Positions 1 to 31,992 of a stretch of 31,992 nucleotides of DNA are shown here, piece by piece. The notes beneath the pieces are model-generated. The model saw only the letters and a program-made list of their open reading frames with translations. It was not told the DNA's origin and ran no database searches. This DNA comes from a virus. The stretch spans positions 1-31,992 of the IMG/VR virus record IMGVR_UViG_3300010354_000342. One strand, given 5' to 3'. Both the position numbers and the translations under genes were made by a program. Within the stretch, counting starts at the first letter, position 1; each line of letters opens with the position of its first letter.

Positions 1-2
1 AA

Positions 3-350
3 ATACTATTAGCAAAAAACAATATCAGTAAAACAATAGGTAAGATAAACTATTCTTTACACGATATAAAACAAAATAACGCACATAGGAGCGATTTAAT
101 ACAATCAATGGAACAATCTATTGAAGACCTTAACGAGAGTCTGTTAGGATTCATTTATTTAGAAAAAGAATTAAGAGCTTCAAGACAACTAACAACGTCT
201 TTATCTTTGAATAATATGAAAATGTATCAAGAACTTCAAAACAATAAAGAAAAACAAGTTGATTTTGATACTGAAAGCTACATTCAAAATTTAGAAAGTG
301 AAAACGCAGAACTCAAGAATAAGTTAGATATATTAATTAAACAGCTATGA
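3..350 (+). CDS. Coiled-coil hypothetical protein, cut by left edge
   Basis: The frame is open from base 3 and has no ATG, GTG or TTG before the ATG at 108. The upstream translation also looks like protein (hydrophilic, Asn/Lys-rich), so the gene probably begins outside the window; 108 is the only internal alternative. The product is highly charged and helical, with heptad-like leucines in the last 30 residues (QNLESENAELKNKLDIL), so a coiled coil is likely. No enzyme motif was seen. It overlaps the next gene by ATGA, so it belongs to the early operon. Function unknown. Confidence 0.6.
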   Translation: MLLAKNNISKTIGKINYSLHDIKQNNAHRSDLIQSMEQSIEDLNESLLGFIYLEKELRASRQLTTSLSLNNMKMYQELQNNKEKQVDFDTESYIQNLESENAELKNKLDILIKQL

Positions 351-574
351 AAAAAAGAATTAAGTTTATTAAAGGAATATTAATACCTTACATAGCTGAA
401 GCTTATGATACAAGCAGAGATGATGCAGAGTTTTTAATAAAAATGTATTTAAAAATAGATTCATTTGGTAAATGTGATGGTGAGCAATTGGATGAAGCTA
501 TTAACTTTATGGACCAATTACTACTTGAAAAAAATATCGATATAAATGAAACAATTAAAACAAAAGAAAAATGA
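347..574 (+). CDS. Small hypothetical protein, early operon
   Basis: A 75-residue, mostly helical, charged protein. It starts inside the stop of the preceding gene (ATGA) and ends 4 bases into the next (ATGA), so the three are translationally coupled. No motif recognised. Its place beside a PAPS-reductase-like enzyme is the only functional hint. Confidence 0.6.
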   Translation: MKKRIKFIKGILIPYIAEAYDTSRDDAEFLIKMYLKIDSFGKCDGEQLDEAINFMDQLLLEKNIDINETIKTKEK

Positions 575-1404
575 TAACAGTAAATAGTATAAGCGGTGGA
601 AAAACAAGTAGTTATTTAGCGGTAAACTATCCCGCAGACTATAACATATTTGCATTGGTTAGAACAGATGATAAAAAATGTTTATTTCCAGATGCTAAAA
701 TTCGTCAAATAGTATCTGATAAAATAGGTGTTGAATTTATTGGAACACTTGAAGAAAATGAAATAATATATACTATTTTAGATTTAGAACAAATGTTAGG
801 TAAAGAAGTAATTTGGCTATCTGAAAAAACATTTGAGCAAACAATTAAAGAAGCTGGTAATTATTTACCTAATATAATGACAAGGTATTGCACTTCAAAA
901 ATGAAAGTAGAACCTATTGCACAATGGTGCTTTGATAATACTGAATTACCTGTTGAAATGAGAATAGGTTTTAGAGCAAATGAAGTTACAAGAGCTAATA
1001 GAATGTTTGAAAGACAAGTTAACGGAGTAGAACCATTTAAATTTAAAGTAGGTAAAAAAAATAATCGTAATCAATGGAAAACTTTACCATATAGAATGGT
1101 TAAATTTCCACTAATTGAAGATAGAATATTTAAAGATACTATTGAAAAATTTTGGTTAGATAAACCTGTTAGATTTGCTTATCAAAACAATTGTGTTGGT
1201 TGCTTTCATCGTAATGAAATTATGTTAAAGCATATGAGTAATAAAGCCCCTAATCAATTTAATTGGTTTGTAGAACAAGAACAAAACACAAAAAATACTT
1301 TTAAAAATGGTATAACTTATGAAAAAATAAGAAATCATAAATTACAACGTGATTTGTTTGATAATGATTTTAATAGTTGTGATAGCGGTTTTTGTGGATT
1401 ATGA
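571..1404 (+). CDS. PAPS reductase-like adenine nucleotide alpha hydrolase
   Basis: A 277-residue protein with the N-terminal PP-loop SGGKTS (residues 8-13) of the ATP pyrophosphatase/PAPS reductase superfamily. It also has the family's R-x-C-T...K pattern (R105 to K112) and a GFRxxE segment near 133-138. Two cysteine pairs follow, CVGC (208-211) and C270/C275 at the extreme C-terminus, which could bind a metal or an Fe-S cluster. Phage members are usually annotated as PAPS reductases, but many relatives adenylate other substrates (tRNA or DNA sulfur chemistry, as in DndC), so the substrate is open. It overlaps its neighbours by ATGA on both sides. No other sulfur-assimilation gene is visible, which argues against a complete pathway here. 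Confidence 0.75.
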   Translation: MITVNSISGGKTSSYLAVNYPADYNIFALVRTDDKKCLFPDAKIRQIVSDKIGVEFIGTLEENEIIYTILDLEQMLGKEVIWLSEKTFEQTIKEAGNYLPNIMTRYCTSKMKVEPIAQWCFDNTELPVEMRIGFRANEVTRANRMFERQVNGVEPFKFKVGKKNNRNQWKTLPYRMVKFPLIEDRIFKDTIEKFWLDKPVRFAYQNNCVGCFHRNEIMLKHMSNKAPNQFNWFVEQEQNTKNTFKNGITYEKIRNHKLQRDLFDNDFNSCDSGFCGL

Positions 1405-1934
1405 AAAAAATTAAAGATAAAAAATGCAAGGTGTGTTCAATAATGTTCACACCTTTTCGTAGTACACAGGTTGTCTGCAACTATCATTGCGCACAACTAT
1501 ACGCAGATGAACTAAACAGAGAAAAAGAGCTTAAAGATTGGAAGATAAAAAAAGCTAAAATGAAAGAGGACTTAATGAGTCTTTCAGATTGGTTGAAGAT
1601 AGCACAAACACACTTTAATACTTACATTCGACAAAGAGACAAGGACCAATTATGTATAAGTTGTCAAAAGCCACCATTGAAAAAGAACGCAGGACATTTC
1701 TATAATGCCAATAATCATTGGTCAGTAAGATTTGACGAACGTAATGTACACCTCCAGTGTGAACACTGCAACACGTATTTAAGTGGAAATCTCATTTATT
1801 ATCGTGAAAATCTAATAAAAAAAATAGGTCTTGAAGAATTTGAAAAACTATCCGTAAAAGCCAAAGAAACAAGGAAGTACAGCAAAGAAGAGTTAAAAGA
1901 AATTATAGAAGTTTATAGAAATAAATTAAAATAA
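1401..1934 (+). CDS. ninG: NinG/Rap-like recombination protein
   Basis: The 177-residue product matches the lambda NinG (Rap) layout: an N-terminal treble-clef-like cysteine set (C9, C12, C26, C30), a charged helix, then WL..AQ..FN.YIR.RD, CISC (85-88), GHF, and QCEHCNTYLSGN with C120/C123. In lambda this protein binds branched DNA and promotes recombination. The start at 1401 overlaps the previous stop by ATGA; an in-frame ATG at 1392 would add MWI and is less likely. It fits with the ERF-type annealing protein at 2791. It is the last gene before a new promoter at 1968. Confidence 0.85.
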   Translation: MKKIKDKKCKVCSIMFTPFRSTQVVCNYHCAQLYADELNREKELKDWKIKKAKMKEDLMSLSDWLKIAQTHFNTYIRQRDKDQLCISCQKPPLKKNAGHFYNANNHWSVRFDERNVHLQCEHCNTYLSGNLIYYRENLIKKIGLEEFEKLSVKAKETRKYSKEELKEIIEVYRNKLK

Positions 1935-1967
1935 TTTTTAAAAAGTTTTTTATTCAAATATTATTAT

Positions 1968-1975
1968 TATATTTG
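1968..1975 (+). promoter_or_regulatory. Bacteroidota-type -7 promoter box TATATTTG
   Basis: TATATTTG matches the Bacteroidota consensus TAnnTTTG. It lies in the only sizeable gap of the left early region and would start transcription near 1982, giving a leader of about 60 bases before the ATG at 2042. No good TTTG -33 box is visible, so the call rests on the -7 box and position. Confidence 0.55.
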
Positions 1976-2041
1976 TCCTATAGTTCTTTGAAATACTGGT
2001 AACGAGTAGCGCCTTTGGGCAAATCAAATCAAAAATATATT

Positions 2042-2323
2042 ATGGAAGAAAAACTAATTGAAGTACAAGAATACTTTAAGACCAAGATAATTAATGGTGA
2101 TTATACCATTACAATGAAGTCGGAAACAAGTAAAACAAGCCCTTTACCTTCAAAGTATTGTTGGATCACTGTAACGGTTAATGACAGACCGTTTACGTTT
2201 AGTATGGGTTCTAAAAATAGCGTAGTACAGGATGGAGAGTTGTTTGAGAACTACATTAATATTGGGGAATTAACAGAAGAAGAACAAGCTAAAATTTGGA
2301 GCCGTGAAAATGAAATCAGATAA
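2042..2323 (+). CDS. Small hypothetical protein, first gene after promoter
   Basis: A 93-residue protein. The frame extends to a TTG at 2015, but the ATG at 2042 sits after an A-rich leader and is the better start. The middle reads like a small beta domain (CWITVTVNDRPFTFSMG) followed by an acidic helix (LTEEEQAKIW). No family recognised. It overlaps the next gene by 14 bases. Confidence 0.6.
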   Translation: MEEKLIEVQEYFKTKIINGDYTITMKSETSKTSPLPSKYCWITVTVNDRPFTFSMGSKNSVVQDGELFENYINIGELTEEEQAKIWSRENEIR

Positions 2324-2498
2324 GAAAAATATTAGCGTATCAGTTAGAATAACGATTGATGCTAACGAGCAGTTACAAAGATTCAGACGAATCTACGACT
2401 ACAAGCACAACGAGTGCGAAATAAAGCCTTTCTACATTAACAAAGCATTGGAAATGTTAGAAGGTTTAAGTGATGAACAAATATTAGAAATGTTATGA
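2310..2498 (+). CDS. Small protein, possible ribbon-helix-helix DNA binder
   Basis: A 62-residue protein from the ATG at 2310; a GTG at 2304 would add two residues. The segment ISVSVRITIDANEQLQRFRR resembles the strand-then-helix start of ribbon-helix-helix regulators, and a helix follows (INKALEMLEGLSDEQILEML). The resemblance is weak and a non-DNA-binding role is possible. It overlaps both neighbours. Confidence 0.5.
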   Translation: MKSDKKNISVSVRITIDANEQLQRFRRIYDYKHNECEIKPFYINKALEMLEGLSDEQILEML

Positions 2499-2650
2499 AA
2501 CCTGAAGACATACCAACAAGAAACAATCCTGAAGAATACATAAAGTATAAGGAATATTTAATGGATAATCTTATAGACATCTTTAAAAGGAAAGAAGATA
2601 AAGCTTACGAATTAGTTGTTGAATTATTAGAAATATATAAATCAGTATAA
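2495..2650 (+). CDS. Small hypothetical protein (51 aa)
   Basis: An ATG overlaps the preceding stop (ATGA) and opens a 51-residue frame ending TAA at 2648-2650. The product is charged and helical, with no motif seen. Support is the ATGA coupling, gap-free packing and sensible composition. Confidence 0.5.
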   Translation: MKPEDIPTRNNPEEYIKYKEYLMDNLIDIFKRKEDKAYELVVELLEIYKSV

Positions 2651-2653
2651 AAT

Positions 2654-2794
2654 ATGAAAACCATCAAAGACAAGTTGATCGAGCAAATGATCGAAATGTA
2701 TAAGGAAAGAAAAGCCAAAGCAACCAACGAGATTGAACGAATCATCTATGAAGGAGTTGTTGAAAAATTAGAATTTATAAATAAAATATCATGA
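2654..2794 (+). CDS. Small helical hypothetical protein (46 aa)
   Basis: It begins 3 bases after the previous stop and its TGA overlaps the ATG of the ERF-like gene. The 46 residues are amphipathic helix (EQMIEMYKERKAKATNEIER). It starts MKTI like the next gene, which may reflect a shared translation-start context. Function unknown. Confidence 0.5.
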   Translation: MKTIKDKLIEQMIEMYKERKAKATNEIERIIYEGVVEKLEFINKIS

Positions 2795-3291
2795 AAACCA
2801 TCTACGCAAAACTACTAAATGCCAAAAAGAATTTTAGTAAGGTAAAAAAGACAATGAAAAACGGACACTTCAAAAACACATACGCTGACATCAATGCGTT
2901 GTTAGAAGTTGTTGAGCCAGTGTTATTAGATAACGGCTTATTATTATTACAGCCTATCATTAACAACAAAGTTATCACTCAAATAATTGATGTTGAAACA
3001 GGGGATAAAATAGAATCTATTATTGAGTTAGACGGTAACCTAAACCCACAGCAGAGGGGGTCTCAAATAACGTACTATCGTAGGTATAGTTTACAAAGCG
3101 CTTTAAGTTTGGAAGTAATTGATGACGATGGTAATAGCGCAAGTGTACAACAAAAGCCTTTGATGAGTGAAAAGCAGTACGAATCATTTATTGAAAGGTT
3201 ACAAAATGACAAGTCAATTATTGACAAAGCGAGAAACCAATTCACATTTACAGCACAACAGGAAATTGAAATAAAAGAAATACTTAATTAA
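2791..3291 (+). CDS. ERF-family single-strand annealing protein
   Basis: A 166-residue protein with the ERF-family pattern: an N-terminal helix, then FKNTYADINALLEVVEPVLLDNGLLLLQ, the signature GSQITYYRRYSLQSAL (about 90-105; family form GS..TYarRY.L) and an acidic DDDGN at 111-115. ERF proteins anneal complementary single strands in phage recombination and genome circularisation. The start overlaps the previous stop by ATGA. The C-terminal 45 residues are helical and variable, as usual. It probably works with the SSB-like protein (6578) and the NinG-like protein. Confidence 0.85.
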   Translation: MKTIYAKLLNAKKNFSKVKKTMKNGHFKNTYADINALLEVVEPVLLDNGLLLLQPIINNKVITQIIDVETGDKIESIIELDGNLNPQQRGSQITYYRRYSLQSALSLEVIDDDGNSASVQQKPLMSEKQYESFIERLQNDKSIIDKARNQFTFTAQQEIEIKEILN

Positions 3292-3292
3292 C

Positions 3293-3526
3293 ATGGAAAA
3301 AGTTTATTGGACTATGGCAAATGGTGTTAAAATTAATGTTGATGACATGGATGAAAAGCACCTTAGAAATACATTAAAACTAATCATTAGATCAATGAGG
3401 AAAAAACAAGAACCAAAAAAACAATCTCACGCATTACGTGGAGACATTGCTCAAAGTCATTATGATATGATGATGGACAATGAATATATGAATGAAATGG
3501 ATTACAGACAACATATAGGATTATGA
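3293..3526 (+). CDS. Small conserved-type phage protein (77 aa)
   Basis: The N-terminal pattern W-T-x-A-N-G-x-x-I-x-V-x-D-M-x-x-x-H-L-x-N-T (residues 6-27) resembles a motif common in small phage proteins of unknown function. The C-terminal half is Met/Asp/Tyr-rich and probably disordered. It starts 1 base after the ERF-like gene's stop. Confidence 0.6.
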   Translation: MEKVYWTMANGVKINVDDMDEKHLRNTLKLIIRSMRKKQEPKKQSHALRGDIAQSHYDMMMDNEYMNEMDYRQHIGL

Positions 3527-3651
3527 GTAGAGTATATGAATATTATCAAGAGGGCGAGCAATTGCCCTTAGATGAACAACAGCAGTTAGAATATTTAGAA
3601 TGGTATAACAATCAAAAACAACAAGAAAATGAAAACACTATACAACATTAA
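3523..3651 (+). CDS. Small Gln/Glu/Tyr-rich protein (42 aa)
   Basis: An ATGA overlap opens a 42-residue frame rich in Gln, Glu and Tyr that overlaps the start of the next gene by 23 bases. Low complexity makes this a tentative gene. Its coupling to the preceding stop and coverage of the only gap between two real genes support it. Confidence 0.45.
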   Translation: MSRVYEYYQEGEQLPLDEQQQLEYLEWYNNQKQQENENTIQH

Positions 3652-4117
3652 CAACGACTACTTAGAGCTAATAAGCCAGGTAGAACAAGCTGAAGGGGTG
3701 TTAACTCCCGAGTTAGAACAAGCTTTAACCATTAACAAATCAGAGTTAGAGGTCAAGTCAATAGCATACGTTGAAGTTATTAAGCAGCGTGAAAGCTTAA
3801 ATGAACGAATAGACAACGAAATAAAGCGTTTACAAGCATTAAAAAAGTCAAATGATACATTGGTATCTAAACTTAAAAACAATCTTTTAAATGCAGTAAA
3901 CCTATTTGGATCTTATGACGCTGGATTTATCAAACTAAGCACACGAAAGTCTAAGCAAGTGGTAATTGAATGTGACATAAATGACTTGCACAAATCATTC
4001 AAGACAATCAAAGTAACTGAAACAGCTGATAAGGTAGCGATAAAGAAAGCTATTGAAAGCGGTGAAGAAGTTGAATGTTGTAGAATAGTAGAAAATATAA
4101 ATCTATCAATCAAATGA
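3629..4117 (+). CDS. Siphovirus Gp157-like protein
   Basis: A 162-residue protein with Gp157-family architecture: an N-terminal LYNINNDYLELISQVE segment, a long central helix (about 38-90) with EIKRLQALKKSNDTLVSKLK, then a beta-rich end where KVAIKKAIESGEEVECCRIV matches the family's dK..lK..lk.G..v pattern. Gp157 proteins occur in early modules beside annealing proteins and SSB, as here; their biochemical role is not established. Frames on the opposite strand here are shadows. Confidence 0.75.
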   Translation: MKTLYNINNDYLELISQVEQAEGVLTPELEQALTINKSELEVKSIAYVEVIKQRESLNERIDNEIKRLQALKKSNDTLVSKLKNNLLNAVNLFGSYDAGFIKLSTRKSKQVVIECDINDLHKSFKTIKVTETADKVAIKKAIESGEEVECCRIVENINLSIK

Positions 4118-4191
4118 CAGCTTGTTTTATGATTTGGATCGCCTGCAGCGTGATTATAATAGCATTAACGATTAAACATTACAAAAGATGA
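4114..4191 (+). CDS. Single-pass membrane micropeptide (25 aa)
   Basis: It is joined by ATGA overlaps to the Gp157-like gene before and the RlpA-like gene after. The product is one hydrophobic helix (FMIWIACSVIIIALTI) with a basic tail HYKR, so an inner-membrane single-pass peptide is expected, probably with its short N-terminus outside by the positive-inside rule. Such a frame could be fortuitous, but double coupling favours translation. It may act with the RlpA-like protein. Confidence 0.5.
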   Translation: MTACFMIWIACSVIIIALTIKHYKR

Positions 4192-4484
4192 AAACATTAT
4201 TTTTTTTGGCCACATTTTACGGGGGTGTTTTTCACGGTCGCACAACAGCATCGGGTGAAAAGTTTGATAAAAACAAGTTGACATGCGCCTCAAATCATTA
4301 CAAAATGGGTACAATGTTAGAAGTAACCAACGTGCTAAACGGTAAGTCGGTAGTAGTTAAAGTGAATGACACAGGAGTATTTAAAGGTAAAAAGATTGAC
4401 CTTTCTGAAGGTGCATTTAAAAAGATAGCAGACCTTAAACAAGGTGTTATTAGAGTGAAAGTTGAACAATTTAACGATTTATAA
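4188..4484 (+). CDS. RlpA-like double-psi beta-barrel protein
   Basis: A 98-residue protein almost entirely made of an RlpA-type DPBB domain: ATFYGGVFHGRTTASGE, then LEVTNVLNGKSVVVKVNDTG and KIDLSEGAFKKI. Glu24 (of SGE) and Asp61 (of VND) align with the residues needed for lytic transglycosylase activity in bacterial RlpA. The family cleaves or binds naked glycan strands. There is no lipobox; the hydrophobic start MKTLFFLATF merges into the first barrel strand, so export is uncertain. It lies in the early module, far from the lysis genes. Confidence 0.75.
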   Translation: MKTLFFLATFYGGVFHGRTTASGEKFDKNKLTCASNHYKMGTMLEVTNVLNGKSVVVKVNDTGVFKGKKIDLSEGAFKKIADLKQGVIRVKVEQFNDL

Positions 4485-4485
4485 A

Positions 4486-4659
4486 ATGGAAATCAAAGAA
4501 CAAATAGAAGCTTTAAAAGCTAAATTAACGGGTAATCTGTTTGAAGATGGTGAGGTAATGCAGCAGATTTATGAGTTAAAAAAACAACTTAATCCCGAAA
4601 TTGAAAACAATCCTGATGCAGATGATGATGAAGATGGGTGTTTATTTTGTGGTAGTTAA
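4486..4659 (+). CDS. Small acidic protein with C-terminal CxxC
   Basis: 57 residues from the ATG at 4486; an in-frame TTG at 4462 lies inside the previous gene and is unlikely. A helical first half is followed by an Asp/Glu stretch and the ending CLFCGS, whose CxxC could bind metal. It is the last ordinary operon gene before the attC-like repeats, and its stop lies 5 bases before the first right-hand core. No matching left cassette boundary was found, so it is probably resident rather than cassette-borne. Confidence 0.55.
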   Translation: MEIKEQIEALKAKLTGNLFEDGEVMQQIYELKKQLNPEIENNPDADDDEDGCLFCGS

Positions 4660-4664
4660 TTGAT

Positions 4665-4797
4665 GCTAACGGTTTCGCAGCTTGGCGAGGTGCGGGACTT
4701 TTACCCGAAAAGCCACAAACGAAGTGCAAATTTTAAATAAAAACGAATATGTCAATAGAAAAACAAAACCCCGTATCTTGCCAAACTGCTGTTATGG
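4665..4797 (+). repeat. attC-like site 1 (imperfect inverted repeat)
   Basis: Inverse core GCTAACG at 4665-4671 and core GTTATGG at 4791-4797 can pair through TAAC/GTTA. Inside, GCAGCTTGGC (4677-4686) pairs with GCCAAACTGC (4780-4789) with one C:A mismatch. The unpaired spacer is longer on the 5' arm than on the 3' arm, as in integron attC sites. The long loop holds a smaller CGGG/CCCG hairpin and the upstream ATG of the next ORF. This is the least certain of the complete-looking sites. Confidence 0.5.
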
Positions 4798-5078
4798 GCA
4801 GTTTAGTTAAGTCTTTAAATTGGATTGATAGCCCCGTAAAAAGGTCTGGAGATATTTATAAAGTAATGTCAAGGGCTGATGTTCCGATGCCTCATACTGT
4901 AGGTAATGCTTGTATCGAAATAACAGAACAAACATACCCGCACAAATATTATGAAGCTAAACTTTGGAGCTTTAATCGAGGCACTTATATGGTCGAAGGT
5001 AAGTCTGTTGATGATGTAAAAAATAATGCTTTTAAATGGTGGTCTGATTTTGTCTGTGGGTTTTTAAATTGCCCATAA
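4749..5078 (+). CDS. Cassette-borne hypothetical protein
   Basis: 109 residues from the ATG at 4749, or 94 from the ATG at 4794, which lies inside the core GTTATGGGC and would be the natural start if this is a gene cassette. The 4749 start follows an A-rich leader and cannot be excluded; its first 15 codons would be translated attC sequence. The protein has several Trp/Tyr residues and ends WWSDFVCGFLNCP, the last codons running into the next inverse core. No family recognised. The flanking 9-base cores GTTATGGGC (4791) and GCCCATAAC (5071) are exact inverse complements, as expected at the two ends of one cassette. Confidence 0.65.
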   Translation: MSIEKQNPVSCQTAVMGSLVKSLNWIDSPVKRSGDIYKVMSRADVPMPHTVGNACIEITEQTYPHKYYEAKLWSFNRGTYMVEGKSVDDVKNNAFKWWSDFVCGFLNCP

Positions 5079-5168
5079 CGTTTTGCGTGTTTATGTCAGG
5101 CGGGCATAGCACGAACTTAATTATTAACCGCAAGCTGTCCGCCCGCTTGCATAAACACGCTGTTAGGC
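5071..5168 (+). repeat. attC-like site 2 (long stem-loop)
   Basis: Inverse core region GCCCATAAC (5071-5079) and canonical core GTTAGGC (5162-5168, fits GTTRRRY). The arm 5085-5105 pairs with 5141-5160: an 11-base perfect stem GCGTGTTTATG/CATAAACACGC, then an extra T at 5096, one mismatch, and a GC-rich inner stem. The spacer is TTTT on one side and a single T on the other. Extrahelical base, asymmetric spacer and cores are hallmarks of folded attC recombination sites. It is visibly GC-richer than its surroundings. Confidence 0.75.
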
Positions 5169-5179
5169 GCAGTTAAATT

Positions 5180-5320
5180 ATGAACAAGAAAATATTAAAA
5201 CGAATTGAAGAAATCTTCTCAGAGAAGTTACAAGCTAAAACAGGTTGGGGTAGAAACGAAATAATGCAAGCATACCGTGAAGCTGTCAATGAGGCTTTAA
5301 TGGAGTTGTTGGACGCTTAA
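5180..5320 (+). CDS. Small cassette-borne protein (46 aa)
   Basis: ATG at 5180, 12 bases after the core GTTAGGC, ending TAA just before the inverse core GCGCCTAAC (5323). A 46-residue, largely helical protein with a central TGWGRNEIM turn. No family recognised. It fills the space between two exactly complementary cores (GTTAGGCGC at 5162, GCGCCTAAC at 5323), which is the arrangement of a minimal gene cassette. Confidence 0.6.
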   Translation: MNKKILKRIEEIFSEKLQAKTGWGRNEIMQAYREAVNEALMELLDA

Positions 5321-5322
5321 TT

Positions 5323-5350
5323 GCGCCTAACGGATGACAAATAAACGCAG
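5323..5350 (+). repeat. attC-like site 3, partial
   Basis: GCGCCTAAC (5323-5331) contains a perfect RYYYAAC inverse core and is the exact inverse complement of GTTAGGCGC at 5162. The remaining stretch, ending ATAAACGCA at 5341-5349, has no nearby partner or GTTRRRY core, but can pair with TGCGTTTAT at 5590-5598. It looks like the left arm of a site that was truncated or split by the next ORF. Confidence 0.5.
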
Positions 5351-5358
5351 TAAATGAT

Positions 5359-5565
5359 ATGAAAGAAGAAATTTTAAGTATAGCATCAGACCTTAGAGAA
5401 GGTAGCATGACCACCAATGAAGCAAAGGAACATTTATTGCGTTTATTTGGTGTTATAGGTTCGGTTTGCGATTGTGTAATACCAAAGCCTAAAGACCCTT
5501 ATCATGACTTAGATAGGAAGATTTGCCGTGATTGTAACGGAAACATTGAGCAAACTGACCTATAA
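5359..5565 (+). CDS. Small Cys-containing protein between attC-like arms
   Basis: A 68-residue protein with a helical N-terminus (EEILSIASDLREGSMTTNEAKEHLLRLFGV) and a C-terminal half containing CDC (38-40 region) and CRDC, which could form a small zinc site. The N-terminal pattern resembles segments in other small Bacteroidota phage proteins, but no function is known. The stop overlaps the next inverted repeat. It may be the cargo of a fourth cassette-like unit. Confidence 0.6.
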   Translation: MKEEILSIASDLREGSMTTNEAKEHLLRLFGVIGSVCDCVIPKPKDPYHDLDRKICRDCNGNIEQTDL

Positions 5566-5610
5566 CACAAAGATAAACGTCTGCGAAGTTGCGTTTATCA
5601 ACTGTTAAGA
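5561..5610 (+). repeat. attC-like site 4 (short)
   Basis: TAACA (5563-5567) pairs with TGTTA (5603-5607) and GATAAACG (5572-5579) with CGTTTATC (5592-5599), separated by unpaired spacers. The right core GTTAAGA fits GTTRRRY at six of seven positions and is followed by GCAGTT, as at the cores of sites 1 and 2. At about 50 bases it is at the short end for attC. Positions 5611-5674 hold nothing but an AT-rich leader for thyX. Confidence 0.55.
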
Positions 5611-5674
5611 GCAGTTTAGATAGATTTAAATATGCTTATTTATACAAAAAACGACTAAATAAATTAAAAACATT

Positions 5675-6316
5675 ATGAAAATTGAATTATTAGATACATT
5701 TGGAAACGATGCTATGGTAGCATTAGCTGCACGAGTTAGTTATAATAAAAGTTCAGATAATTACACCGACGAACAAAACAACAAGCTATTAAGCTATTTG
5801 GCAAAGCATAACCATTGGAGTCCATTCAGTCATCCGAAATTAACATTTCGTTTACAAATTCCTGTCTATGTCGAAAGGCAGTTAATCAAAACACAGGCAG
5901 GTGTTGAGTATAATTCGATAAGCGGTCGCTACGTTGATTTTTCAGACACATACACGCTTATAAACGAGTGGCGTACACAAAGCAAAGATAGTAAACAAGG
6001 GAGCGCAGAACCTTTGGACATTTATGGTCAAGAAGCTTGTAATATTATAGAATACCAGGTTAAAGAATTTTGTCAAGATGCTTATAAGAAGTTAATTGAT
6101 TTAGGAGTAAGCAAAGAACAGGCACGTACAATACTACCTTTGAATCTTAACACAACGATGATTTGGACGGGATCACTTTACGCATTCATAAGACTATGTA
6201 AGCAAAGATTGAAATCAGATGCACAAGCAGAAACACGTCAAGTTGTAGAAGAAATGTTAAAGCAAGTAAAAGATAAAGGAGTATTTAACCAATCATTAAA
6301 AGTGTACGAGTTATGA
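5675..6316 (+). CDS. thyX: Flavin-dependent thymidylate synthase ThyX
   Basis: 213 residues, normal for ThyX, which makes dTMP from dUMP using FAD, NADPH and methylenetetrahydrofolate. Visible family features: early AARVSY, HWSPFSH (47-53), the signature region RQLIKTQAGVEYNSISGRY (68-86), QARTILPLNLNTTM (149-162) and AQAETR (183-188) with the dUMP-site Arg188. The usual RHRxxSxNExSxRY is altered: the RHR triplet reads KTQ and the conserved Glu after Asn80 is Ser, while S83, R85 and Y86 are kept. It follows the attC-like block after an AT-rich leader and overlaps the next gene by ATGA. Confidence 0.9.
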   Translation: MKIELLDTFGNDAMVALAARVSYNKSSDNYTDEQNNKLLSYLAKHNHWSPFSHPKLTFRLQIPVYVERQLIKTQAGVEYNSISGRYVDFSDTYTLINEWRTQSKDSKQGSAEPLDIYGQEACNIIEYQVKEFCQDAYKKLIDLGVSKEQARTILPLNLNTTMIWTGSLYAFIRLCKQRLKSDAQAETRQVVEEMLKQVKDKGVFNQSLKVYEL

Positions 6317-6576
6317 AGAATTACCAATATGAAAACCTAAATCGAATCTTTCAATCATGTTTGTTGTTACAAATGGCATTGCATAAATTGGAAGATTGTC
6401 AGGGAAATGTTATCTTTGTTAAGGAAAACAAACAACGATTGAACAATACAATAACCTGGTTGGATAGTATTGTTAACCAACTTACAACTCAATTAGATAC
6501 GGTTGAAGCTGAAGAGTATACAAGTATCATAAACCAATTAGAAAACGCAGTAAACGAAATTAAATTAGTAAAGTAA
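6313..6576 (+). CDS. All-helical hypothetical protein
   Basis: An 87-residue protein that appears entirely alpha-helical, with Gln/Asn/Leu-rich heptad-like stretches. It starts inside the thyX stop (ATGA) and ends 1 base before the SSB-like gene. No motif seen; possibly an oligomeric accessory factor of the early operon. Confidence 0.6.
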   Translation: MKNYQYENLNRIFQSCLLLQMALHKLEDCQGNVIFVKENKQRLNNTITWLDSIVNQLTTQLDTVEAEEYTSIINQLENAVNEIKLVK

Positions 6577-6577
6577 T

Positions 6578-6859
6578 ATGAGCGCAATTATCACGTTAAG
6601 CATTGACTTAACAAAAATCGACAAAACAAAATTAAAGGAAAACAAGTACCTTGATACTCAAATCTTCATCAATGACGATACAAAGTTTGGTAACAACGTA
6701 TCAATGGCTTATAGTCAAAGTAAAGAAGAACGTGACGCGAAACAACCAAAGCAATACATTGCAAACGGTAAAGTGAATTGGACTGATGGTACTATTAAGG
6801 TTGCTGAAAAAGATGAGCCTAAAGTTGAAGTAGCTAAAACAGATGATTTACCTTTCTGA
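6578..6859 (+). CDS. SSB-like single-strand DNA-binding protein candidate
   Basis: A 93-residue protein: a beta-rich N-terminal part (ITLSIDLTKIDK..., YLDTQIFIND), then a charged, flexible segment, ending in the acidic tip DDLPF. That ending closely resembles the DDDIPF tail that bacterial and phage SSBs use to recruit repair proteins. The body is short for a full OB fold and no clear SSB core motif is visible, so the call leans on the tail and on the company of ERF- and Gp157-like proteins. Confidence 0.55.
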   Translation: MSAIITLSIDLTKIDKTKLKENKYLDTQIFINDDTKFGNNVSMAYSQSKEERDAKQPKQYIANGKVNWTDGTIKVAEKDEPKVEVAKTDDLPF

Positions 6860-7026
6860 TGAACAAAGCAAAATTAATTAAGAATAGATTAACAGTAGTT
6901 TGGCAAGGCGTTACTAAAATAGCGCCTTTGTCGAATGAAGAACTATTCTGCAGTAGATGGAAACAACGAGAAAACAAAAAGATTATAAACCATAAAAAAC
7001 ATGTAAACAATGAATGTGGAGCTTAA
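6859..7026 (+). CDS. Small basic protein (55 aa)
   Basis: Its ATG overlaps the TGA of the SSB-like gene and it ends TAA at 7024-7026, 17 bases inside the next gene. The product is Lys/Arg/Asn-rich with the central part IAPLSNEELFCSRWKQRENK. The coding region contains a hairpin at 6905-6928 without a T run. It fills the only gap in this part of the operon. Function unknown. Confidence 0.55.
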   Translation: MNKAKLIKNRLTVVWQGVTKIAPLSNEELFCSRWKQRENKKIINHKKHVNNECGA

Positions 7027-7687
7027 AGAAGGGATGAAAATAAAGTGCATTGAAAAGAACTTTCAGAATCTAACCTATGGTAAAGTATATGCAGTCTATT
7101 ATAATTTAGGGGATTCAAAATTCACGATAGTAAATGACAAAGGGTATTATCAAGTATTTGAAGTTACAAAGCTAAATGACTATTTCAAGCTATTAGTTGA
7201 CCCGATTGTCGAATCTGTTAAAGAAAAGTATTCCCAAAGGTCAAGTGTAGGTATTGAAAAGTACGGAATCACTCTACACGAAAACGATAAAGACGATTTT
7301 TTAAAACACTTACAAGAGGAGCTTATGGATGCTACACTTTACTTGGAAAAACTAAAGAGCATAAAGCCTACTAATGTACAAGGTAAAATTTTAAATTGGG
7401 CGCGTGAACGTGAACTACTTCGACCGGTAAACAAATGGAAACAATATTCAAAGCTCCAAGAAGAAAGTAACGAGTTATACATAGCAATGATTGACGGCAA
7501 CAAAGAAGAGATAAAAGATGCCCTTGGTGATTGTGTTGTTGTCCTTACGATATTAGCACATCAATGTGGATTTGATTTAGAAGATTGCACGAAAACAGCT
7601 TATGAAGTTATAAAGAACCGTAAAGGCAAAACAATAAATGGAAGTTTCGTGAAGGAAAAAGAAGAAGAAGGAGCTTATTTAGGATAA
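7010..7687 (+). CDS. Two-domain all-alpha NTP pyrophosphatase (MazG-like)
   Basis: 225 residues in three parts. Residues 1-60 form a small beta domain (YGKVYAVYY..., KGYYQVFEV). Residues 65-117 contain EKYGITLHENDKDDFLKHL and EELMD (103-107), like a dUTPase/MazG-type helical unit. Residues 148-210 hold a second unit with EESNE (151-155) and EEIKDALGD (166-174), matching the EExxE...ExxD magnesium site of MazG. Such enzymes hydrolyse (d)NTPs to monophosphates, cleansing the nucleotide pool or controlling dUTP, which fits the nearby thyX. It is the last gene before the 7734 terminator. Confidence 0.7.
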   Translation: MNVELKEGMKIKCIEKNFQNLTYGKVYAVYYNLGDSKFTIVNDKGYYQVFEVTKLNDYFKLLVDPIVESVKEKYSQRSSVGIEKYGITLHENDKDDFLKHLQEELMDATLYLEKLKSIKPTNVQGKILNWARERELLRPVNKWKQYSKLQEESNELYIAMIDGNKEEIKDALGDCVVVLTILAHQCGFDLEDCTKTAYEVIKNRKGKTINGSFVKEKEEEGAYLG

Positions 7688-7693
7688 AATGAT

Positions 7694-7701
7694 TATATTT
7701 G
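7694..7701 (+). promoter_or_regulatory. -7 promoter box TATATTTG upstream of a terminator
   Basis: TATATTTG fits TAnnTTTG and is followed by GTACA, exactly as at the 31769 promoter. No convincing -33 TTG is present. Transcription from it would meet the terminator at 7734-7764 after some 55 bases, before any gene. Confidence 0.45.
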
Positions 7702-7706
7702 TACAG

Positions 7707-7764
7707 ATGGTTTCATGTTTTAGTTAAAAAAAGACCCTTGCAGCGATTGTTGTAAGGGTTTTTT
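7707..7764 (+). ncRNA. Candidate short RNA ending at the early terminator
   Basis: Bounded by the TATATTTG box at 7694 and the strong terminator at 7734-7764. About 58 nt, with an unstructured 5' half and the terminator as 3' half. No ORF fits inside. It could be a small RNA, or the promoter could serve only read-through into the late operon. The 5' end is estimated. Confidence 0.3.
7734..7764 (+). terminator. Rho-independent terminator of the early operon
   Basis: ACCCTTGCAGC (7734-7744) pairs with GTTGTAAGGGT (7749-7759) as an 11-base stem with two G:U pairs and a four-base loop, followed by a T run to 7764. It separates the early module from the sigma-like gene and late operon. Confidence 0.85.
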
Positions 7765-7766
7765 GT

Positions 7767-7774
7767 TATATTTG
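7767..7774 (+). promoter_or_regulatory. -7 promoter box TATATTTG of the sigma/late operon
   Basis: TATATTTG begins 2 bases after the terminator T run. A possible -33 ATTG lies at 7746-7749, inside the terminator stem. Transcription would start at about 7779-7782, coinciding with the GTG start of the next gene, which implies a leaderless or almost leaderless mRNA. Confidence 0.6.
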
Positions 7775-7778
7775 AGCC

Positions 7779-8285
7779 GTGAATAACGTTCTAAACATAC
7801 TCGCAAAGCACGATAAAGAATTCCAAAAGATGGTTAAATCCTTTGGTTTATGCGAATATCCCGAAGATATAGTTCAAGACTTTTATATAAAAGTTTACAA
7901 GAATAACATAACAACGGTAATAGAAGGCGATAAACCTAACTTTAACTATTGCTGGATGGTATTACGTAACCTATATTACGACACCCACAAAAAGAAAGTT
8001 CAAACATTAAACATTGACGAGTTATTAACCATAAGCTTTGACGATGATTTAAGCAAGGAACTCGAAAAGGAACGAATCCAACAAAGTATCGAAAAAGAAA
8101 TGCAGAACTGGGAATGGTTCGACCAACAATTATTTTTATTATATTTGCGAAGTGGTAAAAGTATGCGTGAACTTGAAGCTGAAACGAAAATAAGTTTGAC
8201 TTCGATATTTCACACGATTAAAAAATGTAAACAAAAACTAAAAAAATGGCAAAAAGAACATCAAGAGGTTTTGGAGATACTGTAG
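7779..8285 (+). CDS. Sigma-70-like (ECF-type) transcription factor
   Basis: 168 residues. PEDIVQDFYIKVYKN (28-42) resembles sigma region 2, including the acidic D-x-V-Q-D-F-Y pattern, followed by NYCWMVLRNLYYDTHKK. Residues 116-157 (FLLYLRSGKSMRELEAETKIS...TIKKCKQKLKKW) look like region 4 with its helix-turn-helix. The start is GTG at 7779; the next in-frame ATG (7830) would remove part of region 2. Phage sigma-like factors redirect host polymerase to late genes, and this one lies just upstream of the terminase genes. An alternative is a terminase-associated helix-turn-helix protein derived from the sigma fold. Confidence 0.7.
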   Translation: MNNVLNILAKHDKEFQKMVKSFGLCEYPEDIVQDFYIKVYKNNITTVIEGDKPNFNYCWMVLRNLYYDTHKKKVQTLNIDELLTISFDDDLSKELEKERIQQSIEKEMQNWEWFDQQLFLLYLRSGKSMRELEAETKISLTSIFHTIKKCKQKLKKWQKEHQEVLEIL

Positions 8286-8623
8286 CAAAGTTTACCGAAG
8301 CAACAGGAGTTGATAAATTAGTTCACTTCATTGCAGGAGAGGACTGCGGATGCGATAAACGTAAAGAGAAACTTAACAAGCTATTCCCTTACAAAGTGCC
8401 TGAGTGTTTGAAGGAGGATGAATACAACACTTTAACGAACTTACTACCTAACATGCAAGTAAAAGTAAGACCAAGTGACCAGATAGAATTCCTAAAGGTA
8501 TACAATAGAGTGTTCAAAACAAACGAGCAACCAACCTCATGCGCAAGTTGTTTGAACGATATGCTAAGAAAGATTAAGATGGTTTATAACGAGTACCAAC
8601 AAGATATTAAGATAATCGAATAA
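8246..8623 (+). CDS. Conserved-type phage protein with Cys motifs
   Basis: A 125-residue protein overlapping the sigma-like gene by 40 bases. Basic N-terminus (MAKRTSRGFGD), then DCGCDKRKEKLNKLFPYKVP and a later SCASC. The cysteines may bind zinc. I recall similar proteins just upstream of terminases in Bacteroidota phages, but know no function; a packaging or head role is inferred from position only. Confidence 0.65.
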   Translation: MAKRTSRGFGDTVAKFTEATGVDKLVHFIAGEDCGCDKRKEKLNKLFPYKVPECLKEDEYNTLTNLLPNMQVKVRPSDQIEFLKVYNRVFKTNEQPTSCASCLNDMLRKIKMVYNEYQQDIKIIE

Positions 8624-8638
8624 TCAAAACTTTTTTCG

Positions 8639-8929
8639 ATGGCAGGCAAAGGAGGAGCAATACCAGGAGCAGGTAGAAAACCTGTAGCAGACGAACAGAA
8701 AACAAATAACATATTCTTAGCTGCTATAAAACAAATAAAGTCAGTTAATACAGATGATGAAGCACGTATTGAATTAGCAAAAGATTTGTTAACGTTTGAA
8801 CGTGGTAAAATATTTATTTCCGAGCATTTGTTTGGTAAAGCAAAAGAAAGAGTAGAGCAAGATGTTAACGTAACAGGAATGAGTTTAAAAGAAATAATAA
8901 GCTTTGGTAGTCCTAAATCCGAAATATAA
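8639..8929 (+). CDS. terS: Terminase small subunit candidate
   Basis: A 96-residue protein starting MAGKGGAIPGAGRKP, the Gly/Arg-rich opening seen in many phage terminase small subunits and packaging proteins, followed by helical segments (AAIKQIKSVNTDDEARIELAKDL). TerS recognises phage DNA and regulates the large subunit. It directly precedes and overlaps terL by 26 bases, the usual order. It is short for the family and a clear helix-turn-helix is not visible. Confidence 0.65.
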   Translation: MAGKGGAIPGAGRKPVADEQKTNNIFLAAIKQIKSVNTDDEARIELAKDLLTFERGKIFISEHLFGKAKERVEQDVNVTGMSLKEIISFGSPKSEI

Positions 8930-10109
8930 AGCATTCGGTAATGATAGCAGATACTTTATTGTTACAGGTGGCCGCGGTAGTGGTAAGTCATATTCTATTA
9001 ATTTGCTTTTACTTTTACTTACATATGAAACGAACCATGTTATATTATTTACAAGGTACACTCTTACTTCTGCTCACGTCTCTATTATACCTGAATTTAT
9101 TGATAAGATTGATTTATTAGATAAACATTCAGACTTTCACATTACCAAGGATGAAATAATAAACCTAAGAACAGGAAGTAAGATTTTATTCAAAGGAATC
9201 AAAACAAGTTCAGGAACACAAACAGCAAACTTAAAATCATTGGCTGGTGTTACTACATGGGTGTTAGATGAAGCTGAAGAGCTAACCGATGAAGATACCT
9301 TTGATAAGATCGATTATTCTATTCGACATAAAGACATTCAAAACAGAGTTATATTAATTCTTAACCCTGCAACAAAAGAACATTTTATTTATCAAAAGTT
9401 TTTTGAGAGTAGAGGAGTTGAAGCTGGAGTCAATACAATTAAAGGTGATACAACGTACATACATACAACTTATCAGGATAACATAGACAACCTTTCTGAA
9501 AGTTTCTTAAATCAAATAAAAACGATAAAAGAACGACGTCCTGATAAATATAAACACACAATACTTGGGGGATGGTTAGATAAAGCCGAAGGTGTTATAT
9601 TTACTAATTGGAATATAGGCAAGTTTAATAATGATAATGGTTCGGTGTTTGGTCAGGATTACGGATTCAGTACAGACCCATCTACATTAATTGAAACGTC
9701 AATAGACAAAACAAGAAAGATAATTTATGTTAGATTGCATATTTATCAAACAGGGTTGACTACATCACAATTAGCGCAATTAAATAAACAATTTGCTGGT
9801 AATAATTTAATCGTAGCAGATAACGCAGAGCCAAGGCTAATAACAGAATTAAAAGCGCATGGTTTAAATATAGTGCCGACAATCAAGGGAGCTGACTCAG
9901 TAAAATATGGGATAAGTTTATTACAAGACTACGACCTTATTATTGACGAAAATTCCGTAGATTTGATAAAAGAATTAAACAACTACTGTTGGCTTGAAAA
10001 GAAATCAGAGACACCGATTGATAAGTTCAATCATGGATTAGATGCTTTACGATATGCAGTTAGTTACCAATTAGCAAACCCAAATAGAGGAAAATATGGA
10101 ATCAGGTAG
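8904..10109 (+). CDS. terL: Terminase large subunit (PBSX-like)
   Basis: 401 residues. The N-terminal ATPase has Walker A GGRGSGKS (22-29) and Walker B WVLDEAEEL (119-127). The C-terminal RNase H-like nuclease has Asp252 (FGQDYGF), Asp306 (IVADNAEP) and Asp380 (NHGLDALRY) as probable metal ligands. It packages DNA into proheads and cuts the concatemer. The start must be TTG at 8904: an in-frame stop lies at 8898 and no ATG or GTG occurs before the Walker A region. The overlap with terS suggests coupled translation. Confidence 0.93.
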   Translation: MVVLNPKYKAFGNDSRYFIVTGGRGSGKSYSINLLLLLLTYETNHVILFTRYTLTSAHVSIIPEFIDKIDLLDKHSDFHITKDEIINLRTGSKILFKGIKTSSGTQTANLKSLAGVTTWVLDEAEELTDEDTFDKIDYSIRHKDIQNRVILILNPATKEHFIYQKFFESRGVEAGVNTIKGDTTYIHTTYQDNIDNLSESFLNQIKTIKERRPDKYKHTILGGWLDKAEGVIFTNWNIGKFNNDNGSVFGQDYGFSTDPSTLIETSIDKTRKIIYVRLHIYQTGLTTSQLAQLNKQFAGNNLIVADNAEPRLITELKAHGLNIVPTIKGADSVKYGISLLQDYDLIIDENSVDLIKELNNYCWLEKKSETPIDKFNHGLDALRYAVSYQLANPNRGKYGIR

Positions 10110-10368
10110 TAGATTATTAAGAGAAAAAGACACAACATTTAAATGGGATGTTTTTGAAGGTGATATGTGTCAATACAAAACTTTAGTTAAAAACATTGAC
10201 GAATTAATTATTCATTTAAGTATTAAAAAAGAAAAAGGATTTACACATGTTGATAGCGAAATGTTAGGGGTAAAATTTCTAACTAAAAACGAAGTAATAT
10301 TAGAAGAAATAGAACATTTGAATAATAGAATTGAACAATTAAAAGAAGAATTAGATGGAATTAGATAA
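10096..10368 (+). CDS. Hypothetical protein with C-terminal coiled coil
   Basis: A 90-residue protein overlapping the terL end by 14 bases. The C-terminal 25 residues (LEEIEHLNNRIEQLKEELDG) form a clear coiled coil. The first 60 residues are mixed and unrecognised. It opens a four-gene block between terminase and tail genes; role unknown. Confidence 0.65.
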   Translation: MESGSRLLREKDTTFKWDVFEGDMCQYKTLVKNIDELIIHLSIKKEKGFTHVDSEMLGVKFLTKNEVILEEIEHLNNRIEQLKEELDGIR

Positions 10369-10552
10369 ACCAAAGTCATTAAGACAAATGATTAACGAAA
10401 GCGCAGTAAAAGTAGCTGAGGCTTATAAGAATGAACATGGTAACGATTGGAAATTTCCATGTGTGGAGTCAATAGATAACGAAGTAGCTAAAGCTGAAGC
10501 AACGTTGAAGTATTGGAAGGGTGTTAAGGCGAAAGTATTACAAGTGAGATAA
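10355..10552 (+). CDS. Small hypothetical protein (65 aa)
   Basis: It overlaps the preceding gene by 14 bases. Charged and helical with a short central stretch HGNDWKFPCVES. No motif recognised. Support is tight packing and normal composition. Confidence 0.6.
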   Translation: MELDKPKSLRQMINESAVKVAEAYKNEHGNDWKFPCVESIDNEVAKAEATLKYWKGVKAKVLQVR

Positions 10553-10559
10553 CAAAACG

Positions 10560-10871
10560 ATGAGAGATTATGCAGCGTATGTAATTACAATTTTATTTAT
10601 TATTAGTTTTAGTATTAACTTATGGTTTTTGCTACTAACTCCTGTATTTGTAATATTATTAATTTTATTATTAAAAAAAATGCAAGTAAAAATAACATTT
10701 AAACATTACGGTGCTTATTGTGGTGATGGGTGTTGCCAAAGTGATTTTATAAAAACATCCGTAAACGGTGAAGAACTTGATTTTGGAAATACAGACACTG
10801 AAACAATAGTTCAAGGCATACTTGAAAAGTTAGGGTATAATGTTACAATAGAAAGCACTTATGAAGATTGA
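10560..10871 (+). CDS. Membrane protein with Cys-rich C-terminal domain
   Basis: 103 residues. Residues 4-41 are hydrophobic, enough for two close membrane segments (YVITILFIISFSINLWFLLL and PVFVILLILLL). Next comes a basic stretch, then HYGAYCGDGCC and a mixed C-terminal domain. No known family. A membrane protein between terminase and tail genes is unexpected; roles in host interaction or superinfection exclusion are only speculation. Confidence 0.65.
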   Translation: MRDYAAYVITILFIISFSINLWFLLLTPVFVILLILLLKKMQVKITFKHYGAYCGDGCCQSDFIKTSVNGEELDFGNTDTETIVQGILEKLGYNVTIESTYED

Positions 10872-11079
10872 AAATAAAATGACAGCAGTAGAATGGTTAA
10901 TTGAATTATTGGCAAAAGAAAAAATTGCAATTCCTGACTATATAATTAAAAAAGCCAAAGAAATGGAAAAGCAACAGCTAAATGATGCGTATAATGCTGA
11001 CAGACCTAACTTAACATGTTATGAAGAGAATACAGCATTCAAGGAATACTACAATGAAACATTTAACAATGAAGATTGA
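10861..11079 (+). CDS. Small conserved-type phage protein (72 aa)
   Basis: The N-terminal half MTAVEWLIELLAKEKIAIP..IIKKAKEMEKQQLNDAY resembles a small protein that I associate with many Bacteroidota phages; its role is unknown. A possible internal start is MTAVEW at residue 7. It overlaps the preceding gene by 11 bases and the following chaperone gene by 11. Confidence 0.7.
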   Translation: MKIENKMTAVEWLIELLAKEKIAIPDYIIKKAKEMEKQQLNDAYNADRPNLTCYEENTAFKEYYNETFNNED

Positions 11080-11746
11080 AATTGAAATACCTTCTAACCT
11101 ATCCGAGATCAGTTTAGATAGGTATCAAAAGTACATGCTAACTTTGAACAACTCGGACGATAAAGAGTTTGTGTTTCAAAAAATGATTGAAATCTTTTGC
11201 GGCTTAGAACTCAAAGAAGTTGTTAAAATGAAAGCGTCAACTGTTATCGAATTGGTGCAACACTTCAATAAAATCTTTAACGAGAAAACAGACTTCAAAC
11301 ATAGGTTTAAATTGAATGGTGTAGAGTTTGGATTTATTCCTGATCTTGAAGAAATAAGTTGGGGTGAGTATATCGACATAGAGGCTAACATAGGAGATTT
11401 TCAAAACATACATAAAGCGCTTGCAGTAATGTACAGACCGATTGTAAAGGACGTTAAGGGAAAATATGAAATAGAACCTTACAGAGGTGATTTAAGTTAT
11501 TCAGAGGTCTTAAAATACGCACCTTTGGACGTTGTGCTACCCGCTTCGGTTTTTTTTTGGACTTTAGGAATAGAATTAATAAGCAGTACGCTGCACTCTT
11601 TGGAGACAATGAAGAACAAAACCCGTATAGCGAAAATGTTCAATTCTCAAAACAATGGGGATGGTATAGCTCAATCTATCATGTTGCTCAAGGAGACATT
11701 AGAAGATTTGACGAAGTTACAGCGTTGGGACTTCATCAATGTTTAA
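11069..11746 (+). CDS. Tail assembly chaperone candidate (zero frame, gpG-like)
   Basis: 225 residues from the ATG at 11069, next to the stop of the previous gene; in-frame ATGs at 11021 and 11054 lie inside that gene. An N-terminal beta segment (MKIEIEIPSNLSEISL), helices, then SWGEYIDIEANIGDFQNIHKAL. Codons 161-163 (GTT TTT TTT) sit in a run of nine T, and a second ORF in the -1 frame begins there. This is the arrangement of siphophage gpG/gpGT chaperones, which help wind the tail around the tape measure. The zero frame continues 62 residues beyond the slip site. Family membership is inferred from this architecture and location. Confidence 0.65.
   Translation: MKIEIEIPSNLSEISLDRYQKYMLTLNNSDDKEFVFQKMIEIFCGLELKEVVKMKASTVIELVQHFNKIFNEKTDFKHRFKLNGVEFGFIPDLEEISWGEYIDIEANIGDFQNIHKALAVMYRPIVKDVKGKYEIEPYRGDLSYSEVLKYAPLDVVLPASVFFWTLGIELISSTLHSLETMKNKTRIAKMFNSQNNGDGIAQSIMLLKETLEDLTKLQRWDFINV
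11551..11557 (+). promoter_or_regulatory. -1 programmed frameshift site T TTT TTT
   Basis: The T run 11550-11558 is read in the zero frame as GTT TTT TTT TGG. It contains the heptamer T TTT TTT (X XXY YYZ) at 11551-11557. After a -1 slip, reading resumes with TTG at 11557 and continues open to 11823, giving a fusion of about 251 residues. No downstream stimulatory hairpin or pseudoknot was worked out. Confidence 0.65.
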
Positions 11747-11823
11747 CTTTCTTAACGTTCGAACAACAAAAATCAAAGATTGAAGTTAATCAATTAAAGA
11801 AGTCTCATGAAAAACTATTATAA
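11557..11823 (+). CDS. Tail assembly chaperone -1 frame extension (T-part)
   Basis: 88 residues in the -1 frame, probably made only as the C-terminal part of the frameshift product; its own initiator would be a TTG inside the T run. KQWGWYSSIYHVAQGDIRRFDEV and LHQCLTFLTFEQQK resemble the C-terminal parts of phage tail chaperones (GWy..i..lA.gDi...). It overlaps the zero frame by 190 bases and overlaps the next gene's start by 17. Confidence 0.65.
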   Translation: MDFRNRINKQYAALFGDNEEQNPYSENVQFSKQWGWYSSIYHVAQGDIRRFDEVTALGLHQCLTFLTFEQQKSKIEVNQLKKSHEKLL

Positions 11824-12265
11824 TTTATCAACTTTATTACACGATAGCATACTTGCTGACCCTTTAGTGAATCGAGTAACTAAGGGAAGTTTGGATAAAA
11901 TCACGAATGCAAAGCAAGACATGTACCCATTGTGTCACATTATATTCAACGATGTAGCGTTTAGAGGCAATACAACGGTGTATAACATATCATTAGTTAT
12001 GATGTCAATAGTAGACATAAGCAAAGACGATGTAACGGATATATTTAAGGGCAATGACAATGAAGATGACGTTCTAAACACAACGTTAAGCATATTGAAC
12101 AGGATATTTGAACGAGTAAGAAGAGGGGATATTTACGATTTAGGTTACGAAGTTTTAGATGATACGGCAAGTTGTGAGCCTTTTGTGGACCGATTTACCG
12201 ATGCTGTTGCTGGTTGGACCATGACCTTTGACATATTAGCACCAAACGAAATGACTATATGTTAA
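11807..12265 (+). CDS. Tail terminator/completion candidate
   Basis: 152 residues. Features include ADPLVNRVTKGSLDKITNAKQDMYPLCHIIF and the end EPFVDRFTDAVAGWTMTFDILAPNEMTIC, with regular beta strands between. I recognise this as a recurrent Bacteroidota phage protein in tail modules, and size and location fit a tail terminator, but the role is inferred. It starts 17 bases inside the chaperone extension and overlaps the next gene by 7. Confidence 0.55.
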   Translation: MKNYYNLSTLLHDSILADPLVNRVTKGSLDKITNAKQDMYPLCHIIFNDVAFRGNTTVYNISLVMMSIVDISKDDVTDIFKGNDNEDDVLNTTLSILNRIFERVRRGDIYDLGYEVLDDTASCEPFVDRFTDAVAGWTMTFDILAPNEMTIC

Positions 12266-12837
12266 GTGATTTAAGGGAATCAGGCTTACAGGATGCTTTA
12301 GATAAGTTTAAAACTTATGTAATTAAACAAGCTCGCACCAATTTAACGAAGGGACGTGCGCCTTTTGGATCACATAACAACACAAGAAAGTTATACAACT
12401 CATTAAAAGGTCAAGCGAAGGTATATGCAAAAGGGTATTCGTTAAGCTTTGAGATGGAGGAGTATGGAAACTATCAGGATAAAGGGGTAAAAGGTAAACG
12501 TTCAAGTGCAAAAGCCCCTAACTCACCGTATAAGTTTGGAAGTGGCAAAGGTAAGAAGGGAGGATTGACCGAAGGAATACAAAGATGGGTTAAAGCACGT
12601 AAATTTCAGTTTAGACAACGTGACCCCGAAACAAAGAAGTCAACAGGTAAATTCTTATCGTATGAACAAACAGCGTGGATAATTACAAAATCAATTTATG
12701 CTAAAGGGTTACGTCCAACTTTATTTTTCACTAAGCCATTTGAACAAGCGTACAAACGTTTACCACAGGAATTAGTCAACGACTTAAAAATAGATTTAGA
12801 GAAAATATTTAACTACTCAATTAAACAACCGAAATGA
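12259..12837 (+). CDS. Neck/head-tail joining protein candidate
   Basis: 192 residues, strongly basic, with RAPFGSHNNTRKLYNSLKGQ, a Gly/Lys-rich loop (FGSGKGKKGGLTEGIQRWV) and GLRPTLFFTKPF near the end. The pattern of Arg-Pro-X-X-F-F ending and N-terminal helix is reminiscent of HK97 gp10-like joining proteins. Confidence in the exact role is low. Overlaps both neighbours by 4-7 bases. Confidence 0.55.
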   Translation: MLSDLRESGLQDALDKFKTYVIKQARTNLTKGRAPFGSHNNTRKLYNSLKGQAKVYAKGYSLSFEMEEYGNYQDKGVKGKRSSAKAPNSPYKFGSGKGKKGGLTEGIQRWVKARKFQFRQRDPETKKSTGKFLSYEQTAWIITKSIYAKGLRPTLFFTKPFEQAYKRLPQELVNDLKIDLEKIFNYSIKQPK

Positions 12838-13856
12838 TAAGAGCAAGGTCACCGTATATTATTACAATTAACGAAACAAGCCAAGTTAGTACACGAATAG
12901 AATTATTTATAAGTGCTACAACGTTTAGTGCTACGCCACAATATAACTTAAGTAAAGCAATTCCTGCATCAAACGCTCCTGCTACATATTACGACATTGC
13001 ACCTTACATACGTGAATACTTTGACCATTCAATATATTCAAACATTACAACGTTAACAAGTTCTTATGGTAGTGTTCAAAAGGTAAATGTAAGAGTAAAG
13101 AGATACAAGACCGTTGGATTAACTGAGTCATTGATTGATAGTACAGACTACATTGCAACGGATGGTTATACAGAATTTGCAAATGGTGTGAATTATAGCG
13201 GTGGCAATTACTTGTTAGACCAAAAAACTTATTATTATCATAGTGGAAGTAATGCTGGATTTATATTGGTTTACGCTGCAGCAAACGATAAGATTAGATG
13301 GACTAATCAAACAGATGCTATTGTTTATTTAAGTTCATCTTTATCTTTAGGTTGGTATTACGTACCACGTTGCTATAATTCAGAATTTACAAAAGAATAT
13401 ACAGTTGAGGTTTTAAATAGTTCAAGCGTAATGCAAGCTACATGGACTTTTAAGCCTGTTGAGGAATGTTTATACACACCCGTAAAGGTTGACTTCATAA
13501 ATAAATACGGAGCGTTTCAAAGAGAGTTTTTCTTTAAAGCGTCAACTGATAATATCGAGGTGACTAACAAAGATTACAACTTAATGCAACCGTACAATTA
13601 TAGCTTAACAGGTGGGCAAAGAACTACGTACAATCAAAACGGAACGCAAACTATCAAGGTCAATAGTGGATGGGTTGAAGAGGATTTTAAAGACAACTTA
13701 AAGCAATTAATGTTAAGTGAAAAGGTGTTAGTTGATGAGAAACCTGCTATACTTAAAACTAAATCAATTGAATTAAACAAGTCTATTAATACTAAACAAA
13801 TAAATTATAGTTTAGAGTTTGAATTTGCGTATGACTTAGTAAACAATATAGTATAA
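12834..13856 (+). CDS. Tail structural protein (distal tail/baseplate region)
   Basis: 340 residues, beta-rich, starting RARSPYIITINETSQVSTRIELFI and with YYDIAPYIREYFDHSIYSN. It resembles a protein I associate with Bacteroidota phage tails, where it precedes a large baseplate-like protein, as here. No enzymatic motif. The shared start/stop bases with the next gene suggest coordinated stoichiometry. Confidence 0.6.
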   Translation: MIRARSPYIITINETSQVSTRIELFISATTFSATPQYNLSKAIPASNAPATYYDIAPYIREYFDHSIYSNITTLTSSYGSVQKVNVRVKRYKTVGLTESLIDSTDYIATDGYTEFANGVNYSGGNYLLDQKTYYYHSGSNAGFILVYAAANDKIRWTNQTDAIVYLSSSLSLGWYYVPRCYNSEFTKEYTVEVLNSSSVMQATWTFKPVEECLYTPVKVDFINKYGAFQREFFFKASTDNIEVTNKDYNLMQPYNYSLTGGQRTTYNQNGTQTIKVNSGWVEEDFKDNLKQLMLSEKVLVDEKPAILKTKSIELNKSINTKQINYSLEFEFAYDLVNNIV

Positions 13857-16093
13857 TGAGAAAGGTAGATATATATATTGAGGTTACAACTGATAACTAT
13901 GAGAAAATAGAGTTGTTTAATGATGAAGAGATACAAATAAATAGTTCAATTCAAAACATTCAAGATTTAGCAAAGGTATATACTGACTTTACTCAGTCAT
14001 TCACTATTCCTGCATCACCACATAACAACAGATTGTTTAATCATTTTTATCAAACAGACGTAGATGTAGATGCAAATAATAACCCTAACATAAGAAGAAA
14101 CGCATTTATCGAGATAGGCACGATTCCATTTCGTAGTGGGAAAATATCAATCGAAAGTTCAAACGTAGTAAAAGGACGTGTAGAGAGCTATTCTGTTACG
14201 TTTTACGGCGATTTAACGAGCTTAAAGGATAAGTTTGGTGATAAGACCTTAAAGGATTTAGATTTACGTTCATATGGGATGAGTTACAGCGGGACAGGTG
14301 TAAAGGCACGTTTATTAAATGCGAGTAGTCAGGATATAAAGTTCCCTTTAATCACATCAAAAAGGCATTGGACATATGGTTTAGGAACGAGTACATGCAT
14401 AGATACAACTGCTGGAGCGATTGTTTACAATGAATTGTTCCCTGCGTTAAAAGTGAAGCGTATTTTTGAAGCAATACAAAACGATTTCGGAGTATCATTT
14501 AATTCAAATTTTTTTAATCAATCATTGTTTACTGAGTTATTTTTATGGTTAAAAAATTCAAAAGACTTTTTAGCCTATAGTAATACTGAAAATTTAACTT
14601 TTAATAGTGTAACAGGAACTAATAATATACTACAAATACCACAATATGCGGAAGTTACGCGAACTCAAAATTTAAAAGTTTCAGCATATTTTACAAGTGC
14701 AACAGTTGGAATTAGGATTTTTATTGACGCAATATTAGACGGTAAACTCATAAAAACAACTGAAATAACAACGTCTGGATATGTGAGTGTTTATTTTAAC
14801 GCTGTATTATTTACAGGATTCAAATTGGAATTAAAAGCAAGAGCATCAACAGCAGGAACAGCAACCATAATATTTGCTTTTAATTATCAATATTATCAAA
14901 ATACATGGAATGGAGGTTTTGAAGTTTCGCCATATATAACAAACACAGCAAGTAGTGGAGCGGTTACTTTTACAAGCCCTTATGTTGACCCTTCGATTTA
15001 CGCACCTAATATAAAGATTAGTGACTTTGTAAGTGGTATATTTAAAATGTTTAATCTAACATGTTACGCTACTTCTGTAGACAACTTCCAGGTTGAGCCT
15101 TTAGATGATTGGTATACTAAAGGAGCAGTAATAGACATAACTAAATATGTTGACACGGATGAGATAACAATCGAACGCCACAAACTTTACAAAGAAATAT
15201 CATTTAATTACGAAAAGTCAGAAAGTTATTTAAACGAAAGATATTTTAACGAAACTACAAACGCAACGAGAGAATTTGGAGATGTTAAAGAATCATTTGC
15301 AAATTACGATGGAGATGAATACAAGGTTGAAGTACCTTTTGAAAATATATACTTTACTAAAGAAGATACAAACAACATTGACGAGCCACCGAGAGCATAT
15401 TTATTAAATGAAGATACTGCAACTGAAAACTACGATAATAAACCTATTTTACTTTACATAGATACTTATCAGACAACTTCATTTTATTTTAACGATGGGT
15501 CAGCTACTAATTTAATAACAGCTTACAGACCATTGTGCAATCAGATAACATACAACAATGCGGTTTATTCTAATCACTTTTCAACTGAGCCAAGTGCTTT
15601 TAATGGTGTGACAATTAACAATAGTTTGTACTCACAATATTACGGAAGCTATTTACAAAATCTATTTAACCCTAAAAACAGAATAACCAACGTTAAAGCG
15701 TTATTCCCTATTTCATTACTTACTTCTTTAAAGCTAAATGATAGGTTAATAATTAGAGATAAACGTTATATCATAAATGAAATGAAGGTTAACCTAACTA
15801 CAGGAGATGTAGATTTAGCGTTGATAAATGATTTTAGACAAATTGCAAACGTTAATATTCCTGTACAACCTGCTACACAAAGCACAGTGCAAGTTCCATT
15901 TATTCCTCAAGGCGAACAAGTTTTTGAATATCAAACTGTACATCCAACTTTAGGGTTAATAACGCAAACAATAACAACTGACATTGATGTTTTAGCAATC
16001 ATTACTATACCTGCAAACACAACAGGAAACTTAGTTGAATGGCCAATAACAAGAGACGGAGAATCTTATTTAACAATTTACCAAGATGCTTAA
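13856..16093 (+). CDS. Large tail/baseplate hub-like protein
   Basis: 745 residues. The N-terminus (KVDIYIEVTTDNYEKIELF..., SIQNIQDLAKVYTDFTQSFTIPASPHNNRLFNHF) matches a recurrent Bacteroidota phage tail protein whose DFTQSFTIP segment is typical. The middle is beta-rich with jelly-roll-like strands, and the C-terminal 100 residues are Thr/Pro/Gln-rich. Location before the tape measure and size fit a hub or baseplate component. A tail-associated hydrolase is not apparent. Confidence 0.6.
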   Translation: MRKVDIYIEVTTDNYEKIELFNDEEIQINSSIQNIQDLAKVYTDFTQSFTIPASPHNNRLFNHFYQTDVDVDANNNPNIRRNAFIEIGTIPFRSGKISIESSNVVKGRVESYSVTFYGDLTSLKDKFGDKTLKDLDLRSYGMSYSGTGVKARLLNASSQDIKFPLITSKRHWTYGLGTSTCIDTTAGAIVYNELFPALKVKRIFEAIQNDFGVSFNSNFFNQSLFTELFLWLKNSKDFLAYSNTENLTFNSVTGTNNILQIPQYAEVTRTQNLKVSAYFTSATVGIRIFIDAILDGKLIKTTEITTSGYVSVYFNAVLFTGFKLELKARASTAGTATIIFAFNYQYYQNTWNGGFEVSPYITNTASSGAVTFTSPYVDPSIYAPNIKISDFVSGIFKMFNLTCYATSVDNFQVEPLDDWYTKGAVIDITKYVDTDEITIERHKLYKEISFNYEKSESYLNERYFNETTNATREFGDVKESFANYDGDEYKVEVPFENIYFTKEDTNNIDEPPRAYLLNEDTATENYDNKPILLYIDTYQTTSFYFNDGSATNLITAYRPLCNQITYNNAVYSNHFSTEPSAFNGVTINNSLYSQYYGSYLQNLFNPKNRITNVKALFPISLLTSLKLNDRLIIRDKRYIINEMKVNLTTGDVDLALINDFRQIANVNIPVQPATQSTVQVPFIPQGEQVFEYQTVHPTLGLITQTITTDIDVLAIITIPANTTGNLVEWPITRDGESYLTIYQDA

Positions 16094-16259
16094 TACAATT
16101 ATTCAACTATTGAAGTCAAACGACTTCTACGGACAAAGCGAGATTATCGACATCGCTAAGGGCAAATATAAACTTACTAATTCTATTCGCGAAAGCTACA
16201 AACAAGCTAAAAGAGAGTTATTATTAAAACAAGCTGAAAGATGGCAGAAAAGAAAATAA
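16086..16259 (+). CDS. Small basic helical protein (57 aa)
   Basis: ATG at 16086 overlaps the preceding stop by 8 bases, and the TAA at 16257-16259 lies 19 bases inside the tape measure gene. The product is a basic helix (SIRESYKQAKRELLLKQAERWQKRK). It fills what would otherwise be a 147-base gap. Function unknown. Confidence 0.55.
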   Translation: MLNTIIQLLKSNDFYGQSEIIDIAKGKYKLTNSIRESYKQAKRELLLKQAERWQKRK

Positions 16260-17890
16260 TAGAGTTAGAGGTTAAGAATAATTTAGGTTCGCTTAAATCA
16301 CAGCTTAGAGAGGCGCAAGCGGAAGTAGCGAAGTTGTCGGAACAGTTTGGTGTAACATCTAAAGAGGCAGCCAATGCAGCGAAAAGAGCAGCAGAATTAA
16401 AAGATCAAATTGAAGATGCAAAGGCGTTAACGGATGCGTTTAACCCTGATGCTAAATTCAAAGCGTTGTCTTCTACATTGGGCGGTGTTGCGAGTGGTTT
16501 CGCTGCCTATCAAGGTGCTTTAGGTTTGATTGGTGTTGAGAGTAAAGAAGTAGAAGAACAACTTTTGAAGGTTCAAAGCGCTATGGCTTTGGCAGAAGGG
16601 TTACAATCAATTGGAGAGGCAAAAGATTCATTTATTCAGTTAGGTTCGGTAATAAAAAACCAAGTTGTAGCTGCATTTGCAACACTTAGAGGGGCTATAA
16701 TGGCGACGGGGATAGGATTAATAGTTACTGCTATTGCTGTTTTATTGCCAAAAATTATTGAATGGGCTGATTGGACAGGTAGAGCGCAAAGAAAACAAGA
16801 AGATTTAAATGATAGTTTAGAGAGACAACAATCTAAAATAAGAGAAAGCAGAAAAGAACTTGAAAGAGATTTAGATTTTCGTTTAAGATATGCGAGAGCT
16901 TTAGGTAAATCAGATGATGAATTAGCTAAGATAAAAGAAAGTAACACTAAAAAATCAAACGCAAGTATTTATTCTGAAATTGAAGCCGCTAGAAAAAGAC
17001 TGAAAGCATTACGTGAAGCTGATTTAGGAGTTATGGCTTCATCAAGGGAGGAATATGATGAGCTTGTAAAAAATAATAGAAAAAAACGTGAAGCAATTGT
17101 TCAAGAAATTAAAGGCTTAACAGATAGCATTAAAAGAAACAATGAAGATTTATTAATTGAACAAACAGAGCAAAATAGAAAAGAAAAAGAAGTAATTGTA
17201 AAAGGTGCTAAAGAAAAAAAGGAAGCAAAAGAGCGTGAAAAACTTGAAGAAATAAACACACTTAAAACTAAATCAGCTGATGATATTATAAGTGAAGAAA
17301 TTAGAAAAAGAGAACAATTAGCACAGATAAACAAAGAGGCAAATGAGGAATATATAAAAGATTTAAAGATAAGAGTAGAAAAAGAAGAGCAGCTTGAACA
17401 ACAAGCAAAGGAACAAAAAATAAGAATGGCAGGTCAAGCCTTCAGTGTTATTCAAGGCGTTGCAGACTTATTTGCACAAGGCAATGAAGAAGACCAAAGA
17501 AAAGCATTTGAAATAAATAAAGCAGCAAGTTTGGGTCAAGCTATTGTTAATACTGCTCAAGGTGTAACTGCTGCATTAACTGCTGGGGGTAATCCAATAA
17601 AATTAGCTACAGGTATGCAATTTGTTGAAGCTGGTTTGGTAGGTACTATTGGAGCTTTGAATATCGCCAAAATTGCTAACACACAATTCCAAGGTGGAGC
17701 AAGTAGTGGAGGAGGCAATACACCAACAGCAACAGCGCCACGTACTCCAAGTTTTGACATTATACAAGCACAACCACAAATGCAGTTAGGAGCGTTACAA
17801 CAACAACCAGTTAAAGCTTATGTTGTGAGTGGTGAAGTATCAACAGCACAAGCGTTAGATAGGAATAGAGTAAGAAATGCAACATTTTAA
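16241..17890 (+). CDS. Tape measure protein
   Basis: 549 residues. The N-terminal coiled coil (LKSQLREAQAEVAKLSEQF...) is followed by Gly/Ala-rich helices, a hydrophobic segment at 151-174 (GAIMATGIGLIVTAIAVLLP), a long charged coiled coil (185-400), a second hydrophobic helix region and a Gln/Pro-rich end with VKAYVVSGEVSTAQALDRNRVRNATF. This end is typical of Bacteroidota phage tape measures. It sets tail length and may insert into the host membrane; the length is modest, suggesting a short siphovirus tail. Opposite-strand ORFs here are shadows. Confidence 0.8.
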   Translation: MAEKKIIELEVKNNLGSLKSQLREAQAEVAKLSEQFGVTSKEAANAAKRAAELKDQIEDAKALTDAFNPDAKFKALSSTLGGVASGFAAYQGALGLIGVESKEVEEQLLKVQSAMALAEGLQSIGEAKDSFIQLGSVIKNQVVAAFATLRGAIMATGIGLIVTAIAVLLPKIIEWADWTGRAQRKQEDLNDSLERQQSKIRESRKELERDLDFRLRYARALGKSDDELAKIKESNTKKSNASIYSEIEAARKRLKALREADLGVMASSREEYDELVKNNRKKREAIVQEIKGLTDSIKRNNEDLLIEQTEQNRKEKEVIVKGAKEKKEAKEREKLEEINTLKTKSADDIISEEIRKREQLAQINKEANEEYIKDLKIRVEKEEQLEQQAKEQKIRMAGQAFSVIQGVADLFAQGNEEDQRKAFEINKAASLGQAIVNTAQGVTAALTAGGNPIKLATGMQFVEAGLVGTIGALNIAKIANTQFQGGASSGGGNTPTATAPRTPSFDIIQAQPQMQLGALQQQPVKAYVVSGEVSTAQALDRNRVRNATF

Positions 17891-17911
17891 TCAAATTTAA
17901 GTTATAAAGAT

Positions 17912-18478
17912 ATGCAGAACATAGAGCTAACAATTAAAGACGACGACCAAGGGGTTTTTGCTATTTCATTAGTAGATAAACCTGCAATTCAAGAAGATTT
18001 TATTTTTTTAAGTGAGATAAGCGTGGAATTGAAGGTTGCCAACGATGAGAAACGTGAAGTTGTAGGACTTGCTTTAGTGCCTAACAAACAGATTTACAGA
18101 CGTATACAAGATAAAGAATTTACTATCTCTTTCAGTGAAGAAACGATTGCAAAGGTTCAAGAATTGTATCTTAAAAAGAACTACAATAACAACGTAACGG
18201 TTGACCATGAACACAGCGTTGAAGGTGTTAGCTTAATCGAAAGTTGGATTGTTGAGGATGAGAAATTCGATAAGTCTAACTTGTACAATCTAAATGCGGT
18301 TAAGGGGTCGTGGGTTGTTAAAATGAAGGTTTACAATGAAGAAGTTTGGCAACAAATCAAAGACGGTAAATTCAAAGGGTTTAGCATCGAAGGGAAGTTT
18401 GACGGCTTAGACCAATTGGAAGCTGAAAGTCATGAGGACATCGTGAATGAAATTAAGGAACTTTTAAAATCAATATAA
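17912..18478 (+). CDS. XkdF-like prohead protease
   Basis: 188 residues. The family pattern is visible: LVPNKQIYRR, FTISFSEETI, VDHEHSVEGVSLIESWIVEDEKFD (H99 and H101), GSWVVKMKVYNEEVWQQIKDGKFKGFSIEG with Ser158. His and Ser in these motifs are the likely catalytic residues of the herpes/HK97-type prohead protease fold, which processes capsid and scaffold proteins. Unusually it directly follows the tape measure and lies 4 kb before the capsid gene. Confidence 0.8.
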   Translation: MQNIELTIKDDDQGVFAISLVDKPAIQEDFIFLSEISVELKVANDEKREVVGLALVPNKQIYRRIQDKEFTISFSEETIAKVQELYLKKNYNNNVTVDHEHSVEGVSLIESWIVEDEKFDKSNLYNLNAVKGSWVVKMKVYNEEVWQQIKDGKFKGFSIEGKFDGLDQLEAESHEDIVNEIKELLKSI

Positions 18479-18479
18479 A

Positions 18480-19196
18480 ATGGGAGTAACAATAGTAGAC
18501 AATACGCAAACAGTTAACAACGCAACATGGAAAGTACAGCCTGATGTGTTAAGTAGCGAAACAGGAATAGTTAAAGAAAACGGAACTATTCACTACATAG
18601 ATGGTAAGTTAAAATACCATTCTGATGGTGTGATTAAAGAAGTCGGTGTAGGTACAGATTACGCAATCGCTGTTTTAGATGTGATAACTTCTTTACCTAT
18701 TTCTTACTCAACCATAGGAGACCGTTTTTTATACACGGACGCTTTAGGAGGTGTAGTAGAATGGAATGGTGATTTTTGGGCGTATGTATTACAAAACTCA
18801 GTAGCAACAGTAGGTACATTAGTTACAAATACTAAAAACAACACTACGTACAGATGGAATGGTACAAGTTGGGCTACTTACACGGTACAAAAGGTCATCG
18901 ACCTAACATTGTCACGTAAAACAGATAGTTATACTTTAGTAGCTGCTGATAATGGACAAGTTGTTGAAATGAACAAAGCAACGGCGAACACTTTAACTGT
19001 ACCTTCAGGAGTATTCACAGCTGGTCAACAAGTATTAATTACACAATACGGAGCAGGTCAAACTACTATTGCTGGATCGGGTGTGACATTAAGAAGTGAC
19101 GGCGGTAAATTGAAAATCAATACTCAGTATTCGAGTGCTACTATTCTATTTATTTCTGCTACTGAGGCGTATGTGTTTGGTAATTTAGCATTGTAA
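18480..19196 (+). CDS. Tail fibre/structural protein with fibre-tip domain
   Basis: 238 residues. Residues about 75-105 (TSLPISYSTIGDRFLYTDALGGVVEWNGDFW) resemble the DUF2793-type module. Residues 145-238 (SYTLVAADNGQVVEMNKATANTLTVPSGVF..., GQQVLITQYGAGQTTIAGSGV...) match a beta domain very common at the C-terminus of phage fibre and appendage proteins. It is probably a receptor-facing or decoration component. It begins 1 base after the protease gene. Confidence 0.7.
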   Translation: MGVTIVDNTQTVNNATWKVQPDVLSSETGIVKENGTIHYIDGKLKYHSDGVIKEVGVGTDYAIAVLDVITSLPISYSTIGDRFLYTDALGGVVEWNGDFWAYVLQNSVATVGTLVTNTKNNTTYRWNGTSWATYTVQKVIDLTLSRKTDSYTLVAADNGQVVEMNKATANTLTVPSGVFTAGQQVLITQYGAGQTTIAGSGVTLRSDGGKLKINTQYSSATILFISATEAYVFGNLAL

Positions 19197-19444
19197 TGAG
19201 CTTAATACCTTCGTTTATTAGATATAAAGAAGTCACTACCGCATTGGATAGTGACTCTTTATTTTTACAACCAATCGATTCAGATATACCAAAGAAAATA
19301 AGTCTGGAAAACTTTCGTACTATGTTAGATATGGGAGACGAAGGCATTTTGTTTGGTGGGAATAATAGCATTGATGAAGATGTTTATAAAGTAATAGGAG
19401 GTTTAGGAATTAGTTTAAATTCAGATAAGATAATCAATGAGTGA
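19196..19444 (+). CDS. Small structural/appendage protein (82 aa)
   Basis: The N-terminus SFIRYKEVTTALDSDSLFLQPIDSDIPKKISLENF resembles the short 'D-x-L...KKIsLeN' linker modules found in phage appendage proteins. It sits between two fibre-like genes, overlapping them by 1 and 8 bases. Probably an adaptor or assembly factor; the role is inferred. Confidence 0.6.
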   Translation: MSLIPSFIRYKEVTTALDSDSLFLQPIDSDIPKKISLENFRTMLDMGDEGILFGGNNSIDEDVYKVIGGLGISLNSDKIINE

Positions 19445-20864
19445 TATAACAAAAAGAATAATAGTAAAAAAAGGGAATGGTGTTCCAACTATTCCTCCAA
19501 GCGCTGACCATAGAGACGGTACATGGAGCGCAACAGACATTTATGAGGGTGAGTTTTATTTAGACTTAGACACTGGCGATGTATATACAAACTTTAACGG
19601 ATTTATAACAAATATTAGTGCAACGTCTATAAATACAGCTTCAAAACTTAGTCATTCTGTTAAGTTAGCTGAAAATATAACAAAGGGTCAAGCTGCATAT
19701 GTAAGTGGTGCAAATGGTACCAATATGTTAGTGTCTAAAGCTGATAATACTACAGATTCAATGAGTTCTAAAACAATGGGGCTTATTGATGCAACAGGAG
19801 TTACTAACGACATTGTAAATATAATTACAGAGGGTTTACTTAGTGGTTTAAATACATCTACTGCTACAATTGGAGATCCAGTTTGGCTTGGTACAAGTGG
19901 CAATTTACTGTATGGTGTGGCTAATAAACCTGTTGCGCCTGCTCATATGGTATTTATGGGAATAGTTACACGAGTAAACTCAAGTAATGGTGAAATATTT
20001 GTGCATGTTCAAAATGGTTTTGAATTAGAAGAGTTACACAATGTTCTTATAACTGCAGAAGCTAATAATGATGTTTTATATTACGATAGTGCTTCACAAC
20101 TTTGGAAAAATGCGACTATTGAAGAAATATTAGGCACTTCAATACCTACATTAAAACCAAACGAAACATTTAGAGGAATAACACTACAAAACAACTCTAC
20201 TACAGTAACAACTTATGGAGGTGTAACAATGTCAACTTCTGCAAGTAACCTGGCTCAAGCAGTTGCATCTACAAATTACGCATCTAAACAAATCAGGTTA
20301 AGATATTACGCTTCTGTAGTTTCTGCAGGTAGATACACAGGTACACGTGGAAGTGCTTTATTATGGTATATTGGTGGCGGTTTTAGATATGTTTGTGATG
20401 TTTATATTTCAGACACAGCTTACGGTAGTGGATGCCGTCAATTTTACGGATTGCAAGGTTCTACAGCTGATTTAACATATAGTGATTCTGTACTTGTAAA
20501 CACTTTAATAAATTGCATTGGTGTTGGTTCTGATTCTGCAGATACTAATTTACAAGTATTTCACAACGATGGAACAGGAACGTGTACAAAAGTAGATTTA
20601 GGTGCTTCTTTTCCTGCGAATAGAGATAATACAAACGCTTTAACAACTGTTTATTCAATAGAGATATATAATGCTTCAGGAAGTTCAAACGTTAATTATA
20701 GAGTGATTAATAAAGAAACAGGAGCAACAGCAACAGGAACATTAACCACTAATTTGCCTGCATCAACTCAAGGTTTGAATTTCTTTGCGAGTAGATGCAT
20801 GGGTACAGGTATAACCAATTCAGGGCAATTTGATTTATTACAAATGGGAGTTTATTCAATATAA
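19437..20864 (+). CDS. Tail fibre-like protein
   Basis: 475 residues. Residues about 70-210 (HSVKLAENITKGQAAYVSG, SKTMGLIDATGVTNDIV, GDPVWLGTSGNLLYG, VAPAHMVFMGIVTR, FVHVQNGFELEELHNV) match a repeat-rich domain widespread in aquatic phage fibres. The C-terminal half (240-475) is a Thr/Ser/Gly-rich beta domain, likely the receptor-binding head. It is the largest fibre candidate. No repeat or reverse transcriptase suggesting diversification was seen. Confidence 0.75.
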   Translation: MSDITKRIIVKKGNGVPTIPPSADHRDGTWSATDIYEGEFYLDLDTGDVYTNFNGFITNISATSINTASKLSHSVKLAENITKGQAAYVSGANGTNMLVSKADNTTDSMSSKTMGLIDATGVTNDIVNIITEGLLSGLNTSTATIGDPVWLGTSGNLLYGVANKPVAPAHMVFMGIVTRVNSSNGEIFVHVQNGFELEELHNVLITAEANNDVLYYDSASQLWKNATIEEILGTSIPTLKPNETFRGITLQNNSTTVTTYGGVTMSTSASNLAQAVASTNYASKQIRLRYYASVVSAGRYTGTRGSALLWYIGGGFRYVCDVYISDTAYGSGCRQFYGLQGSTADLTYSDSVLVNTLINCIGVGSDSADTNLQVFHNDGTGTCTKVDLGASFPANRDNTNALTTVYSIEIYNASGSSNVNYRVINKETGATATGTLTTNLPASTQGLNFFASRCMGTGITNSGQFDLLQMGVYSI

Positions 20865-20866
20865 TT

Positions 20867-21100
20867 ATGGCAACATTTACATTAACATCACAAACAATTT
20901 CGTTAAGCGATGGAGGTTATAACGTTATGGTTATGCCTAATGAAGAGATACATCACTACATACATAGTTATGTTTATACAGATGATCCAAACCCAACTTT
21001 TATAGGTGATTTTATAACAGAACAAACACCATTGTTATTTAACAAATTTCAATCAATGGAAAATGTTCCTTTAGAAATACGACAAAATTATACTTTATAA
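20867..21100 (+). CDS. Small fibre-associated protein (77 aa)
   Basis: A beta-type protein (FTLTSQTISLSDGGYNVMVMP, HHYIHSYVYTDD) with a helical end. It follows the fibre gene by 2 bases, and a fibre assembly or decoration role is suggested by position only. Confidence 0.55.
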   Translation: MATFTLTSQTISLSDGGYNVMVMPNEEIHHYIHSYVYTDDPNPTFIGDFITEQTPLLFNKFQSMENVPLEIRQNYTL

Positions 21101-21111
21101 GTTAATAAATC

Positions 21112-21726
21112 ATGAATGAGATTAAGAACATTTTAGAGCAAATCAGAAAGACGAAAACAATAGTGCTAATCATAATCTTGCTTGGTCTCATTCTTTTTTA
21201 TTACAAGTCTTTAGTCACTACGGTAGTAATTAGCAAGGTTCATAAAGTTGATGAGGTAAAAAAAGACATCACTAATAATGTTTTGATTCAACAAATGCTT
21301 AACGACTTGATGTGTCAATATAACGCAGATAGAGCTTATGTATTTCAGTTTTCAAACAATGTAATGTACTACGATGGCACGCACCGAAACCATACATCTA
21401 TGAGCTTTGAAGTATGTAATAATGGTGTTAGTTACGAATCAAGAAACTTGCAAAAGTTACCTGTTAGCTTATTCCCTTTGTTTTTACAGCAAGTAATGTT
21501 AGATAAGTGTAAATATTCAGACATTAATAAATTACAAGAAACATCCACAAGGTTAGCTTTAAAGAAACAAGGTATAAAATCTTTATGTGTTGCGCCTTAC
21601 TTTAAAGACGGTTACTTTGTTGCTTACATTGGTATTGATTACGTTAAAGAATACAACGAATTAGATTTTGATTATAAGGATTTTAAACAAAAGACAAACG
21701 AAATAGGGTCTATTTTGTGTGAATAA
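21112..21726 (+). CDS. Membrane-anchored GAF-like protein
   Basis: 204 residues. A basic N-terminus, then a transmembrane helix at about 17-35 (TIVLIIILLGLILFYYKSL), then a soluble domain with CQYNADRAYVFQFSNNVMYYDG and MSFEVCNNGVSYESRNLQKLPVSLFP, which resembles GAF-like sensor domains (ADRayVFqFHNG...). No output domain follows. It may sense a ligand or be an inner-membrane virion component. It lies among virion genes, which is unusual for such a protein. Confidence 0.6.
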   Translation: MNEIKNILEQIRKTKTIVLIIILLGLILFYYKSLVTTVVISKVHKVDEVKKDITNNVLIQQMLNDLMCQYNADRAYVFQFSNNVMYYDGTHRNHTSMSFEVCNNGVSYESRNLQKLPVSLFPLFLQQVMLDKCKYSDINKLQETSTRLALKKQGIKSLCVAPYFKDGYFVAYIGIDYVKEYNELDFDYKDFKQKTNEIGSILCE

Positions 21727-21739
21727 ACAAATAAAAGTT

Positions 21740-21901
21740 ATGAGAAAAGGAGGAAAAAAAGGTTGCCAATGTAAAGATGGCACGTATTCAAAAGAATGTT
21801 GCGACGGTCAATCACAAGGTATTGGAAGCACTGAGCAACAAGTAGTAAGTAACGTAAACCATACAATTCAAGTAAGGGAAATTACAACAGAAAGAGGTTA
21901 A
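21740..21901 (+). CDS. Small Cys-motif protein (53 aa)
   Basis: The ATG at 21740 is preferred over a GTG at 21719 because it gives MRKGGKKGCQCKDGTYSKECCDG, a motif (CxC...YS..CC...QGIGS) I recognise from short proteins preceding head genes in Bacteroidota phages. Its four Cys may bind zinc. The C-terminus is disordered. Role unknown. Confidence 0.6.
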   Translation: MRKGGKKGCQCKDGTYSKECCDGQSQGIGSTEQQVVSNVNHTIQVREITTERG

Positions 21902-21924
21902 TAAAGTTATTAAAGAAAAACGTT

Positions 21925-22506
21925 ATGAATAAAGAAATAAAAGATGCGTTGAAGACTATCAAAACATTCCTGGGAATGGAAGTGAAGTTAGAGCAAATGA
22001 AATTAGTTGACGGCAACACGGTGATTGAAGCTGATTCATTCGAGCCTGGTGCAAGTGTTATGATTGTAGTTCCTGAAGGCGATCCAGTACCATTGGAAGT
22101 TGGAAAGTACGAGCTTGAAGATGGTCGCTTGTTAGTGGTTGAAGAAAAAGGAATGATTGCTTCAATCGAAGAGATGCCTGCAGAGTCAGAAGAGGAAGAG
22201 ATGCCTGTTGAAGCTGATGTAACTCCTGAAGTTGAAGTTAAACAACCAAAGAAAGTTGTAACAATTACAGAACAACACTTTGCGGAAATGGAGGCAAAGA
22301 TAGCAGAACTTGAAGCTAAATTGTCAGCAATGACTACAGAAGTAGTTGAAGAACAACCTACGGACATTATCGAATTTAGCGCAGAGCCTAAACCGATTCA
22401 ATTCAATCCTGAGAATGTACAACCGATTGAAAGAATTGATTTAGCAATTAACGCGCCAAAATCATTAAGAGATAGAATTTTAGAAGAAGTATATAACAAC
22501 AAATAA
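21925..22506 (+). CDS. Head scaffolding protein candidate
   Basis: 193 residues, acidic. A small beta domain comes first (GNTVIEADSFEPGASVMIVVPEG, LEVGKYELEDGRLLVVEEKG). Then an acidic linker, a coiled coil (HFAEMEAKIAELEAKLSAM) and a C-terminal basic helical tail (LRDRILEEVYNNK) lead directly to the capsid gene. Acidic plus coiled coil plus basic tail just before the major capsid protein is the usual layout of a scaffold. Opposite-strand ORFs are shadows. Confidence 0.7.
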   Translation: MNKEIKDALKTIKTFLGMEVKLEQMKLVDGNTVIEADSFEPGASVMIVVPEGDPVPLEVGKYELEDGRLLVVEEKGMIASIEEMPAESEEEEMPVEADVTPEVEVKQPKKVVTITEQHFAEMEAKIAELEAKLSAMTTEVVEEQPTDIIEFSAEPKPIQFNPENVQPIERIDLAINAPKSLRDRILEEVYNNK

Positions 22507-22517
22507 ATAAATAAACA

Positions 22518-23477
22518 ATGGCTACAACCGCAAACATTACGACTTCATATGCTGGACAGGATTCTAAGCTATGGGTAAAAGCTGCTTTATTAAGTGGTAA
22601 CACATTAGCAAATGGAGGGATGACAATCGTTCCAAACATTGCTTACAAAACAACAATGCATAAACTTGCAACTGACGATCTTTTAAAAGATGCTACTTGT
22701 GATTTTACTGCACTATCTACTGTAACACTTTCTGAAAGAAGTTTGACATTAGAGCCGTTCCAAGTTAATTTACAATTATGTAAAAAAGACTTTTTGGCTA
22801 CATGGGAAGCTGAAGAAATGGGACTATCTGCTAATAAAGTTTTAGCTAAATCTTTTGTAGATTATTTCTTAGCTTACATCACTGAGAAAGTTGCTTCATC
22901 TGTTGAGGTTTCTATTTGGAGAGGTGTTAATGGTACAACAGGACAAATTGATGGTATTGCTACTTTATTAGCTGCTGATGCTGCATTACCAACCGCAAAC
23001 GAGGTTGCTGGATCTTCTGCTATTTCTGCTGCATCTACTGTAATCGCTGAATTAGGTAAAATTGTAGACGCTATTCCTGCTGCATTATACGGTTCACCTG
23101 ATTTGAAAATCTACATACCTCAAGGAGTTGCTAAGGCTTATGTAAGAGCTTTAGGTGGTTTCTCAGTTGCTGCTACATCAAATGCTGGTGTTGATTCTAA
23201 AGGTACACAATGGTATAACGGTCAAGGTTTAACTTTCGATGGTATTCCATTATTCGTTGCAAATGGATTAGCTGCTAACACGGCTATCGCTGCTGAGACT
23301 TCTAACTTGTTCTTCGGTTGCGGTTTATTAAATGACACAAATGAAATCAAGTTATTGGACATGTCGGACATCGACGGTAGCATGAATGTAAGATTTGTAT
23401 TACGTGCGGGAATGGCTGTAAATTACCATTCAGTTTCGGATATCGTTACATACAATATTCCTAACTCAGCTAACTAA
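22518..23477 (+). CDS. Major capsid protein (HK97-fold)
   Basis: 319 residues, no N-terminal delta domain (the scaffold is separate). MATTANITTSYAGQDSKLWVKAALL leads to an alternating beta/helix pattern. KIYIPQGVAKAYVRALGG and NLFFGCGLLNDTNEIKLLDM resemble A-domain segments of HK97-type capsid proteins, ending MNVRFVLRAGMAVNYHS. It uses consistent GCT/TTA codons, as for high expression, and is followed by a strong terminator. Confidence 0.82.
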   Translation: MATTANITTSYAGQDSKLWVKAALLSGNTLANGGMTIVPNIAYKTTMHKLATDDLLKDATCDFTALSTVTLSERSLTLEPFQVNLQLCKKDFLATWEAEEMGLSANKVLAKSFVDYFLAYITEKVASSVEVSIWRGVNGTTGQIDGIATLLAADAALPTANEVAGSSAISAASTVIAELGKIVDAIPAALYGSPDLKIYIPQGVAKAYVRALGGFSVAATSNAGVDSKGTQWYNGQGLTFDGIPLFVANGLAANTAIAAETSNLFFGCGLLNDTNEIKLLDMSDIDGSMNVRFVLRAGMAVNYHSVSDIVTYNIPNSAN

Positions 23478-23498
23478 TTAATTAATTAACCTATAACG

Positions 23499-23532
23499 GG
23501 GAGGGGGTATAAACTTCCCTCCCTTTTTTTTT
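23499..23532 (+). terminator. Rho-independent terminator after capsid gene
   Basis: GGGAGGG (23499-23505) pairs with CCCTCCC (23517-23523), loop 11 bases, followed by a nine-T run. It follows the capsid stop by 21 bases. It likely reduces read-through from capsid into the downstream genes; a promoter immediately after it is not obvious. Confidence 0.85.
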
Positions 23533-23552
23533 AACCTTAAAAACTTAAAATA

Positions 23553-24095
23553 ATGGCTTGTAATTTAACAATAGGACGTTCAGAGGCTTGTAAAGAGGCT
23601 ATCGGAGGACTTAAGGCGGTATACTTCATTAACTATCAAATAGTGCCTGCAGATGTAACCTTTTCAAATGATTTAATAACTGCAATTGCGAATGTAGACA
23701 ACTTATACAAGTATGAGTTGAAATCAAACGAAAACGTATTTGACCAAGAAATCGTATCGAGCCGTGAAGCTGGTACAACTTTCTTCAGACAAACGTTAAC
23801 GATTAAGTTGAAAAAACAGGATGCAACAACGCACAAAGAAGTTAAGCTTTTGGCTTATGGTCGACCTCACGTATTAGTAGAGAATAACAACGGTCAATTC
23901 TTTGTTATGGGATTGTATAGAGGGGCTGATTTAACGGCTGGTAGTATCAATTCTGGTGGATCACTTTCAGATTTTTCGGGTTACAGTTTGACATTTACGG
24001 CAGAAGAGGCTTTACCGGCACCATTTACGGATATAGCAAGTTCTTCTTCTATCGTTGCTGATTGTTTCACAGGTGCTACAATTGTAACTGCATAA
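23553..24095 (+). CDS. Tail tube-like protein, copy 1
   Basis: 180 residues. It starts MACNLTIGRSEACKEAIGGLKAVYFINYQI and has LYKYELKSNENVFDQEIVSS, TTFFRQTLTIKLKKQDATTH, VLVENNNGQFFVMGLYRGADLTAGSINSG and GYSLTFTAEEALPAPF. The beta-rich layout and the 'G.d.T.G....G...GY.Lt' ending recall phage major tail (tube) proteins. Abundant expression is suggested by position right after the capsid gene. The next gene is a clear paralogue. Confidence 0.65.
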   Translation: MACNLTIGRSEACKEAIGGLKAVYFINYQIVPADVTFSNDLITAIANVDNLYKYELKSNENVFDQEIVSSREAGTTFFRQTLTIKLKKQDATTHKEVKLLAYGRPHVLVENNNGQFFVMGLYRGADLTAGSINSGGSLSDFSGYSLTFTAEEALPAPFTDIASSSSIVADCFTGATIVTA

Positions 24096-24097
24096 TC

Positions 24098-24694
24098 ATG
24101 GCTTGCGCTATAACTCATGGACGTGTTGAGCCTTGTAAGGATAGCCTTGCAGGGCTTAAAAACGTTTATTTCATCAATGAAGATATAACACCTTCATATA
24201 TTTATAAAGAAACAACTTTAGGCAGTGGTATTTACACAGTAGACACTGATTATTCAGAGATAATTGACTACGTTAATTTTGTAGAAAAACTTTATAAATT
24301 TGAGTTGAAATCAAACGAAAATGTTTACGATCAAGAGATAGTTTCATCACGTGAAAACGGAACTACTTTTTTTCGTCAAACATTGACTATTAAACTAAAA
24401 AAACAAGACGCTGCTACGCATTTAGCGGTTAAAACTTTAGCGTATGCAAAACCAAGAATATTGGTAGAGAATAACGAAGGGCAGTTTTTTTTAGTTGGAC
24501 TTTTAAGAGGTTGCGATTTAACAGCTGGTAGTATAAATTCAGGGGGTGCGCTTGGTGATTTTAGCGGTTATTCATTGACCTTCCAAGCGGAGGAGCTATT
24601 ACCGTCGCAATTTGTGTTAAATGGTACTGATTCATTTTATTATGACATCGACCCTGCAGGAGGTCAAACAGAATCTTTAATAGTTGTAAGTTAA
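24098..24694 (+). CDS. Tail tube-like protein, copy 2 (paralogue)
   Basis: 198 residues from the ATG at 24098; a start at 24062 would lie inside copy 1. It matches copy 1 over its length: MACAITHGRVEPCKDSLAGLKNVYFINEDI, LKSNENVYDQEIVSS, TTFFRQTLTIKLKKQDAATH, LRGCDLTAGSINSG and GYSLTFQAEELLP. It differs by an inserted loop around residues 33-50 (SYIYKETTLGSGIYTVDT). The DNA keeps a shared 20-mer starting gagttgaaatc. This is a tandem duplication that has diverged. Confidence 0.65.
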   Translation: MACAITHGRVEPCKDSLAGLKNVYFINEDITPSYIYKETTLGSGIYTVDTDYSEIIDYVNFVEKLYKFELKSNENVYDQEIVSSRENGTTFFRQTLTIKLKKQDAATHLAVKTLAYAKPRILVENNEGQFFLVGLLRGCDLTAGSINSGGALGDFSGYSLTFQAEELLPSQFVLNGTDSFYYDIDPAGGQTESLIVVS

Positions 24695-24713
24695 TATAGT
24701 TAATACAAATAAG

Positions 24714-24741
24714 AGGGTAGTTTAATCGCTACCCTTTTTTT
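24714..24741 (+). terminator. Rho-independent terminator after the paralogue pair
   Basis: AGGGTAG (24714-24720) pairs with CTACCCT (24729-24735) around an eight-base loop, followed by a seven-T run. It separates the paralogues from the portal group. No promoter box is seen in the 35 bases that follow. Confidence 0.8.
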
Positions 24742-24776
24742 ATGCAACAAAAAACGCATTTTAAAGTTATATAATT

Positions 24777-25094
24777 ATGATAGTATTAACGACATCTACA
24801 AACCCACAAACGGTGTATTTTATCCCACGTGAAGGAACGGGAAACTCAGATAAGATATTTCTAACCGACGAACAAACAAACGTCACCACAACGCTTAATA
24901 TTACTACATACGCAACGGGTGACTATTACCATACGGCAACGGCAACATTTGGATTGATTGAAGGACATACGTATATTTGCAAGATTGGAAAAACAAACGA
25001 TATACGCTTTTATGGGCGTGTATTTTGTACGAACAATCCAAGCTCTAATTTTACTCAAACGGTAACAGCAAACGAATTTATAATTTATGAATAA
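24777..25094 (+). CDS. Small beta-rich structural protein (105 aa)
   Basis: 105 residues, Thr-rich and beta-type (LTTSTNPQTVYFIPREG, YYHTATATFGLIEGHTYICKIG, RFYGRVFCTN). It resembles small virion proteins placed before portals in Bacteroidota phages. It overlaps the portal start by 8 bases. Specific function unknown. Confidence 0.6.
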   Translation: MIVLTTSTNPQTVYFIPREGTGNSDKIFLTDEQTNVTTTLNITTYATGDYYHTATATFGLIEGHTYICKIGKTNDIRFYGRVFCTNNPSSNFTQTVTANEFIIYE

Positions 25095-26775
25095 TATTAT
25101 ACAACTATCTTCTTACACAGCTCCTGTAATTGTTGAGAATAACAAAAATGAATGGGTGGAATATGGAGAGGATAACAACTATTATCAGTTCTTAATTGAA
25201 CGATACAACAATTCTGCGACTAATAACGCTGTAATTAATAACATTTGTCGTTTAATATACGGTCAAGGGTTAACGGCTACGGATAGCGCAATGAAACCAA
25301 ACGAGTGGGCGCAGTTACTATCTATATTAAAAGAAGATGATTTAAGACGTATTATCTTTGATTTGTACGCACTTGGTCAATGTGCCTTACAGATACACTA
25401 TGACAAAGGACATAAGGCTATTACACGAGCTTTTCACACACCTATTCAGTTGTTAAGACCTGAGAAGTGTAACCAGGATGGTGACATCGTAGGATATTTC
25501 TATTCTGACAATTGGAGCGACCCAAAGAAGTATGTCCCTAAACCATTCCCTGCGTTTGGAACGTCGAAAAAAGAAGTTGAGATTTTGTATTTAGCGCCTT
25601 ATAGTGCAGGTATGAAATACTTTTCAAACGTCGATTATCAAGGTGGGATTGATTACGCATTACTTGAAGAGAAAATTGCTGAATACCTTATAAATGAGGT
25701 TAGTAACTCATTTGCTCCCACGACGATTGTAAACTTTAATAATGGACAACCAACTGACGAGCAAAAGGATGAAATTTCAGCTTCTGTAATTGGTAAATTA
25801 ACAGGGTCAAAAGGTAAGAAAGTTGTAATATCATTTAACGAAAATGAGTCTACTAAAACAACAATTGATACAATTCCATTAAACGATGCTCCAGACCATT
25901 ACCAATATTTAAGTGATGAAGCTACCTTTAAAATATTACGCTCTCATAACGTTACTACTCCTTTACTATTTGGGGTATCGGTTGCCACAGGATTTAGCTC
26001 AAATGCTGATGAAATGAAAACGGGTGCATTGTTGTTTGAAAACATGGTGATTAAGCCTAAGCAACAAATGATCGTTGAAATGATTAAAAAGATACTTTCG
26101 TTTAATGGTGTTTCGCTTAACCTTAAATTTAAAACTTTGAACCCTTTACAAGGTGATGAGCCACAACCCGTTCAAGAAGTGCAAATGAGCGCACAAGACG
26201 AATTGGACGTTGCGAAATACGGTGAGGACATTGATTTAGATGAGTGGGTATTAATTGATAGTCATGAAGTAGATTATGATTTAGAAGATGAATTGGATGA
26301 ACAACTTCGCAAACTAAACGAGCCTACAAAATTGGCTAAGGTTTTGAATTTAGTTAAAACAGGTACGGCAAGACCTAACACAAAGAGCTTACAAGACGGT
26401 GAAATATTTAAGCATAGATACAGATATGTTGGAGACACTTCGGAAAAATCAAGATTGTTTTGCAAGAAAATGACTGATGCAAATAAAGTGTATAGAAAAG
26501 AAGATATTATCAGAATGGAATCAGAAGTTGTAAACGCTGGTTTTGGTCCTAAAGGAGCAGACAATTATTCTATTTGGTTATACAAAGGTGGTGGAGCTTG
26601 CCATCATAAATGGGTGCGTGAAACGTATTTAAGAAAGTCAGATGTAAATTCACCATTGGCTAAAAAGTTTACACCTGCACAAACAAGAAAGTTAGGTGAA
26701 ATAGCACCAACAAACGATCAACGAGTTTATACAAGACCTATTGATATGCCGAATAAAGGATTTTTACCTAAATAA
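25087..26775 (+). CDS. Portal protein with C-terminal extension
   Basis: 562 residues. Residues 1-340 read as portal: WVEYGEDNNYYQFLIERYNNSATNNAVINNI, GQGLTATD, LYALGQCALQIHYDKG, TPIQLLRPEKC, the helical wing with LLFGVSVATGFSSNADEMKTG and the clip/stem region. Residues about 440-540 (FKHRYRYVGDTSEKSRLFC, YRKEDIIRM, GFGPKGADNYSIWLYKGGGACHHKWVR) form a separate domain reminiscent of Mu F/SPP1 gp7-type minor head domains ending in C-x-H-x-W. Portal forms the DNA entry ring. Its place 15 kb after terL is unusual. Confidence 0.8.
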   Translation: MNNIIQLSSYTAPVIVENNKNEWVEYGEDNNYYQFLIERYNNSATNNAVINNICRLIYGQGLTATDSAMKPNEWAQLLSILKEDDLRRIIFDLYALGQCALQIHYDKGHKAITRAFHTPIQLLRPEKCNQDGDIVGYFYSDNWSDPKKYVPKPFPAFGTSKKEVEILYLAPYSAGMKYFSNVDYQGGIDYALLEEKIAEYLINEVSNSFAPTTIVNFNNGQPTDEQKDEISASVIGKLTGSKGKKVVISFNENESTKTTIDTIPLNDAPDHYQYLSDEATFKILRSHNVTTPLLFGVSVATGFSSNADEMKTGALLFENMVIKPKQQMIVEMIKKILSFNGVSLNLKFKTLNPLQGDEPQPVQEVQMSAQDELDVAKYGEDIDLDEWVLIDSHEVDYDLEDELDEQLRKLNEPTKLAKVLNLVKTGTARPNTKSLQDGEIFKHRYRYVGDTSEKSRLFCKKMTDANKVYRKEDIIRMESEVVNAGFGPKGADNYSIWLYKGGGACHHKWVRETYLRKSDVNSPLAKKFTPAQTRKLGEIAPTNDQRVYTRPIDMPNKGFLPK

Positions 26776-26782
26776 ATAAAAC

Positions 26783-27283
26783 ATGGCTGAAGCACTATTA
26801 ATATCGAAAAAAGACCTACAAGAATACACTTCTTTAAACGCAAATACAGACGTTGATAAGGTGATTCAATTTGTACTCATAGCCCAAAATATTTGGATTC
26901 AACAATACACAGGTACAAGGCTATTGGATAAGATTAAAACGGATATAACCAACAATACGCTTTCGGGCAATTACATAACGCTTGTACGCTCGTATTTAAA
27001 GCCAATGTTGATACATTTTACAATGGTTGAGTATTTGCCTTTCTGCGCTTACACAATCTCAAATAAGGGGATATATAAGCACCAATCAGAAAACAGCGAA
27101 ATCGTATCGAAAGAGGAAGTTGACTACTTAATCGAAAAGGAAAAACGCATTGCTGAAAGTTACTCGCAAAGGTTTTTGGACTATATTTGTAAAAATAATA
27201 GTTTATTTCCTGAGTATACGGCTAATCAAAATGGTGATGTATATCCACAGCATAATAACTATTTAACAAATTGGTATTTATGA
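26783..27283 (+). CDS. Head-tail connector candidate (DUF6712-like)
   Basis: 166 residues. LLISKKDLQEYTSLNANTDVDKVIQFVLIAQNIWIQQYTG and LLDKIKTDITNNTLSGNYITLVRSYLKPML match the helical connector-type protein common in Bacteroidota phages (DUF6712-like), followed by SNKGIYKHQSEN. It directly follows the portal, as head completion proteins do. Confidence 0.7.
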   Translation: MAEALLISKKDLQEYTSLNANTDVDKVIQFVLIAQNIWIQQYTGTRLLDKIKTDITNNTLSGNYITLVRSYLKPMLIHFTMVEYLPFCAYTISNKGIYKHQSENSEIVSKEEVDYLIEKEKRIAESYSQRFLDYICKNNSLFPEYTANQNGDVYPQHNNYLTNWYL

Positions 27284-27375
27284 AGAAAAAAAAAGAATAT
27301 AAACCAAAGGAAGAAAACATAATTAAACTTAAAATTTACTTAAATGATATTAGCAAACCACGGAATAGTAAGTAG
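27280..27375 (+). CDS. Possible very small basic protein (31 aa)
   Basis: An ATGA-overlapping start opens a 31-residue frame (MKKKKEYKPKEENIIKLK...) reaching 31 bases into the next gene. It is Lys/Glu-rich low-complexity sequence and may only be a translated leader for the downstream gene. Confidence 0.25.
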   Translation: MKKKKEYKPKEENIIKLKIYLNDISKPRNSK

Positions 27376-28261
27376 TAGCGGAGGTAGTGTACCTTTGTTA
27401 TTAGACACGTATAGCGGGGCTACCGCAGCTTATTCATTGGATAAACTGAGAACAGCTTATAGTGGTAATGCTATTCGTGTACGTAGGAGTTCGGATAATG
27501 CAGAACAAAACATAGGATTTGTAAATAATCAATTAGATACAACTTCTTTGCTTTCATTTGTTGGTGCTAATTTTGGCTATGTGAAAACTATCTATGACCA
27601 AAGTGGGAATGGTTATAATTGGACACAACCAACAGCAGATTATCAACCTGCAATAGTATCAAGCGGTACATTGAATACAAAGAATGGAAAACCAACAATT
27701 TTATTTGATGGTGCTTCAGATTTTATGTCAATACCTGCAAGTACAGGTTATTTATCTTTCTTACATAAAACAGGTCAATCATTTATTAGTGTAGTTGCTT
27801 ATAATAGGATAGCTTCTCAACAAATATTGTTGGCTAACAATTATGGTTCTTCAGCAGCTATTGGTTATTCATTGTATACAAATAGTGCATCTAACGTAAC
27901 TAATTTTACATCAAGCGGAGTTAGTGGTCAGGGTACAGTAGCTAATACGTCAAATACAGCACCTATTCCGACTAATTCATTGTACTTATTAAATAATGAA
28001 ACGGACAATGGTAATGCAACAGCATCTTTAAGAAGTAAATTATACGTAAACAACGGAAGCTCGATAAATCTTAACACGTTAACAAATACACCTTCAACAA
28101 ATGATTCAACTTACGATATGTTTTTAGGTGTTGCCAGTGGAGGTGGTAATTATGGTTATTATGATGGTGGTATAAGTCAATTAATAATTTGGAATTCAGA
28201 CCAGTCAAGTAACAGATCAGGTATTTCAACAGCTATTAATACACAATTTTCAATTTATTAA
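27344..28261 (+). CDS. Lectin-like/arabinofuranosidase B-like virion protein
   Basis: 305 residues. AYSLDKLRTAYSGNAIRVRRSSDN, ANFGYVKTIYDQSGNGYNWTQPTADYQPAIVSSG and KPTILFDGASDFM match the concanavalin A-like fold of the arabinofuranosidase B catalytic/LamG-like family, often found in phage fibres. The family's enzymatic residues were not verified, so binding to a surface glycan is the safer inference. It sits between the connector and lysis genes. Confidence 0.7.
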   Translation: MILANHGIVSSSGGSVPLLLDTYSGATAAYSLDKLRTAYSGNAIRVRRSSDNAEQNIGFVNNQLDTTSLLSFVGANFGYVKTIYDQSGNGYNWTQPTADYQPAIVSSGTLNTKNGKPTILFDGASDFMSIPASTGYLSFLHKTGQSFISVVAYNRIASQQILLANNYGSSAAIGYSLYTNSASNVTNFTSSGVSGQGTVANTSNTAPIPTNSLYLLNNETDNGNATASLRSKLYVNNGSSINLNTLTNTPSTNDSTYDMFLGVASGGGNYGYYDGGISQLIIWNSDQSSNRSGISTAINTQFSIY

Positions 28262-28263
28262 TT

Positions 28264-28485
28264 ATGTTAGGATATAAATACACAACAGAACAACAAGCTA
28301 TTAATGCACGTCAATTATGTGCAAGTTATAAAGGCTTACCACGCCCTCAAGGGAGTACCCTATATTGGGTTAATTACGAATATTCTCAAATAGACGGATT
28401 TTACTATATTCAATATGTAGATGGATTGGAAGCAGTGTTAGGTGAGCCTTCAGAGTTTACGGTAACAACAACATATGAAGCGTAA
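28264..28485 (+). CDS. Small fibre-associated protein (73 aa)
   Basis: YKYTTEQQAINARQLCASYKGLPRPQGSTLYWVNYEY...VDGLEAVLGEPSEFTV is a pattern I recognise from short proteins after fibre genes, some of which act as fibre assembly factors; the role here is inferred. It follows the lectin-like gene by 2 bases. Confidence 0.6.
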   Translation: MLGYKYTTEQQAINARQLCASYKGLPRPQGSTLYWVNYEYSQIDGFYYIQYVDGLEAVLGEPSEFTVTTTYEA

Positions 28486-28597
28486 ATACTACGAAGGGCA
28501 ACAACTAAATGGTAAGATAGTAGCCACAATTTGGCACGATTCAAGTAATTATTTAATAAAATTTACAGATGGAAGTTTTGAAGAATTTAAAAAATAG
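28475..28597 (+). CDS. Small SH3-like protein (40 aa)
   Basis: ATG at 28475, 10 bases before the previous stop; TAG at 28595-28597 lies 29 bases inside the holin gene. MKRKYYEGQQLNGKIVATIWHDSSNYLIKFTDGSFEEFKK has the strand pattern and DGS..EF ending of tiny beta-barrel phage proteins. It occupies the only gap before the holin. Function unknown. Confidence 0.5.
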   Translation: MKRKYYEGQQLNGKIVATIWHDSSNYLIKFTDGSFEEFKK

Positions 28598-28778
28598 ATG
28601 GAATGCACCAACACCAAACTTTTGGAAAAAAGTGCAATCAGTAGGAATAGTTATCGGAGGGTTAGGAGCAATATTCGTTGCACCACCTTTTGGGCTTACA
28701 TTAGTAGGCGGTTATATGGTAGCTGTTGGGTCGGTGGCTGGTGTTTTATCTCAACTTACAGTCGATGACCAACGTTAA
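28569..28778 (+). CDS. Holin candidate
   Basis: 69 residues with a charged amphipathic N-terminus including WNAPTPNFWKK. Two membrane segments follow at about 22-38 (VQSVGIVIGGLGAIFVA) and 43-62 (LTLVGGYMVAVGSVAGVLSQ), with a short polar tail. Size and topology fit a two-pass holin of the type common in Bacteroidota phages. It overlaps the start of the lysin gene by 14 bases. Confidence 0.75.
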   Translation: MEVLKNLKNRWNAPTPNFWKKVQSVGIVIGGLGAIFVAPPFGLTLVGGYMVAVGSVAGVLSQLTVDDQR

Positions 28779-29349
28779 GAACTATACAAATACGGAACTA
28801 CTAAACCATGCTAAAACAATTAATGGTTTTAAAGGATTTCCTAAAAACAAATGGATTTATAGTGTTAGATCAAATGAAGATGCTGAAAACACTCCAGACG
28901 ATAAGCATTATATTTTTGAAGATGAAAAATTCATTACAATGCTAACAGGGTCAACTAATCCTGGCACACCTGTTTTAAAAGGTGGTTTTCTTAAATACAA
29001 TAAAGTAGGTGCAGCAGTTGTTAAAGCTGATGAATGGTATCATGACGTGTGGCAATACGGACTACATATGGGACGTATGAGAGCGTTAAGACAGGTTAAT
29101 CCTATTATTGTATTCAGAGATGGAGATAAAGACGGTAAAAGTGAAGAAATAGGAAAACCTATAAAAGGTCTATTTGGTATTAACTTTCACGGTATGGACT
29201 ATAATGTTTTGTCAAAAGTCACAAAAACACAAATCGGCGAGTGGTCAGCTGGTTGCTTTATCTGTAATAACATGGAAAAGTATTACCAAACAATCGGAAG
29301 TTTTGAAAGAAATGGATTAACAACGTTACTTTGTGTAAATGAATTTTAA
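28765..29349 (+). CDS. Endolysin candidate (YkuD-like His/Cys motif)
   Basis: 194 residues from the ATG at 28765; a start at 28726 lies well inside the holin gene. Features: TGSTNPGTPVL, YGLHMGRMRALRQVNPIIVFRDGD, GINFHG with His142 and GEWSAGCFI with Ser161/Cys164. The His...S-x-G-C spacing resembles the active site of L,D-transpeptidase (YkuD)-type enzymes, suggesting a cysteine peptidase acting on peptidoglycan cross-links. No signal peptide. It follows the holin and is closed by a terminator. Confidence 0.65.
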   Translation: MTNVKNYTNTELLNHAKTINGFKGFPKNKWIYSVRSNEDAENTPDDKHYIFEDEKFITMLTGSTNPGTPVLKGGFLKYNKVGAAVVKADEWYHDVWQYGLHMGRMRALRQVNPIIVFRDGDKDGKSEEIGKPIKGLFGINFHGMDYNVLSKVTKTQIGEWSAGCFICNNMEKYYQTIGSFERNGLTTLLCVNEF

Positions 29350-29369
29350 TTATAAAAACATTGTTTTAG

Positions 29370-29394
29370 AGTAGGTTAATAGCCTACTTTTTTT
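29370..29394 (+). terminator. Rho-independent terminator of the late operon
   Basis: AGTAGG (29370-29375) pairs with CCTACT (29383-29388) around a seven-base loop and runs into a seven-T tract. It lies 20 bases after the lysin stop. The 29349-29487 gap thus holds a terminator, an AT-rich spacer and the next promoter. Confidence 0.8.
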
Positions 29395-29455
29395 ATATCC
29401 TAAAATAAAATAATTTTTTTTTGTTGAAAAGTATTGTTGATTAAAAATAAAGTTC

Positions 29456-29463
29456 TATATTTG
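29456..29463 (+). promoter_or_regulatory. Promoter with -7 box TATATTTG and -33 TTG
   Basis: TATATTTG (29456-29463) with ATTG at 29433-29436 as -33, a 19-base spacer: the best match in the window to the Bacteroidota consensus. The expected start near 29470 gives a leader of about 17 bases to the ATG at 29487. It starts the second early operon. Confidence 0.75.
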
Positions 29464-29486
29464 TTCTATAATTAAAACGAAACAAA

Positions 29487-29684
29487 ATGAAAACTTTTAA
29501 AGATTTAAAAATTGGAACTATCGCAGTATACAATGACATGGCAAATGTAGATTTAGAATTTGTTATTTTAGATTCTTATACTGACAGATTTGGCGAATGG
29601 GTAAACGTTATGAATTTAGATTTAAGAACAATCGAATCTATAAGCCAAAATAGTGAGTTAGGAAATAGATGGACTATTAAATAA
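29487..29684 (+). CDS. Small beta-type protein (65 aa)
   Basis: MKTFKDLKIGTIAVYNDMANVDLEFVILDSYTDRFGEWVNVMNL looks like a small SH3/tudor-like domain. It is the first gene after the promoter at 29456. Function unknown. A small GTGCG/CGCAC hairpin (29696-29714) lies in the short gap after it, without a T run. Confidence 0.6.
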   Translation: MKTFKDLKIGTIAVYNDMANVDLEFVILDSYTDRFGEWVNVMNLDLRTIESISQNSELGNRWTIK

Positions 29685-29729
29685 TAAAACAAGGGGTGCG
29701 ACTTGGTAACGCACATTAAAATTTAAAAC

Positions 29730-29912
29730 ATGGAAACAGCTAAACAACAATCAGAAAAGTATTACGAATACTTAAGTGAAATCACTAACAATTTACCCGT
29801 ATCAGTTTTAACAGATGAGTTGATTTTAAATACTCAAATGGTAGCGGGCGAAGATTGGAAACACGCCCTCGCAATAATGGGATTTAGAAAAGATATAATA
29901 TCAAATTTATGA
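29730..29912 (+). CDS. Small hypothetical protein (60 aa)
   Basis: A helical protein (SEKYYEYLSEITNNLPVSVL, EDWKHALAIMGFRKD) preceded by an A-rich leader and followed by an ATGA overlap with the next frame. No family recognised. Confidence 0.55.
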   Translation: METAKQQSEKYYEYLSEITNNLPVSVLTDELILNTQMVAGEDWKHALAIMGFRKDIISNL

Positions 29913-30061
29913 GTTACGCAGTTGAAATATTAGAGAAAGAAAAAACTTTGCTTTTAAAGTGTTTAAATGAATGGGACATACAAACATATCCCGAAGCAAA
30001 GAAAGAGCGGGAGAAACGCTTAAACGATATAAATAACGCATTACAATTACTAAACCAATAA
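29909..30061 (+). CDS. Small coiled-coil protein (50 aa)
   Basis: It starts within the preceding stop (ATGA) and ends TAA at 30059-30061. It is a highly charged helix (ILEKEKTLLLKCLNEW, EAKKEREKRLNDINNALQLL). Supported by coupling and coverage of the gap. Confidence 0.5.
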   Translation: MSYAVEILEKEKTLLLKCLNEWDIQTYPEAKKEREKRLNDINNALQLLNQ

Positions 30062-30064
30062 CCT

Positions 30065-30220
30065 ATGGAAACTTTATTTTTTACATTATTATTTATTTCG
30101 CCTATAATAGCGTTTGTATGCTATAAAATAGAGCGAGAGATAGAATATACCCAAAACTTAAATAAAAGGCTTAAGAAAGCCTCAAAACTATTTGAAAAAC
30201 CAAAATACTGGACGGAATGA
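30065..30220 (+). CDS. Single-pass membrane protein (51 aa)
   Basis: ATG at 30065, 3 bases after the previous stop; the TGA overlaps the methyltransferase ATG. One N-terminal membrane helix (LFFTLLFISPIIAFVCY, about 4-20) is followed by a basic helical tail (KIEREIEYTQNLNKRLKKASK). The topology resembles small holin or spanin-like proteins, but it lies in an early module, so another role is as likely. Confidence 0.5.
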   Translation: METLFFTLLFISPIIAFVCYKIEREIEYTQNLNKRLKKASKLFEKPKYWTE

Positions 30221-30852
30221 AAGTAACAGATAAAATAACAATAACAAACGAGTGCAATATGGAGTTGATGGCTCGTTATCCTGATAATTATTTTGATTTG
30301 GCAATAGTTGACCCGCCTTATGGGATAAATATAAATGTTTCAATGGGTAGAAGAAAAGGAGATAAAAAAAGCGATTATCATAAATTTGCAGGAAATGATG
30401 ATTCAATACCTAATAAAGAATATTTTAAAGAATTAAAAAGAGTGTCAAAAAATCAAATTGTGTGGGGAGGTAATTACATGACTGAATTTTTAGAACCTTC
30501 TTCTTGTTGGTTGTTATGGGATAAAGGATTTTCTGAAGATGTTACTTTTGCACAATTTGAATTAGCGTGGACTTCTTTTAATTCAAGTGCTAAAAAATTT
30601 GATAAACACCCAAGCCAACAAAATAGAATACACCCAACACAAAAGCCTGTTGCACTTTACAAATGGATATTAGACAAATACGCAAAGCAAGGGGATAAAA
30701 TACTCGATACACATTTAGGTAGTGGTAGTATTGCGATAGCGTGCCACGATTATGGGTTTGACTTAACAGCTTGCGAATTAGATAAGGAATACTTTGATAA
30801 GGCAATAGAACGAATAAAAAATCACGCATCACAATTAAATATGTTTTTATGA
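30217..30852 (+). CDS. DNA (N4/N6) methyltransferase
   Basis: 211 residues. The catalytic motif IV DPPY (32-35) precedes the SAM-binding motif I DTHLGSGS (164-171; usual form DPFxGSGT), and HPTQKP at 139-144 is the typical segment before it: the beta-class order. The Phe of DPF is replaced by His. DPPY suits adenine N6 or cytosine N4 methylation. No endonuclease neighbour, so it is an orphan phage enzyme, probably protecting DNA or altering expression. It overlaps both neighbours by ATGA. Confidence 0.88.
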   Translation: MKVTDKITITNECNMELMARYPDNYFDLAIVDPPYGININVSMGRRKGDKKSDYHKFAGNDDSIPNKEYFKELKRVSKNQIVWGGNYMTEFLEPSSCWLLWDKGFSEDVTFAQFELAWTSFNSSAKKFDKHPSQQNRIHPTQKPVALYKWILDKYAKQGDKILDTHLGSGSIAIACHDYGFDLTACELDKEYFDKAIERIKNHASQLNMFL

Positions 30853-31238
30853 TTAAGAAGATTGAGCAACAGTTAGGAATAGAAAAAAAATCTATAAACA
30901 CATTTTGGGAGGTTTGCCCTATTGACACTGAAACATTATACTCATCAACTCGATTAGCGGAAGTTGTTTATTGGCGAAATATAGGGATGGTATGGTATAG
31001 GTTATGCGGTTATACTCAAATGAAGGTACAGGAGATATTCCAACGCAGAACGCACGCAGATGTAGTGGTAGCCGAAAAAAAGATAATGAATGCCTTGGAA
31101 GGGTTTAACAAAGAGTTAAAAAAAGAAATTGAAAAGCTTGCAATGATTGATTGGAGGTTCTGCAAAGAGGACGACATTTCAATGAATGAATTTAAAGCAA
31201 CCGTATTATTAGAAAACAAATTATTTAAAAGATTATGA
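30849..31238 (+). CDS. DnaA domain IV-like DNA-binding protein
   Basis: 129 residues. YSSTRLAEVVYWRNIGMVWYRLCGYTQMKVQEIFQRRTHADVVVAEKKI (31-79; given in parts: STRLAEVV, R43, FQRRTHADVV) follows the DnaA domain IV plan R..eVV..Rqi.m.l.......s...Ig..F.gRdHstV..a..kI. The signature GGRDHSTV reads QRRTHADV. There is no AAA+ domain. It may bind a DnaA-box-like site in the phage origin or act as a competitor. It overlaps its neighbours by 4 bases. Confidence 0.65.
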   Translation: MIKKIEQQLGIEKKSINTFWEVCPIDTETLYSSTRLAEVVYWRNIGMVWYRLCGYTQMKVQEIFQRRTHADVVVAEKKIMNALEGFNKELKKEIEKLAMIDWRFCKEDDISMNEFKATVLLENKLFKRL

Positions 31239-31603
31239 TTTTAGGACACGAAGAATTTACGAGCGAATTAACACAAGAAGAAATCAAATTAGCTCACGAC
31301 CTAATCAAACACTTTGGTCGAAAAACAAAAGACAATCCGGTTAAAGCAAGAGATATTGTCGAAGGTGTAAGAAATACTTACAAGCTGTCATTTAAGTTTG
31401 ACGAAGCAAGGCTTAGAAAGATAGTCAACTATTACAGAGTGAACTCTATTATACCTATTCTAAGCTCAAAGAATGGTTACTATGTATCGGAAGACCCTGA
31501 AGATATAAAAGCAATGACAAAGAGCCTATTGCAACGTGCTAACAGTATATTTGATTGCGTTATAGGTTTAGACCGTTGGATGATTGAAAGAGGTTTAATA
31601 TGA
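31235..31603 (+). CDS. Helical/winged-helix DNA-binding candidate
   Basis: 122 residues. VKARDIVEGVRNTYKLSFKFDEARLRKIVNYYRVNSIIPIL...NGYYVSEDPEDIKAMTKSLLQRAN follows a pattern I know from phage replication-module proteins: a helix-turn-helix with 'LRKIVNyiR...lP.l....GYyvS', consistent with a winged helix. Located after the DnaA-like gene, so a role in replication is plausible. Confidence 0.6.
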   Translation: MILGHEEFTSELTQEEIKLAHDLIKHFGRKTKDNPVKARDIVEGVRNTYKLSFKFDEARLRKIVNYYRVNSIIPILSSKNGYYVSEDPEDIKAMTKSLLQRANSIFDCVIGLDRWMIERGLI

Positions 31604-31764
31604 AAGTTACAAAAGCATTTGAGCAGTCAAAAGAAATTATCCTAAAAGAGCGTAAAGTAAACCAAAAAGTAAAGCTTGGATATAAAGATGAAAGCTACAT
31701 GACCGAAGAAGAAATGATTGAAAAAAGTAAAAATTTTAGATTAACTGATAAATTATATAAATAA
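31600..31764 (+). CDS. Small basic protein (54 aa)
   Basis: It overlaps the preceding stop by ATGA and ends TAA at 31762-31764. The product is Lys/Glu-rich and helical. It is the last gene before the promoter at 31769. Function unknown. Confidence 0.5.
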   Translation: MKVTKAFEQSKEIILKERKVNQKVKLGYKDESYMTEEEMIEKSKNFRLTDKLYK

Positions 31765-31768
31765 TTGT

Positions 31769-31776
31769 TATATTTG
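31769..31776 (+). promoter_or_regulatory. -7 promoter box TATATTTG before a small RNA
   Basis: TATATTTG followed by TACA, the same continuation as at 7694. No convincing -33 TTG. It immediately follows the stop at 31764 and precedes a gene-free stretch that ends in a terminator. Confidence 0.5.
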
Positions 31777-31782
31777 TACACG

Positions 31783-31866
31783 TTCGTGCAGGAACAGTAA
31801 GAGAAATTATTATAACGTCTTTAGATGAGTAGGGCTGCACCCCGAAAGTTTAAAGGCGTTTTTTTT
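31783..31866 (+). ncRNA. Candidate structured small RNA
   Basis: About 84 nt between the 31769 promoter box and a terminator. GTGCAG (31786-31791) is complementary to CTGCAC (31835-31840), which lies in the loop of a GGG/CCC mini-hairpin inside the terminator loop, so a pseudoknot or two exclusive folds are possible. No ORF of note. It could be a regulatory RNA or an attenuator leader for the gene at 31910. The 5' end is estimated. Confidence 0.45.
31814..31866 (+). terminator. Rho-independent terminator with large loop
   Basis: AACGTCTTTA (31814-31823) pairs with TAAAGGCGTT (31851-31860), ten pairs with one G:U, followed by T to 31866. The 27-base loop holds a GGG/CCC mini-hairpin (31832-31843). 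Confidence 0.7.
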
Positions 31867-31909
31867 ATTACTAAAAGTTACTGGTAATCTTTAAACCTTT
31901 ATTAAAACT

Positions 31910-31992
31910 ATGGTAAGTTTAAAATTTCATGACCAAAACATTTATAGAAGATACGCTGAAATAATAGCGTTTTCAAGTGATTCAATTTCAAT
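31910..31992 (+). CDS. Start of a gene cut by the right edge
   Basis: ATG at 31910 after an A-rich leader; 27 codons are open to the window end (MVSLKFHDQNIYRRYAEIIA...). Too short to identify. The short space 31867-31909 shows no promoter box. Confidence 0.45.
   Translation, partial: MVSLKFHDQNIYRRYAEIIAFSSDSIS

Follow-up and report, generated by a model that had tools for sequence, protein, structure and literature searches.

How does an array of small ORFs, bounded by what look like integron recombination sites, come to lie in the early region of a phage genome with no integrase beside it? This question was raised by the virus record IMGVR_UViG_3300010354_000342, examined over its whole length of 31,992 bases (hereafter, the window). 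The record codes for thyX, an Erf-like annealing protein, a terminase and a portal protein, and the closest relative of its terminase was that of Nonlabens phage P12024L (56% identity), so the host is likely a member of the Flavobacteriia. The array occupies positions 4664–5610 of this tailed-phage contig, between a small phage gene (4489–4659) and thyX (5675). Rfam and tRNA scans of the window returned no matches, nor did searches of the array DNA against cultured phages or of the three cassette products against Pfam. An initial annotation had proposed an integron-cassette-like array without an integrase, and this was supported by anatomy, statistics and comparative breaks. With a probability of roughly 0.87, we consider the locus a phage-borne CALIN (a cassette array with attC sites but no integrase), located among the early genes of a flavophage-like genome; its cassettes are swapped at G|TT, and some of its attC sites would supply a translation start. 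The unit ends, the hairpins and the breaks at G|TT in relatives were all observed directly.

The array parses into four attC sites and three cassettes, in the order attC_a (R' at 4791), cassette A, attC_A (R' at 5162), cassette B, attC_B (R' at 5452), cassette C and attC_C (R' at 5604). Every cassette closes on itself through complementary ends, followed by a hairpin. The features, with their flanking genes, are as follows:

4489–4659, + strand: small phage gene flanking the array on the left; in the empty relatives L003, L004 and L013, thyX follows within a few bases of its stop codon
4664–4797, + strand: attC_a; R'' TGCTAAC (4664–4670), arms GCAGCTTGGCGAGG / TCTTGCCAAACTGC, R' GTTATGG (4791–4797)
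4749–5078, + strand: fused ORF; MSIEKQNPVSCQTA contributed by attC_a and 95 codons by cassette A
4791–5161, + strand: cassette A; ends GTTATGGGC / GCCCATAAC
5073–5168, + strand: attC_A; bottom-strand fold −21.5 kcal/mol (z −3.4), extra base on the L'' arm, R' at 5162
5093–5176, + strand: short ORF within attC_A; stop TAA at 5174–5176, 3 nt ahead of the ATG (5180) of the cassette B ORF
5162–5451, + strand: cassette B; ends GTTAGGCGC / GCGCCTAAC; ORF 5180–5320 (46 aa)
5325–5458, + strand: attC_B; arms 5338–5356 / 5431–5449 (19 nt, 95%), z −3.6
5359–5565, + strand: fused ORF; 31 codons from attC_B and 37 codons in cassette C
5452–5603, + strand: cassette C; ends GTTATAGGT / ACCTATAAC
5560–5610, + strand: attC_C, a short site; R'' CTATAAC, R' GTTAAGA (5604–5610), z −2.0
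5675–6316, + strand: thyX (Thy1), flanking the array on the right; the window is again collinear with relative L002 from 5617

On re-check, all coordinates initially given for the ORFs and for the three GTTAnnnGCAGTT cores (4791, 5162, 5604) were correct, and the two reported 9-mer pairs were exact (GTTATGGGC at 4791 with GCCCATAAC at 5071; GTTAGGCGC at 5162 with GCGCCTAAC at 5323). A third pair, GTTATAGGT at 5452 with ACCTATAAC at 5558, had been overlooked. The three annotated ORFs are real, but 5359–5565 is not the single unit it was taken for, as its start lies within attC_B and it runs across the R' box at 5452. Likewise, hairpins do separate the cassettes as described; the complementary 9-mers are instead the cassette ends.

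The locus holds several features by which CALINs are recognised, among them two or more attC sites that carry R''/R' boxes of the form RYYYAAC / GTTRRRY, in one orientation and within a few kb (here four, at 4664, 5073, 5325 and 5560). Complementary R'/R'' ends were found on each cassette as the three 9-mer pairs, and imperfect inverted repeats that fold into hairpins were found in attC_A, attC_B and attC_C (z scores of −3.4, −3.6 and −2.0, respectively), with an extra-helical base on the L'' arm of attC_A. attC_a has 10-bp arms, yet its whole hairpin was no more stable than shuffled sequence (z 0.1) owing to its long loop; it is taken as an attC on account of its arms, its boxes and the fact that it recurs elsewhere.

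Such an arrangement is rarely reached by chance. Within 600 nt, three complementary GTT...AAC 9-mer pairs occurred in 4600–5700 against a shuffle mean of 0.083 (1 of 1000 shuffles reached three), and only five such pairs occurred in the whole 32-kb window. When a hairpin was demanded after every unit together with head-to-tail linkage, the window contained a chain of three linked units; none of 300 dinucleotide shuffles reached three and one reached two. The same blind detector, which works on exact 7-mers with a simple stem score and picks the array strand by ORF length, recovered class 1 attCs (aadB, aadA2, cmlA) on plasmids as well as IntI-adjacent arrays of Bacteroidota genomes. Repeats arising by chance, targets of group II introns and plain terminators were each weighed as explanations and rejected.

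We further compared the locus with that of related phages. The nearest relative (L002) was 87% identical on both flanks, as far as window position 4673, at the left R'' box, and from 5617 onward, just past the last R' box. Between these flanks it carried a different, unrelated 1.15-kb array with complementary ends of its own (GTTAGGTGCA...TGCACCTAAC). The first unit of that array (L002:3786–3900) has a tRNA-like look (GGTTCGAATCC...CCCCCACAAC), although ARAGORN called no tRNA there. In four relatives (L003, L004, L009, L013) the two flanking genes nearly abut; the empty relatives were only ~75% identical around the array site, so the ancestral empty site is not readable to the base. attC_a recurred in ~20 viral contigs, unrelated ones included, and identity stopped at G|TT in R', beyond which the cassettes differed. 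The breaks at G|TT that the initial annotation had predicted among relatives were thus found, both in the sequence beyond the conserved attC_a and in the comparison of L002 with the window. Some viral contigs (L105, a 38-kb contig with a terminase; L095; L094) bore larger arrays than the window, with up to ~10 attC sites.

The locus might alternatively hold ordinary phage morons lying between terminator- or MITE-like repeats that resemble attC and exchanged by homologous recombination. Small swappable ORFs abound in phage early regions, and relatives L005–L012 have other small genes at the same locus that lack attC features. Our home-made covariance model (R1), built on the loop-trimmed arms of IntI-adjacent and class 1 attCs, did not match the array, but it also missed the larger viral arrays. 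We consider this explanation very improbable, as it does not account for the exact complementary unit ends in a linked chain, for divergence that follows a conserved attC and sets in precisely at G|TT, or for the same architecture in many unrelated contigs. The cassette reading is therefore preferred, and under it cassettes would enter and leave the array at G|TT in R', presumably through a host tyrosine recombinase of integron type that acts in trans on the single strand in its folded form.

In the usual view, integron cassettes need a platform promoter and a start codon of their own. Two of the four attCs in the window, attC_a and attC_B, hold a start in frame with the GTT of the R' box that follows (an internal ATG at 4749 in attC_a; a loop ATG at 5359 in attC_B, in frame with GTT at 5452), so that translation of cassettes A and C probably begins in the attC and yields fusions. 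The fused ORF of cassette A has a further in-frame ATG at the junction (GTTATG), which makes the attC start of this cassette a candidate start. For cassette B, the short ORF of attC_A, ending 3 nt before the next ATG, probably allows termination and reinitiation. Judging from the reading frames, an attC of this kind could give translation initiation to any cassette inserted behind it.

All distinct viral members of the attC_a family that we found, including the window and one virus-like MAG contig, had an ATG exactly 42 nt before GTT. Frame 0, which contains the GTT, stayed open for 47–210 codons into the cassette, and the other two frames closed early. As the cassettes behind the family differ, a shared gene cannot explain this open frame. 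Other attC types in the same arrays, attC_B included, likewise held an in-frame start, with 17–31 codons. In a strand-resolved blind count, 23/49 viral cassettes continued an ORF begun in the attC before them, compared to 2/50 IntI-adjacent cassettes, 2/52 XerA-type cassettes and 0/6 cassettes on class 1 plasmids (4/108 in total); these are counts per cassette and not independent events, with a few contigs giving several rows and related contigs partly de-duplicated. The viral contigs had been retrieved through one attC family and the comparison sets came from other taxa; with the family used to fetch the contigs removed, the difference persisted (11/37 viral vs 4/108 bacterial or plasmid cassettes, p = 5e−5). 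Many fused cassettes lacked an ATG of their own, though GTG or TTG starts are possible.

It is also conceivable that these ATGs arose by chance, with L' arms happening to be open in one frame and the true starts lying inside the cassettes. An ATG does lie at the junction or close to it in cassette A and some viral cassettes, and bacterial sister sites, whose corresponding strand is antisense to the genes, also carry an ATG at −42. However, long fused ORFs had no ATG within 90 nt after R' (139 and 153 codons in L105, 116 in L083 and 82 in L001), frame 0 was preferred by 19 attC starts compared to 4 and 0 for the other frames, and fusion was confined to 4/108 cassettes in the bacterial arrays. 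In addition, six viral half-site loci (L099, L100, L107, L109, L113, L115) lacked the R''-L'' half and still retained a start peptide ending PASCQTAV, the R' box and a cassette, as if the half-site were worth keeping or used as a landing site. In two of these (L109, L113) the ATG overlaps the stop codon of the upstream gene. Taken together, these observations make chance starts unlikely, and we favour attC-supplied initiation; were the attC ATG used in this way, N-terminal peptides would begin MSIEKQNPVSCQTAV.

The viral sites also differed from bacterial ones in their polarity. On the ORF strand, 49/60 viral attCs read AACG...TGTT, compared to AACA/C...CGTT in 46/60 IntI-adjacent sites and AACA...CGTT in 46/50 XerA-type sites, and the attC-like sites of the cultured Polaribacter phage P12002L followed the viral pattern. 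The polarity of extra-helical bases was less clear-cut, as most viral and XerA-type sites had arms of equal length; where the arms differed, the extra base usually fell on the left in viral and IntI-adjacent sites and on the right in XerA-type sites. For bacterial sister sites of attC_a, the genes lay on the opposite strand. A free, circular cassette carries its ORF and its attC in a fixed relation to each other, and this, together with the opposite polarity, suggests that the phage cassettes are not simply host cassettes.

These observations bear on whether the arrays are fragments of host chromosomal integrons, passively acquired and devoid of phage-specific adaptation. Sister attCs do occur in Bacteroidota genomes, once on a contig with an integron-integrase-like recombinase. 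The opposite strand of their ORFs and the polarity contrast both argue against passive acquisition, as does the distribution of the start-codon attC, which occurred once in the genome collection, on a virus-like contig, compared to ~20 viral contigs; a first pattern scan of genomes with a 26-mer had given no match. We regard passive acquisition as improbable. The single genome-collection occurrence (L085 / L185–L186, a Bacteroidetes MAG contig) is accompanied by genes for endolysin and tail fibre as well as a XerD-like recombinase, and for this reason the contig is probably a provirus or virus-like element. A broader proposal, to which we would give slightly less than even odds, is that Bacteroidota phages own a separate cassette pool, marked by opposite polarity and start-codon attCs, in which in-frame insertion after G|TT would create an instant fusion and a host recombinase would drive exon-like shuffling.

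Which enzyme might act on these sites was sought in both viral and bacterial genomes. In agreement with the initial annotation, no IntI (TIGR02249) was detected in the window; the record, which may be a fragment, thus lacks the intI that a complete integron holds in the same element. None was detected in 24 attC-bearing viral records (11 with a terminase match), and no canonical IntI scored above the cut-off in the five genomes first matched by the attC pattern or in eight more with sister sites. In comparison, 8/9 genomes with phage-like sites encoded a XerA-type recombinase (E below 1e−35), and in genome G448 a sister site lay in an array on the same contig as such a recombinase, ~2–3 kb upstream of it. 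Given the absence of IntI from the viral records and this occurrence and linkage of XerA-type recombinases, a host IntI or a XerA-type recombinase is the candidate enzyme.

Flavobacteriales genomes (L190:8927–9970 and 10066–14842; L200–L211, L214–L216) also contained a tyrosine recombinase together with an attC array. The L190-type recombinase scored 208 bits with NF040815 and 201 bits with TIGR02249, both below cut-off, and ~40 IntI profile positions within 177–238 were missing. Its array lies directly downstream on the same strand, with units downstream in 10/12 orthologs and upstream in none. For a second subfamily (~42% identical; L214, L216), the array was on the opposite strand, beside the 5' end. 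These arrays are possibly of integron type with a non-canonical integrase; a limited literature search found no Flavobacterium integron with such a recombinase, which does not show novelty.

Clusters of this kind, which the initial annotation had thought rarely described in phages, were already published in 2023, when 17 CALINs were reported in phages, including a Polaribacter phage, with attCs active with IntI1 (Qi et al. 2023, PMC9892861). Those CALINs, found in virulent phages such as Polaribacter phage P12002L, resemble the present array in combining attCs and small cassettes without intI, a flavophage included, in the polarity of the P12002L sites and in having methyltransferase genes among their cassettes. 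Cassettes in the related phage arrays analysed here included a Dam-type methyltransferase (PF05869, 4.7e−13), whose ORF was fused and had no ATG of its own near the junction. The main text of that study nowhere mentions start codons, translation or fused cassettes, and our analysis goes beyond it in the one-locus turnover of cassettes between close relatives, the start codons in attCs and the polarity contrast.

Two known arrangements are comparable. In class 1 integrons, ORF-11 of attI1 and a short attC ORF provide translation signals for the next cassette from within the recombination site (Hanau-Bercot; Jacquier 2009; reviewed in PMC8876359). The arrangement in attC_A is closely similar, in that its short ORF stops 3 nt ahead of the cassette B start; ORF-11 acts by termination and reinitiation from attI, whereas attC_a and attC_B read in frame through R' to give a fused protein. 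The fused gcuF1-blaOXA-28 cassettes (PMC3375312, reviewed in PMC8876359) similarly have an upstream coding start that reads through into the next cassette. That was a single clinical event in which expression was harmed, in contrast to the viral fusion, which recurs in one attC family with many different cassettes. The integrase-less phage array is thus of a known kind, and the start-codon attCs and inverted polarity look new, subject to limits of ascertainment.

If correct, a start-supplying recombination site would explain how promoterless, startless cassettes can be used in phages that lack an integron, and cassette insertion would become protein fusion. Phages could then achieve fast turnover of small, possibly anti-defence, genes by means of a host enzyme. 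Finally, a second copy of the right arm of attC_a (CCTTGCCAAACTACTGTTA) was found in the window at 6890–6908 on the − strand, with 2 mismatches and 0 expected by chance, and is a possible attC remnant.
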